From Coriobacteriia bacterium (GTDB lineage Bacteria > Actinomycetota > Coriobacteriia > Anaerosomatales > Anaerosomataceae), in assembly GCA_030651765.1 (NCBI GenBank), contig JAUSBY010000015.1, positions 1 through 64,000 of the forward strand: DNA of 64,000 nucleotides, written 5' to 3'. Position 1 is the first letter of the stretch; the number at the start of each line of letters is the position of its first letter. Of this stretch, positions 1-64,000 are shown in pieces. The notes under the pieces were generated by a model, which had not been told where the DNA came from, ran no database searches, and saw nothing but the letters and a program-made list of their open reading frames with translations. Position numbers and translations under genes: made by a program.

Positions 1-1
1 G

Positions 2-904
2 GAAGCCATGCGAGAAATCTCGGGACGCCTAGAGGAAATGCCGGGCGAAGAAGGGTTTCCTGCCTATCTCGGCACCAAGCTGGCGGCGTTCTACGAGCGG
101 GCCGGGAAGGTGGAGTGCCTGGGCTCGGACGCGGGCGCGGATGACAGTGGTGAGCGGGCGGCGGGCTCCGCGGGGTCTGAGGAAGCCTCCGCAGCGCGGT
201 CTGTGCGCGAGGACAGCGACGAAGGCCCCGACGGAGGCGCCGCAAAGCGCACGGGCAGTGTCTCGGTCGTCGGCTCGGTTTCGCCACCGGGCGGCGACCT
301 CTCCGAGCCTGTGGTGCAGAACACCCTGAGGGTGGTGAAAGTGTTTTGGGCGCTTCAGGACACGCTCGCCTACGAGCGGCACTTCCCGGCCATCGACTGG
401 CTCACGAGCTACTCGCTCTACCTCGAGAAACTGCGGCCGCACTGGGATGCCGACGTCTCGCCGGAGTTTCGCCGGCGTCGCGACGAGTGCATGGCGATCC
501 TGCAGCGCGAGAGCGAGCTCGCGGAGATCGTGCGACTCGTCGGCCTAGAGGCGCTCTCGGCCGAAGAGCAGATCCTCATGGAGACCGCCAAGTCGATCCG
601 GGAGGACTTCTTGCAGCAGAACGCGTTCCGTGACGACGACCAGTTCTCGTCTCTCGGCGAGCAGGACCGCCTGCTTCAGACGATCCTGCTGTTCCACCAC
701 ACCGCGATCAAGGCGCACGAACACGGAGCGCCGCTCAAGGAGATCTTCGCCGCGCCCGTGCGCGATCACATCGCGCACGCCAAGTATCTTACCGACGCCG
801 GTACGGGTGAGTTTGACGAGATAGCCTCGGAGATCGAGACGCAACTCGTCGGCGAGGGACCGCGCGGGCTTGAGACCGCCGTGTATGCGGGAGGTGAGCG
901 GTAG
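2..904 (+). CDS. atpA: V/A-type ATP synthase catalytic subunit A (C-terminal part, cut by window start)
   Basis: Catalytic nucleotide-binding A subunit of the V/A-type rotary ATPase V1 head. Only the C-terminal ~300 residues are present; the frame is open to the window edge, so the first ATG at 8 is internal. The opening residues ([20 protein letters not shown]) and the later [17 protein letters not shown] and [13 protein letters not shown] segments are characteristic of this family. Between [13 protein letters not shown] and [14 protein letters not shown] there is an extra run of roughly 40 residues rich in Ala, Gly, Ser, Glu and Asp. The usual family sequence has only a few residues there, so this is a low-complexity surface insertion that keeps the frame. 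The stop TAG at 902-904 overlaps the GTG start of the B subunit by one base, showing translational coupling. Confidence 0.95.
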
Positions 905-2325
905 TGCGCGAGTACATGACCACCCGCGACATCGTCGGGCCGCTTCTGCTCATCGAGAGTGTGTCGGACGTGACCTACGGCGAGCTCGTCGAGCTCGAGT
1001 TCCCCGACGGCACCCGTTCGCTCGGCAACGTCCTCGAAGTCGATCGCGACGTCGCTCTCGTTCAGGCGTTCGAGGGCACCCGCGGCTCCAACCCGTCCCA
1101 GACCAAGGTGCGGTTCCTCGGCCGCTCGCTCGAGCTCGGTGTGTCCCGTGACATGCTCGGCCGCGTCTTCGACGGTCTGGGACGGCCCGCCGACGATGGC
1201 CCCGAGATCATCCCTGACGTGCGCCGGTCGATCTACGGCTCGCCGATCAATCCGACGGCTCGGGACTTCCCCGACGACTTCATCCAGACGGGCGTCTCGG
1301 CGATCGACGGTCTGAACCCTCTCGTGCGCGGGCAGAAGCTGCCGATCTTCTCCGGTTCGGGCCTACCGCACAACCAACTTGCGGCGCAGATCGCGCGGCA
1401 GAGTGCGGTACTGGACTGCTCGGGCGATGACGAGATCGGCTGCAAGGCCGAGGGCGAGTTCGCGGTGGTCTTCGCCGCGATGGGCATCACCTTCGCAGAC
1501 GCCGACTTCTTCATAGACGAGTTCCGCAACACCTCGGCCATCGAGCGTGCGGTGCTGTTCCTGAATCTGGCCGACGACCCGGCCGTGGAGCGCATCGCCA
1601 CACCGCGCATGGCGCTCACCGCCGCCGAGTATCTGGCCTACGACTGCGACATGCACGTGCTCGTCATCCTCACCGACATGACGTACTACTGTGAGGCGCT
1701 GCGTGAGGTCTCGGCAGCGCGCAAGGAGGTGCCGGGTAGACGCGGCTACCCCGGCTATCTGTACACCGATCTCGCGACGATCTACGAGCGCGCCGGGCGC
1801 GTCAAGGGGCGGAAGGGCTCGATCACGCAGGTGCCGATCCTCACCATGCCAGACGACGACAAGACCCACCCGATCCCCGACCTCACCGGCTACATCACGG
1901 AGGGGCAGATCGTGCTCGACCGCAACCTGCACCGCCGTGGCATCTACCCGCCGGTGGCCGTCCTGCCGAGTCTCTCGCGTCTGAAGCAGAAGGGCATCGG
2001 ACCGGGCAAGACTCGCGAGGACCACGCCGACCTGTCCAACCAGCTCTTCGGCGCGTACGCGCGCGGTCTGCAGGCTAAGGAGCTCGCCGTCATCCTCGGC
2101 GAGGCGGCGCTCTCAGATACGGACAAAGCCTTCGTGGCATTTGCCGATGCGTTCGAGGACCGCTTCATCCGCCAGGGTCCGCACGAGGAGCGATCCGTGG
2201 CCGAGACGCTCGCCATCGGCTGGGAGCTCATGGCGCTCCTGCCGCGCGCGGAGCTCAAGCGCATCAAAGACGAGTACGTTGCGAAGTACCTTCCCGGCGC
2301 TGATATTGCGGAGGTCGGTGCGTGA
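904..2325 (+). CDS. atpB: V/A-type ATP synthase regulatory subunit B
   Basis: Non-catalytic B subunit of the V1 head, 473 residues, the normal family length. The N-terminal beta-barrel (residues ~10-80) is followed by the nucleotide-binding fold. The P-loop position (around 149-158, [10 protein letters not shown]) lacks the Walker A lysine, as expected for B rather than A. The C-terminal helical bundle contains the conserved [23 protein letters not shown] region (split here: [17 protein letters not shown], then HADLSN). The GTG start directly overlaps the atpA stop. The stop overlaps the GTG of the next small gene (GTGA at 2322-2325). Together with A and D this builds the ATP-driven or ATP-forming rotor head on the cytoplasmic side of the membrane. 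Confidence 0.97.
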
Positions 2326-2516
2326 ACGACGGGGTCCTCATAGGGCTCGTGGCGCTGGCGCTCGGCGTGCTCGTCGTGGTGCAGATCGTGTCGGCGCGTG
2401 CCGCACGGCAGCTCGGCGGACGCTCCGCCAACGCGGTCGTGATGCTGCGCGTCATCAACGCTGCGGCGGTGATCGTGCTGCTCGGCTGGCTCGTCTTCTC
2501 CTGGCTGGGGAGGTGA
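2322..2516 (+). CDS. Small two-helix membrane protein inside the V-ATPase operon
   Basis: A 64-residue protein starting at a GTG that overlaps the atpB stop by four bases. It has two predicted membrane helices (residues ~5-22 and ~42-62) separated by a short basic, alanine-rich loop. I do not recognise a named ATPase subunit: it is too short for E, F, G or I, and lacks the conserved glutamate expected in a K-type proteolipid helix. Its position between B and D and the four-base coupling suggest co-expression with, and perhaps assembly or membrane tethering of, the ATPase. That role is inference. Confidence 0.7.
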
Positions 2517-2520
2517 GCGC

Positions 2521-3165
2521 GTGACCAAGATGCGCGTGAACCCCAATCGGATGGAACTGCTCAAGCTTCGGCGCCGTCGCGATGTCGCCAAGCGGGGGCA
2601 CAAGCTGCTCAAGGACAAGTTCGATGAGCTTCTCAAGGAGTTCATCTCGCGCATCAACGCGAACCGGAAGCTTCGCGCCGAGGTGGAACGCGAGCTCGCC
2701 GCAGCCTACGGGCTCTTTGCCGTTGCGCGTGGCGAAGCCGGACGGACGACCATCGAGGAGGCGCTCCTTTCCGGGGCTCCCGGCGAGATCGTCGAGACTG
2801 CGGAGCGGAACGTCATGAGCGTAAGGGTTCCCGAGCTGACGTTGACCGAGCTGCCCGAGCCGGGCGGTTACTCGCTGGCGACGATGCCGGTCGTACTCGA
2901 CGAGGCGCTTGCCGCGCTCGGCACGGTGGCTCCCAAGATGCTCGAGCTCGCCGGGCGCGAGAAGGCGATCGAACTCCTCGCGGCCGAGATCGAACGCACC
3001 CGCAGACGCGTGAACGCGTTGGAGTACGTGCTCATCCCGTCGATCGACGAGACGGTGCGCGACATCCAGATGAAGCTCGATGAGGCCGAGCGCGGCAACC
3101 TCACACGGCTCATGAAGGTCAAGGACATGATCGCGCAGCAGCAGGAGGCGGACGAGGAGCGGTAG
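2521..3165 (+). CDS. atpD: V/A-type ATP synthase central stalk subunit D
   Basis: Central rotor shaft subunit D, 214 residues, which transmits torque between the A3B3 head and the membrane ring. The N-terminal region (MRVNPNRMELLKLRRRRDVAKRG, beginning at residue 4) and the C-terminal RRRVNALEYVLIPSIDETV segment are diagnostic for the family. The two long ends are predicted to pair as the antiparallel coiled coil. The GTG start at 2521 lies four bases after the stop of the small membrane protein, with GGGGAGG about five bases upstream. It is the last gene of the ATPase operon; the next coding gene is convergent. Confidence 0.96.
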   Translation: MTKMRVNPNRMELLKLRRRRDVAKRGHKLLKDKFDELLKEFISRINANRKLRAEVERELAAAYGLFAVARGEAGRTTIEEALLSGAPGEIVETAERNVMSVRVPELTLTELPEPGGYSLATMPVVLDEALAALGTVAPKMLELAGREKAIELLAAEIERTRRRVNALEYVLIPSIDETVRDIQMKLDEAERGNLTRLMKVKDMIAQQQEADEER

Positions 3166-3269
3166 GTGCGCTTCGGTCAGGATCCTCACGGCGACGAGCG
3201 GCGTCTCCGGGGCTACGATGACCGTTCGTCGGCATCGGGCTGTCGGCCGTCGGCTATCGGCCAGAATCT

Positions 3270-3388
3270 GCTAAAGTCGCCTCGCCGCAACACCGATGAA
3301 TCAAGTGTCAGGAAAGCTAAGACAACCTGACGACTCGTCCGGCCCGATGGTGGCGCCCCTCCATCCGGAGGGCCGGACAGCGACTAGC
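3270..3388 (+). ncRNA. Candidate structured non-coding RNA (family unknown)
   Basis: A closed multi-branch fold can be drawn by eye. AGTCGC (3275-3280) pairs with GCGACT (3380-3385). The stem is extended by GCT/AGC after a two-base bulge. Inside are the hairpin GTCAGG/CCTGAC (3307-3331) and the stem GTCCGGCCC/GGGCCGGAC (3337-3345/3370-3378), capped by GATGG/CCATC. A TAAAGT hexamer at 3272-3277 could be a -10 element. It does not match the SRP, tmRNA, 6S or common riboswitch cores that I can recall. The strand is uncertain; plus is preferred because the GC hairpin at 3392-3423 then forms its 3' end. It could also simply be the 3' UTR of the ATPase operon. Confidence 0.35.
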
Positions 3389-3391
3389 AAA

Positions 3392-3423
3392 AGGCCCCGC
3401 GGTGGCGAAGAGCCGCGGGGCCT
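3392..3423 (-). terminator. Terminator hairpin for the tldD-tldE operon
   Basis: Perfect 11-bp inverted repeat AGGCCCCGCGG / CCGCGGGGCCT with a ten-base loop (3403-3412). Read on the minus strand, the stem is followed by TTTTGC, as expected of an intrinsic terminator about 50 bases after the tldE stop. On the plus strand it lacks a T run, so it is a weaker terminator for rightward transcripts. Confidence 0.75.
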
Positions 3424-3472
3424 CATGCATCCCGGAGCCGAGCGTGCCCTCTCGGCGCGCCGGACCGGGGCG

Positions 3473-4816
3473 TTAACCTGTCTGCCCGGTGAACTCCCAG
3501 CGCTCTAGCAGGAGCGCAGTCGCGAGCGTAGCACCGCCCTCACCGGGGCCCACGAGCGCGCGCTGAGATCCTATCGCTCCGACGTGGGAGAGCGCGTCGA
3601 GGACATCTTGCGTGAAGCGGAGATTGCGCACCGGGGTGGTCAACGCACCGTTCTCGATCAGGAAGGTGCCGTCACGCGTCATGCCGGTGAGGACGATCTT
3701 CATGGGGTCCTCGACATTGACGTAGTGGAACCGGGTCACGTAGATGCCCCGGTCCACCGACGCGATCATCTCAGCTTCGGTGCTGTCCCCGGCGGCAAGT
3801 TCGAGGTTGAGCGGCATCGGGCCGTAAGGGTTGGGCGCGGGTAGCGCGTGTCCCGTGTTGGGCAGGCCGAGCTTGCGCGCGTAATACGAGTCGGTCACCG
3901 GTCCTACAGCCACGCCTCCTGCGATCAGCGGGGTACGCTGTTTGGGTTGACCCTCGAAGTCGAACAGCAGGCCGATCGTGCCCGGCGAGAGTGCGTCGTC
4001 GTAGATGCTGATGCGCTCGTCGACGAGTGAGGTTCCGATGGCCTCGGTGAGGAACGACCCGCCCTCGGCGAAGGACTTGGCGCCGAAGCCGAGATAGCCG
4101 AGGAAGTCGAGGAGGTCCGAGACCGCCTCGGGGGCGAGTACGACCGTGTAGACGCCGGGGTCGAGCGCGGCCGGACGCTCCGAGCGCTCGGCCGTGGTCG
4201 CGGCCCGACCGCCGAGTGCCGACGGCGAGAACGACGCCGCGTCGCTCGTGAGGAACGACGCCCAGCCGCTCCCGCCCTGCAGGCCCGTCGACAGGACGGT
4301 GGCGCGCAGGTCGTCGGCCTCCATCACTGCCGACACGCCGCCCGTGTTGGCCACTGCTACCGCGTAGTCGCTCGTTGCGATCGTGCCCGCCGCGACGAAC
4401 CCGCGTGCCGAGGACTGCCCGATGATCGCGGCGGCCGCCTCCGCGCGCCGGTCCGCATCGTAGCCGGCGGTGGTGGCGCTCACGCGCGATACGGCCGTGA
4501 TCGGCGCTGCTTCGGGTAGCCCGCCGAAGTCGGGGTCCTCGGGCGCGTGCCGGGCGGCTTCGACCGCGGCCGCAGCGCATCTGGTGATCGCCTCGTCGTC
4601 GTGGCGGTTCGTACTCGCCACGCCGGTGCGCGTGCCAAGTACGGCCCGGATCGACAGACGAGTGTCGCTCTCGGCCACGTTCTGATGGATGCGGTTGTTC
4701 GCGAAGCGCGTGAGTGCCGAGGATTCGGACGTGACGACCGCCTCGGCAGCATCGGCATGAGTGGCGTGCACGGCTCGTTCCGCGAGGATGCGCGCGTTCT
4801 CCAGGGAGTACCTCAT
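3473..4816 (-). CDS. tldE: TldE/PmbA metalloprotease partner subunit
   Basis: The non-catalytic-motif half of the TldD/TldE heterodimeric zinc protease, 447 residues, close to the family length of ~445. It has the pore-lining N-terminal domain and the C-terminal beta-rich U62 domain ending in RNLRFTQDVLDALSHVGAIG. It lacks HExxxH, as TldE proteins do. The start at 4816 was chosen because its ATG forms an ATGA overlap with the tldD stop; longer in-frame extensions run into tldD and add only low-complexity arginine-rich residues. TldD/E proteases process small peptides, including microcin and quorum peptide precursors, and release modified peptides. Their presence 55 kb from a radical SAM peptide cluster may be coincidental. 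Confidence 0.93.
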   Translation of the reverse strand: MRYSLENARILAERAVHATHADAAEAVVTSESSALTRFANNRIHQNVAESDTRLSIRAVLGTRTGVASTNRHDDEAITRCAAAAVEAARHAPEDPDFGGLPEAAPITAVSRVSATTAGYDADRRAEAAAAIIGQSSARGFVAAGTIATSDYAVAVANTGGVSAVMEADDLRATVLSTGLQGGSGWASFLTSDAASFSPSALGGRAATTAERSERPAALDPGVYTVVLAPEAVSDLLDFLGYLGFGAKSFAEGGSFLTEAIGTSLVDERISIYDDALSPGTIGLLFDFEGQPKQRTPLIAGGVAVGPVTDSYYARKLGLPNTGHALPAPNPYGPMPLNLELAAGDSTEAEMIASVDRGIYVTRFHYVNVEDPMKIVLTGMTRDGTFLIENGALTTPVRNLRFTQDVLDALSHVGAIGSQRALVGPGEGGATLATALLLERWEFTGQTG

Positions 4817-6258
4817 CGGCCCACCCCCACCCGGACGTCGCGGAAGCGTGCGGGAGCGGCCCCGTGCGCTACGTGCGCCACCTGCATCGGCTCGCCCTTG
4901 CCGCAGTTGGGGATGCCCCATACCTGCCAGTGGTCGGGAGAACACACCGCGTCACAGCTGCCCCAGAACGCCGGTGTGATACCGGTGTAGTTGGGGTTCT
5001 TGATCATGCGACCGAGTGCGCCGTTTCTGATCTCCCACCCGATCTCGCATGCGAACTGGAAGTTCAGCCGCTTGTCATCGATCGACCAGGAGTTGTTGGT
5101 CTCAAGGTAGATGCCGCTCTCCGTGTTGGCGATGAGGTCCTCGAAGTCCCAGGTCCCCGGTTCGAGACTCACGGTGGTCATCCTGACGAGCGGCTGCCGG
5201 TTCCAGCCATCTGCGCGCATGCATCCATTGGATGCTCTGCCCATAGCCGGCGCTGACTCGCGCGAACTCTGGAAGCTGGTGAGTACGCCGCCGACCACGA
5301 GAAAGTCCCGCTGCGCGGGGACGCCCTCATCGTCGTAGCCGAAGCTGCCGAGCGACCCCGGTACGGTGGCGTCGGCGGTGACCGTGACGTGTTCCGACCC
5401 GTAGCGGAACGTGTCGATATCGTTCAGTCCGAGGAAGGACGTACCCGCGAAGGCGGCCTCATCGCCCAACACGCGGTCGAGCTCGGTGGGGTGCCCGATC
5501 GATTCGTGGACCTGCAGCGCGATCTGCGAGCCGTCGATGATCACGGTGGTGGTCTCGGCCGGGCACGGTGCCGCCGAGAGTAGCGCCGCGGCCTGTTCGC
5601 CGACACGCGGAGCGTTGCCGGTCAGATCGAGGGCGAGGATGGCCTCCCAGCCGCCCTGCACCGCCTGGCCACCGTGTGAGTTGGGATACGAGCGGGGGAG
5701 CATCTCGCCATCGCCGATCGCGTAGGCCACGATACCGGCCTGCGACTCGGTGTACGCCTGCTCGATGAGCGAGCCCTCCGACGAGCCGAAGAGCTTGCGC
5801 ACGTGGAGGAAGTCGAGCGCGGCCGATGACACCCGCACCGCAGCCTCGGCTCGCATCGCCTCGTCGGCGGCGAGCAGGATGGCGAGCTTGTCTTCGGTGG
5901 CGATCGTGAACGGATCGATCTCGCACGGCCCCGTCCATGTGTCGCGATATGCGTCCACAGGCGAGAGGACGATCGGCGCGTGGTGCGCGGTAGCAGCGGC
6001 GGCGCGTGCGAGCGCGACTGCCTCGGCCGCGGCAGCGCGCACCCCGTGGGCGCTCATGTCGGCGGTGGCTGCGAATCCCCAGGCGCCCGCGGCGATCACC
6101 CGGATACCGATGCCGAGGGACTCGCCAGACTCGATGCCCTCCACGCGTCCGGTGCGCACCGAGAGGCGTTCGTGCATGGACTCGACAACACGCGCATCGG
6201 CGTAGGATGCACCCGCCGATGTGGCGGCTTCGAGTGCCCGGGCGATGGCGTCCCTCAT
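4813..6258 (-). CDS. tldD: TldD metalloprotease catalytic subunit
   Basis: Zinc-binding subunit of the TldD/TldE protease, 481 residues. The metal motif HESIGH (HExxxH) is at residues 251-256, followed by PTELDR. The C-terminal segment with the conserved YLETNNSWSIDDKRLNFQF and CGKGEPMQVAHVAHG regions is intact, so the enzyme should be active. The start ATG at 6258 gives the normal family N-terminus (MRDAIARALEAA). An upstream in-frame extension to 6336 has no family similarity. Overlaps tldE by four bases, so the two subunits are made together. It is the first gene of a two-gene leftward operon; a terminator follows tldE. Confidence 0.95.
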   Translation of the reverse strand: MRDAIARALEAATSAGASYADARVVESMHERLSVRTGRVEGIESGESLGIGIRVIAAGAWGFAATADMSAHGVRAAAAEAVALARAAAATAHHAPIVLSPVDAYRDTWTGPCEIDPFTIATEDKLAILLAADEAMRAEAAVRVSSAALDFLHVRKLFGSSEGSLIEQAYTESQAGIVAYAIGDGEMLPRSYPNSHGGQAVQGGWEAILALDLTGNAPRVGEQAAALLSAAPCPAETTTVIIDGSQIALQVHESIGHPTELDRVLGDEAAFAGTSFLGLNDIDTFRYGSEHVTVTADATVPGSLGSFGYDDEGVPAQRDFLVVGGVLTSFQSSRESAPAMGRASNGCMRADGWNRQPLVRMTTVSLEPGTWDFEDLIANTESGIYLETNNSWSIDDKRLNFQFACEIGWEIRNGALGRMIKNPNYTGITPAFWGSCDAVCSPDHWQVWGIPNCGKGEPMQVAHVAHGAAPARFRDVRVGVGR

Positions 6259-6370
6259 GCTTGGCCCCCGTGTGACTGCGCCCGATCGGGACGCGGCTGA
6301 CGTCGGCGTTCTCCTCAGAAGATAGCAGAGCACCATGACATCGGGAGACCTCAGGCGCGACCCCGTCTCC

Positions 6371-7567
6371 CTACGGCACGATCGCCGCGGGGTCCGCCAC
6401 CGCGTTCACGATCCGACCCTCGCGGGCGGACCAGGCGTATCGCCGTGCGCCCGCGTAGTCCCGGCGAGCCGCGAGAGGCGAGAGCTTCACAAAGTCGCCT
6501 GTGCGCGGCGCGTGTATGAAGTACCCGGCGCCGACGTACATGCCGACGTGGTAGACGGGCGAGCCGAAGAACACCGCATCGCCGGGCTGCAGGTCCGCGG
6601 GGGCGATCTTCTCGCCGAGCTGGAACTGAGCGCCCGAGTAGTGGGGGAGGTTCACGCCGTGCTGGCGGAAGACGTACAGGACAAGCCCCGAGCAGTCGAA
6701 GCCTGCCACCGATTCGCCGCCCCATAGGTACGGAACGCCGTGGTAGGCGAGCGCCGTCTCGACGGGAGACCCGCCCTCGACCTCGATGCCGGCGCCGCGC
6801 GCACCTGCGAGGACAGCTCGCAGAAGGTAGGCTTCCTGGGCCTGGCGTTCCTCGGCACGCTCGTCAAAGAGCGCCAGCAGGTCCGCTTGCGCCGAGGCAA
6901 GGAGCGCCTCGCGTTCCTGGATGCGGATCATGACCTCGATCTTGCGCGCCTCGGCCTCGAACTCGAGCGAGCGCGCCTTGAGCTCCGCGTCCTCGAGTTC
7001 GGCGGCGACAGCCGCGATCTGGTCGCGCTGTGCCGCGAGCACCGCGGCGATCTCGGCGTCGCTTCGCCCGATGGTCCGCAGGAACGTCACACGGGAGGCG
7101 AAGTCGGCGACCGACTTCGAGCCGAGCAGGATGCCGAGCATGTCGAGCTCCCCGTCGCGGTAGATGTCGCGAGCGCGGTCCGAGAGAGTGTCTTGCTGGA
7201 TCGAGTACGCGACCTCGGCGTTGGCGAGATCCGACTTGGTGATGCCGAGGCGCGTGCGCGTGCTGTCGAGTTCGTAGACCGCGCGGTTGTATGCCTCGGA
7301 GGCGATCGCCAGCTCACGATCGAGCTCATCGAGCTGCGTCTCGAGTTCGTCCAGCGCGGCCTGACGGCGTGCCAACTCCGCGCGAAACGCGCGTTCTGCT
7401 GCGTCGTCGGGGGAGGGGGCGGCGCTACGGCCCGCAGCGGGGACCGATGGCGTTGCGGTCGTGTCCGTGGAAGGGGCAGCGATAGCCGACGCTGAGATCG
7501 CCAATGAGAAAACAGTCACAAGCGCCATCAGACGCTGAAGGTATCGGAGTATCGATCTGTTCCGCAT
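6371..7567 (-). CDS. Secreted NlpC/P60 peptidoglycan endopeptidase with N-terminal coiled coil
   Basis: Exported cell-wall hydrolase of 398 residues. Residues 1-31 form a signal peptide (RLMALVTVFSLAISASA then IAAPS). Residues ~55-250 are a long alanine/glutamate-rich coiled coil of the type used for FtsEX or septal recruitment. The C-terminal ~125 residues are an NlpC/P60 domain with the expected catalytic set: Cys292 in FDCSGL, His340 in YHVGMY and His352 in FIHAPRTG. This architecture matches RipA- and CwlO-like gamma-D-glutamyl-meso-diaminopimelate endopeptidases that cut peptide stems during division or elongation. It is monocistronic, with weak ribosome-binding sequence GGAGC ten bases before the ATG. 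Confidence 0.93.
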   Translation of the reverse strand: MRNRSILRYLQRLMALVTVFSLAISASAIAAPSTDTTATPSVPAAGRSAAPSPDDAAERAFRAELARRQAALDELETQLDELDRELAIASEAYNRAVYELDSTRTRLGITKSDLANAEVAYSIQQDTLSDRARDIYRDGELDMLGILLGSKSVADFASRVTFLRTIGRSDAEIAAVLAAQRDQIAAVAAELEDAELKARSLEFEAEARKIEVMIRIQEREALLASAQADLLALFDERAEERQAQEAYLLRAVLAGARGAGIEVEGGSPVETALAYHGVPYLWGGESVAGFDCSGLVLYVFRQHGVNLPHYSGAQFQLGEKIAPADLQPGDAVFFGSPVYHVGMYVGAGYFIHAPRTGDFVKLSPLAARRDYAGARRYAWSAREGRIVNAVADPAAIVP

Positions 7568-7713
7568 GGCGTATTCTGCTCCGCGTGGTCATCGAGCGGC
7601 CGGGCCACTCGTGCGTTTCGATCGTACCGGCGCCCGCGATCCGGGCCTGTCGTGTGCGCACTCTCGCACGTGCGCCTTAACCGCATCATGCGAATACCTT
7701 GCCGGAATGCGTA

Positions 7714-10542
7714 TCACGGCCATGCTGGCTGGCCAGAGTCGACCTGCGTGTGCGATCCGCCCTGCGCCGTCTTGCAGTCCTTGCACGCCCACTGAGCGAG
7801 GCCGTTAGCGTCCCGTGTGTGACTCGTCACCTTGATCTGGATGAGGCCGGTCGCAGCGTACCTCGCGTCATCGGTCGTGTACCCGAGCAGGCGCGGCCGC
7901 TGCCAGCCGTGTGGCACGCTCACGTGGCAGTTGACGCAGTACTTCGGGCGGGTGTGCGTGACCATGTGCTGTGAGGTCGCATGTGCCGTGTTCGACCACT
8001 GGGATCCCACCAGAAGGTCATGGCACTTGGCACAGATGATGTTGGTCGCATCTGCCCCGCCGACGAACTCCATGCCGTTGACGCTCCCGGCGCTCAGGCC
8101 CGCGAGCTTCCAGTCGGCGCCATAAGCCGCATCGATCGTCCATGCCACGCCGCTGCCGTGCGGACCCTTTGCCTGCGTGTCGCTCGAAGCATCGTTCGTG
8201 TGGCACGACGTGCACGTGAGCTTCGTGTGGGGATCGTAGCTCCCCGTGAAGGTGGCTGTGGTCGGCAGCCACCAGGTGACCGAGGTGAGCGATCCACCGA
8301 TCGGGACCACGCTGAAACTTTGCTGCATCCCCACCGTCTGCCCGAGGACGTTGTGATACGAGGGGTTGGTCGGGTTGAACTCGCGCGCGACGTCGGTCGG
8401 CGAGTAGGTCTTCGATCCGCGGGTCACCGACGCCGGCTGGCTCGTGTTGGAACTGTGGCACTTGAAGCACAGGTACGCTTCGAAGTCCGTCGTGCCGCCG
8501 GCGAGCCCGTTGGCCGTGAAGGAGTTCGCGGCCCCCCAGATGCTTGCGGTGTAATCGGGCCACACCCCGAGCGCGCCGTAGACCGCTCCGCCCGCCACGC
8601 TCGTGTCGAGCTGATCTTGCGTCGCCGTGCCGCCCACCCGTCTGGCTTCGTGTGGGTTGTGGCAGTCCTCGCACTCGGCATGCCGGTTCGTTCCGCCGAG
8701 GTCGGCCGCAGTCTCGGTGTCGGTGTGCTTCGCGGTGGTCGCCGCCGGGTTGTGCCCGAAGGTGGCGGTCGCCTTCGTGATCACGTTCTTGGCGTCACTC
8801 GCGCGCCGGGTGGTGACGCCTGCCACCACCGTGGTTCCGTCACCATGGCACTGGTAGCAGAGGTTCTCCTCCTGCGACATTCCTACGCTCGCGTTCTCGC
8901 GCTCCCCGGCGTTAAGGCCGCTCGCGCCTGACGGCATCGTCCACGCGGTCAGTCGCGCAAACACCGAACCGTGCGGATCGTGGCAGTTCTCACACAGCGC
9001 CGGCGTGGTTGCGGCCGCGTAGTGTCCGGAGTCGGTGAATTCGCTCTTGTCCCAGCCGGCGAAGTACGGAGACTCGCCGCTCGAAAGGGCCGTGAAACCG
9101 ATGCGGGCGGGTACGAGCGTGTCCTGATCGATGGTGGCCGATGGCGGTGCGTCCGTGTGGCACTCCAGGCACATCCCCACGAACGACGCGGGCGACTGCT
9201 TGGTGTTGGAGGGCGAGCTCACCCGGTCCAGATCCCATGCCGAGGTGCCGCCGGCTCCCACCTCGTGCGCGTTGTGGCAACTGCTGCAGGTGAGCGACCT
9301 TCCTTCGGGCGAGGTGTACGCGGGGTGGCCCGAAGTCAGGGCGAACTCGGCCTCAACGTCACGATCGTTCCATGACAGCGGTGCCGAGTAGCCGGCGGCG
9401 GTGCGGGTCTCTTCAGACGCGGCGCTGTGGCATGCGAAGCACAGCGATGCCTCCGCGTACGTGCCGTCGGGGGTATCGACCGCGGTGTCGACTCCGCGGT
9501 ACGCGATCAGCTTGTCGGCGGCCGAGCCATGCCGCGCATGGCAGGTGAGGCACTGTACGCCCGAGTCGGTGGCACGTGCGGTGGCGTTGCCGAGCACGAT
9601 GTCGGGCCCGTGTGCCGCGTCGGCAGCGTAGCTGTGGTTCCCGCCGGTATCCGAGTACGCACCTGCGTCGCCCACGTATCCGATCGGCGTGGCGCTCGCC
9701 CCGTGACAGGCGGTGCAGAACGCGTTGCCGAGTGGCGCCGAGGCTTGCGAGTAGTACGTGTACGTGGGCTTGCCCCCGGCGTCCACGCCGGTCTGCACGC
9801 GGAGGAGCCGAGCGTAGGTTTGTGAGGCATCGTAGACGCCGTCCGCGCTGTAGTAGTACGACGCCCGGTGCGGGGTGTGGCATGCGTCGCACTCGGTGGT
9901 CTTTGCCACCATCGCGTCGGTTCGGTGTGTCGAGCCGGCCGACTGGCCGTCGTAGTCGGAGAACTCGGCTTTGATATTGAACGTGCTGCGGTCGCCGAGC
10001 GCTGACTCGGGGTTCTCGGCGGCTGTCGACCCGTGGCAGTAGTAGCACAGGGCCACGGTCCGGTAGTCGATCGGCGATGCGCCGTGCACGCTGTGGCAGC
10101 GGGTGCAGCTTATGACGGTGGGCGAGAGCCGGTAGCCATGGAGGTTCGGGGCGACCGTCGAGGAGACGGCCGAGGTGAGTCCGCCGGGGTCTTTGGCCCG
10201 CAGCGCGTAGAACCAGACGAAGGACTGCGCTATCTCGTCGGCGTGCGCATCGACCTGGACGCTCGTGCCGGTGACGCCACTTGCGACGAGCGTAGCCGAT
10301 GCGAGCGTGGCCGTTGTGACCGGAGCGCGGTAGCGGTAGACGTCGTAGGTCACGAGATGGCCGCCGGCGTCAGTGGATGGCTTCCATGTGATGGTGACCT
10401 TGCCGATGCCGCTTACGTACGCGTCCGGCTCCTGGGGAACCGTGGGCGTGGCTGCATGTGCAAGCGTCGGGAGCAGAAGCAGGCTGAGAGCCGTTGCGAC
10501 AACGATCGACCAACGGGGGACGCCGTACGCACGGCCGCTCAT
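7714..10542 (-). CDS. Exported multiheme c-type cytochrome, 15 CxxCH plus one CxxCK, with N-terminal fibronectin III-like domain
   Basis: Large exported cytochrome of 942 residues. A signal peptide (VPRWSIVVATALSLLLLPT) is followed by a fibronectin type III-like domain (residues ~33-130). Fifteen canonical CxxCH heme-attachment motifs follow (CTRCH, CYYCH, CDACH, CTACH, CLTCH, CFACH, CSSCH, CLECH, CENCH, CYQCH, CEDCH, CFKCH, CTSCH, CAKCH, CVNCH). A CKDCK lies close to the C-terminus. Start 10542 is preferred because AAAGGA sits seven bases upstream. An in-frame ATG at 10569 would overlap the upstream gene's stop as TGATG and is a real alternative. Likely a periplasmic or cell-surface electron carrier; no catalytic family was recognised. 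Coupling to the upstream membrane-anchored protein suggests they act together. Confidence 0.92.
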   Translation of the reverse strand: MSGRAYGVPRWSIVVATALSLLLLPTLAHAATPTVPQEPDAYVSGIGKVTITWKPSTDAGGHLVTYDVYRYRAPVTTATLASATLVASGVTGTSVQVDAHADEIAQSFVWFYALRAKDPGGLTSAVSSTVAPNLHGYRLSPTVISCTRCHSVHGASPIDYRTVALCYYCHGSTAAENPESALGDRSTFNIKAEFSDYDGQSAGSTHRTDAMVAKTTECDACHTPHRASYYYSADGVYDASQTYARLLRVQTGVDAGGKPTYTYYSQASAPLGNAFCTACHGASATPIGYVGDAGAYSDTGGNHSYAADAAHGPDIVLGNATARATDSGVQCLTCHARHGSAADKLIAYRGVDTAVDTPDGTYAEASLCFACHSAASEETRTAAGYSAPLSWNDRDVEAEFALTSGHPAYTSPEGRSLTCSSCHNAHEVGAGGTSAWDLDRVSSPSNTKQSPASFVGMCLECHTDAPPSATIDQDTLVPARIGFTALSSGESPYFAGWDKSEFTDSGHYAAATTPALCENCHDPHGSVFARLTAWTMPSGASGLNAGERENASVGMSQEENLCYQCHGDGTTVVAGVTTRRASDAKNVITKATATFGHNPAATTAKHTDTETAADLGGTNRHAECEDCHNPHEARRVGGTATQDQLDTSVAGGAVYGALGVWPDYTASIWGAANSFTANGLAGGTTDFEAYLCFKCHSSNTSQPASVTRGSKTYSPTDVAREFNPTNPSYHNVLGQTVGMQQSFSVVPIGGSLTSVTWWLPTTATFTGSYDPHTKLTCTSCHTNDASSDTQAKGPHGSGVAWTIDAAYGADWKLAGLSAGSVNGMEFVGGADATNIICAKCHDLLVGSQWSNTAHATSQHMVTHTRPKYCVNCHVSVPHGWQRPRLLGYTTDDARYAATGLIQIKVTSHTRDANGLAQWACKDCKTAQGGSHTQVDSGQPAWP

Positions 10543-10568
10543 CGCGGTGTCCTTTCGTCGGCCGGTCA

Positions 10569-11288
10569 TCACAGTTTCACCGCCTGCACGAAGACAAGCT
10601 CGCCGTCGGTGTCGGCGAGACTCGTGAGGTACCATTCACCGTCTACGTAGCGCAGGGGGATGGCGATCGTGTGCTCGGAGACGATCTCCGCGTCCTCCCA
10701 TCGGACGATCGCGTACGCCACATAGACCGTGGCTTGTCCCTGCGCGTAGACATCGACGTTGGCGCCCGGCGTGGAGCTCAGGATCGAGGGATAGCGCGCA
10801 ACGAGGCTGTCGGCATAGGGCTGCTGGCTGCCTTCATCCGGCGCCAACAGCAAGCCGAGCGCTGTGGCGTCGCCATCCATGAGCGCCGTCACGATCTTGG
10901 CGGCAGCGGCCTCGATCTCGATCGCGCCGCGCGTGACGACTTGCGCGGTCTCACGCTCGTAGACAGCCCACGGGTCGGGCACGGTCTCGTTGGTGTCGGT
11001 CTGTGGCGGGTCGTCGGTTGATGCGGCTGAGGTGCGGCGTGCGGGGGTCGAGCTGGCCCCAGACGCGGCCGGGGTGAGGTCGCGAGGAGTGGCGGGCGGA
11101 GTGGGGACGTCGACCACGTCAGGCGCTTGGGCGGGTGCGTCCGCAGCGGTCGCGGGCGGCGTGCCGTCAGAGGCGGGTGGAGAGTCCGACGGGTCTGTGC
11201 CGGGGACGCCGTTCCACGCTATCGCAACACCGAGCACCACCAGCGCCGTCAGGGCGATCCCGATCGCCCAGTGTTTCCGCGTGTCCAC
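10569..11288 (-). CDS. Membrane-anchored protein with Pro/Thr/Ala linker and NTF2-like C-terminal domain
   Basis: Protein of 239 residues that I do not recognise by name. One N-terminal membrane helix (residues ~7-25, WAIGIALTALVVLGVAIAW) is followed by ~75 residues of Pro/Ala/Thr/Ser-rich linker, typical of a wall-spanning spacer. A C-terminal domain of ~125 residues follows; its alternating helix and strand pattern (AIEIEAAAAKIVTALMDGDA, then VDVYAQGQATVYVAYAIV) resembles NTF2-like or Cif-like folds. Its stop is at or next to the start of the 15-heme cytochrome, so it is the first gene of that leftward unit. It may position or assist maturation of the cytochrome outside the membrane (inference). 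Confidence 0.75.
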   Translation of the reverse strand: MDTRKHWAIGIALTALVVLGVAIAWNGVPGTDPSDSPPASDGTPPATAADAPAQAPDVVDVPTPPATPRDLTPAASGASSTPARRTSAASTDDPPQTDTNETVPDPWAVYERETAQVVTRGAIEIEAAAAKIVTALMDGDATALGLLLAPDEGSQQPYADSLVARYPSILSSTPGANVDVYAQGQATVYVAYAIVRWEDAEIVSEHTIAIPLRYVDGEWYLTSLADTDGELVFVQAVKL

Positions 11289-11492
11289 AGCGGCCCCCTG
11301 CCAGAGTCGATACCTCCGACCAGGTTATCGGCGCACCGTATCGGGCATCGTAGGGTCTCCGATGCCGAACAGCGCCGAGGTGCCGCTCGTCTTTATGTTC
11401 GCGCCGTTCAGCGCTCTCTTCTCGCCGTTTTCTGACGAACGGTCGCGTGGGGGAGCTCGCCGACGGCTGCGGCGCCGGATCCGGTACACGGC

Positions 11493-11521
11493 TTGCGAGG
11501 ACGTCGGTCGCGTGGTAGTCT
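11493..11521 (+). promoter_or_regulatory. Sigma-70-type promoter of the initiator tRNA
   Basis: TTGCGA (11493-11498), a 17-base spacer, then TAGTCT (11516-11521), ending 31 bases before the tRNA. This is one of the best -35/-10 matches in the window and is correctly placed for a stable-RNA gene. Confidence 0.65.
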
Positions 11522-11552
11522 GACTACTCGCCGTGAGGCGGAAACTGAATAC

Positions 11553-11629
<77 letters not shown>

Positions 11630-11825
11630 ACACATTCGCAGGTCAGACATGGTAAACGTGTCTGGCCTGTTTGCATGTCCGGCGACGGATGCCAGTGTGC
11701 GCCAAGACTTCCGAGTGAGCGCACGAGGTTGCCCCGGTGTCAGGGAGTCGTGGTACGGTTTGCTCACGGGACGGGGTCCGTACGGGCCGATCGGCCGAGT
11801 GGCCGCGAGCAGGGGGAGGTGCAGG

Positions 11826-12143
11826 GTGGATCGCATCGCACGGAGACTCATCACGCTCATCGTCATCAGCGCCATCGTGATCATGGGTGCTGGCTGCGGC
11901 GGGATGAGCGTGGAAGAGACCTTCAAGTCCAACCTCGAGAAGCAGGGGCTCAAGACCAGCGAGATCTCGGTCACCATGAACCCGCACGAGGCGCAGATCA
12001 TGATGGACAAGATGATCCTGCAGAGTCACGGCATCACGAATGTCTCGGAGGGCTCGCTGGTGCACGCCACCGTCAAGCTCGACAACGGTGAGGAGATCAG
12101 CGCGGTCAAGTACGACGGTAAGGTCTACACCTACAAGAACTAG
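11826..12143 (+). CDS. Small lipoprotein, conserved-hypothetical type
   Basis: 105-residue putative lipoprotein. The GTG start at 11826 has AGGGGGAGG six bases upstream; longer frames reach back into the tRNA flank and have no such site. The N-terminus is a lipoprotein signal peptide (RRLITLIVISAIVIMGAGC), with the lipobox ending at Cys24. The mature part is small and mixed helix/strand (VEETFKSNLEKQGLKTSEI, then DNGEEISAVKYDGKVYTYKN). No family was recognised. It is followed by its own hairpin terminator at 12173-12207, so it is monocistronic. Confidence 0.75.
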   Translation: MDRIARRLITLIVISAIVIMGAGCGGMSVEETFKSNLEKQGLKTSEISVTMNPHEAQIMMDKMILQSHGITNVSEGSLVHATVKLDNGEEISAVKYDGKVYTYKN

Positions 12144-12172
12144 CACGCCGGCTCTACAGGGGGAACCAAAGC

Positions 12173-12207
12173 GACAGGTCCGAGACTGTGTAGCGCTCGG
12201 GCCTGTC
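12173..12207 (+). terminator. Hairpin terminator after the small lipoprotein gene
   Basis: GACAGGTCCGAG (12173-12184) pairs with CTCGGGCCTGTC (12196-12207): twelve base pairs including one G-U, with an 11-base loop. Only a weak T content follows (TCGTT). Confidence 0.6.
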
Positions 12208-12265
12208 TCGTTGCCCGCCCGAAGGCGTACCATCATGTGGGGACACCGTCTATCGAGGGGGCGGC

Positions 12266-13363
12266 ATGCGCGTTCATCGTGGTGCGGCGGTACTTCTCGT
12301 GTGTGCGCTGACGGCATTTGCGGCCGGCTGCGGCGGCGATTCAGGGGGCAGTGCCGATGGCAGCGCCCCCGAGTCCGGCGGTGCCGTGACGGGCACGCTC
12401 CCCGGGGCGTTCGCCGGGGCCGCAGGCTCCAAGGACCTCCCCATAACCGCCGAAGGCGGGGGTGTCGGCCTGAGCACCGGTGACGCGTACGCGGCAGTCT
12501 CCGTGCCTGCGGGCGCGGCGGCCGACGGCTCGACGTGGAAGGTGACGCCGCTTGCAGAGGCGCCGGCAGGCGTCGAGAAGCCGCTCTGCCCCGGTGTGTA
12601 CGTCGAGACAGAAGGCGCCGACCCCACCGACTGGTGCGCGGTCGGCTTCTCGCTTCCCGGCACCGCGTCGCCGGACGCGACCATCGTTAAACTCGCGGAC
12701 GATGGCACCGTTGCCGAGGTCGTCTCAACCGAGCGTCTGGACTACGGCGGGCGCACCTTCCTGACCGCATATGTGGACGGCTTCTCGGCATACACCACGG
12801 CCGAGGAGGACCAGGCCGCGCGCGACCAGGCGTTCCAGGACCGCGCGAAGGCGAAGGGTCAGCAGGTCGACTGGACGATCAAGGCGATCGGCACCGAGAC
12901 CCAGGAGGTGCAGGGCTGGGAGTTCACGTACGATCTCGACCTGTTCGCGTCGGGCGGCGGAGTCGGGGTCGGCGGCATGTACAAGGGCACGTGTCTGCTC
13001 TCGATGACGGGGAAGTACAAGGAGGATCTCGGCATCGTCCAGAGCCTTGGGGACGTGTCCGGCGGCATACGTGACCAGGACGTGCAGTTCGTCATCGTTG
13101 ACGCGCAACTTGCCAACCTCCTGACCGGTGAGGGGGACGGTGATGGGACGGTCTGCGGCAGCGGCCTGCTCGACGGCGAAGGCTTCGGCAGCCTCAACAT
13201 CTACGCGTCGGCTCCGGATGTCAGCGGTGAGTACCACTCGGGCCCGGTCTCGGGCTCGGAACCGATGCGCTTCTACATCAAGGTGACGACCTTCGAAGAC
13301 GTCCAGGTCGAGATTCCGGACGTCGGCATCTTTCCCGGCAAGATCCTGCGTACTGCCAAGTAG
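12266..13363 (+). CDS. Secreted lipoprotein of unknown function
   Basis: 365-residue putative lipoprotein with signal peptide VHRGAAVLLVCALTAFAAGC and lipobox AAGC at about residue 23. A Gly/Ser/Asp-rich linker follows, then a beta-rich domain (residues ~50-180) that resembles a ZU5-like or immunoglobulin-like fold: ITAEGGGVGLSTGDAYAAVS, and VPAGAAADGSTWKVTPL in the style of 'sense-making' exported domains. A second domain spans residues ~190-365. The ATG start has GAGGGGGCGGC directly upstream. I do not recognise a family. It stands alone between a terminator and a convergent gene. Confidence 0.75.
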   Translation: MRVHRGAAVLLVCALTAFAAGCGGDSGGSADGSAPESGGAVTGTLPGAFAGAAGSKDLPITAEGGGVGLSTGDAYAAVSVPAGAAADGSTWKVTPLAEAPAGVEKPLCPGVYVETEGADPTDWCAVGFSLPGTASPDATIVKLADDGTVAEVVSTERLDYGGRTFLTAYVDGFSAYTTAEEDQAARDQAFQDRAKAKGQQVDWTIKAIGTETQEVQGWEFTYDLDLFASGGGVGVGGMYKGTCLLSMTGKYKEDLGIVQSLGDVSGGIRDQDVQFVIVDAQLANLLTGEGDGDGTVCGSGLLDGEGFGSLNIYASAPDVSGEYHSGPVSGSEPMRFYIKVTTFEDVQVEIPDVGIFPGKILRTAK

Positions 13364-13408
13364 ACGGAGCTTTGACCGGGGCCTTCCCGGAGGCGGACCA
13401 GGCGCTGA

Positions 13409-13690
13409 TCAGTAGTAGCAGCGAACCCGCACGCCAAGCCGCTCGAGGTGCTTGGGCAGTGCCTCGAAGTGCTTGCTGCTGCCAGGGTACGCGCGTCCGG
13501 TGCTGACGCCATTCTGGGTGATGTTGAGAGGCATCTCACACACATCGATGATGCGCTTCTTCATCTCTTCATCGATCTCGGCCGAGAAGTCGTGGCCGAT
13601 GTCGAGCATCTTCCCGTCTTCGATCTTGTGCCAGGTGAGCGTCGCGAGCAGCTTGTCGCCCTTGGTCAGGTCCATGTGCGCCTTGATCAT
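13409..13690 (-). CDS. Small soluble protein of unknown function
   Basis: 93-residue protein (MIKAHMDLTKGDKLLATLTW...) with no signal peptide or membrane segment. The ATG at 13690 was chosen because GGAAGGAGA lies about six bases upstream; the longer frame to 13708 would place the start before that site. It contains two cysteines, one in DVCEMPL and one near the C-terminus in RVRCYY. No recognised family. It lies 46 bases downstream of the next lipoprotein gene and is probably co-transcribed with it. Confidence 0.65.
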   Translation of the reverse strand: MIKAHMDLTKGDKLLATLTWHKIEDGKMLDIGHDFSAEIDEEMKKRIIDVCEMPLNITQNGVSTGRAYPGSSKHFEALPKHLERLGVRVRCYY

Positions 13691-13736
13691 GACGCTCTCC
13701 TTCCGCACGTCGTCACGGTGGTTGCGCGGCGCGGCC

Positions 13737-14075
13737 TCATTCTCCGGCCGGTTCGAGCAGCCGAACGAACTCGAACGAGCTCGTCACATCCAGCCAGACC
13801 AGGTGCATGCTCATCCTGACCTCGGCGCGCCGGGTCTCGCTCCCTGCCGACTCCGCATCTATACCGTTCGCCTCGGCTTCGGCAGTCGTGATCGACGCGG
13901 TTATGTTCCGCCCGTCGTCGAGCTGCATGCCGATGCTCGGGGTCTCCCCGCCGCTCGCGTCGGCGTCTTCGTACTCATAGATCGTGCCAGTCTCGAGCCG
14001 TTCGCTGCACCCGCCGGTCGCAAGGCCGACGAAGACGAGCGCGATGATCGCGACGAGCGCGATGAATCGTCTCAC
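13737..14075 (-). CDS. Small lipoprotein of unknown function
   Basis: 112 residues with a lipoprotein signal peptide (RRFIALVAIIALVFVGLATG then GC) and lipobox TGGC at about residue 23. The mature part is short, acidic and beta-rich (IGMQLDDGRNITASITTAEA). No known family. It is probably transcribed with the downstream 93-residue gene. The ribokinase gene immediately upstream is also leftward, but a 39-base gap separates them, so read-through from the nucleoside operon is possible. Confidence 0.7.
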   Translation of the reverse strand: MRRFIALVAIIALVFVGLATGGCSERLETGTIYEYEDADASGGETPSIGMQLDDGRNITASITTAEAEANGIDAESAGSETRRAEVRMSMHLVWLDVTSSFEFVRLLEPAGE

Positions 14076-14114
14076 AGTCGCTCTCCCTCTGTCGCCGGGC
14101 GCCGCCAGGCGCCC

Positions 14115-15017
14115 TCAGCCCCGGTCCGTAGCCTCATCCACCTCGGCACGGCGCGGTATCGAGTCCATGGCACCGCGTCGCTGAACCGTCAGAGCCGCCA
14201 CACGCACCGCCCAGCGCGTCGCATCGACGGCCGCTGCGCCGTTCAGCAGCCCGTCGGTCAGCGCGGCGCAGAACGTGTCTCCGGCAGCGGTAGCGTCGAT
14301 CGCATCGACGGGGATCGCCGGGATGTGGGTGGTTCTGCCTTCATCGATAACCAGTGCGCCGTGCGCACCGAGGGTCACCACCACGATGCGAGGACCCTCG
14401 AGCGACGTGGCCATCTCGGCCAGGGCGGTGATGTCGTCAGTCCCCGGAACGCCTGCCAGAGCTGCGAGCTCGTGGCGGTTTGGTACGAGCACGTCCACGC
14501 GCTGGAGTACCCCCGGAGAGATCGGTCGGGCAGGTGCGGGGTTGAGTACGAACATGCCGCGGCACAACTCGCTCGCACGCGCCACCACGTCCGCCGGGAC
14601 CTCCTGCTGCGCGAGTACGCACCGGGCCGCGGCGATGCGATCCGCCAGTGCGTCGAGCCCGGCAGCCGACAGTGCTCCGTTGGCTCCGGGGGCCACGACG
14701 ATGGTGCTCTCACCCCCGGGTTCGACGAACACGAACGCCTGGCCGGTCGGCGCGTCTGATCGCGTGATGCCGCCGGTGTCCACGCCCTCGTCGGCGAGGA
14801 TCCCGAGCATCCAGTCCCCGTCGGCATCGGCGCCCACGGCCCCGAGCATACCGACGTTGCGGCCGAGCCTCGCGAGCGCCACCGCCTGGTTGGCGCCCTT
14901 GCCTCCGGGCCCCCGGTGCACGTCCGCTCCAAGCAGCGTGGCACCGCGCTCGAGAGCGCTCGGCACCTCGACCGCCCGGTCCACGTTGATACTGCCGACG
15001 ACCACGACCTCACTCAT
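14115..15017 (-). CDS. rbsK: Ribokinase-type PfkB carbohydrate kinase
   Basis: PfkB-family kinase, 300 residues, the normal ribokinase length. It carries the N-terminal substrate signature GSINVDR, the GGKGANQAV glycine motif (about residues 38-46), and the C-terminal catalytic motif DATAAGDTF with the catalytic aspartate; the usual GAGD is AAGD here. Predicted to phosphorylate ribose to ribose 5-phosphate. Its start overlaps the nucleoside hydrolase stop by eight bases. That order makes sense: the hydrolase frees ribose from a nucleoside and this kinase traps it. It is the last gene of the seven-gene leftward operon. Confidence 0.9.
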   Translation of the reverse strand: MSEVVVVGSINVDRAVEVPSALERGATLLGADVHRGPGGKGANQAVALARLGRNVGMLGAVGADADGDWMLGILADEGVDTGGITRSDAPTGQAFVFVEPGGESTIVVAPGANGALSAAGLDALADRIAAARCVLAQQEVPADVVARASELCRGMFVLNPAPARPISPGVLQRVDVLVPNRHELAALAGVPGTDDITALAEMATSLEGPRIVVVTLGAHGALVIDEGRTTHIPAIPVDAIDATAAGDTFCAALTDGLLNGAAAVDATRWAVRVAALTVQRRGAMDSIPRRAEVDEATDRG

Positions 15018-15942
15018 AGCTGGCGATCGCTCCGATCATCAGGTCCCAGAACCGTTCGGTATCCAGCGTCATCGCAACGAGCGCGTTGTCGGGCTCGCCG
15101 GTGAGGTGGTGCAGATCCACACACGTGGCCCCGCTCGTGTAGCGCCCCCTCGTCTCGATCGCCACAGGCGCCGGAATGCACGCCACCAGCGTGGGATCGA
15201 TCACGCGCGCCACCGCGACCGGATCGTGCAGCGGAGGCGAGGTGAAGCCCCACGTCTTGAGGTAGCTTGCCGAGAAGAAGGTCAGCAGTTCGACGCAGAG
15301 GTCCCCCATGGGCGTGCCGAGCTTGCGGATCCGATCGAGCACCTCGGGCGTCGCGAGCGCCTGGTGCGTGATGTTCAGACCGCACATCGTCACGGGGATC
15401 CCGGAGCGGAACACGATGTCGGCAGCCTCGGGGTCGACCTTGATGTTGAACTCGGCATACGGCGTGTCGTTCCCGCGCTCGGTCGAGCCACCCATCAACA
15501 CGATCTCGCGGATCCGCGGCCCGAGTTCCGGGTGCGTCTTGAGCACGAGCGCGATGTTGGTGAGCGGGCCGGTGGGCACGAGCGTGATCGGCTCGGGGTG
15601 CTCGGTCAGCAGACGCACGATGAGGTCGTGGGCGCACTCGTCTGCCTCGGGCACCGTGGGATCGGCAAACGCCGGGCCGTCGAGCCCGGAGACCCCGTGC
15701 ACGTACTCGCCTATGTGCAGCGAGCCGAGCAGCGGACCGGCCGCGCCCGTGGCGATCGGCACGCCGGTGATGCCGGCCACCGAGCACATCCGGCGGGCGT
15801 TGAGCGTGCACTTCTCGACCGTCTGGTTGCCACCGCACGTCGTTATCGCGAGAAGGTCCACGTCCGGGCGAGCAGCGGCGAGCAGTATGGCGAGCGCGTC
15901 ATCGTGACCCGGGTCGCAGTCGAGGATGATCGGTGTCGGCAT
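15010..15942 (-). CDS. Inosine/uridine-preferring nucleoside hydrolase family protein
   Basis: N-ribohydrolase of the IUNH family, 310 residues. The N-terminal calcium-binding signature DCDPGHDDA (DxDxxxDD) is intact at residues 8-16, and the downstream PTGPLTNIA and LMGGS motifs are present. Cleaves the N-glycosidic bond of ribonucleosides to base plus ribose. The ATG at 15942 was chosen because it restores the canonical N-terminus (MPTPIILDCDPG) and lies just after the stop of the upstream gene with GAGGG in between. The longer frame adds an unrelated arginine-rich stretch. The exact nucleoside preference cannot be read from sequence. Confidence 0.92.
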   Translation of the reverse strand: MPTPIILDCDPGHDDALAILLAAARPDVDLLAITTCGGNQTVEKCTLNARRMCSVAGITGVPIATGAAGPLLGSLHIGEYVHGVSGLDGPAFADPTVPEADECAHDLIVRLLTEHPEPITLVPTGPLTNIALVLKTHPELGPRIREIVLMGGSTERGNDTPYAEFNIKVDPEAADIVFRSGIPVTMCGLNITHQALATPEVLDRIRKLGTPMGDLCVELLTFFSASYLKTWGFTSPPLHDPVAVARVIDPTLVACIPAPVAIETRGRYTSGATCVDLHHLTGEPDNALVAMTLDTERFWDLMIGAIASYE

Positions 15943-15947
15943 CGCCC

Positions 15948-16694
15948 TCACGACCCCGCGAGCCAGCGCGTGAGCTGCCCGAACAGCCGGCCGTAGCCGG
16001 GCCACGCGACGAAGTCGTCGGGACACCAGTGCGGGCCGATGTCGGACGCCCACACAGCCGTGCGACCGGCGCCGACCATGCGCACCGCGAGCAGCGGATC
16101 CTCACCCACTCGGGCGAGAAGCTGCGCGTCGTCTTTCAGGCCGAAGCGGTTGTAGCCGAGGAGTGTCGGCCATGCGTCGCCGACGCCATCGAGCACGGGA
16201 TGTCCGGCGTCCACCACGTGCGGCTCGGCACCCTCGGGCGTCTCCACGCGGTCGTCCCACGGGTCGATGATCGACGGCAGGATCTCGTCTATCGGTGTGC
16301 GCCGATACATCGCCTTGCCCTCGAAGCCCTGGAAGCTCATGTAGCCCCCGGCCATCAGCAACCCGCCGCCTGCGTGCACCCACTCGGCCAGCACCTTCAG
16401 CCGGTTGACGGTGCGCTTCCCTCGAAGCCACGTGTCCGGATGGAGCAGGATGCTGTCGGCGCCGATGTCCGAGAGAACCACCACGTCGTAGGCGCCAAAG
16501 GCGTCGACCGAGGCGGGAAACTGCTCGGGCACCTCGTGGGCGGGCATGTGCGTGACCTCGATGCCCTGTGCGGTCAGTGCGTCTCTGAGCGGAGCCACTC
16601 CGGTCTCGAAGACGACCGACTGAAACGAGTCGAATCCCTTGTAGTGCGTGGATTCGCTCACCCACGACTCGCCGGCAACCAGTACGCGCGTCAT
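15948..16694 (-). CDS. Class I glutamine amidotransferase-like (GATase1-like) protein
   Basis: 248-residue protein of the cytoplasmic GATase1-like group: MTRVLVAGESWVSESTHYKG at the start, a VVLSDIGADSILLHP strand-turn, and GGLLMAGGYMSFQG where a class I amidotransferase nucleophile elbow would sit. That elbow lacks cysteine (AGGYMSF), so it is unlikely to be a classical glutaminase. Members of this group occur next to sugar transporters and lactonase-like enzymes; the reaction is not established. The four-base ATGA overlap with the phosphotriesterase-like gene upstream places it in the same pathway. Confidence 0.8.
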   Translation of the reverse strand: MTRVLVAGESWVSESTHYKGFDSFQSVVFETGVAPLRDALTAQGIEVTHMPAHEVPEQFPASVDAFGAYDVVVLSDIGADSILLHPDTWLRGKRTVNRLKVLAEWVHAGGGLLMAGGYMSFQGFEGKAMYRRTPIDEILPSIIDPWDDRVETPEGAEPHVVDAGHPVLDGVGDAWPTLLGYNRFGLKDDAQLLARVGEDPLLAVRMVGAGRTAVWASDIGPHWCPDDFVAWPGYGRLFGQLTRWLAGS

Positions 16695-17740
16695 GACGCT
16701 CTCCTTTCAGCGGCGGCCTCGAAGACCGCACGCGGGTTGTCTGTCAGAAGTCCGAGGAGCGTCGTGTGGCTCACGCCGTGACGCTCGAGCCGGTCCGCGA
16801 ACCCGGTGAGCACGTGCGCATACCCGAAGCCGCCGTATGTCCGCAGTAGCGTCTTGATGAAGACGTCGTGCGAGAGCAGCAGCCGGTCGCCATAGCCGTC
16901 GGCCATCAGCCGCGCGATCGCGACGGCGTTCTCCTCGTCACTCGGGCTCTGCCCCTCACCGGGGTAGTGGAACTCCATGCCGAGCATGTCGTACTCGATC
17001 CACGCTCCACGGTCCGCAAGCGTCCGCTGATACTCGGCGTCTGTGTGACTCGGGTTCATGTGACACAGCACCGTCGCGCCGAGGTCACCGCCCTCTTCTT
17101 CGATCACATCGAGGACCCGGTGACCGTGTCGCAGCCAGCCGGGCAGATGCACCGAGAGGGGAACGCGCGTCTGGCGCTGTGCGCGGGCCGCCGCCCGGAG
17201 CGAGCGCTCCTCGCCTTCGGTGAAGTGCAGGCCGATACCGACCTCGCCGATGACGCCTGCCGAGATGCCGTCCACGCCCTCCTCGATGTCGTGCACGATC
17301 AGCGCGGCGATATCGTCGAGTCCCATCCCGGCCAGCTCAGGCGGGTGCGAGCGCTCGAGGTAGAACCCGCACCCCATGATGATGTTGAGGCCGGTGGCGC
17401 GGGCGATCTCGGCAAGCGCGGCCGGGCTTCGGCCGGATCCCGGGGGCGTCACGTCGATGACGGTACACCCTCCCGCATGCGCGAAGAGGCCGAGCTCGGC
17501 CTCTGCGACGGCGATGCTATCCAGCCGCGTGTTGTCGAGCGAGAGGTAGGGGTCGTTGCGGAGTCTGCCGAGGAAGCGCATCGTCACGGGTTCGCGGGCT
17601 ATCTCATCACCCTCGGCATCCGAAGGCTCCGGTTCGTGGAAGGCCGTCTCGCCGTTCAGGAGGACGTGCTCGTGAAAGAGCGTCACACCGAGGTCGGCGC
17701 TTTCCACGGGGCCGAGTACGGTGCGTACCTGCGTCATCAC
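16691..17740 (-). CDS. Phosphotriesterase-family amidohydrolase (PTE/lactonase-like)
   Basis: 349-residue metal-dependent hydrolase of the phosphotriesterase family. The first metal pair is HEH in TLFHEHVLLNG (about residues 22-24). The later histidines are in SVHLPGWLRHGHR and CHMNPSHTDA, and the metal aspartate is in LLSHDVFIK. The lysine that bridges metals in many PTEs is not obvious, so the active site may resemble the Glu-bridged or lactonase-like branch. In this operon it might open a sugar lactone or cleave a phospho- or carboxylester from the imported ligand (inference). It overlaps both neighbours by four bases. Confidence 0.88.
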   Translation of the reverse strand: MMTQVRTVLGPVESADLGVTLFHEHVLLNGETAFHEPEPSDAEGDEIAREPVTMRFLGRLRNDPYLSLDNTRLDSIAVAEAELGLFAHAGGCTVIDVTPPGSGRSPAALAEIARATGLNIIMGCGFYLERSHPPELAGMGLDDIAALIVHDIEEGVDGISAGVIGEVGIGLHFTEGEERSLRAAARAQRQTRVPLSVHLPGWLRHGHRVLDVIEEEGGDLGATVLCHMNPSHTDAEYQRTLADRGAWIEYDMLGMEFHYPGEGQSPSDEENAVAIARLMADGYGDRLLLSHDVFIKTLLRTYGGFGYAHVLTGFADRLERHGVSHTTLLGLLTDNPRAVFEAAAERRAS

Positions 17741-18747
17741 TGCCTCACAAGACCGAATCGCGAGAAGACCCGGGTGTTGAGGAAGATGGCGAGGAGAAGG
17801 ATGCTGCCCTGCACGATCTGAACGTAGAACGGCGAGATGTGCATGAGGACCAGGCCGTTAGCGATCACGCCCAGCACGAGGGCGCCGAGCATGGTTCCTA
17901 CGATGCTTCCTCTGCCCCCCATGAGACTCGTACCGCCGAGGACCACCGCGGTGATGACCTCGAGCTCGAACCCGACACCCGCGTTCGACGAGCCTGAGGC
18001 CAGGCGGGTCGCGACCAGCACGCCCGCGATGGAGGCCGCCAGTCCCGACAGGATGAACACGAAAAGACCTACGAGCCGCGTGTTCACGCCGGTCCGCCGC
18101 AGCGACTCCCGATTGGAGCCAAGACCGACCACGTAGCGTCCAAACGGCGTCTGGTTGAACGCGAACCAGCCCACAGCCAGCACAACGACGGCGATGATGG
18201 CCGGCACGGGCACGCCGGCGACTCTGCCCTGACCCAGCACGGTGATCCAGGCCCGCCCGGGGATCGGCGTCGAGTAACCGCCGGTGGCGAGGAGTGCCGT
18301 GCCGCGGACGATAGAGAGCGTCGCCAGGGTCACGATGAACGGTGGGAGGTTCTGATAGGCAGAGAACCAGCCGTTCACCGCGCCGACCGTGATGCCCAGC
18401 AGCAGCGTGAGAGCCAGCGCCAGGGTCGGGTCCCAGCCGTTGGAGACCATGATGGCCAGAAGTGAACCCGAAAGCGCCACGATCGATCCGACCGAGAGGT
18501 CGATACCGGACGTTGTGATCACGTATGTCATCGTCACGGCAACGACCATCGTCGGGGCGATCTGGCGCAGCATGTTCAGGATATTGGGAACGGACACGAA
18601 GGCGTCCGCCATGATGGAGAAGAATACGAAGAGCACCAGAAGCACGGCCCCCACGGCGATTGTGAGTACGTTCTGGGTGACCCAGGCCCGCAGGTGATCC
18701 CCACGCTCGGGGGCCGGACGCTCCGAAGGAGTGGAGGGGCCGCTCAT
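17737..18747 (-). CDS. RbsC-type sugar ABC transporter permease
   Basis: 336-residue permease of the RbsC/BPD_transp_2 family, with about eight to ten membrane helices. It has the family hallmark DLSVGSIVALSG (about residues 96-107) and the EAA-like GGTSLMGGRGSIVGTMLGAL loop that contacts the ATPase. Start 18747 chosen for the ATGA overlap with the ATPase gene; the longer frame overlaps that gene by over 100 bases. Imports a ribose- or nucleoside-like ligand together with the flanking ATPase and binding protein. Confidence 0.93.
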   Translation of the reverse strand: MSGPSTPSERPAPERGDHLRAWVTQNVLTIAVGAVLLVLFVFFSIMADAFVSVPNILNMLRQIAPTMVVAVTMTYVITTSGIDLSVGSIVALSGSLLAIMVSNGWDPTLALALTLLLGITVGAVNGWFSAYQNLPPFIVTLATLSIVRGTALLATGGYSTPIPGRAWITVLGQGRVAGVPVPAIIAVVVLAVGWFAFNQTPFGRYVVGLGSNRESLRRTGVNTRLVGLFVFILSGLAASIAGVLVATRLASGSSNAGVGFELEVITAVVLGGTSLMGGRGSIVGTMLGALVLGVIANGLVLMHISPFYVQIVQGSILLLAIFLNTRVFSRFGLVRQ

Positions 18748-19502
18748 GCCAGATGCCCCCTTCCGACGATCTCCTCGACGAGTGTTTCGAGTGATGTCTC
18801 CTTCGCCACGAGATCGGCGCGCAACGTGCCCTCGTACATGACGCAGAGCCGGTCGCACACACGGAACAGGTCCTGCAGGCGGTGCGTGATGAGGATCACG
18901 CCCACCTCGCGCTCGGCGACGGTGCGGATCAGCTCGAGCACGGTCTCGACCTCGGAGACGGCAAGCGCTGCGGTAGGCTCGTCGAGGATGAGCAGCCGGG
19001 GTTGGAAGTGGACCGCGCGCGCGATGGCGACCGCCTGGCGTTGGCCACCGGACAGATTGCGCACCGGCAGGTCCGTGTACGGGATTCTGATCCTGAGCGA
19101 GTCGAGCAGGCGCCGCGCTTCGGCGTGCATCCGGTTCTTGTCGAGCAGGAGACCCGCGGCGCGGCGTGGTTCACGTCCAAGGAAGATGTTGCCCGCTACG
19201 TCGATGTCGTCGCAGAGGGCAAGATCCTGATAGACCATCTCGATGCCGAGTAGCTGAGCCTCGCGCGGGGTGCTGTAGCGCGTCTGCTCACCATCGATCC
19301 AGATCTCGCCGCCGTCGGCGATGTACGTGCCGGCGAGTACTTTCATGAGCGTCGACTTGCCTGCTGCATTGTCGCCAACGAGGCCGACGACTTCACCGGG
19401 GGCGACACGGAGGGTGACACCCTGCAGGGCATGGACCATGCCGAAACGCTTGCGTATGTCCTTCATCAGGACGCGGTCGGCTTGCCTGTCCTTAGCGGCC
19501 AT
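18744..19502 (-). CDS. Single-domain sugar ABC transporter ATP-binding protein
   Basis: 252-residue ATPase with Walker A GDNAAGKST, signature LSGGQ, and Walker B LLILDEPTAAL followed by the H-loop ITHR. It resembles one half of RbsA: classical RbsA/MglA/XylG are ~500-residue tandem ATPases, whereas this is a single domain and must act as a homodimer (FrcA-type arrangement). The ATG at 19502 has GGAGGG five to six bases upstream; an in-frame GTG at 19514 overlaps that ribosome-binding site and is less likely. Overlaps the permease start by four bases. Confidence 0.92.
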   Translation of the reverse strand: MAAKDRQADRVLMKDIRKRFGMVHALQGVTLRVAPGEVVGLVGDNAAGKSTLMKVLAGTYIADGGEIWIDGEQTRYSTPREAQLLGIEMVYQDLALCDDIDVAGNIFLGREPRRAAGLLLDKNRMHAEARRLLDSLRIRIPYTDLPVRNLSGGQRQAVAIARAVHFQPRLLILDEPTAALAVSEVETVLELIRTVAEREVGVILITHRLQDLFRVCDRLCVMYEGTLRADLVAKETSLETLVEEIVGRGHLA

Positions 19503-19553
19503 GCCACCCTCCACTGTCGTCTGCGGGGTAGAAACGTCTACCGGGCAGTTCCG

Positions 19554-20537
19554 CTACTTGAAGATGGCGCGATAGGGCTCAACGTTGTCCGCTGTCACGA
19601 TGACGATCGGGACGTCGATGAACTCCGCCACCGTGCCGCCCTCGACGAGAGTCTTGCATGCCTTGACGGCCTCGTAGCCCTCTGTCTTCGGATCCTGCTG
19701 CACGACGCCCATCACGAAACCGTCGTCGATGCCCTGGATGACCTCAGCGGTGAGGTCCCAGCCGAAGAGCTTGACCGTGGTGCCCTTGTCCTGCGAGCGC
19801 ACTGCAGCCACGGCGCCGACCATCTGCGGCTCACCGGTGGCGTACATGATCTCGGTGTCGGTCTGCGCGGTGAACAGGTTCTCCGCGGCAGCCATGGCGG
19901 CCTCCTGGCGGTTCTGCCCGTCGACCGTCTGCGTGATGGTCGCACCGGCACCCTCGACGACCTCGACGAACGCGTCCTTGCGCAGGTTCTGGATGAACGA
20001 GTTGAGCGCGCCGAGCACACCGATGTTCTTGTTGGTGAGGTTGTTCTCCTCGATGTAGGCGACGACGAACTCGCCGATCTCCGCGCCTGCCGCTGCGTTA
20101 TCCACGCCCACCTGGCAGTCGACCGCGTCATCTTCGACCACGGCGTCGACACAGACGATCATTACGCCCGCGTCCTTGGCTTCCTTGATCGCCGGCTTGA
20201 CGCCCTCGACATCGATGGCGACCACGATGATCGCGTCGAAGCCCTGGGTCACGAAGTTGGCGATGCCCTCGTTTTGCTTGGCCGGGTCGTCGTTGGCGTT
20301 GAAGATCGTCAGATCGACGCCCACCTCATCGGCAGCTTCCTGGGCGCCTTCGTTCATCTGGTTGAAGAAGATGGCCTGCTGGTTGATCTGCACCAGGCCG
20401 ACCTTGATCGTCTCCCCACCGGTCGCACCGTCGTCCGTGCCGTCCTCATCGGTCCCGGCGCAGCCGACGGCGGTCAACGCGAGCATCGCGACGATGCTCA
20501 GTAACGCCACAAGCCGCAGTACCTTACGTATGGACAT
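19554..20537 (-). CDS. RbsB-type sugar/nucleoside-binding lipoprotein
   Basis: Periplasmic-binding-protein type 1 (ribose-binding fold), 327 residues. Signal peptide with lipobox (LLSIVAMLALTAVGC) at residue ~28, then a Gly/Asp/Thr linker and the KVGLVQINQQAIFFNQMNEG start of the binding domain. The hinge and ligand region contains DAIIVVAIDVEGVKPAIKEA and LFGWDLTAEVIQGI. The ATG at 20537 has GGGAGGGAG at about six bases. It is first in the operon and controlled from the divergent region 20538-20744, which carries a 16-bp LacI-type operator. Ligand is likely a pentose or nucleoside, given the downstream hydrolase and kinase. Confidence 0.93.
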   Translation of the reverse strand: MSIRKVLRLVALLSIVAMLALTAVGCAGTDEDGTDDGATGGETIKVGLVQINQQAIFFNQMNEGAQEAADEVGVDLTIFNANDDPAKQNEGIANFVTQGFDAIIVVAIDVEGVKPAIKEAKDAGVMIVCVDAVVEDDAVDCQVGVDNAAAGAEIGEFVVAYIEENNLTNKNIGVLGALNSFIQNLRKDAFVEVVEGAGATITQTVDGQNRQEAAMAAAENLFTAQTDTEIMYATGEPQMVGAVAAVRSQDKGTTVKLFGWDLTAEVIQGIDDGFVMGVVQQDPKTEGYEAVKACKTLVEGGTVAEFIDVPIVIVTADNVEPYRAIFK

Positions 20538-20565
20538 GGCGAACTCCCTCCCAACGCACACCTAT

Positions 20566-20581
20566 GGGTAAACGTTTACCC
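20566..20581. promoter_or_regulatory. LacI/GalR-type operator palindrome
   Basis: Perfect 16-bp palindrome GGGTAAACGTTTACCC with the central CpG and TAAACGTTTA core typical of LacI-family operators. It lies just downstream of the predicted leftward -10 (20589-20597) and 29 bases before the binding-protein start codon, where a bound repressor would block initiation. A weaker match (GGGTAATCGTTCTC, beginning 20658) lies nearer the lacI-type gene and might serve autoregulation. Confidence 0.8.
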
Positions 20582-20588
20582 CTTCTCG

Positions 20589-20620
20589 ATTATCATTGTT
20601 CACAGCAGGGCGAACGTCAA
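20589..20620 (-). promoter_or_regulatory. Promoter of the leftward sugar/nucleoside operon
   Basis: On the minus strand, TTGACG (20620-20615) is followed after 17 bases by AATGAT (20597-20592), overlapping GATAAT (20594-20589). The operator at 20566-20581 falls over the expected start site. Confidence 0.6.
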
Positions 20621-20744
20621 TATGTGACCTGGCGCACCTCCATTCAGGGGTCGATATGGGTAATCGTTCTCGCAGCATCTCGTATGTTTTTCGTTCCCGT
20701 CGTAGACTGTTCCCAAGCCTGCCGACGGGAAGTGGAGGGGGACG

Positions 20745-21749
20745 GTGGCGGTCACCATACGCGATGTCGCCGAGCGGGCCGGGGTATCGGTCGCGACCGC
20801 GTCGCGGGTCCTCACCGGGAGCCGCAACGTCTCGCCCGTACTCGCGGAGCGGGTGAACACCGCTGCCCGTTCGCTCGGCTACCGGCACAATGCCGTCGCC
20901 AGCGCCCTGCGCAGGGGGCGCACCAACACCGTGGGCATGATCGTCCCCGAGATCGGCAACCCGTTCTTCCCTTCGATCGTGGAGGCTGTGGAGCGCCGGC
21001 TCCAGGAATCGGGTCGCGACCTGTTCTTGTGCGACGCGCAGCAAGACGTCACGATCGAGCGCCGCCGGGCCCGGGCACTCGCGGATCGCCAGGTCGACGG
21101 ACTCATCATCGTCCCGGTATCGGCCACCGAGAGCCGCGCGACGCTAGCCGAGGCGGTGCAGCGCACGCCGGTGGTCCAGGTCGACCGGTACGTGGAGGAC
21201 TACCCGGCCGACTGGGTGGGCGTGAACGACGAACTCGGCGTGGGCCTCGCGGTCGAGCACGTAGTCTCGCTCGGCGCGACACGCATCGCCTTCGTGAGCG
21301 CATCGCTGGACAGCTCCTCCGCCCAGCAGCGCTACGCAGGATTCGAGCGCGTGGTGAAGCGTCACGGACTTCCGGGCGACACGCCCCGCCTTCTCGGCAC
21401 GTTCCGCGCGGAGTGGGGACGCTCGGCGGCTCTCCAGATGCTGGCCGAGCAACCGCTCCCCGATGCGGTCGTGTGCGGCAACGATGAGATCGCCATCGGA
21501 TTGCTCGGTGAGTTCCGGCGCTGCCGCATACGGGTTCCCGAGGACGTTCTGGTCACCGGCTTCGACGACATCCGCTTCGCGCAGCTTGCCGACCCGCCAC
21601 TCACCACCGTCCGCCAGCCCGGCGAGCAGTTGGCGGCCGAGTGCATCCGCCTGCTCGACGCGCGGATGATCGATCGCGACTTGCCGGTCCAGCGAGTGGC
21701 GATAGCGCCATCCCTCGTCGTGCGGGAGTCCACGGGGGGCTCGTCGTGA
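20745..21749 (+). CDS. LacI-family transcriptional repressor of the adjacent operon
   Basis: 334 residues. N-terminal helix-turn-helix (TIRDVAERAGVSVATASRVL, residues 4-23), the hinge helix region NAVASALRRGRTNTVG, and a type 1 periplasmic-binding-protein-like effector domain to the end. The GTG start at 20745 has GGAGGGGGAC directly upstream. It is divergent from the RbsB-type operon and the intergenic region has a perfect LacI-type palindrome, so it very probably represses that operon and responds to the imported sugar or nucleoside. Its stop overlaps the next start (GTGA 21746-21749), coupling it to the M20 peptidase. Confidence 0.93.
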   Translation: MAVTIRDVAERAGVSVATASRVLTGSRNVSPVLAERVNTAARSLGYRHNAVASALRRGRTNTVGMIVPEIGNPFFPSIVEAVERRLQESGRDLFLCDAQQDVTIERRRARALADRQVDGLIIVPVSATESRATLAEAVQRTPVVQVDRYVEDYPADWVGVNDELGVGLAVEHVVSLGATRIAFVSASLDSSSAQQRYAGFERVVKRHGLPGDTPRLLGTFRAEWGRSAALQMLAEQPLPDAVVCGNDEIAIGLLGEFRRCRIRVPEDVLVTGFDDIRFAQLADPPLTTVRQPGEQLAAECIRLLDARMIDRDLPVQRVAIAPSLVVRESTGGSS

Positions 21750-22846
21750 ACGACGCGGTGAGGCTCGCCCGCGAGCTCGTGCGGATCGACACCGCCGGCC
21801 ACGGCGAGCGAGTCGCAGCGGAACTGCTGGCGGGCATCCTTGCACGGGCGGGCGCCGAGGTCGAACTCGTCCCGTACGCGGCCGGGCGCGCCCATCTCGT
21901 CGCACGGACGGGCGAGGTGAGCGCGGCGCCTCTCGTCTGCTCCGGGCATCTCGACACGGTGCCCGTGGGGGATGCGGCCTGGGAGCGCGATGCGCTCTCG
22001 GGAGACGTGAGCGGTGGCATGCTGCATGGGCGGGGCGCCGTTGACATGAAGTCGGGAGTGGCTGCGCTCGTCGTCGCGCTTACGCGGCACATCGCGCGTG
22101 GGCCGGGCGGGCGCGGCATCGTGGTCGTGCTCACTGCTGCCGAGGAGACCGGCTGCGAGGGCGCGCGCCACCTCATGGGCGTTCGCACGATCCCGGGCGG
22201 AGGACCGCTGCTTGTCGCCGAGCCCACCGGTAACCGCATCGCGCCGGGGCACAAGGGCGTGCTCTGGCTCAGAGTCAACGCGCGGGGTCGATCGGCGCAC
22301 GGCTCCCGGCCGGATCTCGGCACGAACGCTATAGCCTCACTCGCACGGCTCATCACCGCGCTCGAAGCGGCAGGGCTACCCGGCGAGCACGAGGTCATGG
22401 GGCCGATGACCTTCAACGTAGGCACCATCGTCGGCGGGACGGCGATCAACCTGGTTCCCGACTCGGCATCACTCACTCTAGATATCCGAACGGTTCCGGG
22501 CGTGGAGTGTGAGCGGATTCTCGCGCACATCGGTGGCCTGGGCGGCCGGGACCTCTCCATCGAGGTGCTCGAGGAGCTGCCGCCCACGTACTCACCCCCG
22601 GATGGGCCCTTCGCCTGCTCCGTGGCGGCCGCGCTCAGGTCCGCGACGGGACTGGTCGCCCGCCGCCCGCCGCTGGCGTACTTCACCGACGCGGCGGTGC
22701 TGGCAGGCGCGCTGTCGAGCAGCGAGGTCGTACTGCTCGGACCGGGCGATCCGGACGCCGCGCATACGACCGACGAAGCCTGCGCGATCTCGGCCATCGA
22801 AGATGCGGTCGCCACGTACGGTGAGTTGCTCTCCACCTGGGGCTGA
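21746..22846 (+). CDS. M20-family metallopeptidase/deacylase (ArgE/DapE/CPG2-like)
   Basis: 366 residues, chosen from the GTG at 21746 that overlaps the lacI-type stop; longer frames lie inside that gene. Metal and catalytic residues of M20 are in order: HLDTV (His and catalytic Asp), GRGAVDMKSG (bridging Asp), AAEETGCEG (catalytic Glu plus metal Glu), AEPTGN (Asp position occupied by Glu), and a C-terminal His in AAHTTDEAC. A dimerisation domain lies between. Substrate is unknown: an N-acyl amino acid, a dipeptide or a succinyl compound. Coupling to the LacI regulator suggests it acts on the same imported compound, perhaps an acylated nucleoside or aminoacyl conjugate (inference). Confidence 0.88.
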   Translation: MNDAVRLARELVRIDTAGHGERVAAELLAGILARAGAEVELVPYAAGRAHLVARTGEVSAAPLVCSGHLDTVPVGDAAWERDALSGDVSGGMLHGRGAVDMKSGVAALVVALTRHIARGPGGRGIVVVLTAAEETGCEGARHLMGVRTIPGGGPLLVAEPTGNRIAPGHKGVLWLRVNARGRSAHGSRPDLGTNAIASLARLITALEAAGLPGEHEVMGPMTFNVGTIVGGTAINLVPDSASLTLDIRTVPGVECERILAHIGGLGGRDLSIEVLEELPPTYSPPDGPFACSVAAALRSATGLVARRPPLAYFTDAAVLAGALSSSEVVLLGPGDPDAAHTTDEACAISAIEDAVATYGELLSTWG

Positions 22847-23562
22847 TCCAGTTATCAAGTGAGACTTGATTCACTCGGTGCCAACTATGGATGGGAACGG
22901 CATCAGCGCGCGGCCGAGTCGTCCCGCTCGGTGCCGGCGACTGCGGGACCTCCGCTCGCGATTCATGCTGCGTAATCTCACGCGTGAACAATCATAATCG
23001 CGCATTAAGAAATTGCAGAATGTATCAAAGGGACGTCAAACATCACGGTTGACGCGATATCCCGCAAGGAGTAGGTTAAGTGCCGGTCTGTGCCGGTTGT
23101 CACAGGCAGGGGTTAGGACTGACGCGCACTGCGCCTCGTGCGCGCCGGTCCGCCAAGAACGACAGTCTCCGAGCTGCGCGGTCCCAAAGCGTGTCACGCC
23201 ATGGACGCGGAGCCGATAGGGTGTCATCCGGAAACGGTGGCGCCTCCCGTTTCGGAAAGGGGACTGCCGGGGCGGTGCGGACGGGGTCACCGGTGTGCCG
23301 TCGTTGCGCCGCTACGAAATGGGGGGTTCCACACTCGCAAGCTCCTAGCTCGGACGCAGCGTATATGCGCTTCGCCGCTCCGTGCCTTCTCGCGCCCCAC
23401 TAGTGGCGTCGTCTTCTCCTGCTTTGTGCGTGCGCGAGAGGGAGGTCGATGTTCGGTCGATTCGGTCGAGGCGCATTCGTGGAGTCTGGTGGCTTCTGAT
23501 GGGCGTCCGCCGGAAGCGGCGGCGTGTGTCGGCGGTCCACTGAGCGTGAGAGAGGGGTGGAG
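22847..23562 (+). promoter_or_regulatory. 716-base non-coding region with the formate dehydrogenase promoter and a long leader
   Basis: No gene is supported here; open frames lack ribosome-binding sites and family signals. A seven-base-pair hairpin ATCAAGT/ACTTGAT (22854-22870) just after the M20 stop may end that transcript. A good promoter sits at 23049-23077, giving an inferred leader of ~480 bases before the formate dehydrogenase ATG. The leader contains a bulged nine-base-pair hairpin around 23228-23255 (CCGGAAACGG with CCGTTTCGG) and other GC-rich inverted sequence. I could not match it to the molybdenum cofactor riboswitch consensus by eye. Confidence 0.55.
23049..23077 (+). promoter_or_regulatory. 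Promoter upstream of the formate dehydrogenase operon
   Basis: TTGACG (23049-23054), 17-base spacer, TAGGTT (23072-23077). Strong -35 and acceptable -10; the expected start is near 23084, leaving about 480 bases of untranslated leader. Confidence 0.55.
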
Positions 23563-26500
23563 ATGGACGTAACGCGGCGCGGTTTCCTACAGATAACCGG
23601 TGCGGCGTTCATGACGAGCGTCATGTACGAATTCGCCGGGCAGACCGCCGCGATGGCGGCCGAGTCCGGTGGCGCATACAAGCTGGTGGATACACAGGAG
23701 ACGACCACCATCTGCTGCTACTGCTCCGGCGGCTGCGGCACGATCGTGTCCACACGCAACGGAGAACTCATCAACATCGAAGGCGATCCGGATCACGTCA
23801 TCAACCGGGGCGGCCTGTGCTCCAAGGGCTCGTCGCAGTTCGGTGTCAACTCGGTCTACGACGACAAGACGGGCGAGCGCATCATCAACCCGAACCGCGT
23901 GCAGAAGCCGATGGTGCGGCGCGCAGGGAAGTCGGAATGGGAAGAGATCTCGTGGGACGAGGCGTTCGACGAGATCGCCGGGCGCATCAAGAAGACCCGC
24001 GATGAGAACTACGAGGAGACCGCCGACGGCGTGACGGTCAACCGTTGTGAGGCTATCGCCAGTTTCGGTGCGGCGGCTCTCGACAACGAGGAGGGCTACG
24101 CGCTCCAGAAGCTCTGCAGGGCGCTCGGCATGACGTACATCGAACATCAGGCCCGCATATGACACAGCTCGACGGTGGCCGGTCTTGGCCCCTCGTTCGG
24201 TCGCGGAGCGATGACGAATCACTTCAGCGATCTGAAGAACGCCGATGTCATCTGGGCAATGGGTTCCAACAATGCTGAGAATCACCCCGTCACCATGGCG
24301 TGGGTGCAGGAAGCTCGCGCGAAGGGCGGCAAGTACGTCGTCGTCGATCCGCGTTTCACGCGTTCGGCGGCCCTGGCGGACATCTACGCGCCTATCCGCT
24401 CCGGTACCGACATCGCGTTTTTCGGCGGACTCATCAAGTACATCATCGACAACGACCTGTGGCAGAAGGAGTACGTCGAGAACTACACGAACGCCGCGTT
24501 TCTGATCAACCCGGACTTCGGGTTCGATGCGGAAGCCGGCGTCTTCTCGGGTTGGGACGATGCGGCGAACTCCTACGGCACAGCAGACACCTGGAAGTAC
24601 CAGATCGAATCACAAGTGCCCTGGGACACGTCCGAGGGAGCCCCGTATGCATGGATGACGGCGCCGGGCGTGCCTGAGTTCACGCCGAAGGTCAACCCGA
24701 TCCCCAAGAAGGACCCGACGCTCAGTGATCCCAACTGCGTGTGGCAGCTTATGAAGCAGCACTACGCGCGCTACACGCCGGAACTCGTGTCCAAGGTCAC
24801 CGGCTGCCCGGAGGACAAGCTTGTCGAGGTCTGGGAGACCTTCGCTTCGACCGGCGCTCCTGAGAAGTCCGGCACGATCTGCTACGCGATGGGTCAGACG
24901 CAGCACACGTACGGATCGCAGAACGTGCGCGCGATGGCGCTCGTTCAGCTGTTGCTCGGCAACGTCGGCATCGCAGGCGGCGGCATCAATGCGCTCCGCG
25001 GTGAGGCGAACGTGCAGGGCTCGACCGACATGGGCGTTCTGTTCCACATCGTCCCGGGCTACATGCCGGTGCCGGTGCAGTCCAAGCACGCGGACTTGAC
25101 GGCGTGGCTCGATGCCGAGACGCCGACTGCAGGCTACTGGACGAACCGCCCCAAGTTCATGGTGAGCTACCTGAAGGAGCTTTACGGCTCGTACGCCACG
25201 GTCGAGAACGACTACGCGTTCGACATGCTGCCCAAGCTCAATGGCGCCAACCACTCGCACATCGCGGTGTTCGAGGCCATCAAGGAAGGCATCGTCAAGG
25301 GCGTCATGTGCTGGGGCCAGAACCCGGCCGTCGGCGGACCGAACTCGGGCTTCGAGCGTGAGATGCTCGGCGAGCTGGACTGGCTGGTCGCGGTGGATCT
25401 GTGGGAGACCGAGACGGCGTCGTTCTGGAAGGCGCCCGGCGTCGACCCGTCGACGATCCAGACCGAGGTCTATATGCTTCCGGCCGCGTGTCACTACGAG
25501 AAGCAGGGTACGATCTCGAACTCGGGCCGCTGGATCCAGTGGCGCTACAAGGCGCTCGAGCCGCCCGGAGAGGCGCTCGATGACTTCGAGATGATGCACG
25601 AGCTCTACCTCAAGCTGAAGGACCTGTACGAGGGTGAGGGCGGCGCCAACCCGGAGCAGATCACCAAGCTCCACTGGCCGTACGAGACCGACGGTCACGC
25701 CGACATCACGAAGGTCGCGCAGGCGCTCAACGGCTACACGATCGCCGATGGAGAACTCGTCAAGAACTTCACCTTGCTCAAGGCCGACGGCTCGACGGCG
25801 TGCGGGTGCTGGATCTACTCGGGCTACTACAACAACAACGACGCGAAGGACGACCCGACCCAGCAGCCCACCGGCTCGCGAAGCAAAGACGATCCGGGTG
25901 GCCTGGGTCTGTATCCGGGTTGGTCGTTCTCGTGGCCGGTCAATCGGCGCATCGTGTACAACCGCGCCTCGGCCGATGTGAACGGCAGGCCCTGGAATCC
26001 CGACAGAGTGCTCGTGGAGTGGGATGGCACACAGTGGATCCGCAACGACGTGCCCGACTTCGGCTTCCAGGTCGTGGGCGCCGACGGCGTGGCCACTCCG
26101 ATCCCGCCGGGCAAGACGGCGTTCATCATGAACCCCGAAGGCGTCGGCCGCATCTTCGCCGTCGGCACCGGGATGAAGGATGGCCCGATGCCCGAGCACT
26201 ACGAGCCGTTCGAGACGCCGGTGCAGAATCTCCTCAACGGTCGTCAGAACAACCCCGGGCTCACCTTCGGCAGCGCCGAGTCGGTCAAGCCGAGCGATCC
26301 GGAGAGGCATCCGATCGTCTGCACCACCTACCGCGTGACCGAGCACTGGCAGACCGGTGGCATGACCCGCAACATCCCGTGGCTGGCCGAGTCCATGCCC
26401 GCGATGTTCGTGGAGATGTCCGAGGAACTCGCCAGCGAGAAGGGCATCGCCAACCGCGACTGGGTTCGCGTCTACAACGAGCGCGGCTCGATCGAGATGT

Positions 26501-26700
26501 ACGCGATCGTCACTCCGCGCTTCAAGCCGTTCGACATCGACGGCAAGACGGTGCACCAGGTCGGTATGCCGTGGCACTGGGGCTATGGCTCCGGCCACGC
26601 GACCGGCGCGATCGCCAACGACATCACGCCTAACGTGGGCGACGCCAACACGTCGATCCCCGAGTACAAGGCATTCCTCGTCAACGTCGAGAAGGCATAA
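23563..26700 (+). CDS. fdnG: Formate dehydrogenase alpha subunit, selenocysteine-containing, Tat-exported (FdnG type)
   Basis: One 1045-residue selenoprotein read through an in-frame TGA at 24160-24162 (Sec200). Protein sequence is continuous across it (HQARI-U-HSSTVAGLGPSFGRGAMTNH), exactly the active-site context of Sec formate dehydrogenases, and a SECIS hairpin follows the codon. The N-terminus is a twin-arginine signal (VTRRGFLQITGAAF) and ends in AMAAES, so the enzyme faces outside. A [4Fe-4S] site is formed by Cys51, Cys54, Cys58 and Cys86. The rest is the bis-molybdopterin fold with a C-terminal MPT-binding domain. Start ATG has GGGGTGGAG close upstream. It oxidises formate to CO2 and passes electrons to the beta subunit 14 bases downstream. 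Tungsten or molybdenum cannot be distinguished from sequence. Confidence 0.95.
24160..24192 (+). promoter_or_regulatory. Bacterial SECIS element for Sec200 of the formate dehydrogenase
   Basis: The UGA is followed by a hairpin: GG (24174-24175), a bulged U (24176), GGCC (24177-24180), apical GGUCUU, GGCC (24187-24190), CC (24191-24192). The apical GGUCU and the bulged U are the features bound by SelB in the E. coli fdhF element. Spacing from UGA (11 bases to the stem) fits the bacterial SECIS range. Confidence 0.88.
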
Positions 26701-26714
26701 GGAGGGTATGGACC

Positions 26715-27527
26715 ATGGCTGAGTACGCGATTCTCTACGACGCATCGAAGTGCAGTGCATGCAAGGGCTGTCAGGTGCAGTGCAAGCAGTGGAACATGAT
26801 GCCCTCGAGTCTCGGCAAGGACGACAACGAGTTCACGGGCAGCTACCAGAGCATGCCGGATCTCAACGGCGACACGCGCCTGCTCATCGAGTTCCGCGAA
26901 GAGGACAACGCCAGGGGCATAGAGTGGGCGTTCTCGCGCCGTGCTTGCTTCCACTGCAAGGAACCGGCGTGTATGGACGTGTGTCCAGTGGGTGCGATAA
27001 GTCAGCTCCCCGACGGCACCGTCAAGCTCGACAGCACGAAGTGCGTAGGCTGCAAGTACTGCACGGCGGCCTGCCCGTTCGAGATTCCGAAGTACCGTGA
27101 CGCGTTCAACGTCTCCAACAAGTGCACGCTGTGCGATGACCGCACCGCGCAGGGCCGCGAGCCCGCGTGCGTGCAGACGTGTCCCGCCGGTGCGATGGCC
27201 TACGGTCCGCGCGATGAGATGATCGCTGCGGGCAAGGCGCGCATCGACGAGCTCAAGGCCGAGGGCTTCGACAAGGCCGAGCTCTACGGCGAGACCGAGA
27301 TGGGCGGGATGCACTCGCTGTTCGTCGCCAAGTACGGATACGAGACCCACGGACTCGTGCGCGATCCGAAGGCCAAGGACATCACCAGTCTGATGGCGAT
27401 CATGAAGCCGCTCACCGGCATCGGCATCGCCGCGGTCGTGGGCGGGCTCGGCGTGTCGTTCCTGACCGCCATCGGCTACGAGCGTGAGGACATGCCCCGC
27501 GGCGACAAGAAGGAGGGGAAGCAGTAG
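26715..27527 (+). CDS. fdnH: Formate dehydrogenase iron-sulfur beta subunit (FdnH type)
   Basis: 270 residues with four ferredoxin-like [4Fe-4S] cysteine clusters: CSACKGCQVQCKQ near residue 13-23, CFHCKEPACMDVCP, CVGCKYCTAACP, and CTLCDDR with CVQTCP. A C-terminal membrane helix (ITSLMAIMKPLTGIGIAAVV region to ~255) anchors it to the membrane. This is the standard layout of FdnH/FdoH, which wires the exported catalytic subunit to the quinone-reducing cytochrome. ATG preceded by GGAGG at 26701-26705. One-base overlap with the next GTG. Confidence 0.94.
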   Translation: MAEYAILYDASKCSACKGCQVQCKQWNMMPSSLGKDDNEFTGSYQSMPDLNGDTRLLIEFREEDNARGIEWAFSRRACFHCKEPACMDVCPVGAISQLPDGTVKLDSTKCVGCKYCTAACPFEIPKYRDAFNVSNKCTLCDDRTAQGREPACVQTCPAGAMAYGPRDEMIAAGKARIDELKAEGFDKAELYGETEMGGMHSLFVAKYGYETHGLVRDPKAKDITSLMAIMKPLTGIGIAAVVGGLGVSFLTAIGYEREDMPRGDKKEGKQ

Positions 27528-28198
27528 TGACACGCTACATCCAACGCCACAGTCTCATGAAGCGGGTGATCCACGGGATCGTTGCGGTGTCCTGCGCGGT
27601 CCTCATCGTCAGCGGGTTCATCGTGTTCGTGCCGGTGCTCGGCCGCGCGGCCGGTTCCGATGTCGTCCAGGTCCTTCGAATCCTCCATCGGGTCTTCGCC
27701 GTGAGCTTCATCGTCGCGCCGCTGGTCGGGCTCATATTCGCGCCCAAGGGCTTCGTCCACATCATGCAGAACCTGTTCGCCAAGTGGGACGAGGACGACA
27801 AGAAGTTCATGATGCTGTTCCCGAAGTACCTGTTCGCGGCTAAGACCACCCACATGCCCAAGCAGCACGCGGTCAAGTCGGGTCAGCGGCTCGCGGACCT
27901 GGCGCTCATCGCAGCCTCGGTGCTCATCGCGATCACCGGCATCGTGCTCTGGGCGGGGCAGTACGTCACGCCCGAGGTGTTCCGCATCTCGCTGCTCCTG
28001 CACGACGTGGCGTTCGTTCTGATCGCCATCATCATGTGCGCGCACCTGTACCTGGGTGCGGGTATCTTCCAGCCGTACCGTGGTCTGCACCGGCTGATGT
28101 TCGGCAACGGCCGGGTCAGCGAGGCTGAGGCCCGCTACCACTGGGGTCACTGGGCCGAAGAAGAGCTCGCAAGCGGCAAGAACGTCATAGAGGAGTAG
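27527..28198 (+). CDS. fdnI: Formate dehydrogenase cytochrome b subunit (FdnI type)
   Basis: 223-residue integral membrane protein with four predicted helices and histidines in helix positions expected for two b-type hemes (IQRHSLMKRVIHGIVAV, RILHRVFAVSF, LHDVAFVLIAIIMCAHLY). GTG start overlaps the fdnH stop, with GGAGGGG upstream. Predicted to accept electrons from FdnH and reduce menaquinone, forming a redox loop with the outward-facing catalytic subunit. Confidence 0.9.
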   Translation: MTRYIQRHSLMKRVIHGIVAVSCAVLIVSGFIVFVPVLGRAAGSDVVQVLRILHRVFAVSFIVAPLVGLIFAPKGFVHIMQNLFAKWDEDDKKFMMLFPKYLFAAKTTHMPKQHAVKSGQRLADLALIAASVLIAITGIVLWAGQYVTPEVFRISLLLHDVAFVLIAIIMCAHLYLGAGIFQPYRGLHRLMFGNGRVSEAEARYHWGHWAEEELASGKNVIEE

Positions 28199-28241
28199 CG
28201 CTTGGGTCACACTACGGGCGGGGAGCCCTTTGTGTGCCGAC

Positions 28242-28277
28242 GTCGAGGGGCTGGGCCCGGTGGTCCAGCCCCTCGAC
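28242..28277 (+). terminator. Strong intercistronic hairpin after fdnI
   Basis: Perfect 13-bp stem GTCGAGGGGCTGG / CCAGCCCCTCGAC with a ten-base loop. No T run follows, so it may be an attenuator or an mRNA-stabilising stem between the abundant FdnGHI subunits and the accessory gene fdhE rather than a full terminator. Confidence 0.6.
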
Positions 28278-28345
28278 ACGGCGACTCGCACGCACGTACG
28301 ACACATCCAATGCGCCGAGCGCAACGTGAGAAGGAGTGAGCCAGC

Positions 28346-29251
28346 GTGAACATAGACCTCGTGAGCCGAGCGGCCGAGGCGTATCGGGAGGAGGCGACCG
28401 GCCCGGCGGCGGTGCGTCTGGGCTTCCTGCAGGGTCTCTGGGAGATCCAAGCGGCTATCGAGGCCGTCGAGCGACCGCATGCTGCGGCCGACGGTGACGC
28501 CGACAACGACGCGCTGGTAGGCGGTCAGCCGTTGTTTGCTGCATATCCCCCTGAGGTGCCGGTCGCAGAGTTCATCGATGCCGTGTCCCGGATCGCGGAG
28601 TACGTGAGCGACGCCGCCGGTCTGCCCGACGAACACGCTGAGGCCTTGAGGGGCGCCGATCTCACGTCGTCGATCACCGACGAGCAGTTGCGTGCTGCGG
28701 CCCTCAACCCGGAGGCGTTCGTCGCTGCGGTTGCAGACGGGGCTGGTGCCGGCGCCGATGGTCCGCTCACCCCTTCGACGGTCGCGTTCGTGCTCCTCTC
28801 GGCTCTGACGCCGTTTCTCACTGGTCCGGCCGCCGCAGCGCTCAAGGCTGCCGGCGACCACGACTGGCGCGCGTGGGGTCAGGGGCGATGCCCGGTATGC
28901 GGCTCGGGAGCGGCGCTCGGACGCATGGGCGAGAGCACCGCGATCCAGGGTGCGGACCGCGTGCTCTGGTGCGGCCTGTGTCACGCCGAGTGGGGCTACG
29001 AGCGCATCAGGTGCGTGCGGTGCGGAACCCGGAGTCAGGATCGCCTCCGGTACTCACACATAGAAGACGATCCGGCCCACCGGCTCCACCTGTGCGACGA
29101 GTGCCACGGATACACGCGGTTCGTGTTCTTGAACGACCTGCGCAAACCCTTGTCCATGCCGGTCGAGGACGCGGTCAGCGCGAGGCTCGAAGCGGTCGCG
29201 CTCGAGAGCGGCTATACAGCCACCGGGGACGGTGGAGCGGCCCGCTGCTGA
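28346..29251 (+). CDS. fdhE: FdhE-type formate dehydrogenase accessory protein
   Basis: 301-residue cytoplasmic protein. The N-terminal ~170 residues are helical; the C-terminal half has four CxxC pairs (CPVC, CGLC, CVRC, CDEC) forming two rubredoxin-like iron sites, characteristic of FdhE. FdhE binds the formate dehydrogenase alpha subunit and checks its maturation before Tat export. The location directly after fdnGHI supports this. The ATG has GAAGGAGTGAG about eight bases upstream. The sulfurtransferase FdhD, normally needed as well, is not in the window. Confidence 0.9.
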   Translation: MNIDLVSRAAEAYREEATGPAAVRLGFLQGLWEIQAAIEAVERPHAAADGDADNDALVGGQPLFAAYPPEVPVAEFIDAVSRIAEYVSDAAGLPDEHAEALRGADLTSSITDEQLRAAALNPEAFVAAVADGAGAGADGPLTPSTVAFVLLSALTPFLTGPAAAALKAAGDHDWRAWGQGRCPVCGSGAALGRMGESTAIQGADRVLWCGLCHAEWGYERIRCVRCGTRSQDRLRYSHIEDDPAHRLHLCDECHGYTRFVFLNDLRKPLSMPVEDAVSARLEAVALESGYTATGDGGAARC

Positions 29252-29263
29252 AGCCCGTGGCGA

Positions 29264-29419
29264 TCAGTGATTGAAAGAGAAGCGTCCCGCGTGACCTTCG
29301 TGAGCGGTGCGCGTCGACTCGGCGATAGCGTTTGAGATGCCGACCACCACAGTGAAGAGTCCTCCGGCGACTATGATCCCCAGAATCCCCACGCCCAGGA
29401 TCATCGCGATGGTCTTCAT
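29264..29419 (-). CDS. Small single-helix membrane protein
   Basis: 51-residue protein starting MKTIAMILGVG with one glycine/isoleucine-rich membrane helix (residues ~3-30) and a short histidine-containing polar tail (TAHEGHAGRFSFNH). ATG at 29419 has GGGAGG four bases upstream; longer frames start before that site. No family recognised. It is convergent with fdhE, ending 12 bases from it. Confidence 0.5.
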   Translation of the reverse strand: MKTIAMILGVGILGIIVAGGLFTVVVGISNAIAESTRTAHEGHAGRFSFNH

Positions 29420-29807
29420 GGAGCCTCCCATCATCGGGCGCCGCAGCGCGTCCGGCACGTTACGCCGTACTTGATGTATGCGCAGACTCGTTAACTGCAT
29501 AACGCAAGCTTAAGCACTTCCTGGCCGATGGATACAGGGAACCGCATCGCCAACAAGTGTGCCTGTCGGCGGGACGGCGGATCGGAGCGTCCCTGCATCG
29601 TCGGCCGCTCCGTTTCCTCCGTCTCGGCGCGGCAGTCCGCCCCCCGTTTCGTGTCGTCTTTGCGGCGGCATCGGCGACCTTATTGCATCATCGCCCGCAA
29701 GTGAATTCGTTCACTCTGCATACGCTATGGATTCTGAAGTGAAATCTGCGTTAGAATGCCCTACCAATCAGATAGCGACCGCTATCGCGTATGTAAGGGG
29801 GTTGGGC
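29420..29807 (+). promoter_or_regulatory. Regulatory region upstream of livK, with a Crp/Fnr-type palindrome
   Basis: 388 bases without a gene. AGTGA-N6-TCACT (29700-29715) is a perfect inverted repeat matching the half-site spacing of Crp/Fnr-superfamily regulators. TTAGAAT (29751-29757) is a plausible -10 with no strong -35, as expected for an activator-dependent promoter; the palindrome centre would lie near -56. The rest shows AT-rich patches (29490-29530) but nothing more that I can assign. Confidence 0.45.
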
Positions 29808-31025
29808 ATGGTGCACGAGAGGACACGCACGTTCCTCGCACTGAGCCTCGTCATCGTTCTTGCTCTCGGCATGTTCGGTGTCACCGGCTGTGCCGCCGAG
29901 ACTGATGGCGAGACAGACGACGGGGAGACCACCGGCGAAGTCGAGGTCATCAAGGTCGGCGTTCAGACGGCGCTCACGGGCCCGCTGCCGGACTACGGTG
30001 CCGCGGCCAAGAACGGTATCGAGCTCGCCGTCGAGGACTTCGGCACGTTCGAGATGGACGGCACGACCTACCAGGTCGAGCTCGTCGTTCTTGACGACAA
30101 GGCCGAGCCGGCCGAGTCTGCGGTTGTTGCCCAGACGATGGTCGACGAGGGTGTCGTCGGCGTTATCGGCAGCCTCACCACGGGCGCCACGCTCTCCGCG
30201 ATCCCGATCTATGCCGAGAACCGTATTCCGCAGATCAGCGGCTCGGTGACCGGGCCGGCGGCCAATGCCGACGGCGTGGACACGTTCTACCGCACCTGCT
30301 GGAACGATGCGGTGCAGGGCGAGGCTCTCGCCGTTTGGGCCATGGAGCTGGGCGCCAAGAAGGTCGTCCTCATGGACGACAATGGCGCGTACGCTGTCGG
30401 TCTTGCTGACGTTGCGGAAGACACCCTGAAGGCCGAGGGTGTCGAGACGCTGCGCCAGAACTGCCAGTCCGGCGACAAGGACTTCTCGGCCCAGGTGGCC
30501 AACGTCAAGGAGTTCGGTCCTGACGCCATCATCTTCACGGGTTATCACCCCGAGGCCGGCCTCATGCGCAAGCAGATGGTCGAAGCTGGTCTTGGCGATG
30601 TCATCTTCATGGGTGGCGACGGCATCAAGTCCGCCGAGCTCGTTGCTCAGACCGGTGGCGACGCCAACGCCGAGGGCATCTACGCGACCTTCGGTGGCTT
30701 CCCCGAGGAGCAGCAGCCCGGCTACGCGGCCTTCTCTGCGAAGTATGAAGAGGCCTACGGCGAGGCTGTGGGTCCGTACGCCCAGAACAACTACGACGCG
30801 TTCGGCGCCCTGATCGCAGCCATCAAGCAGGCTGGCTCGCTTGATACCGAGGCGATCATCGAAGCGCTGCAGACGGTCGAGTACGAGGGCGTTACCGGCA
30901 CGTTCAGCTTTGCCACCGCCGCTGACGGGCCCGTTGCCCGCGGCGACGTCGTGGTTGCCGGTCTCACGCCCGCCAACGTGCCGCGGTACGTTGTCGAGGG
31001 CGGGGAGTTCGTCTCCGTTAAGTAA
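29808..31025 (+). CDS. livK: Branched-chain amino-acid type ABC substrate-binding lipoprotein
   Basis: 405 residues. Lipoprotein signal (LALSLVIVLALGMFGVTGC), then an acidic Thr/Glu/Asp linker and a type 1 periplasmic-binding fold of the LivK/LivJ family (KVGVQTALTGPLPDYGAAAK at ~45-64; VVGVIGSLTTGATLSAIPI; IIFTGYHPEAGLMRKQM). ATG at 29808 has TAAGGGGG seven bases before it; upstream frame is unrelated. Codon use is strongly biased to C-ending and few rare codons, consistent with high expression. Ligand could be Leu/Ile/Val or another amino acid; in an ornithine fermenter it could also be an amino acid fed to that pathway (inference). Confidence 0.9.
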   Translation: MVHERTRTFLALSLVIVLALGMFGVTGCAAETDGETDDGETTGEVEVIKVGVQTALTGPLPDYGAAAKNGIELAVEDFGTFEMDGTTYQVELVVLDDKAEPAESAVVAQTMVDEGVVGVIGSLTTGATLSAIPIYAENRIPQISGSVTGPAANADGVDTFYRTCWNDAVQGEALAVWAMELGAKKVVLMDDNGAYAVGLADVAEDTLKAEGVETLRQNCQSGDKDFSAQVANVKEFGPDAIIFTGYHPEAGLMRKQMVEAGLGDVIFMGGDGIKSAELVAQTGGDANAEGIYATFGGFPEEQQPGYAAFSAKYEEAYGEAVGPYAQNNYDAFGALIAAIKQAGSLDTEAIIEALQTVEYEGVTGTFSFATAADGPVARGDVVVAGLTPANVPRYVVEGGEFVSVK

Positions 31026-31057
31026 GCCGTACCTGGTTCGCGTGTACTGAGTTGTAT

Positions 31058-31091
31058 CGGGGGGCGCAGGAGATGTATCCTGCGCCCCCCG
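31058..31091 (+). terminator. Intercistronic hairpin between livK and livH
   Basis: Perfect 14-bp stem CGGGGGGCGCAGGA / TCCTGCGCCCCCCG with a six-base loop (31072-31077), starting 33 bases after the livK stop. No T run follows. Probably a partial terminator or stabiliser that keeps binding-protein mRNA more abundant than that of the membrane components. Confidence 0.65.
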
Positions 31092-31176
31092 CGTGCGTCA
31101 CGGCGGAAGATAGTGCAGAATGCTCGGGAGCATCTGCGCGCCGCCCGTAGGTCCGAATATCGGCGAGGAGCCACAG

Positions 31177-32397
31177 GTGAGTCTGGATCACATAGTCAGC
31201 GTCACGATCGGCGGCCTGACCGTGGGTATGATCTATGCGCTTATCGCGCTGGGTTACACCATGGTCTACGGTGTGCTCAAGTTCATCAACTTCGCGCATG
31301 GCGAGGTCTTCACGATCGGCGGGTATGTGGCGGCCTTCACGCTGCTCACGCTCGGCGTGAACGACGGGATGTCGGCGATCGCGGTGGCGGGATGCCTCCT
31401 GGCCGCAGTTGTGGCGTCAGTACTCGTGCCTATGGCCATCGGTTTCCTGGTGGAACGCATCGCCTATCGACCGCTGCGGGGCCGCGCGCGCATCATCCCG
31501 CTGCTCTCGGCCATCGGTGTGTCCATCGTGATGCAGCAGTCGATCATTCTCGTCTTCGGCTCCAAGCCCGTCACGATCCCGACGCTCGCTTTGAGCTCTG
31601 CGTCGATCGTCGTGGGTGGCATCCGCATCCGCGTCCTCGCACTCGTCATCATCGTCGTCTCGGCCGTGTTGATGGCCGGCCTCACATACCTGGTCAAGTC
31701 GACGCGCATCGGCAAGGCCATGCGAGCCACGTCGCAGGACATGGAAGCTGCCGAGATGATGGGCATCGACACGAACAAGACGATCGCCTTCACCTTCATC
31801 GTCGGCTCGGCGCTTGCCGGCATCGGCGGGTTCCTCGTCATCATGTACTACGGTTCGCTGAAGTTCGACGCGGGCTTCCTCTACGGCCTCAAGGCGTTCA
31901 CCGCCGCCGTGCTCGGCGGCATCGGTAACATCCCCGGCGCCGTCGTCGGCGCCCTCGTCCTCGGCATGACCGAGACGTACGGCGTGAGCGTGGACCTCGG
32001 CTTCCTGGCGTGGTTCGTGGTCGCTGGTCTCGTCCTCGGCCTGTACGTGCAGATGGTGCGTATTCCGCGGCGTCGGCTGCAGCACATCGCCGAGGACCGG
32101 CGCACGCCCGAGTACGAGCGCAGCCTGCTGAACGTGTACCGCCTCACCCCGTATCACGGCGTGAAGACACTGCTCGCGGAGCGCACCGACGCGCTCCTGT
32201 CGGTCTCGGCGGAACACGCCGTCCGACTGATGGCGGGCAACGTCTTCCTGGCCGTGGTCGCTGCGGTGATGTTCGTCAATGCCAACGTGCGCATCGACAC
32301 GCGCTGGCAGCCCGTCATCGCGTTCGTCGTGCTGATGGTGATACTGATGTTCCGGCCGTCGGGTATCCTCGGCGAAGCCATCACGGAGAAGGTGTAG
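31177..32397 (+). CDS. livH: Branched-chain amino-acid ABC transporter permease LivH, with C-terminal insertion
   Basis: 406 residues, about 100 more than a usual LivH (~300). The first ~285 residues follow the family closely (GGLTVGMIYALIALGYTMVY; KFINFAHGEVFTIGGYVAA; AFTAAVLGGIGNIPGAVVGA coupling loop). An extra segment then adds one membrane helix (AWFVVAGLVLGLYVQMV), a basic cytoplasmic stretch of ~60 residues (RIPRRRLQHIAEDRRTPEYE...) and another helix (NVFLAVVAAVMFVNA). The chain rejoins the normal end VILMFRPSGILGEA. GTG 31177 has GAGGAG seven bases upstream. The insertion is in frame, with no sign of damage. Confidence 0.9.
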   Translation: MSLDHIVSVTIGGLTVGMIYALIALGYTMVYGVLKFINFAHGEVFTIGGYVAAFTLLTLGVNDGMSAIAVAGCLLAAVVASVLVPMAIGFLVERIAYRPLRGRARIIPLLSAIGVSIVMQQSIILVFGSKPVTIPTLALSSASIVVGGIRIRVLALVIIVVSAVLMAGLTYLVKSTRIGKAMRATSQDMEAAEMMGIDTNKTIAFTFIVGSALAGIGGFLVIMYYGSLKFDAGFLYGLKAFTAAVLGGIGNIPGAVVGALVLGMTETYGVSVDLGFLAWFVVAGLVLGLYVQMVRIPRRRLQHIAEDRRTPEYERSLLNVYRLTPYHGVKTLLAERTDALLSVSAEHAVRLMAGNVFLAVVAAVMFVNANVRIDTRWQPVIAFVVLMVILMFRPSGILGEAITEKV

Positions 32398-32400
32398 CCG

Positions 32401-33543
32401 ATGAGACTTTCCGAGGTCACAGAGCGCGTGAGCGGCGCTGCCGCCCGGGTGCCGCGCAGCGTGTACGCAGTGGGTGGACTCGTCATCGCGATAATCTTCC
32501 CGCTGCTGAACATGGCGGGCTGGGTCGAGACCGCGTGGCTTCGCGTCGGCGTGATCTCGCTGCTGTTCGTCATGCTTTCGCTCGGTCTCAACATCGTCAT
32601 GGGCGAGACCGGTCTGCTCAATCTGGGTTACATCGCCTTCTTCGCGTTCGGTGCGTACACCACGGCGCTGCTCTCGTCACCTAAGTTCGAGCTGCGGTGG
32701 CCGTTCCTGGTGGTGGTGGTGCTCAGTGCGCTCATCGCGATGGTGGCAGGCTTCGTCATCGGCCTGCCCACGCTTCGGCTCCGCGGCGACTACCTCGCGA
32801 TCGTCACGCTCGCCTTCGGCGAGATCGTGCGTCTCACGATCACCAACCTGCAGGACTTCACGAACGGCCCCAACGGCATCACCGGCATCTATTCGCCGCG
32901 GCTGGTGGGCGAGGGTGCGCTGGAGTCACTCGGCTCGACAGGTCCTGCGGCGTGGCTCGTCATCGACAAACCCGTGGAGTACTACTATCTGGTGCTCGCC
33001 TGCGTGGCCGTGACGGCGGTCCTGATCTCCAATCTGAAGAACTCGCGCATCGGCCGGGCGTGGAACGCGCTTCGCGAGGACGAACTCGCCGCAGTCTCGG
33101 CAGGCATCACCGCGTCGCGTGCGAAGCTGCTCTCGGTGGTGCTCTCGGCGGGTATCGCGGGCTTTGCGGGCTCGCTGTTCGCCTACTACTCCAACGTCAT
33201 CAGTCCCGAGTCGTTCCTGTTCATGCAGTCGGTCATCGTCGTGTGTATGGTCGTGCTCGGCGGCATGGGCTCGATCCCGGGCGTCATCCTCGGCGCCATC
33301 GTGCTGCAGGCGCTGCCGCAGGTCATCAGGCAGGCGGCGGGCGCTGCGCGCAGTGAGTTCGAGGTCTACAGGATGCTCATCTTCGGCATCATCATCGTCG
33401 TGATGGTGATCTTCCGGCCGGAGGGCCTGCTCCCCGACACGTTGTGGCGCCGTGAGGCGCACGAGGTCGACCCGCGCGAGCAGGAGAAGACCCGTCAGAG
33501 CCTCTTCGATCTCGAAGAGGGCGAGAAGGACCTGGAGGTGTAG
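32401..33543 (+). CDS. livM: Branched-chain amino-acid ABC transporter permease LivM
   Basis: 380-residue permease with about ten membrane helices. Family motifs are GLNIVMGETGLLNLGYIAFF (residues ~61-80), the GLPTLRLRGDYLAIVTLAFG region, and the GGMGSIPGVILGAI coupling loop. The C-terminal charged tail (EVDPREQEKTRQSLFDLEEG) extends into the cytoplasm. It starts three bases after livH and ends two bases before livG, so it is tightly coupled. It pairs with LivH to form the transmembrane channel. Confidence 0.94.
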   Translation: MRLSEVTERVSGAAARVPRSVYAVGGLVIAIIFPLLNMAGWVETAWLRVGVISLLFVMLSLGLNIVMGETGLLNLGYIAFFAFGAYTTALLSSPKFELRWPFLVVVVLSALIAMVAGFVIGLPTLRLRGDYLAIVTLAFGEIVRLTITNLQDFTNGPNGITGIYSPRLVGEGALESLGSTGPAAWLVIDKPVEYYYLVLACVAVTAVLISNLKNSRIGRAWNALREDELAAVSAGITASRAKLLSVVLSAGIAGFAGSLFAYYSNVISPESFLFMQSVIVVCMVVLGGMGSIPGVILGAIVLQALPQVIRQAAGAARSEFEVYRMLIFGIIIVVMVIFRPEGLLPDTLWRREAHEVDPREQEKTRQSLFDLEEGEKDLEV

Positions 33544-33545
33544 CC

Positions 33546-34334
33546 GTGGGCACGATTCTCGAGTTGCAGGGCGTGTCCATGAGTTTCGGCGGCCTGAAGG
33601 CCGTGGACAGCCTGTCCTTTGACGTGCGAGAGAACGAGATCGTCTCGATCATCGGACCGAACGGCTCCGGCAAGACGACCACGTTCAACGTGATCAGCGG
33701 TCTGTACGAGCCGGACTCGGGCGATATCCTCCTCAAGGGCGAGAGTGTCGCCGGTCTGCGCCCCGACCAGGTCCACGACAAGGGCATCTCGCGCACGTTC
33801 CAGAGCCTCCGGCTGTTCTCGAACATGAGCGTGCTCGACAACGTGCTCGTCGGCATGCACTCGGTCACCGACGCGGGACTCATCGCCTCGATGCTGCGTC
33901 TGCCGAAGGTGCGTCGCGAGGAAGCCGCGATGCGCGTGAAGGCACGCGAGATCCTCGAGATGTTCCCCGGCCGGTTCTCCGGCCCGCGCCAGCAGCAGCC
34001 GGCGTTCTCGCTGTCGTATGCCAACCGGCGCCGGCTCGAGATCGCACGGGCGCTCGCGTCCGAACCCGCGCTGCTCCTGCTCGACGAGCCGGTGGCCGGC
34101 ATGAACCCGATGGAGTCCCGCGAGGTGATGGAGCAGATCAAGGTGCTCCGGGACAAGGGGTACACGATCCTCATGATCGAGCACGATATGCATGTGGTCG
34201 AAGGGGTGTCCGACCGCGTTATCGCGATGGACCACGGCGTGAAGATCGCCGAAGGCACGTATACCGAAGTCGCCAACGATCCGCAGGTTGTGGAGGCCTA
34301 CCTTGGCAAGCGAGCAGCAGAAGCCACTGCTTGA
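33546..34334 (+). CDS. livG: Branched-chain amino-acid ABC transporter ATPase LivG
   Basis: 262-residue ATPase: Walker A GPNGSGKTT, signature region LSYANRRRLEIARAL, Walker B LLLLDEPVAGMNP and H-loop IEHDMHVVEG. In most LivG proteins the signature reads LSYGQQRRLE; here G and Q are replaced (LSYANRR), which may alter the ATP sandwich but is still within the family's variation. GTG start follows livM with GGAGGTG at the junction. The 3' end overlaps the start of livF. Confidence 0.93.
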   Translation: MGTILELQGVSMSFGGLKAVDSLSFDVRENEIVSIIGPNGSGKTTTFNVISGLYEPDSGDILLKGESVAGLRPDQVHDKGISRTFQSLRLFSNMSVLDNVLVGMHSVTDAGLIASMLRLPKVRREEAAMRVKAREILEMFPGRFSGPRQQQPAFSLSYANRRRLEIARALASEPALLLLDEPVAGMNPMESREVMEQIKVLRDKGYTILMIEHDMHVVEGVSDRVIAMDHGVKIAEGTYTEVANDPQVVEAYLGKRAAEATA

Positions 34335-35031
34335 GTTCCGGAGCGTCGAGACGTACTACGGGCGCATCCAGATCCTCAAGGGAGTCAACTACCAGGTCCA
34401 CCCTGGCGAGATCGTCTGCCTGCTGGGCGGCAACGCATCCGGCAAGTCGACGACGATGAAGACCATCCTCGGCATCGTGAAGCCGGCCAAGGGCACGGTG
34501 CTGTGGGAAGGTGAGGTCATCAACAACCTGCGCACAGCCGAGCGCATCAAGCGCGGCGTTGCCACCGTCCCGGAGAACCGCCGGCTCTTCCCGCACCTGA
34601 CGGTGCTCGAGAACCTCGAGATGGGCGCATACACGCGCACCGACTCGGCCGAGATCGCCGCCGACCTCGAGCGCGTCTACGAGTTCTTCCCGAAGTTGGC
34701 CGAGCGCCGGAAGCAGCGTGCGGGCACGCTCTCCGGTGGCGAGCAGCAGATGGTGGCGTTCGGCCGCGCGCTCATGAGTCGTCCGAAGCTCATCTGCATG
34801 GACGAGCCGTCGATGGGGCTTTCGCCGGCGCTCGTGGACCAGAACTTCGACCTCATCCAGCAAGTGAACGAGCAGGGCGTCGCCGTGTTCGTCGTGGAAC
34901 AGAACGCCACCGCTGCTCTCTCGATCGCCGACCGCGGCTACGTGTTGCAGGGCGGGCGCGTCGTCATCGAGGGCACCGCCGCCGAGCTGCTCGACAATCC
35001 CGAGCTGAAGCGGGCGTATCTGGGCGGGTAG
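34303..35031 (+). CDS. livF: Branched-chain amino-acid ABC transporter ATPase LivF
   Basis: 242-residue ATPase with Walker A GGNASGKST, signature LSGGEQQ, Walker B LICMDEPSMGLSP and the H-loop position occupied by Glu-Gln (VVEQNA), which is normal for LivF. The TTG at 34303 is chosen because GTGGAGG lies six bases upstream; an in-frame TTG at 34288 precedes that site. It overlaps the livG 3' end by 32 bases. Forms the heterodimeric engine with LivG. Confidence 0.92.
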   Translation: MASEQQKPLLEFRSVETYYGRIQILKGVNYQVHPGEIVCLLGGNASGKSTTMKTILGIVKPAKGTVLWEGEVINNLRTAERIKRGVATVPENRRLFPHLTVLENLEMGAYTRTDSAEIAADLERVYEFFPKLAERRKQRAGTLSGGEQQMVAFGRALMSRPKLICMDEPSMGLSPALVDQNFDLIQQVNEQGVAVFVVEQNATAALSIADRGYVLQGGRVVIEGTAAELLDNPELKRAYLGG

Positions 35032-35105
35032 CGAACGAGCGCTGCCGCGGCTCTTCAGGCTGGCCGCTCCCTGACCGATACTCATGAGTGACGCACCTGG
35101 TGCGT

Positions 35106-35111
35106 TATGCT
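35106..35111 (+). promoter_or_regulatory. Probable -10 element for the nine-heme cytochrome gene
   Basis: TATGCT, 55 bases upstream of the ATG; the same hexamer occurs at the proposed -10 of oraS and of the sensor kinase. No good -35 is visible. Confidence 0.3.
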
Positions 35112-35166
35112 CTTGTTCGTGCGCCGCGCGAGAACGCGCGGCCTGTTGGGGTTCGGGGGTGCTCAG

Positions 35167-38100
35167 ATGCGCAGGCGTCACGCGGTAGCCATACTTGCCG
35201 CAGCACTGGTCGCAGGGATGTTCGCGGTGCCGGACACAGCGGCTGCGGTCCTGGAGAACGAGTACGGGATGCGTTATGCGGGCCGCGCGGTGTGCGTGAA
35301 CTGTCACGCCGCCTCGGTCTACGGTGCTACGAGCCACGATGAGTTCGCGACGCCGGGAGCCGAGCCGAGCGCGGATCACATGTGGCCGGCGGGGCGCATC
35401 GGGGTCGGTCTCCAGCTCGAGCGCTCGGACATCGGCTTCACGCTCGGTGCGGGCACCGGCGCGCGCTCTTACCTGGTGAAGAACGCACTATCGCGGGTGC
35501 CCGTTGCCTACACCGAGGTGGCTGGCGAGGACCGCTACATGACATCGGTCCGGGCGTCTGTGGATGGCTTCGCCTCGGCGGATACCGTGGTGGTGGCCAC
35601 CGGCGAGGCGTTTCCGGACGCGCTCGGTGGGGCGGCGCTCGCGGGCGCGGTCGACGGCCCGCTGCTCCTGACGCGCACCGGCACCGTCCCCGCAGTCGTG
35701 ATCGACGAGATCGAGCGTCTCGGCGCGACGAAGATCTACGTGCTCGGCGGAGAGGCCGCCGTCGCGCCAGCCGCATTCGCACAGCTCGATGCACTCGGCG
35801 ATGCCGTGCGGCTGTCCGGCGGCAACCGGTACCAGACTGCCGCCGCAGTGGCTGCCGAGACCATCAAGGTCCTTGGAGGCGGCTACGGCGGTGCAGCTTT
35901 CATGGCCACCGGCACCAACTTCCCTGACGCGCTCGGTGCGTCCCCGATCATGTATGCCAAGGGTATGCCGCTCGTGCTCGTCGATGGTAGCGGCGCGTTC
36001 GTGCTGCCGTCTCAGGTGACGTCGGTCAAGGTACTCGGCGGCACCGGTGCGGTTCCCGCTTCCGTCGAGTCTGCGCTTGGCGCCAGACTCGACGGAAGAC
36101 TGCAAGGCGCCACTCGCTACGCAACGGCGGCCGCGGTGGCCGACTACGGCGTGTCTCTCGGTATGACGTGGAACGGCGTCGGCATCGTCACCGGTGAGAG
36201 CTTCCCGGACGCGCTCTCCGCCGGCCCGCTGTTGGGTTCCAAGAATGCCGTCATGCTGCTCTCCACGTCCGGGAATCTCGCTCCCGACGCTGCCGCGAAG
36301 CTTGCCACCAACAAGGGCGTGATCGCGAAGGCGACGTTCGTTGGCGGCACGGGTGCGCTTTCGGCCGCCACCCGCAACGAGGTCAGGGCGATCCTGACCG
36401 GTGTCGCGCCCGCCGGGACCAACCCGTTCGGGGTCTCGACACTCGAGTGGGATCCCGCGCACCCGGACCAGTGGGAGATGGGTCCTGAGGGCATCTCGGT
36501 GAACGCGTACACGTGCGGTGGCTGCCACCACCTTGGCTGGGTGGCTCAAGGGCTCCTGCCGACCGCCGGCAAGTTCATGGCCACCGCCACGACACCTGTG
36601 GTCAACGGCTGGGTGACCGACCCCGCCGGTCCCACGACGTCTCCCGAAAAGTACATCGCGGGCGCGTCCATCCAGTGCGAAGTATGCCACGGCACCGGCG
36701 AGGCCGGCGTTGAGGCCAACAACCACTGGGCGGGCTTCTCGAGCAACGTGAAGATCCTCAAGGGAACGCAGCTGCTCGACTCGCAGGTCTGCGGTCAGTG
36801 CCACGGGCGCTACAAGGGCGGCAACACGCGCGGCTACACTCCCGACCAGAATCTCCTGACCTTCGTCACGCCGTTCGGCTTCAGTGACATCCCCGCCGAG
36901 GAGAACTGGAACGGCGGGACCAACGCCGCCACCGGCAAGCCGTGGGACTTCTTCCCGAGCGGCCAGAATCGCACCATGAAGCACTCCTACTACTCGGAGT
37001 GGATCCTCTCGGCACACTCGTACCGCGGCCAGTACTACGGCGCTACGAACGACGCGCGCGTGACCCCGTATCAGAAGGTCGTCGGCGGCTACTATAGCGC
37101 CAAGACATCAGGGCTCAACTGCGCGAAGTGCCACACCGGCGAGGGTTACGCCAAGCGCAAGGGACTGGCGCTCATGACGCAGTTCGAGCCGACGGGTGAG
37201 AACGTCGGCTACATGGGCCAGGAGTGTGTCACCTGCCACATCCCGCACGGCGCGGACGCCGAGACCGGCATGGCCGTGCGTGAGCCGGATGCCGAACCCA
37301 CGCTTGCCGGCGTGACGATGACGAGCATCTGCGAGGACTGCCACAACTGGCAACTCGAGGTCGAGGGACGGCCGCTCGTGACCGCGCCTCTGCCCGTGAC
37401 CGCGTACGGCGCTCCGGCGAGGGACCTGAGTAGTCGCGGCGGATACAGCCACCCGACGCGCGAGATCTACAACGGTGTGGGCATGTTCGAGGTCGACGAC
37501 GCCGGGAAGTTCATGCCGGGCGTGGCCTGCGAGGACTGTCACATGCCGGCGACGAAGTCGGACTACCCCGACAAGACCGGTGTCGAGCGCCATGATGACC
37601 GCTCGTGGAAGCGCTACAGCCACCGAATGTTCATCATGGAGCCCGGTGACGCCGAGGAGTGGGGTCTCGCTCCGTGGGGCGACTCCTGCTCACCGTGTCA
37701 CGTCAGTCAGACGCAGCACGAGCTCCAGCAGGCCATCGAGCAGTGGCAGGATGAGGCGGCCCAGGCGGCGACCGTGGCCGCAGACGCGTACGCCGCCGCA
37801 TGGACCGCAGCCGACGATCCCGGTGCGCTTGAGGACCCCGACTCTGACGGCTTCGTCACCCTCATGGGCCGTGCCTACTACAACCAGCGTTCGTACCTGG
37901 GGGAGGGCTCGCTCGGCGCGCACAATCCCGCCTACATCGTGGCGGGCCTCAAGGCCGCCACGAAGATGGCCAAGTCGGTCAACGGCGTATTTGCGTTCGT
38001 TGACTCGGGCTCGGCGTTCCCCGGGGCCGACTACATCGTCGGCAACGTCAGGAACGGTGATGACACCGGCGCAGCCGGCGCCGAGATCGTCATCACGGTT

Positions 38101-38235
38101 GACGGCGTTTCCAGCACGGTGCTGAGCGATGCCAACGGCAACTTCGCGTTCCTGTTCGCTGACTCCGCTTCGATAGACGCGATCGCCTGGAAGCGCTGTA
38201 GCGATCCGGCGGCCGACCTCTACCCGTCCTTCTAG
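35167..38235 (+). CDS. Exported nine-heme cytochrome c with internal CWB2 cell-wall-binding repeats
   Basis: 1022 residues. A signal peptide (VAILAAALVAGMFAVPDTAA) is followed by heme motif 1 (CVNCH, residues 43-47). Residues ~115-425 then hold three CWB2-type cell-wall-binding repeats (RYMTSVRASV...ADTVVVATGEAFPDALGGAAL; RYQTAAAVAAE...FMATGTNFPDALGA; RYATAAAVADYG...IVTGESFPDALSA). Eight more CxxCH motifs follow from residue 450 (CGGCH, CEVCH, CGQCH, CAKCH, CVTCH, CEDCH, CEDCH, CSPCH). ACEDCHMP and the following His/Arg pattern recall NrfA/HAO-type multiheme cytochromes. The C-terminus has a carboxypeptidase-regulatory-like beta domain. ATG has GGGGGTG upstream. Likely a wall-anchored electron carrier or terminal reductase; substrate unknown. 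Confidence 0.93.
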   Translation: MRRRHAVAILAAALVAGMFAVPDTAAAVLENEYGMRYAGRAVCVNCHAASVYGATSHDEFATPGAEPSADHMWPAGRIGVGLQLERSDIGFTLGAGTGARSYLVKNALSRVPVAYTEVAGEDRYMTSVRASVDGFASADTVVVATGEAFPDALGGAALAGAVDGPLLLTRTGTVPAVVIDEIERLGATKIYVLGGEAAVAPAAFAQLDALGDAVRLSGGNRYQTAAAVAAETIKVLGGGYGGAAFMATGTNFPDALGASPIMYAKGMPLVLVDGSGAFVLPSQVTSVKVLGGTGAVPASVESALGARLDGRLQGATRYATAAAVADYGVSLGMTWNGVGIVTGESFPDALSAGPLLGSKNAVMLLSTSGNLAPDAAAKLATNKGVIAKATFVGGTGALSAATRNEVRAILTGVAPAGTNPFGVSTLEWDPAHPDQWEMGPEGISVNAYTCGGCHHLGWVAQGLLPTAGKFMATATTPVVNGWVTDPAGPTTSPEKYIAGASIQCEVCHGTGEAGVEANNHWAGFSSNVKILKGTQLLDSQVCGQCHGRYKGGNTRGYTPDQNLLTFVTPFGFSDIPAEENWNGGTNAATGKPWDFFPSGQNRTMKHSYYSEWILSAHSYRGQYYGATNDARVTPYQKVVGGYYSAKTSGLNCAKCHTGEGYAKRKGLALMTQFEPTGENVGYMGQECVTCHIPHGADAETGMAVREPDAEPTLAGVTMTSICEDCHNWQLEVEGRPLVTAPLPVTAYGAPARDLSSRGGYSHPTREIYNGVGMFEVDDAGKFMPGVACEDCHMPATKSDYPDKTGVERHDDRSWKRYSHRMFIMEPGDAEEWGLAPWGDSCSPCHVSQTQHELQQAIEQWQDEAAQAATVAADAYAAAWTAADDPGALEDPDSDGFVTLMGRAYYNQRSYLGEGSLGAHNPAYIVAGLKAATKMAKSVNGVFAFVDSGSAFPGADYIVGNVRNGDDTGAAGAEIVITVDGVSSTVLSDANGNFAFLFADSASIDAIAWKRCSDPAADLYPSF

Positions 38236-38256
38236 CGGCTTCTCGGCTGCGTTTCG

Positions 38257-38288
38257 CGGCCCCGGCACCCGTTGGGGTGCCGGGGCCG
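38257..38288 (+). terminator. Terminator hairpin after the nine-heme cytochrome gene
   Basis: Perfect 14-bp stem CGGCCCCGGCACCC / GGGTGCCGGGGCCG with a GTTG tetraloop, 22 bases after the stop codon. Followed by TCTGTCGT. Confidence 0.8.
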
Positions 38289-38377
38289 TCTGTCGTGCGG
38301 CGTGCGTTCGCGTCGGCGGTCGCGTAAAGTCGTATCGAACGTCTGCACAAATGTATACATCCTCGGAAGGAGCCGGC

Positions 38378-39388
38378 ATGATCAAGGTCGCGGTGTGGGG
38401 CACGGGCATGATGGGCCAGGGTCTGCTCGGGTTCCTCCTTGACCGGCCCAAGGACGTCGAGATCCTCGGCGCCATCGTCACCAACCCCGCCAAGGAGGGC
38501 AAGACCGTCGGTGAGCTGCTCGGTCGGCCGTGCGACGTGCGCATGACCACCGATGCCGCGGCGGTCCTCGCCGGGAAGCCCGACGTCGTGTGCATCTGCA
38601 CCCAGAGCAATCTGGACGAGGTCACCGACCAGGTGGAGGCGGCCGTACGCGCGGGCTCGAACGTGCTGTGCATCGCCGAGAAGCTCGCTTACCCGTGGGC
38701 AAGTGACGCCGAGTGGGCCGATCGCTTCGAGGAACTCGCGATGGAGCACGACGTCTCCATCCTCGGCACCGGCATCAACCCGGGCTTCATCCTCGACGCG
38801 CTCATCGTGGCATGGAGTTCGATCTGCCTGAAGATCGACCGCATCGAGGCCCAGCGCGTCAACGACCTCTCGCCGTTCGGACCCACCGTCATGGCGAGCC
38901 AGGGCGTGGGCACCACCGTCGAGGAGTTCGAGCGTGGCGTGGCCGATGGCACGATCGTAGGCCACATCGGCTTCCCCGAGTCCATCGGCCTTATCGCTGA
39001 CGCGCTTGGCTGGGAGATCGACGAGGTCATCGAGACGCGCGAGCCGATCGTCACGACCGTGCCGCGCGAGACGTCGCACATCAAAGTCGCCCCCGGCGAC
39101 GTGTGCGGCTGCAGGCACATCGGCCGCGGCTACAGCGGCGGCGAGCTCAAGATCGAGCTCGTCCACCCGCAGCAGATACATCCGGGGCTCGAGGGCGTGG
39201 ATACCGGCGACTACATCCGCATCGTCGGCGACCCGGACGTCCACATGGCCAACACCCCGGAGATCCCGGGCGGCAAGGGCACGTACGCGAGCACCGGCAA
39301 CTACATCCCGCTCATCGTGGACGCGCCAGCGGGTATCCTTACCGTGACCGACCTGCCGATTCCGCGGTTCTGGTCGCCGACGGCATAG
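38378..39388 (+). CDS. ord: 2,4-diaminopentanoate dehydrogenase (oxidative ornithine pathway)
   Basis: 336-residue NAD(P)-dependent dehydrogenase. An N-terminal Rossmann motif (VAVWGTGMMGQGLLGFL, residues 4-20) is followed by a dihydrodipicolinate-reductase-like catalytic domain. Converts (2R,4S)-2,4-diaminopentanoate to 2-amino-4-oxopentanoate with release of ammonia. Identity rests on the overall family pattern plus the two thiolase genes directly downstream. ATG 38378 preferred over 38351 because GGAAGGAG lies five bases before it. It is first of the ord-ortA-ortB unit. A ten-base palindrome ATGTATACAT lies at 38351-38360 in its leader. Confidence 0.92.
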   Translation: MIKVAVWGTGMMGQGLLGFLLDRPKDVEILGAIVTNPAKEGKTVGELLGRPCDVRMTTDAAAVLAGKPDVVCICTQSNLDEVTDQVEAAVRAGSNVLCIAEKLAYPWASDAEWADRFEELAMEHDVSILGTGINPGFILDALIVAWSSICLKIDRIEAQRVNDLSPFGPTVMASQGVGTTVEEFERGVADGTIVGHIGFPESIGLIADALGWEIDEVIETREPIVTTVPRETSHIKVAPGDVCGCRHIGRGYSGGELKIELVHPQQIHPGLEGVDTGDYIRIVGDPDVHMANTPEIPGGKGTYASTGNYIPLIVDAPAGILTVTDLPIPRFWSPTA

Positions 39389-39421
39389 GGTCCGTGACCG
39401 ACGGAGTGCGAGGGGTGCGCC

Positions 39422-39748
39422 ATGGCTGATGCGTTCCGCTGCAACGCGGGTGACTGGGTGGAGATCGAGCGGGTGTTGCTCGAGCCGTCCGAGCGGGCCT
39501 CGGGACTGCCCGAGGACACGGCGGCCCAGCCGCTGCGCGCGTGGGTGAAGGGTTTCGCGCTCGAGGGCGGTCTCATCGGCGACGAGATCGGCGTGGAGAC
39601 GATGACCGGCCGGATCGTGCGCGGGCATCTCTCGGCCGTCGCGCCGGGCTACACACACACCTTCGGCACGCCGTCGGCCGAGATCGTCTCGATCGGACGT
39701 GACCTGCGCGCACGCGTAGCCGCCTACCGCGCCAAGGCGGGTGAGTGA
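39422..39748 (+). CDS. ortA: 2-amino-4-oxopentanoate thiolase alpha subunit
   Basis: 108-residue small subunit of the PLP-dependent thiolase that cleaves 2-amino-4-oxopentanoate with CoA to acetyl-CoA and alanine. The sequence (DWVEIERVLLEPSERASGLP...HTFGTPSAEIVSIGRDLR) matches the OrtA family, which has no catalytic motif of its own. Its stop lies inside the first codons of ortB (eight-base overlap), as expected for an obligate heteromer. Confidence 0.9.
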   Translation: MADAFRCNAGDWVEIERVLLEPSERASGLPEDTAAQPLRAWVKGFALEGGLIGDEIGVETMTGRIVRGHLSAVAPGYTHTFGTPSAEIVSIGRDLRARVAAYRAKAGE

Positions 39749-41162
39749 CGTGACCACCCGCTACGAACAGGTCATGGCCCGCAAGGGCGAGATCATGGTC
39801 CGCGCGCTGGGCATGGACTACGCCGAGTTCGAGCGCAGCCCCATCGCGTTCGACTACGAGGGCATGATGGGCGCGCACGGCTACTCGCTCGATGACATCC
39901 GCGGCATCCAGGCGGCTGCGGGAGTCGGGACGACGCCGCTGCTCGAACTCCGTAACCTGACCGATCTCGTGCGGTCCTACGCCGAGCCGGGATTCGGCGC
40001 GCGCCTGTTCGTGAAGGACGAAGCCGCCAACATGGCCGGCTCGTTCAAGGACCGGCGGGCTTCCATGAGCATCCATGTGGCCGCTGAGAAAGGCTACGCA
40101 GGCGTGATCGCCGCAACCTCGGGCAACTACGGTGCGGCGGTGGCGAGTCAGGCCGCGCGCGCGGGCCTGAAGTGCATCATCTGCCAGGAGACGTTCGACT
40201 CACGCCACATCGGCCAGCCGGAGATCGTCGAGAAGTCGCGCCTGTGCGAGGCGTTCGGCGCCGAGGTCATCCAGATGTCCGTCGGCCCCGAGCTCTTCTT
40301 CCACATGCTCGAGTTGCTGGATGAGACCGGGTACCTCTCGGCCTCGCTCTATTCACCGTTTGGCGTCTCGGGCATCGAGACGCTCGGCGCGGAGCTCGCC
40401 GAGGAGATGACGGCACTCACCGGGGCACCACCGACGCACGTGGTGGTGACGCATGCGGGCGGCGGCAACACCACCGGCACCGCGCGGGGTCTGAAGCGCG
40501 CCGGCGCCACCGCGACCGAGATCGTCAGCGCGAGTGTGGACCTGTCGGGTCTGCACATGGCGAGCGACACCGACTTCAACCGCAAGAGCTTCACCACGGG
40601 CCACACCGGCTTCGGCGTGCCGTTCGCCACATGGCCCGACCGCGCGGACGTGCCGCGCAACGCTGCGCGCTCGCTGCGGTACATGGACCGATATCTCACC
40701 GTCACGCAAGGCGAGGTCTTCTATGTGACCGAGGCACTCGCCAAGCTCGAGGGCCTCGAGCGCGGGCCGAGCGGCAACACGGCGATCGCCGCGGCGATGT
40801 CGCTTGCGCGCGACCTGCCGCGGGATGCCACCGTGGTCGTGCAGGAGACCGAATACACGGGCGCCGGCAAACACCACTGGTCGCAACTGGCGTTCGCGCG
40901 CGAGCAGGGTGTCGAGGTCCGCGCGGGCGACCCGGCCGACAACGTTCCCGGCACGGTGATCGTCATCCCCGAGCGTCCCGAGCAGATCCGTGCCAAGGAC
41001 TTCGATCTGTCTAAGATGCACCGCTCGTACGTTCGCAACGCGCTTGCCCACGCCCCCGAGGGTTACGAGCCCACGCCCGCCGATGTCGTCTTCCTCGCCG
41101 AGGACAGCAACACGTCGCCGGCGATCGTCAAGGAGATCATCGCGGGGCTCAAGGAGCGCTAA
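39741..41162 (+). CDS. ortB: 2-amino-4-oxopentanoate thiolase beta subunit (PLP-dependent)
   Basis: 473-residue fold-type II PLP enzyme related to threonine synthase. The PLP lysine is in MAGSFKDRR (about residue 101). A phosphate-binding glycine loop (SGNYGAAVASQAA) and the second Gly-rich loop THAGGGNTTG follow. With OrtA it performs the thiolytic cleavage that ends the oxidative ornithine pathway, giving acetyl-CoA and D-alanine. GTG start at 39741 overlaps ortA; a second GTG at 39750 is an alternative. The gene ends 11 bases from the convergent sensor kinase gene, with no visible terminator. Confidence 0.93.
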   Translation: MSDVTTRYEQVMARKGEIMVRALGMDYAEFERSPIAFDYEGMMGAHGYSLDDIRGIQAAAGVGTTPLLELRNLTDLVRSYAEPGFGARLFVKDEAANMAGSFKDRRASMSIHVAAEKGYAGVIAATSGNYGAAVASQAARAGLKCIICQETFDSRHIGQPEIVEKSRLCEAFGAEVIQMSVGPELFFHMLELLDETGYLSASLYSPFGVSGIETLGAELAEEMTALTGAPPTHVVVTHAGGGNTTGTARGLKRAGATATEIVSASVDLSGLHMASDTDFNRKSFTTGHTGFGVPFATWPDRADVPRNAARSLRYMDRYLTVTQGEVFYVTEALAKLEGLERGPSGNTAIAAAMSLARDLPRDATVVVQETEYTGAGKHHWSQLAFAREQGVEVRAGDPADNVPGTVIVIPERPEQIRAKDFDLSKMHRSYVRNALAHAPEGYEPTPADVVFLAEDSNTSPAIVKEIIAGLKER

Positions 41163-41173
41163 ACGGGCCTCGC

Positions 41174-43894
41174 TTACACGTCCGTGTGCGGGTCGATGGG
41201 GAGCACGACGGTGAACGTCGACCCGTGACCGACGCGGCTTCTCAGCAGGATGGACCCGCCGAGCAGCTCGGCGAGCCGACGCGAGATGGCCAGCCCGAGA
41301 CCGGTGCCCTCCTTGTCGGGCGCCGAAGGGCCGATCGCCTGCACGAACTCGCCAAAGATGCGGTCGTGGTCCTGTGACCTGATGCCCGGGCCGGTGTCGA
41401 TGACGCTGATCCCGAGGGTGTCCGTACCCAGCATCCGCACGCGGACGCTGATGCCGCCGCGCTCGGTGAACTTCACGGCGTTTCCGAGCAGGTTCAGCAG
41501 GATCTGTCCGACACGCATGCTGTCCGAGGGGAAGACCGACAGGTCGAGCCCGTCGGCGATCTCGAGGTCCAGTGACAGTCCCTTGCGCTCGGACTCCGGT
41601 CTCACCGATTCGACGAGCTCGCCCACGAGCTTCTCGAGATCGAACGGCTCGATCTCGACCTGCACCCGGCCGGCCTCGATACGCGACAGGTCCAGGATGT
41701 CGTTGATGAGGGCCAGCAGGTGGCGTCCCGACTGGTCGATCATCTCGAGTTGACGCCGCTGCTCCTCGTTCAGGTCCCCTGTCAGGCCAGAAAGCATAAG
41801 GCCCGAGAAGCCGATGATCGAGTTGAGCGGTGTTCGGAGCTCGTGGCTCATCGCGCGCAGGAAGCGGGACTTGGCGTCGTTTGCCGAGGTGAGGCGTCGG
41901 TTGGCGTCTGCGAGTTCGTCGGAAGTGGCTTGCAGCACGTCGTTGGCGGTCGTGAGCTCTTCCGTCGTCGCCTGGAGCTCCTCGTTGATGGCGGTCAGCT
42001 CTTCGTTGGCCGCGTGGAGTTCTTCGTTCGCAGTCTGCAGCGCCTGCGTGCGCTCCTCGACCAGCTGCTCGAGTTGCTCGGCGTGCTGTTCGAGCTCCCG
42101 CCGGAGCGCTGTACGCTCGGTCACATCCCGGAAGACGACGGCAAACTGCCCTTCGCGCGGGCTGAACGCAAACACCTCGAAGTCCTTGCCGAGTTCCGCC
42201 GAGTGTGACTCGAACTCGACCGGCGTGCCGGTGAGCGCGACTGCACCGTAGCGCTCAATCCACTCCGGCTCTGTCCCGGGCAGGACTTCGAGTACTCGTT
42301 TGCCGACCATGCTGCTGGCCTCCATGCCGGTCAGGCGCTCGAATGCGGGGTTGACGGAGATGAAGCGGTAATCGCACGGCGCGCCGTCTTCGTCCACTAT
42401 CACCTCGTGGACCGCGAAACCGTCGAGTATATTGTCGAAGAGTTCACGGTAGCGCTGCGCGCTCTCCCTCAGGATCTCGCGTGCCGTGCGTTCGTCGGTC
42501 TGGTCGCGGAACACGATGACCACGCCGACGATCGTGCCCGCTTCATCGCGGATCGGCGCTCCACTCTCGCCGATGGGCCGAACCGTGCCGCCGCGGGAGA
42601 CCAGCATGACCTGACCGTCGATCGAGCAGACGTCGCCGACATCGAGCACCTTGGAGACAGGGCACGGGGCCGCCTCGCCGGACTCCCCATCCCGGACGTC
42701 GAACACCGCACCGATCGGTCGTCCGATCGCTTCGGACTCCGGCCACCCCGTAAGGCGTGCCGCCACCGGGTTGATGAACTGGATCAGTCCGGCGGCATCG
42801 GTGGCGATGACGCCATCACCGATGCTTGCCAGTGTCACGCCGAGCCGGGCCTCGGCCACCCTGAGCGAACGTTCGGTCTCCAGGGTGTCGAGAAGATGAG
42901 AACTCCTCGCCCGCTGCCAGAAGTAGGCGGGCGCGCCGATGGCGCTGGCGATGAGCGTTGCCAGCACGAGGATGAGAAGTGTTGCGCGCACGCGCCACGC
43001 GGCAAAGGCCTCCTCGGTGTCGACCTTGGCGATCATGAGCCACGATGAGCCGGGGATCTCGGCCAGGTACGCGATCACCGGCTGGCCCCGGTAGTCGATG
43101 CCCTCCACGATGCCGCGCTCGCCCAGGACCGCCTTGACTGCGGGGGCGTCCACCCGGGTGATAGGCAGGCGGAAGGACATCGCGGCGCCGGTCAGGTGGC
43201 GCACCTCGTTGAGGAAGACCACCTCCGGGCCGTCGCGTCGGACGAGGAGCGTCTCGGCGGTCCTGCTCGCGGTGGGCCACGTCTGGACGCGCGGATAGAG
43301 GAAGTCACGTGTGTCGGCGCGCAGGATGATCGCGCCCGCGGGTCGGGGTGTGTCGACGCCGTCGGGCGACGTGATGTGCACGGGCGCGATCACATCGATG
43401 TGCGCGCCAGACGCGTTCGGATACGGGGTGAGCTCGGTCAGCACCGGGGTCTTACCGTACATGGCGCTCCGCAGGTCGAGCCGTTCGCCGGCGCCGAGTG
43501 GCAGCGGGTCCTCGCCCGTGCTCAGGAGGATGGTGCCGCTCGTGTCGACCAGTATCACGTCGCGGTAGCGGTCCCCGTAGCGCAGCGACTCCAGCGTTTC
43601 GACGAGTGGCTCGGCCGTCTCGGGGGTCGGGTTGGCCAGCCACTGGCCGAGCAATGCCTTGAATTCCGGAGCGGCGGTGACGCGCACGCCGTCGGCGAGG
43701 CGGTCGGCGCGCCAGATGGCGATATCATCGGCCTTCAGAGATGCGATGGTCCGGAGTTCCGACTCGGCCCGCTCGCGAAGGGAGCTCTCCTGGTCGTGGT
43801 AGATCCAGGTGCCGGTCGCAGTGATAGCGAGAACCGCGACGATCACGTTGAGTATGAGCCATCGAGGCGTTCTGCTGTATGGCTGGACGGCCAT
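41174..43894 (-). CDS. Orphan membrane sensor histidine kinase with two PAS domains
   Basis: 906 residues. Two membrane helices (about 14-34 and 305-330) enclose a Cache-like extracellular sensor. Two PAS domains follow (about 345-480 and 490-620). A long coiled coil of repeated Glu-Glu-Leu heptads (EELHAANEELTAINEELQAT) leads to HisKA with the phospho-histidine in MSHELRTPLNSIIGFS, then HATPase_c with N box LLGNAVKF and G boxes DTGPGI and GTGLGL. ATG 43894 is preferred: an upstream ATG at 43942 lies inside the predicted -10 (43938-43943). No response regulator is adjacent. Convergent with ortB, so it might regulate the ornithine genes, but that is not shown. Confidence 0.9.
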   Translation of the reverse strand: MAVQPYSRTPRWLILNVIVAVLAITATGTWIYHDQESSLRERAESELRTIASLKADDIAIWRADRLADGVRVTAAPEFKALLGQWLANPTPETAEPLVETLESLRYGDRYRDVILVDTSGTILLSTGEDPLPLGAGERLDLRSAMYGKTPVLTELTPYPNASGAHIDVIAPVHITSPDGVDTPRPAGAIILRADTRDFLYPRVQTWPTASRTAETLLVRRDGPEVVFLNEVRHLTGAAMSFRLPITRVDAPAVKAVLGERGIVEGIDYRGQPVIAYLAEIPGSSWLMIAKVDTEEAFAAWRVRATLLILVLATLIASAIGAPAYFWQRARSSHLLDTLETERSLRVAEARLGVTLASIGDGVIATDAAGLIQFINPVAARLTGWPESEAIGRPIGAVFDVRDGESGEAAPCPVSKVLDVGDVCSIDGQVMLVSRGGTVRPIGESGAPIRDEAGTIVGVVIVFRDQTDERTAREILRESAQRYRELFDNILDGFAVHEVIVDEDGAPCDYRFISVNPAFERLTGMEASSMVGKRVLEVLPGTEPEWIERYGAVALTGTPVEFESHSAELGKDFEVFAFSPREGQFAVVFRDVTERTALRRELEQHAEQLEQLVEERTQALQTANEELHAANEELTAINEELQATTEELTTANDVLQATSDELADANRRLTSANDAKSRFLRAMSHELRTPLNSIIGFSGLMLSGLTGDLNEEQRRQLEMIDQSGRHLLALINDILDLSRIEAGRVQVEIEPFDLEKLVGELVESVRPESERKGLSLDLEIADGLDLSVFPSDSMRVGQILLNLLGNAVKFTERGGISVRVRMLGTDTLGISVIDTGPGIRSQDHDRIFGEFVQAIGPSAPDKEGTGLGLAISRRLAELLGGSILLRSRVGHGSTFTVVLPIDPHTDV

Positions 43895-43937
43895 CTCGCC
43901 CTGTCCCGTCTCGCTTGTGGCGACCGTAAGGCTTTCT

Positions 43938-43943
43938 AGCATA
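43938..43943 (-). promoter_or_regulatory. Probable -10 element for the sensor kinase gene
   Basis: TATGCT on the minus strand, 43 bases upstream of the chosen start codon, in the 120-base gap after the FHA-like gene. Supports the downstream kinase start. Confidence 0.3.
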
Positions 43944-44014
43944 GCAACAAGTCCCGGTCCGTGTGTTGCGCGAACGTCGCGACATCGGATACGAAGGACC
44001 TGGCCCCGGCTCTC

Positions 44015-44464
44015 TCAGTCGAGCCAGCGGCGGCACCTTTCGCAGCGGGTGGCGCCCGGCGGGTTGACCAGTCCGCAGTCGGAACACATCGGCCCGACCT
44101 CGGTGGGGTTCGCGGAGCTCGTCGTGCCGACGGCTGCCGCGGCCACCACGCTCGGTTCGGGCAGTTCACCGACGCACAGCCACAGATCGACGCCGCCGAG
44201 CCGGATGAACGCCGGCAACGTGACCCCGTCGGCGCTTCGGCCGGTGCGACCGGCGTACTCGAAGTCGGTGTCGGACGCGATCGTCGCCGACCCTCCCTCT
44301 GCTGTGACCGTGATACTCGCGAGCTCGGGCACGTTCGGCTCGCCGGCGAGCGGGAGGTTGGCCGCCCCCCGCGACCCGATCGTGAGCGTTCCCGACTCGG
44401 AGCGCGCGGACTCTCCGTCGTTGGGACCCGAGCAGACCTCTACGGTGACCGTCTTGGGGCTCAT
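44015..44464 (-). CDS. FHA-like protein with C-terminal zinc ribbon, coupled to a Clp unfoldase
   Basis: 149 residues. Residues ~1-100 form a beta-rich domain that starts like an FHA or type III secretion-like beta-sandwich (VTVEVCSGPNDGESARSESG; LTIGSRGAANLPL), although the usual FHA Arg/Ser/His set is incomplete. The last 25 residues are a zinc ribbon with two CxxC pairs (CSDCG, CERC). Start ATG overlaps the Clp stop by four bases. A phosphothreonine reader or substrate adaptor for the unfoldase would fit this arrangement, but this is inference. Confidence 0.65.
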   Translation of the reverse strand: MSPKTVTVEVCSGPNDGESARSESGTLTIGSRGAANLPLAGEPNVPELASITVTAEGGSATIASDTDFEYAGRTGRSADGVTLPAFIRLGGVDLWLCVGELPEPSVVAAAAVGTTSSANPTEVGPMCSDCGLVNPPGATRCERCRRWLD

Positions 44465-46824
44465 GACGCGTCCTCCTCATCGGGTTCGGGCGCGGCCGGC
44501 TCGATCGGCTCGAAGACGAGGTTCTTGCCCTTCACCTTGATGCGCACGCCCTGCTCGCGGTTCACCTCGCCACGGATGATGGCGTCGGACAGCGGCTCTT
44601 CCACGAGTTGCTGGACCGCTCGCCTGATCGGCCGTGCACCCATCGCCGGGTCGTAGTGCCACTCGGCCAGGTACTTGAGCGCGGTCGCCGTGGCCTCCAC
44701 GTGCGTCTTGAGCTGCGAGAGCATCTTCGCCGCGATCTTGAGCAAGACCTCGTGCGGCAGCGGGTTGAAGATGAGAATCGCGTCGAAGCGGTTGAGGAAC
44801 TCGGGCGCGAAGTGGCTGCCGAGTTCTCCGCCCACCGCATCGCGCACCTGCTCGGTGGTGAGCTCGTCGGTCTGGCGACCGAACCCGATCTCACGCTTGC
44901 CGCGTATCGCGGCCGAGCCGACGTTCGAGGTCATGATCACGACCGTGTTACGGCAGTCGATGGAGCGCCCGAGCGCATCGGTCAGCCGGCCCTCGTCCAT
45001 GAGGCCGAGCAGGAGCTGGTGCACGTTGGGATGTGCCTTCTCGACCTCGTCGAGAAGCACGACCGTGTACGGTTTCGTGCGGATCCCCTCGGTGAGCATG
45101 CCGCCGCGTTCCGAGTCCACATACCCCGGCGGTGAGCCGATGAGGCGCGCGGTGGAGTGTTCGGCGCTGCACTCGGACATGTCCACGCGCACCATCATGC
45201 GCTCGTCGTCGAACATCGCCTCGGCGAGCGCCTTGGCAAGTTCGGTCTTTCCCGTACCGGTGGGGCCGAGGAACATGAAGCAGCCGATCGGGCGGTCCGA
45301 CGCGCTCAGCCCGGCGCGGGCCTTGCGTACGGTGCGGGCGATCTTGTCGACCGCTTCGTCCTGTCCGATCACGCGCGCGCGCAGCCGGTCCTCGAGTCCG
45401 AGGAGGCGCTCGGCTTCATCGCCCCGCAGCTTGCCGACGGGGATGTCGGTCATCGTCGCGACCATCAAGGCGATGTCGTCGGCGTCGACCACGAGGGTCT
45501 CCGTCGTGTCGGTCGGCCGAACACCGCCAGAGAACAGCGCGCGGCGCTCCTCGCGCGACATCTCGCCGAGGTCGTCAAAGCCGTAGAACGCGCGCAGGCG
45601 CTTCTGGGCGCACGCCTTGTCGAGCACGACGAGTGCCTTATCGGGCAGATTGCGATCGGGCATATAGCGGACCGAGAGCTCGACCGCCGCGACGAGCGCA
45701 TCGTCGAGCACGGTGAGCTTGTGGAACTCCTGATAGCGCTCGCGCAGACCGGCGAGGATCTCGAGGGTGTCCTCATGCGACGGCTGGCCGAGCCGAACGA
45801 TCCCAAACCGTCGGCTGAACGCGGGATCCTTGTCGAGATGAAGCCGGAACTCGCCTTCGGTGGTCGCGCCGATGACACGTATGCGTCCGTCGGCGAGTGG
45901 TTGCTTGAGCATGTTGGCGGCGTCCAGTGCGCCCTGACCCCCGGTGCCGGCGCCCATTATGGTGTGGATCTCGTCGATGAACAGGATGAGGTTCGGGTCG
46001 CTCTCGGCGGCTGTGATGAGTGTTTTCAGGCGCTCCTCGAACTGGCCGCGGTAGACGGTTCCGGCAACGAGCGAGCCGATCTCGACGCTCCTGATCTGGA
46101 CGCGCGCGAGCTCGGGCGGCACATCTCCTTCGGCTATCTCGACAGCCAGGCCTTCGACCAGCGCCGTCTTGCCCACGCCCGCGTCTCCGAGTACCAGCGC
46201 GTTGGGGGTCTTCTTACCCGTGAGGATGCCGATGAGCTCGAGGAGTTCCTCCTCCCGGCCGATGACCGAATGGAGTTCCCCGGCGCGTGCGAGCGCGGTG
46301 AGATCCCGTCCGAGGGCGTCGAGCTCTGAAGTGGGGGTGCCGGTGCCGGGCTGCTCGACGACGCGGCGAGAGCTGTACCCGGACGGGGTCCAGCCGCCGC
46401 GCAGCATCTCGCCCACGGCGGTCGTGAGCGCCGCGACGTCGGTGCCGCCCTCGGCCATCACCCTGGTGGGAAGCGCCTTGGGGTCGAGCAGGATCGCAAG
46501 GAGTATGTCGGGTGCCTCAACCGAGGAGTTGCCGCGCCCGCCCGCCTGTGTCCGCGCGGCGTCGAGGACCTGCTCGGCGCGACCGGTGAGCCGGCCGCCA
46601 CTGCCGTCGCCCGCGCGTCCGCCCGCGCGCTGGCGCAGCGTGCGGGATACTGCGTCAAGGTCGAGCCCGGCGTCGCTGAGCACGCTCTTGAGATGCGGGT
46701 CCTCCAGCGAGAGAACGCCAAGCAGAAGATGCTCGACGCCCAGGTGCCGGTGACCCATCTCGGTGGCGATTCCCCGGGCGTTGTGTACGACCATCTGACC
46801 CGAGTCGCCAAGATTGTCGATCAT
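44461..46824 (-). CDS. clpC: ClpA/ClpC-type AAA+ unfoldase
   Basis: 787 residues: Clp_N double repeat (~1-150), first AAA+ ring (Walker A GDAGVGKT, Walker B LILFIDEIH), a short linker, second AAA+ ring (GPTGTGKTE, VVLLDEVEKAH) and C-terminal D2-small domain. The linker lacks the UVR-like coil of classical ClpC, so it is intermediate between ClpA and ClpC. An IGF loop (KREIGFGRQ) suggests it docks on ClpP. The ATG at 46824 has GGGGG nine bases upstream; the longer frame has no family similarity. The protease subunit is not in the window. Coupled to the downstream FHA-like/zinc-ribbon gene. Confidence 0.9.
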   Translation of the reverse strand: MIDNLGDSGQMVVHNARGIATEMGHRHLGVEHLLLGVLSLEDPHLKSVLSDAGLDLDAVSRTLRQRAGGRAGDGSGGRLTGRAEQVLDAARTQAGGRGNSSVEAPDILLAILLDPKALPTRVMAEGGTDVAALTTAVGEMLRGGWTPSGYSSRRVVEQPGTGTPTSELDALGRDLTALARAGELHSVIGREEELLELIGILTGKKTPNALVLGDAGVGKTALVEGLAVEIAEGDVPPELARVQIRSVEIGSLVAGTVYRGQFEERLKTLITAAESDPNLILFIDEIHTIMGAGTGGQGALDAANMLKQPLADGRIRVIGATTEGEFRLHLDKDPAFSRRFGIVRLGQPSHEDTLEILAGLRERYQEFHKLTVLDDALVAAVELSVRYMPDRNLPDKALVVLDKACAQKRLRAFYGFDDLGEMSREERRALFSGGVRPTDTTETLVVDADDIALMVATMTDIPVGKLRGDEAERLLGLEDRLRARVIGQDEAVDKIARTVRKARAGLSASDRPIGCFMFLGPTGTGKTELAKALAEAMFDDERMMVRVDMSECSAEHSTARLIGSPPGYVDSERGGMLTEGIRTKPYTVVLLDEVEKAHPNVHQLLLGLMDEGRLTDALGRSIDCRNTVVIMTSNVGSAAIRGKREIGFGRQTDELTTEQVRDAVGGELGSHFAPEFLNRFDAILIFNPLPHEVLLKIAAKMLSQLKTHVEATATALKYLAEWHYDPAMGARPIRRAVQQLVEEPLSDAIIRGEVNREQGVRIKVKGKNLVFEPIEPAAPEPDEEDAS

Positions 46825-46932
46825 GTGCGAGACCCCCTTCGTCACTAACCATTCTACCCCCGCGACGGCGTCGGCAATGAAGGGGAGGTCCGCCGGGCCG
46901 CCTCGGTGGCACGTTCCCGGCGGGTGGTGCGC

Positions 46933-46962
46933 TATGCTTGCATCGAACAACAGACGTTCTGT
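46933..46962 (+). promoter_or_regulatory. oraS promoter region with inverted repeat
   Basis: TATGCT (46933-46938) is a probable -10. Three bases after it comes ATCGAAC, also found three bases after the probable -10 of ord (TAAAGT at 38325-38330). The inverted repeat ACAGA-CGT-TCTGT (46950-46962) follows; its GAACGTCTG half recurs at 38337-38345 before ord. Suggests a shared regulator of the two ornithine operons. Confidence 0.35.
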
Positions 46963-47003
46963 ATCAGCACAGCGCGGGGCGCACGCCGATCCGAGGAGCG
47001 CAG

Positions 47004-47366
47004 ATGGCCCGACCCGATACCTTCAGCCAGGCACGCGAGCACCTGCAGGGCCTGAGTGACGCCGAGCTGCAAGCGCGGTTCTGGGAACTCTCCGGAGCGT
47101 GCGTCGGCCCGCTCGTGGAACTCGCGCGCACCCACACCTCGCCCTCGATCGAGCGGAGCGTGCTCATGCGCATGGGCATCGACTCGATCACCTGCAAGGC
47201 CGTGGTAGCCGAGTGTGAGACCCGCGGGCTGCTCGGCCACGGGGCCGGGCACGTCGTGTTAGTCGCGATGCGCGGGTGGGGCATCGATGCGCCGGTCGCC
47301 GCCGGGCGCCTGGCTTCCGGCGAGGGCTGGGACACAGTCGAGGCGCACTGGGGTGATGTCCGATGA
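47004..47366 (+). CDS. oraS: D-ornithine 4,5-aminomutase small subunit
   Basis: 120 residues, matching the ~121-residue OraS family: RPDTFSQAREHLQGLSDAEL at the start and the conserved MRMGIDSITCKAVV and GHGAGHVVLVAMRGWG segments. With OraE it forms the B12- and PLP-dependent mutase that moves the terminal amino group of D-ornithine to C4, giving 2,4-diaminopentanoate. ATG 47004 has GAGGAG five bases upstream; the longer frame enters the promoter region. ATGA overlap with oraE. Confidence 0.93.
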   Translation: MARPDTFSQAREHLQGLSDAELQARFWELSGACVGPLVELARTHTSPSIERSVLMRMGIDSITCKAVVAECETRGLLGHGAGHVVLVAMRGWGIDAPVAAGRLASGEGWDTVEAHWGDVR

Positions 47367-49636
47367 GCGAGCGCGACACCCGCTTCGGCAAGCCGCTTGT
47401 CGACACGCCACTCGACCCGTGCGAGAAGCTCGACGTAGAAGCGCTCCTCGAGGGTCTCGAGCACTATCGTCCGCGTCGGCGCAGCTGGACCTGGCGTCGG
47501 CAGGTACCGGACCAGCGGCACTACGAGTTCACCTTCCACGAGACCGCCGAGCCGCTCGAGCGCAGCGTACCGCTGCCCGCCGCGCACTACTTCGAGGACA
47601 TCGACCCGCAGCCCGACTGCGTCATCACGACCGAGATCGCCTCGGGCAGGCCCGAGGATGACATCCGGCGTATGCGCATGGCCGCCTGGCACGGTGCCGA
47701 CCACATCATGGTCATCCGCACCGCCGGTCAGAGTCACATGGACGGGCTGCTCGAGGGCACGCCCGAAGGCGTCGGCGGCATCGCCATCACACGCAAGCAG
47801 GTGCGCCTCACGCGCCGGGCCCTCGATCTGATCGAGGACGAGGTGGGCCGGCCGATCAACTTCCACAGCTACGTGAGCGGTGTCGCGGGACCCGAGATGG
47901 CGGTCATGTTCGCCGAGGAGGGCGTCAACGGCGCCCATCAGGATCCGCAGTACAACGTGCTCTACCGCAACATCAACATGTACCGGTCGTTCGTCGATGC
48001 CGCCGTGGCCAAGCACGTCATGGCGGCCGCCGGCATCCTCCAGATCGACGGGGCACACAACGCGAACGCCACGGCGGTCAAGGCGTGGAAGGTGATGCCC
48101 GAGCTGCTGGTCCAGCACGCCATCAACTGCGCATACTCCGAGGCCGTCGGCATGCCCGCCGAGGGCATCGCGCTTTCCACGGTGCCGCCCGATGCCGCTC
48201 CCGCGCCCTGCATGCGGATGGACCTGCCGTACGCGATCGCGCTCCGCGACCTGTTCGGCCGGTACAAGATGCGCGCGCAGCAGAACACGCGCTACATGGA
48301 GTCCGACGGCCGCGAGGCGACCGTGGCACACGTCATGAACCTGCTTATCTCGCGGCTGACCTCGGCAGATATCCAGTCGACGATCACACCCGACGAGGGC
48401 CGGAACGTGCCGTGGCACTACAACAACGTGGCGGCGGTGGACACCGCCAAGCAGTCGCTTGTCGGCATGGACGGCCTGCGCGAGATGGTGCACATCGACC
48501 GCGAGGTGCCTGAGCTCAAGGAGCGCGTGCGCGAGATCAAGGAGCGCGCGGTACTGTTCCTCGAGGCCATGCTCGAAGACGGCGGTTACTTCGCGGGCGT
48601 GGAGAAGGCGTACTTCGTGGACTCGGGAGAGTATCCGGAGACCCATGACGACGGCATCGCCCGGCTCTCCGACGGTGGCGTGGCCGAGGGCACGATCGTC
48701 CCTCGAGCCGACGACTACCTCGCGCCGGTGTGCCACCACTTTGGCGATAACCACCTGGAGTTGCTCGCCGGATTCGGGGCGGACGTGCCTGGTCCGTCCT
48801 CGGATGCCCGGCCCTGCGACCTCGTCGGTGGCTGTACGCTCTGCGACGACGCCAAGGTTCCTTTCACCGACGAGCTCGATCCCACTGACAACGCCGCCGC
48901 GCGGCTTACACAGACCGCAGAACTCCGCGAGCGGGGACTCATCAAGCCCGAGGTCGAGTGGGCGGGCGACGGTATCGTAGCCGTCACGATGTTCCTGCCT
49001 GCCTCCGAGCGCGTGGCCGAGGCCGCCGCGCTCGAGCTCGGTCGTGCGATGAACCTCGAGGACTGCGAGGTAATCCACAAGCGCGTCATGCACCCTGCCG
49101 AAGGCACGCTGATCGAGCTCAAGGGTCGGCTCGAGGTGGCGATCGATCGGGCTCTACTCGTGATCCCCGAGCCGCCCGAGGTGCTGACCGACGAAGAGAT
49201 CCGCGAGTTCGTGCACGATCGGAACCTGCGCGTCATCGCGGCCACCGTCGGCAACGACGAGCACTCCGTGGGCATGCGCGAGATCATCGACATCAAGCAC
49301 GGCGGTCTCGAGAAGTGGAGCTTCTCGGTGACATACCTCGGCACCAGCGTGCCGATCGAGAAGGTGATCGACGCGGCGATCGAGCATGCCGCACGTGTGG
49401 TGCTCATCTCCACGATCATCACGCATGCCGACGTGCACCGCGACATGATGGCCAAGCTTGCCGACCTCGCCGCGGAGAAGGGCGTGCGCGACCGGCTGCT
49501 CCTCATCTCCGGCGGCACGCAGGTGACCGATGAGATCGCGCGCGCCAGTGGCATGGACGCCGGCTTCGGGCGGCGCACGAAGGGCATCGATGTAGCGAGC
49601 TTCATCGTGCGAACGATGCGCATGTGGGCGGATTGA
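47363..49636 (+). CDS. oraE: D-ornithine 4,5-aminomutase large subunit (B12/PLP)
   Basis: 757 residues, close to the known ~730-residue OraE. The N-terminal two thirds form a TIM barrel (DHIMVIRTAGQSHMDGLLEG, NGAHQDPQYNVLYRNINMY). The C-terminal Rossmann domain carries the base-off B12 motif DxHxxG (DEHSVG, about residues 633-638) and residues for the PLP internal aldimine region. Uses adenosylcobalamin radical chemistry. ATG overlaps oraS. The stop codon overlaps the -35 of the promoter that drives the next operon. Confidence 0.95.
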   Translation: MSERDTRFGKPLVDTPLDPCEKLDVEALLEGLEHYRPRRRSWTWRRQVPDQRHYEFTFHETAEPLERSVPLPAAHYFEDIDPQPDCVITTEIASGRPEDDIRRMRMAAWHGADHIMVIRTAGQSHMDGLLEGTPEGVGGIAITRKQVRLTRRALDLIEDEVGRPINFHSYVSGVAGPEMAVMFAEEGVNGAHQDPQYNVLYRNINMYRSFVDAAVAKHVMAAAGILQIDGAHNANATAVKAWKVMPELLVQHAINCAYSEAVGMPAEGIALSTVPPDAAPAPCMRMDLPYAIALRDLFGRYKMRAQQNTRYMESDGREATVAHVMNLLISRLTSADIQSTITPDEGRNVPWHYNNVAAVDTAKQSLVGMDGLREMVHIDREVPELKERVREIKERAVLFLEAMLEDGGYFAGVEKAYFVDSGEYPETHDDGIARLSDGGVAEGTIVPRADDYLAPVCHHFGDNHLELLAGFGADVPGPSSDARPCDLVGGCTLCDDAKVPFTDELDPTDNAAARLTQTAELRERGLIKPEVEWAGDGIVAVTMFLPASERVAEAAALELGRAMNLEDCEVIHKRVMHPAEGTLIELKGRLEVAIDRALLVIPEPPEVLTDEEIREFVHDRNLRVIAATVGNDEHSVGMREIIDIKHGGLEKWSFSVTYLGTSVPIEKVIDAAIEHAARVVLISTIITHADVHRDMMAKLADLAAEKGVRDRLLLISGGTQVTDEIARASGMDAGFGRRTKGIDVASFIVRTMRMWAD

Positions 49637-49662
49637 CGCTCGCCGCCGCGCTCGGCTAGCAT
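49633..49662 (+). promoter_or_regulatory. Promoter for the FmdE-ABC transporter operon
   Basis: TTGACG (49633-49638), 18-base spacer, TAGCAT (49657-49662). The -35 overlaps the oraE stop codon. Transcripts would start near 49669 and pass through a leader with two hairpins. Confidence 0.55.
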
Positions 49663-49790
49663 GACGGTGCGCCACGAAGGCGCACCCGGGCGGCATGAGC
49701 TCCGCCGAGTTCGATCGAGAGCACTGAACACACGAGGGCCATCCGAGGCCACGCGCGACACGACGTCGCCGTGGTCTTTTCTATTGCCTG
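49663..49790 (+). promoter_or_regulatory. Candidate cis-regulatory leader ending in an intrinsic terminator
   Basis: GTGCGCC-ACGAA-GGCGCAC (from 49667) forms a seven-base-pair hairpin at the probable transcript start. A GGCGG/CCGCC stem follows near 49692, then a terminator at 49749-49785. A promoter plus structured leader plus terminator before the first gene is the layout of a transcriptional riboswitch or attenuator. No cobalamin, molybdenum cofactor or NiCo consensus was recognised. Confidence 0.4.
49749..49785 (+). terminator. Intrinsic terminator between oraE and the FmdE gene
   Basis: CCACG (49749-49753), a bulged C, then GCGAC, loop ACGAC (49760-49764), then GTCGC and CGTGG (49765-49774). 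The run TCTTTTCTATT follows. It is the clearest intrinsic terminator on the plus strand. It may end the ora transcript, attenuate the next operon, or both. Confidence 0.75.
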
Positions 49791-49814
49791 GCGGCCTGTG
49801 GACGAGGGGGTTCG

Positions 49815-50549
49815 ATGAGCGACGCGAGGGCGGACGAGGCGACGATGAGCGGTGCGGCGCCGAGCGGGGCCGGCAAGGCGAGCGAGCGTGGACCGTCGCG
49901 CGCATCCGAGCGGCTGGAGCCGCGCGTGCGCGACCGGATGCCGGCCGACTTCCGGGAGGCCGTGGACTTCCACGGACACCTCTGTCCGGGACTCACGATC
50001 GGGTATCGGGCGGCGCGGATGACGATGGAGCGGCTCGGTGTGGAGCGCGGCGCCGACGAGGAGCTCGTGGGCATCGTGGAGACCGACGCGTGCGGCGTCG
50101 ACGCGTTCCAGTACCTCACCGGCTGCACGCTCGGCAAGGGCAACCTGATCTACCGTGACTACGGCAAGCAGGTGTTCACGCTCGTGCGGCGGGCCGACGG
50201 GCGCGGCGTGCGCGTGTCGATGCGCTCGGACGCGCTCGAGCCGGATCCGGAGCGCACGGCACTCAAGACCCGCGTGATGTCGGGCGAGGCCACCGATGAG
50301 GAGCGCGCGTGGTTCTGGCAGGGGCATGTGGAGCGCGCCCTTGAGCTGGCCGAGATGCCGGCCGGGGAGTTCGGGACGGTGACCGAGGTCGTCGTGGAGC
50401 TGCCGCCGAAGGCGGGGGCGTTCGACTCGGTCATCTGCGCGGTGTGCGGCGAGGCGGTCATGGAGCCGCGCGCCCGCGTGCGTGACGGCGAATCGTGCTG
50501 CATCCCGTGTTCTACACGTTACAGCCGCGGTTGGGAGATCAACGCATAG
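49815..50549 (+). CDS. FmdE-domain protein with C-terminal zinc ribbon
   Basis: 244 residues. A disordered Ala/Glu/Arg-rich N-terminal ~50 residues precede an FmdE domain (REAVDFHGHLCPGLTIGYRA, then CGVDAFQYLTGCTLGKGNL, about residues 55-170) that binds metal through conserved Cys and His. A zinc ribbon follows (CAVCGEA, CCIPC). FmdE was first known from formylmethanofuran dehydrogenase operons but is also common next to metal ABC transporters in anaerobes without that enzyme. Here it heads the operon with a FecBCD-type transporter, so a metal-handling role is likely; the exact reaction is unknown. Confidence 0.88.
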   Translation: MSDARADEATMSGAAPSGAGKASERGPSRASERLEPRVRDRMPADFREAVDFHGHLCPGLTIGYRAARMTMERLGVERGADEELVGIVETDACGVDAFQYLTGCTLGKGNLIYRDYGKQVFTLVRRADGRGVRVSMRSDALEPDPERTALKTRVMSGEATDEERAWFWQGHVERALELAEMPAGEFGTVTEVVVELPPKAGAFDSVICAVCGEAVMEPRARVRDGESCCIPCSTRYSRGWEINA

Positions 50550-50586
50550 CGCCGAGGTGACGCGCGTCATCGGATCGGAGGAGCAC

Positions 50587-51795
50587 GTGAAGGTTGTGGA
50601 GCGCATGATTATGGTCGCGGCCATGAAGCGGGAGAAGCGCGCGCAGCGCACGACTACCGTGGCCCTGGCGTTCGCACTTGCCCTGGCGGTGCTCGCCGGG
50701 TGCACGGGTGGTGCGGATGACGCACCGCTGGCGCCCGGGGCATCCGAGACCCCCGAGACTCCCGCCGCCGATGCGCCTTCCGAGCGCCTCGTGACCGACC
50801 TAGCCGGGCGTGAGGTGACGGTCCCGGGTGCAGTCGAGCGCGTGGCGGCGGTCGGCCCGGGGTCGCTTCGGCTCGTCGTCTACGCGGGCGGCGCCGGGCG
50901 CATGGTAGGCATCGAGGAGTTCGAGACCCGGCCGCCGGTCGCGCGGCCGTACACGCTCGCGAATCCCGACCTGCTCGAGCTGCCGGTGATAGGTGCGGGC
51001 GGTCCCGACTCCACCCCGGACGCCGAGCGGCTGCTCGGCGCTGCCCCGGACGTCATCTTCATCGCGCAGATCGTCGACGGTGAGGCTGCCGACAAGCTCC
51101 AGGCCGCGACGGGTGTTCCCGTCCTGGTCGTCAGCTACGGGAACCCCGGCACTCTCGACGAGCCGTTCTTCACGTCGATGGAGCTCGTCGGCGAGGTGCT
51201 CGGCACATCGGAGCGCGCTGCCGAGGTCGTGGCATACGTGCGTGGCGCGCTCGCGGACCTCTCGGAGCGCACGGCAGACGTGCCGGATGCCGAAAGGGCC
51301 ACGGCATACGTGGGCGCGCTCGGCTTCAAGGGCGCGCGGGGCATCGAGAGTACGCAGCCGAAGTACCTGCCGTTTGCCGCCATCGGGGCGGCCAACGTCG
51401 CGGGTGACCTCGAGCAGCCCGGTTCGGTGATGATCGATCGCGAGCAGCTCCTCGCGTGGGACCCCGCGCACGTCTTCCTGGACCTCGGCGGACTCTCGCT
51501 CGTGCGCGAGGACGTCGCCGCCGACCGCGGGTTCTACGAGGGCCTGTCAGCCGCGCGCGAGCGGCGCGTGTACGCGCAGCTGCCCTTCAACAACTACTCC
51601 ACCAATGTTGAGATCGCGCTCGCCGACGCGTACTTCGCCGGCACCGTCCTGTTCCCGGAGCGCTTCGCCGACATCGACCCGGCAGCCAAGGCCGACGAGA
51701 TCGCCACCGTGCTCGTCGGTGAGCCGGTCTACGAGCGCCTGGCCGCCATCTACGGGAAGGGCTTCGGCGCCATCGACCTTCTCGGCGGGGAGTGA
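50587..51795 (+). CDS. FecB/BtuF-type ABC substrate-binding lipoprotein
   Basis: 402-residue substrate-binding protein of the type III (FecB/BtuF/FepB) fold. It has a lipoprotein signal (TTVALAFALALAVLAGC) with an unusually long basic leader, VTDLAGREVTVPGAVERVAA at the start of the binding domain, and two lobes joined by one long helix. GTG 50587 has GGAGGAG immediately upstream; an ATG at 50623 lacks a site. Ligand could be cobalamin, heme, a siderophore or a metal chelate. Proximity to the B12-dependent mutase favours cobalamin, whereas the FmdE neighbour favours a metal chelate. I cannot decide. Confidence 0.85.
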   Translation: MKVVERMIMVAAMKREKRAQRTTTVALAFALALAVLAGCTGGADDAPLAPGASETPETPAADAPSERLVTDLAGREVTVPGAVERVAAVGPGSLRLVVYAGGAGRMVGIEEFETRPPVARPYTLANPDLLELPVIGAGGPDSTPDAERLLGAAPDVIFIAQIVDGEAADKLQAATGVPVLVVSYGNPGTLDEPFFTSMELVGEVLGTSERAAEVVAYVRGALADLSERTADVPDAERATAYVGALGFKGARGIESTQPKYLPFAAIGAANVAGDLEQPGSVMIDREQLLAWDPAHVFLDLGGLSLVREDVAADRGFYEGLSAARERRVYAQLPFNNYSTNVEIALADAYFAGTVLFPERFADIDPAAKADEIATVLVGEPVYERLAAIYGKGFGAIDLLGGE

Positions 51796-52865
51796 TCGTG
51801 TCGCACGAACACGCGTATCGCACGCGATACGCTGCCTACACGCGGCGCAAGGTCGCGGTGACCGCCGGGCTCGTCCTGGCAGTTGCACTTGCGGCCGTCT
51901 ACGCGGTGCAGGCGGGCTCGGCCGGACTCTCGGTGGCCGAAGTGCTCCGCGCGCTGGCGGGCTCGGGTGAGGAGGCCGCGTCGCTCATCGTCTGGAACAT
52001 CCGGATGCCGAGGGTGGTCGCGGCGATCGTGGCAGGCATCGGGCTTGCGATATCCGGCGCGGTCATGCAGGGCGTGCTACGCAACCCGCTTGCCTCGCCC
52101 TTCACGCTCGGCATCTCGCAGGGCGCGGCCTTCGGCGCCGCGCTCGCCATCATCGGCTTCGGCGCCGGCATGACCGGGACCGCCGCGGCCGATGCGGTGC
52201 GCATCTCCAACGTGTGGTCCGTAGCCGGTTTCGCCTTCGCCGGCGCGATGGCCGCCACGCTCGCCGTGCTCGCGATCTCCCGCACGCGTGGCGCCACGCC
52301 GGAGACCATCGTGCTCGCCGGCGTGGCGCTCGGCGCGCTCTTCTCGGCCGCCACGGCGCTCATGCAGTACTTCGCCGAGGACACACAGGTCGCGGCCGTG
52401 GTCTTCTGGACGTTCGGCGACCTCGGTCGGGCCGCCTGGCGCGACGTGGGTGTGATGGCCGCTGTGGTCGCTGCGTGCGGCGCGTACTTCCTGTGGCACC
52501 GCTGGGACTACAACGCGCTCGAGACCGGCGCCGAGTCGGCGCACGGGCTGGGCGTGGAGGTGGAGCGCGTGCGGCTGCTCGGCATGCTCGTGGCGTCGCT
52601 TGCCACAGCCGTGATCGTCGCGTTTCTCGGGATCATCGGGTTCATCGGGCTGGTGGGCCCACACCTCGTGCGGCGCGTGATGGGAAGCGACCACCGCTTC
52701 TTGCTACCGGCGTCGGCGGCGGCCGGCGCGCTGCTGCTGCTCGTGGCCGACACGGTCGGCCGGACGCTCATCTCGCCGGTCGTGCTGCCGGTGGGAGCCA
52801 TCACGTCTTTTCTCGGGGCCCCGCTGTTCCTGTACCTGCTCGTGGCCGGGAGGCGGTCGGCATGA
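51792..52865 (+). CDS. FecCD/BtuC-type ABC transporter permease
   Basis: 357-residue permease with about ten membrane helices. Family motifs are RMPRVVAAIVAGIGLAISGA and VMQGVLRNPLASPFTLGISQ, then GIIGFIGLVGPHLVRRVMGS (coupling region) and GRTLISPVVLPVGAITSFLG near the end. GTGA overlap with the binding-protein stop and ATGA overlap with the ATPase start show one transcript. Builds the channel for the siderophore/cobalamin-type importer. Confidence 0.93.
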   Translation: MIVSHEHAYRTRYAAYTRRKVAVTAGLVLAVALAAVYAVQAGSAGLSVAEVLRALAGSGEEAASLIVWNIRMPRVVAAIVAGIGLAISGAVMQGVLRNPLASPFTLGISQGAAFGAALAIIGFGAGMTGTAAADAVRISNVWSVAGFAFAGAMAATLAVLAISRTRGATPETIVLAGVALGALFSAATALMQYFAEDTQVAAVVFWTFGDLGRAAWRDVGVMAAVVAACGAYFLWHRWDYNALETGAESAHGLGVEVERVRLLGMLVASLATAVIVAFLGIIGFIGLVGPHLVRRVMGSDHRFLLPASAAAGALLLLVADTVGRTLISPVVLPVGAITSFLGAPLFLYLLVAGRRSA

Positions 52866-53626
52866 TGCTCCGTGTCGAGGGTGTCACGTTCGCCTATCGC
52901 AGCGTCCCCGTGCTCGACGGCGTGGACTTCTCCGTCGGGCCCGGGGAGTTCCTTGCGGTGCTCGGCAACAACGGTGCCGGCAAGTCCACGCTGCTCCGGT
53001 GCATCACGCGCATCGTCCGACCACACACCGGCGCGGTCTATCTGGACGAGCGCGACGTGCACGCGCTCGGTAGCAGCGAACGTGCGCGGAACGTCGGCTA
53101 CGTGCCGCAGCGCACCGAGGCGAGCCACATGACCGTGTACGACGCGGTGCTCGTTGGCCGCACCCCGCACATCACGTGGGACGCTTCTCACGAAGACCAC
53201 CACGTGGTGGAGCGCGTGCTGGCCGAGCTGGGTCTCGAGGGTCTCGCGATGCGGCCGATCGACGAGCTTTCCGGCGGCGAGTTACAGAAGACCGTAATCG
53301 CCCGCGCGCTCGCGCAGGAGCCGCGGGTGCTCCTGCTCGATGAGCCCACTTCGAGCCTGGACCTGCGCAACCAGCTCGACGTGCTGGCCACCGTCAAGCG
53401 TGTCACCTCGGCGCAGGGCGTTGCCGTCATCGCGGTGATGCACGACCTCAACCTGGCGCTCCGCTTCGCCGACCGGTTCTGCTTCCTCGCCGACGGGCGC
53501 GTTCACGCCTGCGGCGGGCCGGAGGTCGTGACGTCGGAGAACGTCTCGCACGTCTATGGGGTGCCCGTGAGCGTGACGTCTGTCGGCGATGTGCCGCTCG
53601 TGGTGCCGCTCGCGTCGTCGTCGTAG
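52862..53626 (+). CDS. FecE/BtuD-type ABC transporter ATPase
   Basis: 254 residues: Walker A GNNGAGKST, signature LSGGELQKT, Walker B LLLDEPTSSLD and H-loop VMHDLN. The ATG at 52862 overlaps the permease stop; the open frame upstream belongs to the permease region in another phase and is not translated as a fusion. Completes the importer. The next gene (MutL/GlmL-like) is on the same strand 79 bases downstream with its own ribosome-binding site. Confidence 0.93.
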   Translation: MMLRVEGVTFAYRSVPVLDGVDFSVGPGEFLAVLGNNGAGKSTLLRCITRIVRPHTGAVYLDERDVHALGSSERARNVGYVPQRTEASHMTVYDAVLVGRTPHITWDASHEDHHVVERVLAELGLEGLAMRPIDELSGGELQKTVIARALAQEPRVLLLDEPTSSLDLRNQLDVLATVKRVTSAQGVAVIAVMHDLNLALRFADRFCFLADGRVHACGGPEVVTSENVSHVYGVPVSVTSVGDVPLVVPLASSS

Positions 53627-53705
53627 GCTCCTCGTACCGCTCCCGTGGTTGGCCGAGCCGTGCTCGCCCGTGCGATGATTGGCCCGACCGGAGAGGAGCC
53701 GCCGC

Positions 53706-55046
53706 GTGCCCGAGCCCCGTCGCATAGACGCCCTGGTAGCCGAGATCGGATCGACCACCACGGTCGTGAGTGCCTTCGACGGCCTGTCCGGCTGGCCCGA
53801 TTCTACGCCCGCGCTCATCGGGCAGGGCGTAGCGCCCACAAGTGTGGCTGCCGGTGACGTGGGGATCGGCCTTGCCGCAGCGCGTGAGGCGCTCGAGGCG
53901 CAGGTCGGGCCACTCGAGCCGGGCGTCACGCTCGCCACCTCGTCGGCGGCGGGCGGTCTGCGCATGACCGTGCATGGGCTCACGCACAAGATGACCGCGA
54001 TGGCCGCACGCGAGGCGGCGCTCGGCGCCGGAGGCGTGCTCGAGTACCAGACGGCGGGCCGGCTGCGCGAGCATGATCTCGAGGAGATCGAAGAGGCGCG
54101 CCCAGGGCTCATCTTGCTCGCCGGCGGTGTGGAGGGCGGCGACACAGAGGTGGTGCTCCACAACGCGCGTCGGCTGACCGAGCTCGCAGCGCGGCCCATC
54201 GTCGTATACGCCGGCAACTCGGCGGTGGCCGCCGAGGCGCGCGCCACGCTCGAGGCGGCTGGCTTCGTCGTGCGTGTCACGGACAACGTGTATCCCGCCG
54301 TAGACGAGCTCGATATCGTGCCGGCGCGTCACGTGATCCACGACGCGTTCGAGGAACACATCACCCACGCGCCGGGCATGGAACACATCGGCGAGTACGT
54401 GAGCGGGCGCATCTTGCCCACGCCGGGCGCCGTCCTTATCGCTGCGGAGCTCCTGGCCGATGAGCTCGGCGACCTCGTGGTGGTCGACGTCGGCGGTGCT
54501 ACGAGCGACGTCCACTCGGTCACCGATGGCTCCCCCGATATCGCGGCGATCTCCACCGACCCGCAACCGCACGCAAAGCGCACCGTTGAAGGCGACCTCG
54601 GCACGTACGTGAGCGCCGCACACACGGCCGCACTCATCGGCGAGGGTGAGCGGCCCGGACACCTGCCGCCGGCGATCCCGTTCACTCCCGCCGACATCGA
54701 GGCTGCCGCGCTGCTGGCGCGCGCGGCGACGGTCACCGCGATGACGCGCCATGCGGGCCGTTTCGCGCACCTCTACACGCCGAAGGGCCGCCAGACGGTC
54801 GCGCACGGACGGGACCTCACGGCCTGCCGACTCGTCATCGGAACCGGTGGCGCGCTCGTGCGGCTCCCGGGAGGGGAGGCGGCGCTCGCCGCGACTCTCG
54901 GCGGACCCGGCGAGTATCTGCTGCCCCCCGCGGATGCCCGGGTGGCCCTCGATCACGACTACGTCTTCGCGTGCTGCGGTGCGCTCGCGTCGCGTTTCGC
55001 GCCCGGCGCGGTCGTCGCACTCATGCGCGTGAGCATCGGCGTCTAG
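53706..55046 (+). CDS. MutL/GlmL-type reactivating factor homologue
   Basis: 446-residue ASKHA-fold ATPase of the MutL/GlmL family (often annotated as glutamate mutase L). Residues IGSTTTVVSAFDG at the N-terminus form the phosphate-1 loop; VVDVGGATSDVHSV is the second loop, and IGTGGALVRLPGG lies near the C-terminus. Such proteins occur next to B12-dependent aminomutases, including in ornithine clusters, and are thought to exchange inactivated cobalamin cofactor. GTG 53706 has GAGAGGAG seven bases upstream; an in-frame TTG at 53679 precedes that site. Likely partner of OraSE (inference from family and context). Confidence 0.87.
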   Translation: MPEPRRIDALVAEIGSTTTVVSAFDGLSGWPDSTPALIGQGVAPTSVAAGDVGIGLAAAREALEAQVGPLEPGVTLATSSAAGGLRMTVHGLTHKMTAMAAREAALGAGGVLEYQTAGRLREHDLEEIEEARPGLILLAGGVEGGDTEVVLHNARRLTELAARPIVVYAGNSAVAAEARATLEAAGFVVRVTDNVYPAVDELDIVPARHVIHDAFEEHITHAPGMEHIGEYVSGRILPTPGAVLIAAELLADELGDLVVVDVGGATSDVHSVTDGSPDIAAISTDPQPHAKRTVEGDLGTYVSAAHTAALIGEGERPGHLPPAIPFTPADIEAAALLARAATVTAMTRHAGRFAHLYTPKGRQTVAHGRDLTACRLVIGTGGALVRLPGGEAALAATLGGPGEYLLPPADARVALDHDYVFACCGALASRFAPGAVVALMRVSIGV

Positions 55047-55123
55047 CCGCATCATCGTGACGGCGCCCCCGCTCCGGGTATCTGCACCTAGGGGCACCAT
55101 GACGTCTGAGGGGGGCGTTTGGC

Positions 55124-56041
55124 ATGGCAGAACTCGAATCCGCCTACCCGGCCGAAGTCGCGCAGATCGTGGCATCGGCCGCACGGTTGGCCGACGAGCG
55201 CATCGTAATCGCGGGACCGGTCGTACAGTCGGACAGCGCGACGGGCGAGCAACTCGTCGGACTGCTGGACCGTGCACTCGCACTCGTTCCCGGAGACCGT
55301 AGCCTCATGCTTGCCAGGGTCGACGCGCTTGTCATCGCCATGCAGTTCAAGACCGCCGAGGAGGTCCTCGACGAGGTCCTCGCGCGCCACCCGGATGATT
55401 TCGAGGCGCGCATGCGCAAGGACCATTGGGGCGAGTGGCAGGGCGCGTTCCACCTGCCGGGCCTGTCCGAGGCCACGAGTACCCTCGCGCCGCTCATGCA
55501 CGACCACATCAGGCAGGGCCGCTCGATACAGGTCGTACGTGCCGGTGTTGGGCCAGCGATGGCGATCGTCCGGCCGGTGGGGTCGGAGGAGATGGGCTCC
55601 GGTCTGAGTCACGCCTCGCGCGCCATGTGGGAGCCGGTCTGGTCGCAGACGCCCGTCGGGGCCCTGGTCGCGCACTACCTGCTGGTCGAGGACGATCCGG
55701 CTAGCCCGTACCGCGCGGAGGGGTTCCTGCCGCTTATCCGCGCCGAGAAGGCGTCGCGGATGCACGGCTACTGGCTTCTGCAGCAGCTAGCTCATGCGGA
55801 TGGCTGCTTCGTCATCCTTGCCGATGGCGATCGAGTCCTCTACAACCGATGGCTGGTGTTCCCCGGGCACATCCGCGCGCGGCTCCAAGCCATGGCCGCC
55901 CGCGCGGGAACGGCGTCGCTCGCCACGGACGCGTCGGTTTTCCAGCAGGCGACACAGTGGCACATGCTCGCGTTCGATATGGACCAAGTGGTGTTCGGGC
56001 GCATCCTCTCCGAGGAGGCTGCCGGTATGAGGGATGCATGA
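55124..56041 (+). CDS. Unknown cytoplasmic protein with TPR-like N-terminus
   Basis: 305 residues, no signal peptide or membrane segment. Residues ~30-100 read as a tetratricopeptide-like helical pair (LLDRALALVPGDRSLMLARV, then EEVLDEVLARHPDDFEARM). The remaining ~190 residues hold PVGALVAHYLLVEDDPASPY and a final LAFDMDQVVFGRI segment that I cannot assign. The ATG follows GAGGGGGGCG at the right distance. It lies downstream of the reactivase gene on the same strand (77-base gap) and converges on the AOR gene. Confidence 0.75.
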   Translation: MAELESAYPAEVAQIVASAARLADERIVIAGPVVQSDSATGEQLVGLLDRALALVPGDRSLMLARVDALVIAMQFKTAEEVLDEVLARHPDDFEARMRKDHWGEWQGAFHLPGLSEATSTLAPLMHDHIRQGRSIQVVRAGVGPAMAIVRPVGSEEMGSGLSHASRAMWEPVWSQTPVGALVAHYLLVEDDPASPYRAEGFLPLIRAEKASRMHGYWLLQQLAHADGCFVILADGDRVLYNRWLVFPGHIRARLQAMAARAGTASLATDASVFQQATQWHMLAFDMDQVVFGRILSEEAAGMRDA

Positions 56042-56073
56042 CCAGGGGCCGGTATCGGCCCCCAACGGGTCGG

Positions 56074-57930
56074 CTACACCACCCCCACCAGTCCGAGCTT
56101 CTGCAGCGTCTCCTCGGTGGGAAGTCCGCTCTCGCGGTCCCAGCCCATCGCCGCGTAGAAGCTGTCGAGTGACACGTCGAGGCGTGCGATCTGGCCCTCG
56201 CCGCGGCCATCGACCGCTGCCTCACTCGTGATGCGCCGGGGCAGCGTGTCGTCGGCTCGTGTGAGCCCGAACCGTGCATTGACGAGCCGTTCCAGGTTGA
56301 TGACCCGCTCGGCCGCCTTGAGCATGTCCTCCTTGGTCCAGGTCTCGCCGGTGGCCGCCGAGAGCACGGCCGCCCATGTGGAGGGCTGGACCGCCAGCGT
56401 GATCACGGAGAACAGACACACGCCGAGGAGGTTCGTCGCCATGGAGAACTCCATGAACGGCTTGACCCACTGCTGGTTGTCGTCGTCCAGGAAGTCGACG
56501 TCGTAGGTGAGCCCGAGCTCCTCGTTGCGGTAGCCGAACGCGTCGACGACCGATGCATATGGCCGCAGGTGGTCCGCGCCTCGCGGTGAGACCGCGTGGC
56601 TGATGCCCTCACCCTTGCTTGCCCGCACGCCACAGCTTGCGAGTTCCACACCCTTGACCTCGAACGTGTAGTCGGCCGCATCTCCGCCGAGGGCCACCGC
56701 CGCGCGCTTCGAGCCATCGGCGAGCATGTCGCCGATGCCGGTGCGGCTGGCGATCTTGTGCAGCACGTCGGGGAAGATCTCGCCGTTGCCCCAGGTGAAC
56801 TCGATGCCGCCGGTCAGCTCGGGCGTGAGGATGCCCTTCTCGTACCACTCCATCGCGATCGCGATGACCTGACCGGCCGCGATCGTGTCCAGACCGAGGT
56901 CGTTGCACAGGTGCCCGGCCACCACGATAGCGTTCAAGTCGGTGACCAGGCACTTCGCGCCGAAGGCCCCGAGTGTCTCGTACTCCGGCCCGCCTCCGGT
57001 CTCGCCGGCATGCGGCCCGGTCGTGATGGTTGTCGTGCGACCGCAGGCCACAGGGCAGCCCCAACACGCGTACGGCTTCACGTCGAGCGTCGCGTGGTAC
57101 GCCGCATGGCCGAGGGTGTCGATCGACTCGGGAAACGTCGTCCGACGCCAGTTCTGTGTCGGCAGGATGCCGAGCGCGCTGATCGAGTCGTAGAAGCTCG
57201 GCGTGCCGAACGGTTTGAGTTCGGCAGCCACGAACTCCTCGGCGAGGAACTCTTCGCGCGCCTGCTTCGCGTGTGTCTTGAGCCCCTCGGGGTCCGCGAT
57301 CGGGAGCGGCTGCGTGCCGCGCACGGCGAACGCCTTGAGGTTCTTGGCGCCCATCGCCGCTCCGCCGCCGCCGCGTCCGGCCGCGCGCTCCTTGTCGGTC
57401 ATGATTGCGGCGTACATGACGCCGTTCTCGCCTGCGGGTCCGATCGCCGCGATCTGCCAGCCTCGGCCGTCGAGCTCGGCGCGGATGGCCTCCTCGGTGT
57501 CGTGGATACCCGAGCCCCACAGGCCCATCGCATCACGGACCTCCACCGAATCGCCGTCGATCACGACGTAGACGGGGTTATCCGCGGCGCCGGTGAAGAC
57601 GATCATGTCGTAGCCGGCCTTCTTGATGGCGGGCGAGAGCTGGCCGCCCACGTTGCTCAGCCCCAGCGCCCCCGAGGCCGGCGAGCGGAACACGAAGCAC
57701 GTGCGTCCCGACGACGGCGCCGCCGTGCCGGTGAGCGGTCCTACCGCTGCGATCAACGGCTGAGAGGGATCGAGCGGAGGTGCGTCGTAGTCGACCAGGT
57801 CGGCGAACAGGCGCACGGCTGCGCCCTCGCCGCCGATGTAGTCGCGGAACCACGCCTCGGGAAGCGTGCGTTTCTCGGCAGTGCCGGTGGCCAGATCCAC
57901 CATGAGTGCTGTACCCCAGTTGCCGTTCAT
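56074..57930 (-). CDS. aor: Tungsten-dependent aldehyde:ferredoxin oxidoreductase
   Basis: 618 residues, the normal AOR length. N-terminal domain with the tungstopterin-binding pattern (AAIMTDKERAAGRGGGGAAM, MGAKNLKAFAVRG). The [4Fe-4S] cluster uses CWGCPVACGR (about residues 285-294) and the Cys of LLGVCLFS near residue 498. Oxidises aldehydes to acids with ferredoxin, or runs the reverse acid reduction. In a Stickland-type ornithine fermenter it could handle aldehydes from amino acid degradation. ATG 57930 has GGAGAGGAG six bases upstream; the longer frame is unrelated. Divergent from orr across a 163-base region. Confidence 0.94.
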   Translation of the reverse strand: MNGNWGTALMVDLATGTAEKRTLPEAWFRDYIGGEGAAVRLFADLVDYDAPPLDPSQPLIAAVGPLTGTAAPSSGRTCFVFRSPASGALGLSNVGGQLSPAIKKAGYDMIVFTGAADNPVYVVIDGDSVEVRDAMGLWGSGIHDTEEAIRAELDGRGWQIAAIGPAGENGVMYAAIMTDKERAAGRGGGGAAMGAKNLKAFAVRGTQPLPIADPEGLKTHAKQAREEFLAEEFVAAELKPFGTPSFYDSISALGILPTQNWRRTTFPESIDTLGHAAYHATLDVKPYACWGCPVACGRTTTITTGPHAGETGGGPEYETLGAFGAKCLVTDLNAIVVAGHLCNDLGLDTIAAGQVIAIAMEWYEKGILTPELTGGIEFTWGNGEIFPDVLHKIASRTGIGDMLADGSKRAAVALGGDAADYTFEVKGVELASCGVRASKGEGISHAVSPRGADHLRPYASVVDAFGYRNEELGLTYDVDFLDDDNQQWVKPFMEFSMATNLLGVCLFSVITLAVQPSTWAAVLSAATGETWTKEDMLKAAERVINLERLVNARFGLTRADDTLPRRITSEAAVDGRGEGQIARLDVSLDSFYAAMGWDRESGLPTEETLQKLGLVGVV

Positions 57931-58064
57931 CCGGGCTCCTCTCCCCAACGGGTCGGTCTCTCGTGTGCGCCGACGGTGGCGCAGCCGACTGCTTCGGGCT
58001 ACGCTCGACATGCCGCGCGCCTTCGGTCGCCGGGACGCTTCCGGCGTCGGTGGCGTGCGGGAAT

Positions 58065-58080
58065 TGTGAGCGCCTTCACA
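58065..58080. promoter_or_regulatory. Crp/Fnr-type palindrome between aor and orr
   Basis: TGTGA-N6-TCACA, a perfect consensus for a Crp-like dimer site, ending 14 bases before the orr start codon. If functional it would sit at or after the orr start site and act as a repressor site for orr, or serve the divergent aor gene. Confidence 0.45.
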
Positions 58081-58093
58081 TGAGAGGATACCC

Positions 58094-59161
58094 ATGTCCG
58101 GTCGCGCGGTAGTCACCGTTGATCTGCGCAAGGTCGCCGAGAACACGCGTCGCGTCGTCGACGCGCTCGGCGGGCGTTCGGTCATCGGCGTGACGAAGGT
58201 GACGTGTGGTTCCGCACAGGTCGCCCGCGCGATGCTCGTTGGCGGCGCAGCCGGCATCGCCGACTCGCGGCTCGAGAACCTCGCGGGTCTGCGAGCCGCC
58301 GGGATCGATGTGCCGCTGTGGCTGCTACGCGCGCCGGTTCCCGCGCTTGCCGACGAGACCGTGCGTGTCGCCGATGTCTCGCTGGAAAGCGAGGTCGAGA
58401 CGATCGAAGCGCTCGACGCGGCCGCGTATCGGCTGGGCAGACGCCACCGTGTCGTGGCGATGGTGGACCTGGGCGATCTGCGCGAAGGGATGCTGCCCGA
58501 TGCGCTGCCGACGTTCGTCGAGCGCGCCGAGTCGATGCCGAACATCGAGCTGCTCGGCATCGGTACGAGTCTGACATGCTACGGCGCGATCGTCCCGGAC
58601 GCCGAGAACCTCGGCGAACTTGTTGCGCTTACACAGTCTGCAGAAGCCCGCATCGGGCGCCGCTTGCTCGTCTCGGGCGGCATGTCGTCCTCACTGGACG
58701 CGCTCGTGGCCGGCACCCTGCCCGAGCGTATCGACAGCCTGCGTATCGGCGAGAGCATCCTGCTCGGCGTCTCCACCGTCACGCGCGAACCCATCCTCGG
58801 CCTGCACACCGATGCGATTCTGGCCTCCGCACCGGTCATCGAGGTCATGCGCAAGCCCAGCGCGCCGCACGGCACCGTCGCGCAGGACGCCTTTGGTGGC
58901 ACGCCGACGTTCCGTGACCGCGGCGAGCGGCTGCGGGCGATCTGCGCCATCGGCCATCAGGATGTGGTGCCCACCGGCATCAAGCCACTCGATTCGCGCA
59001 TCGGGGTACTCGGCGCATCGAGCGATCACCTGGTGCTGGATGTGGAGGACATGCCCGCTGCGCCGCACGTGGGTGACGAGATCGCGTTCCTGCCCGGCTA
59101 CAGTGCGACGCTCAGGCTCTTCACGTCGGCCTACGTGGAGAAGCGGTTCGTGGGCGAGTAG
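58094..59161 (+). CDS. orr: PLP-dependent ornithine racemase
   Basis: 355-residue fold-type III PLP enzyme (alanine-racemase N-terminal family). The PLP lysine is in VIGVTKVTCG (about residue 35). Later motifs GIGTSLTCYGAIVPD and IRVGESILLG-like (LRIGESILLGVST) match the ornithine racemase/YhfX branch. Converts L-ornithine to the D-form used by OraSE. ATG has GAGAGGA six bases upstream. It ends 18 bases before the promoter of the Cys-rich repeat cluster. Confidence 0.9.
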   Translation: MSGRAVVTVDLRKVAENTRRVVDALGGRSVIGVTKVTCGSAQVARAMLVGGAAGIADSRLENLAGLRAAGIDVPLWLLRAPVPALADETVRVADVSLESEVETIEALDAAAYRLGRRHRVVAMVDLGDLREGMLPDALPTFVERAESMPNIELLGIGTSLTCYGAIVPDAENLGELVALTQSAEARIGRRLLVSGGMSSSLDALVAGTLPERIDSLRIGESILLGVSTVTREPILGLHTDAILASAPVIEVMRKPSAPHGTVAQDAFGGTPTFRDRGERLRAICAIGHQDVVPTGIKPLDSRIGVLGASSDHLVLDVEDMPAAPHVGDEIAFLPGYSATLRLFTSAYVEKRFVGE

Positions 59162-59178
59162 GGTTGGCGCGCGTGCCG

Positions 59179-59206
59179 TTGTGCGCTTCGGCTGGCGGAG
59201 TATGAT
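59179..59206 (+). promoter_or_regulatory. Promoter of the Cys-repeat/radical SAM cluster
   Basis: TTGTGC (59179-59184), 16-base spacer, TATGAT (59201-59206). The expected start near 59213 gives a leader of ~80 bases that contains a short reading frame with a strong ribosome-binding site. Confidence 0.55.
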
Positions 59207-59245
59207 GAGGCTGCGAGATCGTGCAGATGCGGAGGGGGCGCCGCG

Positions 59246-59317
59246 ATGAGTCAGACTGCCTTGCTGCCGTCCGCAGCTATATGCGGAGGTGGCGATGAGC
59301 GAGGACCCCAGGGGTAG
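59246..59317 (+). CDS. Possible 23-codon leader ORF overlapping the Cys-repeat gene start
   Basis: ATG at 59246 with GGAGGGGGC about seven bases upstream encodes a 23-residue peptide (MSQTALLPSAAICGGGDERG...) that stops at 59315-59317, after the start of the main gene at 59295 in another frame. Either a translationally coupled leader peptide that controls precursor synthesis, or an unused start. No homology is claimed. Confidence 0.3.
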   Translation: MSQTALLPSAAICGGGDERGPQG

Positions 59318-59774
59318 CGCGGGGGAACCGGAAGAGCCGAAGGTCTTTCGGATCGCGCAGCTGCCCGCCCCGGATCGCACGGGGATGAACCGGCGCACGT
59401 TCGTGAAGGCAACCGCCGCGGGTGCGGGCGCGGGTGCGCTCGTCACGGTTCTCGGTGGATGCCTGCCGTTCTCGGCCGCCTGCGAGTGCGACGCCGAGGA
59501 CGAGAGCGGATGCACCACCCAGTCCGACGAGGAGACCGACACCGACGAGAGCATCGAGTGCGAGTGCGATGCGGTCTGCACCTGCGAGACGGTCTGCACG
59601 TGCGACAACGAGTGCAGCTGCGATGCGGTGTGCACCTGCGAAGCCGTATGCACGTGCGAGAGTGATTGCTCGTGCGACAGCGTCTGCACCTGCGAGGCGG
59701 TGTGCACCTGCGAGGGCGACTGCACGTGCGACTCCGTGGGCGGTGGCGGCGGCCACTACTGGTATCCCACCTAG
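59295..59774 (+). CDS. Tat-exported lipoprotein with ten C-x-C-[D/E]-x-x hexads; likely radical SAM substrate
   Basis: 159 residues from ATG 59295 (GGAGG five bases upstream; an in-frame GTG at 59289 is inside that site). Residues 1-30 form a hydrophilic leader (EPKVFRIAQLPAPDRTG). A twin-arginine motif (NRRTFVKAT) and a hydrophobic stretch ending in a lipobox (VLGGC, Cys56) follow. The mature part has a Cys pair (CECDAEDESGC), an acidic spacer, then ten hexads C-x-C-[D/E]-x-x (residues 89-148) and the tail GGGGGHYWYPT. Every hexad has two cysteines and an acidic residue in the same register; three 18-residue super-repeats can be aligned. Radical SAM genes follow within 31 bases. Function unknown; see findings. 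Confidence 0.9.
   Translation: MSEDPRGSAGEPEEPKVFRIAQLPAPDRTGMNRRTFVKATAAGAGAGALVTVLGGCLPFSAACECDAEDESGCTTQSDEETDTDESIECECDAVCTCETVCTCDNECSCDAVCTCEAVCTCESDCSCDSVCTCEAVCTCEGDCTCDSVGGGGGHYWYPT
59559..59738 (+). repeat. Coding tandem repeat: ten 18-bp hexad units, last nine as three 54-bp super-repeats
   Basis: One CECDAV hexad (59559-59576) precedes three 54-bp units at 59577-59630, 59631-59684 and 59685-59738. Each unit encodes C-T-C-E-x-V / C-T-C-x-x-x / C-[S/T]-C-D-x-V. Synonymous differences between units (for example Val GTC/GTA/GTG, Glu GAG/GAA) show the protein pattern is kept while DNA drifts. Confidence 0.9.
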
Positions 59775-59804
59775 CGGCTGCGACGCGTGCGGACAAAGGA
59801 ATGC

Positions 59805-61205
59805 ATGGGGATCTCCTGGCAGGCGCTCGGCGATACCGTGTTCCTGGTCTCCCGCGACGGGGACCGGCCGCTGCTCTACGCCCCGCTCCAGGGTCTCGTG
59901 CTCGAGGCCAACGATGCGTACGTCGAGCGATTCCGCGCTGCGCTGGGTGCCGACGAGGACGCAGCCCGGGCGATCGGTCTTGAGCCCGAAACGGTGGCCG
60001 ACCTCGCGCGCGTGCCCGATGAGGTCCGACGCACATTCGACCCGGTGTGGCCTGAGGTGTTCGAGCCAACGTCGGTGACGCTCTTCCTCACGCACAAGTG
60101 CACGCTCAGGTGCGTGTACTGCTACTGCGAGGGCGGCGCGGGGCGCGACATCGACTGGCCCGTACTCGAGCGTGCGGTCCGCTTCGCCCTCGACAACGCC
60201 AAGCGCCTCGGCAGGGATGCGCGCGTCGCTTTTCACGGAGGTGACGTGGGCGCATGCTGGCCGCTGTTCCGGCGCGCGGTTGAGTTCGTGGAGGCCGAGA
60301 GTGCGGCGGCGGGCGTGAAGACGTCGATGTCCATCGGCACGAACGGGTTCTATACCGAGGAGCAGGCGGCCTACATCGCCGCGCACATCGCCAGCGCGAC
60401 GGTCTCGATCGACGGCACGCCGACGGTGCACGACCGGTCGCGGATCACGCCGGGTGGAGGTCCATCGCTGGCCACCGTGCTGCGTTCGCTCGCCATCTTC
60501 GAGAGCGAGGGGCTCTCCTACTCGATCAGGATGACGGTCACGGCCGAGTCGCTGCCGGCGCTCGCCGAGAGCATGGCGTACCTGTGCGAGAACACGCACG
60601 CACGCACGATCAGAGCCGAGCCACTCTACGCACGCGGGCGTGCCACCGTCTCACACCTCCAGGCGCCAGACCCGGAGGCCTTTGTGGCAGCGTACCGCCA
60701 GGCGAGGACGGTGGCCGAACGGTACGGACGGCAGCTGACGTACTCGGGCGCGCGCATCTCAGGGCCAGCACCCGCGTTCTGCTCGTTCGCCCGGCCCACG
60801 TTCGGCGTCACGCCCGACGGGGACCTCACGTGCTGCTACGAGATCCTGCACCCGGACGACCCGCTCGCCACCGAGTTCTTCTACGGGCACATCGAGCCGG
60901 ACGGTTCGGCGATCGTCGTGGACGAGGAGCAGGTCGCCGCCATCCGGGCGGGAGCGAAGGCGCGTCGGCAGGGCTGCGCGCACTGCTTCTGTGTCTACGC
61001 GTGCGCCGGTGATTGCGCGGCCAAGACTATCGACAGCGGTCGCGGTGACGGGGAGTCCACCGGCCGGTGCGAGATCACCCGCGCACTCGTGTACGACATG
61101 CTCGGGCGCGCGCTTGCGGGCGAGGATCCCACGAGGCCGTCCCGCGATACCCCCCGCGCGGCACCCGGCGCCGTTGGCCCGCACATTCGCGTGGAGCAGT
61201 CCTGA
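59805..61205 (+). CDS. Radical SAM/SPASM-type maturase 1
   Basis: 466 residues. Starts at ATG 59805 with AAAGGA four bases upstream; an in-frame GTG at 59787 is possible. Residues ~1-90 form an N-terminal domain that may bind the precursor. The radical SAM [4Fe-4S] motif CTLRCVYC (CxxxCxxC) is near residue 102. The C-terminal half has SPASM-like cysteines (CSFARPTFGVTPDGDLTCC; CAHCFCVYACAGDC; a last Cys in GRCEITR). SPASM enzymes carry extra Fe-S clusters and modify peptides, for example by thioether bond formation. Lies 30 bases after the repeat lipoprotein gene, which is its probable substrate. Confidence 0.92.
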   Translation: MGISWQALGDTVFLVSRDGDRPLLYAPLQGLVLEANDAYVERFRAALGADEDAARAIGLEPETVADLARVPDEVRRTFDPVWPEVFEPTSVTLFLTHKCTLRCVYCYCEGGAGRDIDWPVLERAVRFALDNAKRLGRDARVAFHGGDVGACWPLFRRAVEFVEAESAAAGVKTSMSIGTNGFYTEEQAAYIAAHIASATVSIDGTPTVHDRSRITPGGGPSLATVLRSLAIFESEGLSYSIRMTVTAESLPALAESMAYLCENTHARTIRAEPLYARGRATVSHLQAPDPEAFVAAYRQARTVAERYGRQLTYSGARISGPAPAFCSFARPTFGVTPDGDLTCCYEILHPDDPLATEFFYGHIEPDGSAIVVDEEQVAAIRAGAKARRQGCAHCFCVYACAGDCAAKTIDSGRGDGESTGRCEITRALVYDMLGRALAGEDPTRPSRDTPRAAPGAVGPHIRVEQS

Positions 61206-62290
61206 TGGCCGGCATGCCGGCCGAGTTCGTGCCGGAGTGCCTCACGGTCTTCCGCTCCAATGAGTGCAACCTCGCATGCCGCTACTGTCACGCGTCGCCC
61301 GGCACCGCGTCGGGCCCGCCGATCTCGGATCGCGTCCTCGCCGATGCCGCGGACATCGTGGCCGGTTCGTGCGCGCGTCACGGTATCGCGATGACCTTCG
61401 CGCTCCTTGGCGGTGGTGAGCCGCTGCTCGACCGCGCGGACGCCGCGCGCATACTCGGCATCCTGCGCGAGCGTGCAGCGGCGGCGGGCGTGCCGCTGCG
61501 CACCTACGTCGCCACCAACGGCGTCGTGCCCGAGGAGACCGTCCGGTGGGCGGCGGCCGAGTTCGACCTCATCGGCCTCTCCTGCGACGGCCCGCCCGCC
61601 GTCCAGGACGCGCAGCGTCCGACCCGCGGAGGAGGGCCGAGCTCGCCGCACATCGAACGCGCGGCTGCCGCGCTGCGCGAGTCCGGGAGGCCCTTCCACG
61701 TCCGGGCGACGGTGACCGCCGACTCGCTCGGGATGCAGTCGGACGTCGTCGCGTACGCCGTCGGCACGCTGGGGGCCGCCGAGGTGCGTCTGGAGCCGGT
61801 CTACGCGAACCCCGGCGCCACTCCGCAGTTCACGGCCGACGATGCCGATGCGTTCTGCGACGGCTTCCTCGCCGCGCGGCGCGCGGGTGCCGAGCTCGGC
61901 GTGCCCGTGACCACCTCGCTCATGCGCCCGAACGAGGCGCACGGCCCGCACTGCAACGTGCTGCGGGGCGTGGTGAATCTCACGCCCGACGGAATCGCCA
62001 CCGGGTGCTTCCTCGAGTCGCGTGCCGAGGGCATCGATGCCCGGCGCGTCCGCGTGGGTGGCATCCACCCGGTCACCGGCCGCTTCGAACTCGACTCTGC
62101 ACGGGTCGCTGAGCTTGCGGCCGCGTGCGGTCGCGTGCCCGAGGAGTGCCGCGACTGCCCTCTCGAGGACGCGTGCTCGAGGGCATGTCCTGACATCTGC
62201 ATGCTCGGCACCGGCTCCGGCGCGCCGCATCAGGGCACGTTTCGCTGCAGGGTGCAGCTGCGTCTGGCGGCAGAGGCGGTGCGCGCATGA
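61205..62290 (+). CDS. Radical SAM/SPASM-type maturase 2
   Basis: 361 residues beginning at the ATG that shares one base with the previous stop (TGATG). The radical SAM motif is CNLACRYC near residue 20, so there is no N-terminal extension, unlike maturase 1. A glycine-rich SAM-binding segment (LLGGGEPLL) and SPASM-like cysteines (PHCNVLRG, CRDCPLEDACSRACPDIC, FRCRVQ) are present. ATGA overlap with the next gene. Predicted to act on the Cys-repeat lipoprotein or to cooperate with maturase 1. Confidence 0.9.
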   Translation: MAGMPAEFVPECLTVFRSNECNLACRYCHASPGTASGPPISDRVLADAADIVAGSCARHGIAMTFALLGGGEPLLDRADAARILGILRERAAAAGVPLRTYVATNGVVPEETVRWAAAEFDLIGLSCDGPPAVQDAQRPTRGGGPSSPHIERAAAALRESGRPFHVRATVTADSLGMQSDVVAYAVGTLGAAEVRLEPVYANPGATPQFTADDADAFCDGFLAARRAGAELGVPVTTSLMRPNEAHGPHCNVLRGVVNLTPDGIATGCFLESRAEGIDARRVRVGGIHPVTGRFELDSARVAELAAACGRVPEECRDCPLEDACSRACPDICMLGTGSGAPHQGTFRCRVQLRLAAEAVRA

Positions 62291-63678
62291 CGACGATGCC
62301 ACCGACCATCGACCCGGACGAGGTCTACGCGCTCCCGCTCGCCGACCGCTGGATGCTCTTCGCGCCGGCCACCTGGAGCGTGGCGGTCGTGAACCGCGCC
62401 GCACTCGGCGGGCTTGCCGAGTGCGTGGGGCCGAAACGCCAGGCGCCCTCCCTCGATGCGCTCGACCTCTGGCAGACGCTGACCGTCGCGGTGCCGGGCG
62501 CGGCGGACCACCGCGGGCGCGACGAGGACAAGCTCGTCATCATGCCCACGCGGGCGTGCAACATCCGGTGCCTCCACTGTGACTTCGGCTCGGATGATGC
62601 GCCGATCACCGTGCTCGACCCGCGCCTCACGTACCCGCTCATCGATCGGCTGGCCGCCGAACTCCGCCGCAAGCGCGAGCACACCATGCGGGTGCACTTC
62701 TTCGGCGGCGAGCCGCTTGTGGCGCGTCGGGCGGTGGAGAACATCGTCGCGTACACGCGCTCGGCGTGCGCGAAGGCCGGGCTCGTGCCCGCATTCGAAC
62801 TCACCACCAACGGCGTTTGCGATGCCGAGACTGCGATGTTCCTCGGCGACGAGATCGACTCGGTGGTCATCTCGATCGAGGGAGATGAGGTGCTGCACGA
62901 CGGCATCCGGCGCCATCGCGACGGTCGCGGGACGTACGCCGAGGTGGCAGCCACGATCCGGCGACTCGGCAGGTATCCCGCCGAGGTCTGTCTGCGCACG
63001 TGCGTGACGAACCGCTCGGTGGATGCGATGCCTGAGATCGCCGAGCACTTCTGCCGCGAGTTCACGTTCGACGTACTCGCCTTCGAGATGCTCGTGGAGA
63101 CCCCGCGCGGCGTCGAGGCGGGTCTGCGCGCACCCGACCCGTACGCCTTCGCCAGCGGAGTGATGGCTGCCGAAGCGGTCGCTGCCGAACACGGGGTACG
63201 CGTGGTGCACAGCACTTCGGAACTGGTGGGACCGCGAACCACGTCGTGTCCGCTCGGCCGCGGCACGCTGATGCTCTGGCCGGACGGTTCGATCACCGCC
63301 TGCTATCTCGATCCCGGGCGGTGGCGCGCCAACGGGCTCGAGCTGTCGCTCGGGCGGGTGGACGCCACCGGCGCCGTGCGGCTCAACACGCGGCGCCTGG
63401 GCGCGATCGCGCGGGCGATCACCGTCAAGCCACGGTGCGAGCGGTGCTTCTGCAGGTACACGTGCGCGGGTGGGTGCCACGTGGAGCAGACGCCGCCCGG
63501 CTGCTCGCCCGAGTACGACGACCGGTGCCGGGCCATTCGCCTCATCACGGCGAGCCGGCTGCTCGCGAGCATCGGAGATGCCGCCGATGCGGCGCGGATG
63601 CTTGCGCGGCCGGCTGCAGCCGAGGCGCTCGCGCTCAACGCCGACGACCGCCTGCGCAGCTGGGCGAAGACGTGGTGA
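62287..63678 (+). CDS. Radical SAM/SPASM-type maturase 3
   Basis: 463 residues. N-terminal ~85 residues precede the radical SAM motif CNIRCLHC (near residue 97); FFGGEPLV is the SAM-binding Gly motif. SPASM-like cysteines occur at CPLGRGTLMLWPDGSITAC, CERCFCRYTCAGGC and CSPEYDDRC. The CFC-YxCAGxC pattern is shared with maturase 1, suggesting the two are paralogues that diverged. Start ATG overlaps the previous stop by four bases. Confidence 0.9.
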   Translation: MTTMPPTIDPDEVYALPLADRWMLFAPATWSVAVVNRAALGGLAECVGPKRQAPSLDALDLWQTLTVAVPGAADHRGRDEDKLVIMPTRACNIRCLHCDFGSDDAPITVLDPRLTYPLIDRLAAELRRKREHTMRVHFFGGEPLVARRAVENIVAYTRSACAKAGLVPAFELTTNGVCDAETAMFLGDEIDSVVISIEGDEVLHDGIRRHRDGRGTYAEVAATIRRLGRYPAEVCLRTCVTNRSVDAMPEIAEHFCREFTFDVLAFEMLVETPRGVEAGLRAPDPYAFASGVMAAEAVAAEHGVRVVHSTSELVGPRTTSCPLGRGTLMLWPDGSITACYLDPGRWRANGLELSLGRVDATGAVRLNTRRLGAIARAITVKPRCERCFCRYTCAGGCHVEQTPPGCSPEYDDRCRAIRLITASRLLASIGDAADAARMLARPAAAEALALNADDRLRSWAKTW

Positions 63679-63685
63679 GGCCGCC

Positions 63686-64000
63686 GTGGCGAACCTGTCC
63701 GTGACGCGCCGCTGCGAGCGCGCCTGCCCCTTCTGCTTCGCCGCCGACGAGCGTGCGACGGGCCCGCTCGACATGAGCGCCGATGTCTTCGAGGCCGCAC
63801 TCGACTTCCTCGAGCGGTCGGGTGTCCCCGACGCGCGCCTCCTCGGCGGCGAGCCGATGCTCCACCCGGCGTTCGCCTCGCTCGCTGACCGCGCCCTCGA
63901 GCGCGGCTTCGCGCTGACGGTGATGACCGGCGGGCTCGTGCCCGAGGTGGCGGTCGCGCATCTGACGACGCTTCCCGCCGGGCGGGTGAGGGTCTTCCTC
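63686..64000 (+). CDS. Radical SAM protein 4 (cut by window end)
   Basis: First 105 codons of a further radical SAM protein, starting at GTG 63686 with GTGAGG six bases upstream. The CxxxCxxC motif CERACPFC lies within the first 20 residues and LLGGEPMLHP is the SAM-binding Gly motif. The frame stays open to the window end, so the presence of a SPASM domain cannot be judged. Separated from maturase 3 by only seven bases, so it belongs to the same operon. Confidence 0.85.
   Translation, partial: MANLSVTRRCERACPFCFAADERATGPLDMSADVFEAALDFLERSGVPDARLLGGEPMLHPAFASLADRALERGFALTVMTGGLVPEVAVAHLTTLPAGRVRVFL

Follow-up and report, generated by a model that had tools for sequence, protein, structure and literature searches.

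Introduction

The closest described system is OcwA (TherJR_2595; structure 6I5B), a nonaheme cell-surface terminal reductase reported from Thermincola potens. Six of its hemes are described as bis-histidine coordinated, one as His-Met coordinated, and two as open with His-His pockets; superposition of hemes 1-4 on cytochrome c554 gives 0.84 A, a beta-sheet subdomain (residues 75-156 in the numbering of that paper) lies between hemes 1 and 2 and builds part of the dimer contact, and the protein reduces hydroxylamine and, slowly, nitrite (PMC6703420). In the scheme proposed for Thermincola, OcwA receives its electrons from a cytochrome embedded in the wall (PMC7911101). An OcwA homologue has also been reported for Anaerosoma tenue of lineage OPB41 (PMC9686372), and EMTCatB1 is reported to dominate a thermophilic biocathode with a methanogen, where several of its multiheme genes are highly expressed (PMC7943316). 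With regard to wall attachment, CWB2 triplets are described as anchoring Clostridioides difficile proteins non-covalently to PSII, an anionic wall polymer, and as being placed at the N- or C-terminus; Cwp66 seems to tolerate the replacement of proline by alanine (PMC4973711). For most bacteria with a thick Gram-positive wall, it is an open question how electrons cross it and what keeps the terminal reductase in place there.

Here, we analyzed a gene in a stretch of 64,000 nucleotides from a Coriobacteriia genome (contig JAUSBY010000015.1, positions 1 to 64,000; hereafter the window), which encodes a nonaheme cytochrome with a CWB2 triplet inside its chain. We proposed that the product is probably a wall-docked, secreted extracellular reductase of the OcwA kind with an intact heme chain.

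Results

CXXCH patterns occurred 32 times in the whole window, compared with 3.3 expected by chance, and nine of them fell in the open reading frame (ORF) 35167-38235, which is real. Its features are as follows.

35167..38235, + strand: coding sequence of the OcwA-like nonaheme cytochrome with internal CWB2 triplet, 1022 aa
35167..35250, + strand: predicted signal peptide, about residues 1-28 (read from the sequence; the model has an N-terminal helix at 2-27)
35293..35307, + strand: heme 1 CXXCH, residue 43, with the conserved histidine H57 after it
35500..36402, + strand: three CWB2 repeats, residues 112-412 (Pfam, AlphaFold2 model and fold match)
35515..36432, + strand: insertion relative to relatives without an insert in this loop, residues 117-422 (profile alignment)
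36514..37701, + strand: hemes 2-9, CXXCH at 450, 504, 542, 652, 687, 722, 788 and 841
37714..37977, + strand: C-terminal three-helix bundle as in NrfA/OcwA, residues 850-937 (model; OcwA fold match)
37984..38232, + strand: C-terminal Ig-like beta domain, residues 940-1022 (model; fold matches)

One of the nine motifs (residue 43) lies N-terminal to the CWB2 block and eight (450-841) lie C-terminal to it, in agreement with the first-pass annotation, which had described three CWB2 repeats between heme 1 and hemes 2-9 in one chain. We preferred the start at 35167 to an upstream ATG at 35107, since the relatives align from the signal peptide and since 35107 falls inside a terminator-like hairpin (35088-35108), itself taken from a scan that found no more than chance. 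Judged by the apparent signal peptide, the nine-heme protein would be secreted. In the AlphaFold2 model, the bundle is formed by helices 850-883, 894-912 and 921-937, and the Ig-like domain matched macroglobulin and bacterial Ig-like domains at Z 7-9. The Pfam names MtrC/MtrF and Cytochrome_C7 on this protein are matches to single heme stretches. An assembly chimera or mis-assembly was ruled out, because the same layout recurs in three other genomes (L028, L029, and L030, in which the contig begins too late to show heme 1) and because dN/dS in the CWB2 part was 0.23 compared with L028 (same genus) and 0.19 compared with L029 (another genus).

The cytochrome part was compared with solved structures, and it matched OcwA (6I5B) at 4.5e-7 in a single-sequence search, at E 7.2e-44 with a profile of 11 homologues covering hemes 2-9, and at E 4.1e-82, over chain residues 15-493, with a profile of nine relatives without an insert in the loop that started from heme 1. 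The model of the window protein matched the same structure at Z 10.7 across model residues 611-936. On these alignments, the window cytochrome is an OcwA homologue, and by sequence and model its core can be assigned to the NrfA/MccA/octaheme family. Eight histidines outside the CXXCH motifs are conserved in the family (H57, H520, H606, H617, H694, H762, H819 and H919), six of them in all 13 rows, H57 in each of the 12 rows that reach it (the remaining row is truncated) and H617 in 11 of 13, and eight is the number expected for six distal ligands plus one histidine per pocket. Reading the alignment by eye, we found seven of the eight on an OcwA histidine and H520 within three residues of one. 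H57, H520, H617, H694, H819 and H919 are the candidate distal ligands of the six bis-histidine hemes. Of the two His-His pocket motifs, only the second histidine is kept, the positions corresponding to K605-H606 and S761-H762; H606 and H762 are invariant in the family and the first histidines are replaced, and catalysis may therefore differ from that of OcwA. Two other family members, L037:4784-7831 and L019, have CX4CH at heme 1 and CX3CH at heme 9 in place of CXXCH, which are possibly alternative heme-binding spacings.

We then addressed the distribution of the family. The cytochrome part was matched in 14 of 69 genomes of the order (E <=0.001) and in 14 of 396 genomes of the class (E <=1e-10), and a scan of 84,980 species' genomes yielded 39 loci, 12 of which were near-complete (L028-L038 and L044) and constitute the close family; some of the genomes behind these 12 loci coincide with those of the order-level search. 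Domain layouts were taken from a domain search for 10 of the 12 loci, from inspection for L034 and from alignment for L028. The CWB2 block is internal in L028, L029 and L030 (its start cut by the contig), so that, with the window, this layout occurs in four genomes, all of one family. CWB2 stands at the C-terminus in L033 and L035, an SLH triplet stands at the C-terminus in L036 and L044, and the other five loci have Ig-like or no recognised C-terminal additions. In the cytochrome tree, which excluded the distant loci L039, L041, L043 and L046-L066 as well as the partial L045, the cytochromes with internal CWB2 formed one clade (100/100), the sister of which was the EMTCatB1 protein with C-terminal CWB2 (99/96). 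In the CWB2 tree, the three comparable inserts also formed one clade (100/100) and did not group with the C-terminal CWB2 of the EMTCatB1 type; a constraint that grouped the two was not rejected (p-AU 0.092, 18 rows). The occurrence of C-terminal CWB2 (two loci) or SLH (two loci) in related cytochromes indicated that wall anchoring was gained more than once.

The nearest relative is Actinobacteria bacterium UBA2272 (L028), which belongs to the same genus. Between the window gene and L028:4741-7827, fourfold-site differences were 0.35-0.53 for residues 181-660, compared with mostly 0.03-0.18 in the flanks of this segment, residues 841-900 being at 0.29. This mosaic looks as if recombination had exchanged the middle segment, which holds hemes 2-4 together with the second and third CWB2 repeats.

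Among the 12 close-family loci (L028-L038 and L044; the contig-end fragment L045 was left out of this count), five have a 19- to 24-heme open frame directly downstream of the reductase (L029, L030, L032, L033 and L035), with 24 hemes in L033 and 19 in L035. No large multiheme frame adjoins the reductase in the window or in L028. The homologue of this wire in the window genome was found on another contig (L114:3705-5906, G000:C15), with 32 CXXCH in 734 aa; the frame runs off the contig end and contains near-identical tandem repeats. Yet another contig carries a 25-heme frame (L115:2979-4742 (-), G000:C8), the N-terminus of which looks NapC-like by eye, the NapC type being quinol-oxidising. There is also a 13-heme frame with weak FG-GAP matches (L110:1-3051 (-), G000:C6). 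At its own locus, the window gene stands outside any electron-transfer cluster, flanked by Liv branched-chain amino acid transporter genes (29559-35031, +) and by ornithine-degradation genes (38351-41162, +) that include 2,4-diaminopentanoate dehydrogenase and OrtB; by the starts of the frames, UBA2272 (L116) seems to have the same Liv genes upstream and the same dehydrogenase downstream. A second multiheme cytochrome in the window (7714-10635, -; 973 aa, 15 CXXCH in paired-CXXCH domains) adjoins a gene whose product combines an NlpC/P60 domain with a PcsB-like coiled coil. The locus of the EMTCatB1 sister protein could not be tied to the gene tags of the biocathode expression data (PMC7943316).

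In an alternative reading, the protein might be a wall-held reductase of soluble acceptors, such as nitrite, hydroxylamine or another oxyanion, with reduction of metals or electrodes a side reaction or absent. Both pockets keep their second histidine, the core falls in a family that contains NrfA and MccA, and the nitrite and hydroxylamine activities described for OcwA (PMC6703420) point the same way; however, the several unrelated wall anchors and the large multiheme neighbours in the relatives fit extracellular electron transfer better, and none of the nine motifs is the catalytic CXXCK found in most NrfA, every one reading CXXCH. We regard this alternative as unlikely, and an OcwA-like extracellular reductase remains our preferred reading.

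The CWB2 block itself is well defined. Pfam CW_binding_2 (PF04122) matched three stretches of the protein (E 6.8e-42; 142 bits compared with a cut-off of 24.9), and the similarity that the first-pass annotation had placed at residues 115-425 was found there, with agreeing coordinates. Residues 111-410 were modelled by AlphaFold2 with pLDDT mostly 84-97, and the computed fold matched the triplets of Cwp6, SlpH and Cwp8 at Z 36-38 over ~300 residues (Cwp6, Z 37.9), so that structure prediction also bore out the CWB2 assignment. PILL-like motifs occur at 165 (PLLL, repeat 1), 268 (PLVL, repeat 2) and 361 (AVML, repeat 3); the first two conform to P[ILV][ILV][LV], and the third has A for P. The block occupies residues 112-412 of 1022 and is thus internal, and since position is no defining trait of the module, this is a CWB2-containing protein of unusual layout.

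The fetched stretches of the window's genome contain 32 other CWB2 ORFs of at least 150 aa, a survey that set aside one match in a 103-aa open frame (G000:C6:457652) and the UBA2272 row (L116). The protein ends within 63 residues of the block in 26 of the 32, two are cut by the contig end, and in four the block lies elsewhere, which is consistent with the earlier statement that CWB2 normally sits at a terminus, in this genome mostly the C-terminus. None of the 32 carries more than two CXXCH motifs. The number of these ORFs suggests that the host wall probably offers a CWB2 ligand. Two blocks away from the C-terminus, in L105:7271-12559 (-) (535-836 of 1763) and L111:2179-3981 (-) (75-388 of 601), grouped together in the CWB2 tree (99/94).

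The anchoring of an electron-transfer protein to the wall, as had been suggested at first pass, is the likely purpose of the block, and the protein would then be located in the wall. It is improbable that the block no longer binds the wall and persists as a leftover, or that it serves the beta subdomain only as a spacer or a surface for contacts. Such a role could be read from its insertion in the subdomain that gives part of the OcwA dimer contact (PMC6703420), and from the missing proline in the PILL motif of repeat 3, but proline-to-alanine changes seem tolerated in Cwp66 (PMC4973711), all three repeats are kept, identity of the block between species is 67-78%, and the dN/dS values of 0.19-0.23 indicate purifying selection in these alignments. 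A wall-binding block on an OcwA-like reductase is the reading that we retained.

To place the block relative to the hemes, we used an alignment (A4) of nine relatives without an insert in this loop (L031-L038 and L044). Profile positions 3-127 aligned with residues 2-116 of the window protein and positions 136-677 with residues 423-1019, so that ~306 residues stand in for ~8 profile positions. Correspondingly, the spacing between hemes 1 and 2 is 407 residues in the window protein, 407 in L028 and 413 in L029, compared with 103-115 in L031, L032 and L033. The same profile aligned to OcwA through heme 1, the beta subdomain and heme 2, and by this alignment the insertion site maps to one of the loops of that subdomain. 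As the insert-free relatives align end to end, on both sides of the block, the alignment identifies the block as a clean loop insertion. Neither AlphaFold2 model resolves the heme core with confidence, so that heme-heme distances are not derivable and heme packing was argued from homology: the model of the window protein (15 rows) had a pTM of 0.42 and a poor heme core, with pLDDT <50 for most of 21-109 and 414-561, and that of the L033 cytochrome, which has no insert in the loop, was worse (mean pLDDT 51.7). By homology, hemes 1-9 probably form one packed core despite the insert, heme 1 being placed in it because OcwA hemes 1-4 superpose on cytochrome c554, and the CWB2 block would hang off the loop with the hemes not separated in space.

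The first-pass annotation had inferred hemes on both sides of the wall, and this part was not supported. A relay through the wall in one chain, in which CWB2 occupies the wall while heme 1 and hemes 2-9 lie on its opposite sides, is very improbable. The block does part heme 1 from hemes 2-9 in the linear sequence, and a comparable design has been proposed for ANME archaea, whose giant heme proteins would contain S-layer domains and a linker with one heme (PMC9012536). However, the relatives align on both sides of a block that replaces only ~8 profile positions, heme 1 of OcwA is part of a c554-like four-heme core (PMC6703420), all 12 rows that reach H57, the histidine following heme 1, retain it, and a lone heme would hardly pass electrons across a 300-residue block. 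Separate cytochromes with 20 to 32 hemes are the likelier carriers of electrons from the membrane to the surface.

Discussion

Starting from the computed fold of the block, its clean insertion, the OcwA homology and the conservation of the layout in four genomes, we infer the wall location, electron flow, acceptor and partner of the reductase as follows. Nine c-type hemes in one compact core would accept electrons from multiheme cytochromes that start at the membrane, and would pass them to an acceptor at the outer wall face. Candidate acceptors are minerals, electrode-like surfaces and shuttles, or a small oxyanion that would be reduced at either of the two open-coordinate hemes. Between hemes 1 and 2, the three CWB2 repeats would project as a unit from the tip of a loop in the beta-sheet subdomain and bind an anionic wall polymer, thereby docking the reductase and leaving the heme chain uninterrupted.

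In a further, less likely reading, an anchor mounted on the beta subdomain beside hemes 1-2, and not on a flexible tail, might determine how the reductase is oriented in the wall. The branched nine-heme core might then present one end to the 20- to 32-heme wire and the other to the outside, and the anchor might replace the OcwA dimer contact that uses the beta subdomain. If true, this would be a built-in alignment of redox proteins across a thick Gram-positive wall. The family offers a natural series on the same nonaheme core, with no obvious anchor, C-terminal SLH, C-terminal CWB2, or CWB2 in the loop, and wall docking and orientation are thus directly testable by comparing these variants.

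Compared with known systems, the window protein shares with OcwA the nine CXXCH motifs, the conserved histidines, the second histidine of both pocket motifs, and a colinear homology that runs from heme 1 through the beta subdomain and hemes 2-9 to the helix bundle at the C-terminus. It differs in that OcwA is without CWB2, whereas the window protein adds 300 residues in the beta subdomain and a C-terminal Ig-like domain, and in that both His-His motifs have another residue in place of their first histidine. The proposed hand-over from wire to reductase in the window organism resembles the Thermincola scheme. Coriobacteriaceae bacterium EMTCatB1 (L033) and E2_metabat.bin.6 (L035) likewise combine this cytochrome family with a CWB2 triplet in one chain, but their CWB2 is C-terminal and a 24- or 19-heme frame, respectively, lies directly downstream. 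Three CWB2 repeats as one block are shared with Cwp2, Cwp66 and SlpA of C. difficile, in which, as far as described, the triplet is at the N- or C-terminus and not in a cytochrome (PMC4973711). The nearest published idea is that of the ANME S-layer multiheme cytochromes, in which an envelope-binding domain inside a multiheme chain is proposed to serve transfer through the surface layer; these are described as having 20-80 hemes, a linker that itself contains a heme, an S-layer domain of the archaeal kind and a membrane helix at the C-terminus (PMC9012536). The archaeal S-layer domain was absent among the Pfam families matched here at E up to 1, and the likeness is an analogy, the ANME proteins not being relatives by any comparison made here. 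Neither a wall anchor inside an OcwA core nor CWB2 in a multiheme cytochrome was found in the open-licence literature searched, a search of weak scope. Taken together, both the kind of cytochrome and the kind of anchor are already known, and it is the internal placement of CWB2 that is new within the searches made.

Follow-up and report, generated by a model that had tools for sequence, protein, structure and literature searches.

We propose that the gene at positions 59295 to 59774 (+ strand) probably encodes the precursor of a RiPP-like modified lipoprotein, whose array of CxC hexads would be modified by the radical SAM enzymes of the same operon. The window, i.e., the whole stretch of DNA that was analyzed, comprises the first 64,000 nucleotides of contig JAUSBY010000015.1 of a Coriobacteriia bacterium (GCA_030651765.1; genome G000 in this study). 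The strongest evidence for this proposal is that CxC precursors recur beside SPASM enzymes in two divergent arrangements, which are referred to here as type 1 and type 2. A RiPP precursor is expected to be genomically coupled to its modifying enzymes and to carry a conserved leader, and both features were found. The protein also resembles RiPP precursors in having a conserved leader and tail around a variable repeat.

The precursor gene and the type-1 operon

The precursor is the first gene of a seven-gene operon. It is followed by four radical SAM/SPASM-type genes (m1–m4), a U32-like gene and a HutW/HemW-like radical SAM gene. The features are as follows (window positions, unless contig positions are given).

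59281..59294, + strand: ribosome-binding-like sequence GGAGGTGGCG ahead of the ATG at 59295 (read from the sequence)
59295..59774, + strand: precursor gene, 159 amino acids plus stop (orthologues share the start Met and the HYWYP end)
59331..59360, + strand: N-terminal EEPKVFRIAQ, before the Tat motif (E-x-P-K-V-x-R-I-A-Q invariant in five orthologues)
59391..59462, + strand: twin-arginine motif RRTFVK, hydrophobic stretch and lipobox-type LGGC with Cys56 (TIGR01409; lipobox read by eye)
59463..59558, + strand: acidic linker with one extra CxC, CECD (sequence and orthologue alignment)
59559..59738, + strand: ten CxC[D/E]xx hexads (translation, shuffles and ordering test)
59739..59771, + strand: C-terminal tail GGGGGHYWYPT (HYWYP invariant in five orthologues)
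59805..61205, + strand: m1, radical SAM/SPASM enzyme with CTLRCVYC, the full seven-Cys SPASM motif and an N-terminal extension of ~85 amino acids (profiles, motif)
61205..62290, + strand: m2, radical SAM/SPASM enzyme without the N-terminal extension; its start overlaps the m1 stop (profiles, motif)
62287..63678, + strand: m3, radical SAM/SPASM enzyme; its start overlaps the m2 stop (profiles, motif)
63686..64000, continuing to contig position 64654, + strand: m4, radical SAM enzyme with a SPASM-like C-terminal end and a GTG start (profiles, motif)
contig 64661–65608, past the window end, + strand: U32-like gene (weak Pfam U32 match)
ending at contig 66966, past the window end, + strand: HutW/HemW-like radical SAM gene (profile)

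The precursor gene occurs in single copy in the genome. Its Tat signal passed the TIGR01409 cut-off (20 bits vs. 16.7) and fell just under that of Pfam TAT_signal (E 1.7e-4; 21.8 bits vs. 22.7). TatC was found above cut-off in the window genome as well as in all 11 other genomes tested. The lipobox-type Cys, which follows LGG in the window, lies in GGC, SGC or TGC in the relatives when read by eye. From these signals the precursor is predicted to be an exported lipoprotein, and the conserved EEPKVFRIAQ stretch ahead of the Tat motif is a candidate recognition site for the maturases. Searches of Pfam and NCBIfam with the precursor returned no family besides the Tat signal and weak sub-cut-off matches. 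No match was found to the Pfam metallothionein profiles, nor to the Pfam hexapeptide-repeat up to E 10, and the only match of the precursor profile in PDB was a meaningless one to an acidic stretch. Promoter and terminator scans found nothing.

Each of m1, m2 and m3 contains CX3CX2C and a complete seven-Cys SPASM motif (i.e., CX9-15GX4C...CX2CX5CX3C...C), as defined previously (PMC5715301), and these motifs are invariant across the orthologues and paralogues. In m4, CX9GX4C is present, while the second part reads CX2CX7CX3C and the later Cys is missing. Among the NCBIfam models, PapB (NF047865) ranks first for m1 and m3, with 97.9 bits for m1, 61.4 for m2 and 96.9 for m3 against a cut-off of 340. 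Since m1 and m3 score so far under this cut-off, they are relatives of PapB and not members of its family. The same applies to the SCIFF maturase model TIGR03974 (m1, 66.8 bits; m2, 63.3; m3, 83.7; cut-off 425), and every NCBIfam match of the operon maturases lay far below its cut-off. TIGR03906 was also among the top matches of m1 and m3. The nearest PDB sequence to m1 is 5wgg (E 2e-20), which we take to be CteB, the SCIFF maturase. No Pfam match to an RRE/PqqD domain was detected up to E 10 in the ~85-amino-acid extensions of m1, m3 and the type-2 enzyme.

The type-1 U32-like protein matched Pfam U32 under the cut-off (E 6e-4). The characterized U32 oxidases of the UbiU/TrhP type catalyze O2-independent hydroxylation in quinone synthesis and RNA and have the motif CX6CX15CX3C (PMC11574389); the seven conserved Cys of the type-1 protein are arranged differently. 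We treat the U32 proteins as a lead only. Inside the operon we found no gene for metal transport or metal sensing and identified no operon-specific peptidase gene.

The hexad array in the window

The array at 59559–59738 reads CECDAV CTCETV CTCDNE CSCDAV CTCEAV CTCESD CSCDSV CTCEAV CTCEGD CTCDSV in the + strand frame. Thus, the sequence-only reading had been exact, in pattern and in coordinates, in describing ten hexads with Cys at positions 1 and 3 and Asp or Glu at position 4. A four-fold CxC hexad pattern occurred seven times in the window, always within the array, and not once in 100 dinucleotide-preserving shuffles. Position 4 is acidic in 10/10 hexads; with 14 of the 40 non-Cys positions in the array being acidic, the hypergeometric chance of this is 1.2e-6, a value that overstates the case because the tandem copies are not independent. 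Alignment of the last nine hexads as three 18-residue units, also noted in that reading, was better than chance, with only 1296 of 362,880 orderings giving as high an in-register score; for the G007 orthologue the corresponding number was 6480 of 362,880.

Two features absent from the earlier description are an eleventh CxC (CECD), which sits shortly after the lipobox cysteine, and the Ser/Thr that occupies position 2 nearly as regularly as the acid does position 4 (9/10 array hexads). At the DNA level the ten hexads are all distinct, encoding nine distinct peptides, so that their regularity does not stem from fresh DNA duplication. Comparison of the hexads of G000 with those of G013, a genome of the same genus, revealed nine synonymous codon differences and one nonsynonymous difference, from which it follows that the hexads are under purifying selection at the protein level.

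Type-1 orthologues

A close m1 orthologue was found in 5 of the 27 genomes of the family, representing 4 of 11 genera, and the arrangement of the seven genes is identical in all five genomes. The leader, the Tat motif, the following Cys and HYWYP are kept in all five precursors. The G007 precursor has ten hexads with D/E at position 4 throughout. That of G013 has nine, one hexad being lost and the 18-residue phase broken. In G014 and G025 the same operon encodes a precursor with only three CxC units, CTCDTEG-C[SA]CVGN-CTCN[AS]V, in which position 4 is D, V and N and one step is of 7 residues. The claim that every hexad carries an acid therefore stands for G000, G013 and G007 (29/29 hexads) and fails at the family level, where V, N, L or Q takes this position in 48 of 174 units, including those of G014 and G025. 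The operon is patchily present within genera, as G015 and G021–G024, which belong to the same genera as G014 and G025, are without it. This suggests loss or transfer.

Type-2 loci and the wider CxC family

A precursor profile search of 396 genomes of the class revealed a second group with CxC arrays; more than 100 generic Tat-signal matches were set aside and only matches covering the Cys region were kept. In 12 loci the gene order is SPASM enzyme, CxC precursor and TPR lipoprotein; wherever the retrieved stretch of contig extends far enough, genes for a B12-binding radical SAM enzyme and a U32 protein follow. Beyond these 12 full type-2 loci, 9 further CxC precursors adjoin type-2-like SPASM genes. 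A profile of the type-2 maturase identified 21 type-2 genomes of the class, including more divergent ones, and also the five type-1 genomes, while no loci outside the class were found in the phylum sample, neither sample being exhaustive. The wider phylum samples (396 genomes) returned the window's own genome only, and no relatives were found in viral contigs. In the scan of the whole collection for five-fold CxC hexads without an acid constraint, the matches listed were microsatellite-type frames only, and tblastn placed no m1–m3 homologue near these frames, among the matches listed.

The type-2 precursors lack a Tat signal. Close to the N-terminal end they contain LPKPQIEIIVDGNS.FKPGMKTYFVD, and their last residues are SCG[SA]PC[AL]C[VI]PVH. 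Against Pfam and NCBIfam they matched no family, with at most weak sub-cut-off matches. The C-terminal tails (HYWYP in type 1; the above motif in type 2) vary less than the repeats do, and those of both precursor types may be modified or recognized. In the type-2 operons (L158–L169), the proteins encoded beside the CxC precursor include a B12-binding radical SAM enzyme, a TPR lipoprotein and a UbiU/TrhP-like U32 protein. The last of these exceeds the Pfam U32 cut-off (E 2.8e-12), lies under the cut-off of the UbiU model (E 2.7e-13) and has CX6C, although the full CX6CX15CX3C was not found. In divergent type-2 precursors (L190 of G467, L183, L186, L187 and L189), 8-residue TCSCVGHS-type repeats or CxCQ units give a different repeat period.

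The profiles of m1 and the type-2 SPASM enzyme are homologous from end to end (hhalign E 3e-58; 32% identity). In the tree of m1–m3 and the type-2 enzymes long branches meet, and the tree does not decide which of the paralogues is the type-2 counterpart. The alignment between the type-1 and type-2 precursor profiles is confined to the Cys-rich part, whose low complexity raises the scores, so it does not demonstrate common descent of the two precursor types.

Position counts were made on 174 CxC units from 26 precursors of types 1 and 2. Position 2 is Ser/Thr in 164 units and position 6 is Val in 113, while position 4 is D/E in 126, the remainder being V (21), N (11), L (9) and Q (7). The step from one CxC to the next is 6 residues in 83 of 148 cases, and otherwise 8 (24 cases), 12 (18 cases), 13, 15 or others. 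Of the 21 type-2 precursors, 20 begin their array with CxCD. The family consensus is C-[S/T]-C-[D/E/V/N]-x-V, and the acid at position 4 is, by these counts, preferred and not obligatory. The check put forward earlier was whether orthologues vary in repeat number while C-x-C-[D/E] and the six-residue period stay fixed. The number does vary (3 to 10 units in type 1), but neither the motif nor the period is kept. At the family level the acid varies and the hexad period is lost, though a clear preference for the acid remains. The Ser/Thr that separates the two Cys is kept more strictly than the acid (164/174 vs. 126/174). On these comparisons the CxC protein is best described as a variable member of an uncatalogued peptide family and not as a fixed geometric solenoid.

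Proposed modification and alternative explanations

What we infer is that this protein serves as the substrate, which chemistry it undergoes, that modification precedes export, and that it becomes lipidated. In the proposed scheme, the CxC array, and perhaps also the HYWYP tail, would be modified in the cytoplasm by the radical SAM enzymes of the operon. Some CxC units would most likely acquire Cys-based cross-links of thioether type, and the U32-like and HutW-like enzymes might tailor the product further. Once rigidified, this product would be exported folded via Tat and anchored by the lipobox cysteine. The Tat pathway suits products that fold before export. Thioethers are plausible products, since the enzymes closest by profile (PapB, SCIFF and QhpD) form them and PapB tolerates spacings of n = 0 to 6; nevertheless, we put the chance that the array carries thioethers of any kind at slightly under even. 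Asp/Glu is not the only acceptor that the consensus allows, and Ser/Thr, Val or Asn may also be candidates; that Asp/Glu are the main acceptors is conceivable but doubtful. Besides the low profile scores of the maturases and the lack of a detected RRE/PqqD domain, other points count against the overall proposal: a length of 159 amino acids and a Tat lipoprotein signal are unusual in a RiPP precursor, and operon membership alone is no proof of a substrate.

The original suggestion was more specific, namely that every hexad bears a Cys-Asp/Glu thioether, giving a regular ladder or a left-handed beta-solenoid with 18-residue coils. It draws on the acid in all 29 hexads of three genomes, on the 18-residue phase in the window and on the ability of PapB to link Cys to Asp/Glu in C-Xn-D with n from 0 to 6 (PMC9413430). 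An obligatory ladder is not supported, given the non-acidic position 4 in G014 and G025, which have the same operon, and in type 2 (48/174 units across the 26 precursors), nor is a regular solenoid, given the loss of a single hexad in G013, the irregular type-2 spacings (6, 8, 12, 13 and 15) and the lack of a Pfam hexapeptide-repeat match up to E 10. We therefore consider this arrangement quite unlikely. Replacement of the acid by V, N or L would instead fit thiolate binding, and a metallothionein-like secreted lipoprotein, in which CxC and acids bind metal or an Fe-S/thiolate cluster while the enzymes target a different part of it or a different substrate, is an unlikely alternative of somewhat greater weight. 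CxC-x3-CxC is common in metallothioneins, the long fungal ones consist of Cys blocks in variable number (PMC4755600), and bufferins, which are RiPPs with Cys motifs and signal peptides, handle copper (PMC12452194). However, metal binding leaves unexplained the pairing of CxC precursors with SPASM enzymes in two divergent locus groups, and the operon has no metal-transport or metal-sensing gene.

Peptide-derived cofactors such as PQQ and mycofactocin exist, and several radical SAM enzymes together with U32/B12 enzymes are more than one type of cross-link needs. The CxC protein might accordingly be a carrier or partner only (e.g., a small-cofactor scaffold or an electron-transfer partner) and not the final product, but we regard this as very unlikely, as the type-1 Tat and lipobox signals imply that the protein itself leaves the cell and no operon-specific peptidase gene was identified. 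High GC keeps long antisense frames open (e.g., minus strand 58691–59725), and the generic CxC hexad scan gave microsatellite-type frames only, among the matches listed; the chance that the gene is itself a GC-driven spurious reading frame is nonetheless negligible. The orthologues conserve leader, Tat motif and tail as protein, a ribosome-binding-like sequence precedes the start site, the ten hexads differ in DNA and synonymous changes are in excess. An antisense or GC artifact is ruled out by the orthologue conservation. The link to radical SAM peptide chemistry, which the earlier reading had also drawn, is supported by the four SPASM-type genes in the operon, two of which have PapB as their best model, though far below cut-off, and by the SPASM genes adjoining CxC precursors in the second divergent group.

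Comparison with known systems

PapA/PapB (freyrasin) resembles the CxC system in that m1, m3 and the type-2 enzyme all match the PapB profile (NF047865) best and the precursor has repeated Cys and Asp/Glu. The scores here are, however, 61–125 bits against a cut-off of 340. The native C-x3-D/E spacing of PapA is absent, the hexad acid lying at C-x2 and C-x0, and the acid is not conserved in the CxC family. The CxC operon has four SPASM-type enzymes plus U32-like and HutW-like enzymes instead of one, a Tat lipoprotein leader and a 159-amino-acid precursor. In vitro, PapB accepts C-Xn-D with n = 0–6 (PMC9413430), a range that covers the n = 0 and n = 2 of the hexads, so that spacing alone does not exclude PapB-type chemistry.

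SCIFF (six Cys in forty-five; CteA/CteB) shares a Cys-rich precursor, and of the solved sequences 5wgg (CteB) comes closest to m1, but m1 reaches 67 bits against the TIGR03974 cut-off of 425. Unlike the CxC operon, SCIFF systems have short precursors and one maturase. To our knowledge, QhpC, the gamma subunit of quinohemoprotein amine dehydrogenase, has no repeats. QhpC/QhpD is nonetheless alike in that a SPASM-modified protein is later exported and that TIGR03906 is among the top matches of m1 and m3. The SPASM enzyme QhpD installs several Cys-to-Asp/Glu thioethers in QhpC, which is exported afterwards (PMC7876137). QhpC differs in that its leader is removed by QhpE before translocation to the periplasm and that it carries tryptophylquinone; no such protease or flavoprotein gene was seen in the CxC operon.

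The bufferins are signal-peptide-bearing RiPPs with Cys motifs (PMC12452194). In contrast to these and other MNIO-modified Cys-motif precursors, the CxC operon has radical SAM enzymes and no identified MNIO-type gene, and its precursor has Tat plus lipobox, not Sec. The metallothionein TmMT of Tremella mesenterica also has repeated CxCx3 blocks (PMC4755600), but it is eukaryotic and without maturases, and the CxC precursor has no Pfam metallothionein match. Single features thus have precedents (QhpC, bufferins), while the combination appears to be new. Searches of open-licence papers for radical SAM with Tat and RiPP, U32 with RiPP, and Coriobacteria with RiPP yielded nothing on point.

If the proposal is true, the CxC protein would combine a RiPP-type nature with a Tat lipoprotein leader, a combination without precedent in our searches of open-licence papers, and would be made by an unusually enzyme-rich radical SAM pathway, and proteins of the U32 family would be placed beside peptide substrates. 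The natural series of type-1 precursors with 3 to 10 CxC units and the same enzyme set would provide a ready panel for the residue requirements of the enzymes. An appreciable but minor possibility is that the protein represents a novel type of cross-linked surface lipoprotein. It would be exported by Tat, anchored in the membrane and equipped with a long cross-link array made by radical SAM chemistry. Five radical SAM enzymes would build it together with a U32-type enzyme, which possibly hydroxylates peptide residues without oxygen, and it would be one member of a wider CxC-repeat family in the class.

Neighboring genes and overlapping frames

Minus-strand open frames at 58691–59725 and 59277–60599 cross the hexads, with SQVHTA-type repeats, as an effect of the GC-rich repeat. 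An aldehyde ferredoxin oxidoreductase gene (56074–57900, minus strand) lies near the operon in G013 and G014 as well; it is absent near the G025 operon and is therefore probably not part of the operon. The Orr-like gene just upstream of the operon in the window was likewise not found beside the operon in G025. It belongs to the ornithine-degradation genes at 49815–55046 and 58094–59161 (GlmL-related Or-4 and Orr-like ornithine racemase, both below cut-off), which adjoin genes for an FmdE protein and an FecCD-type ABC transporter.
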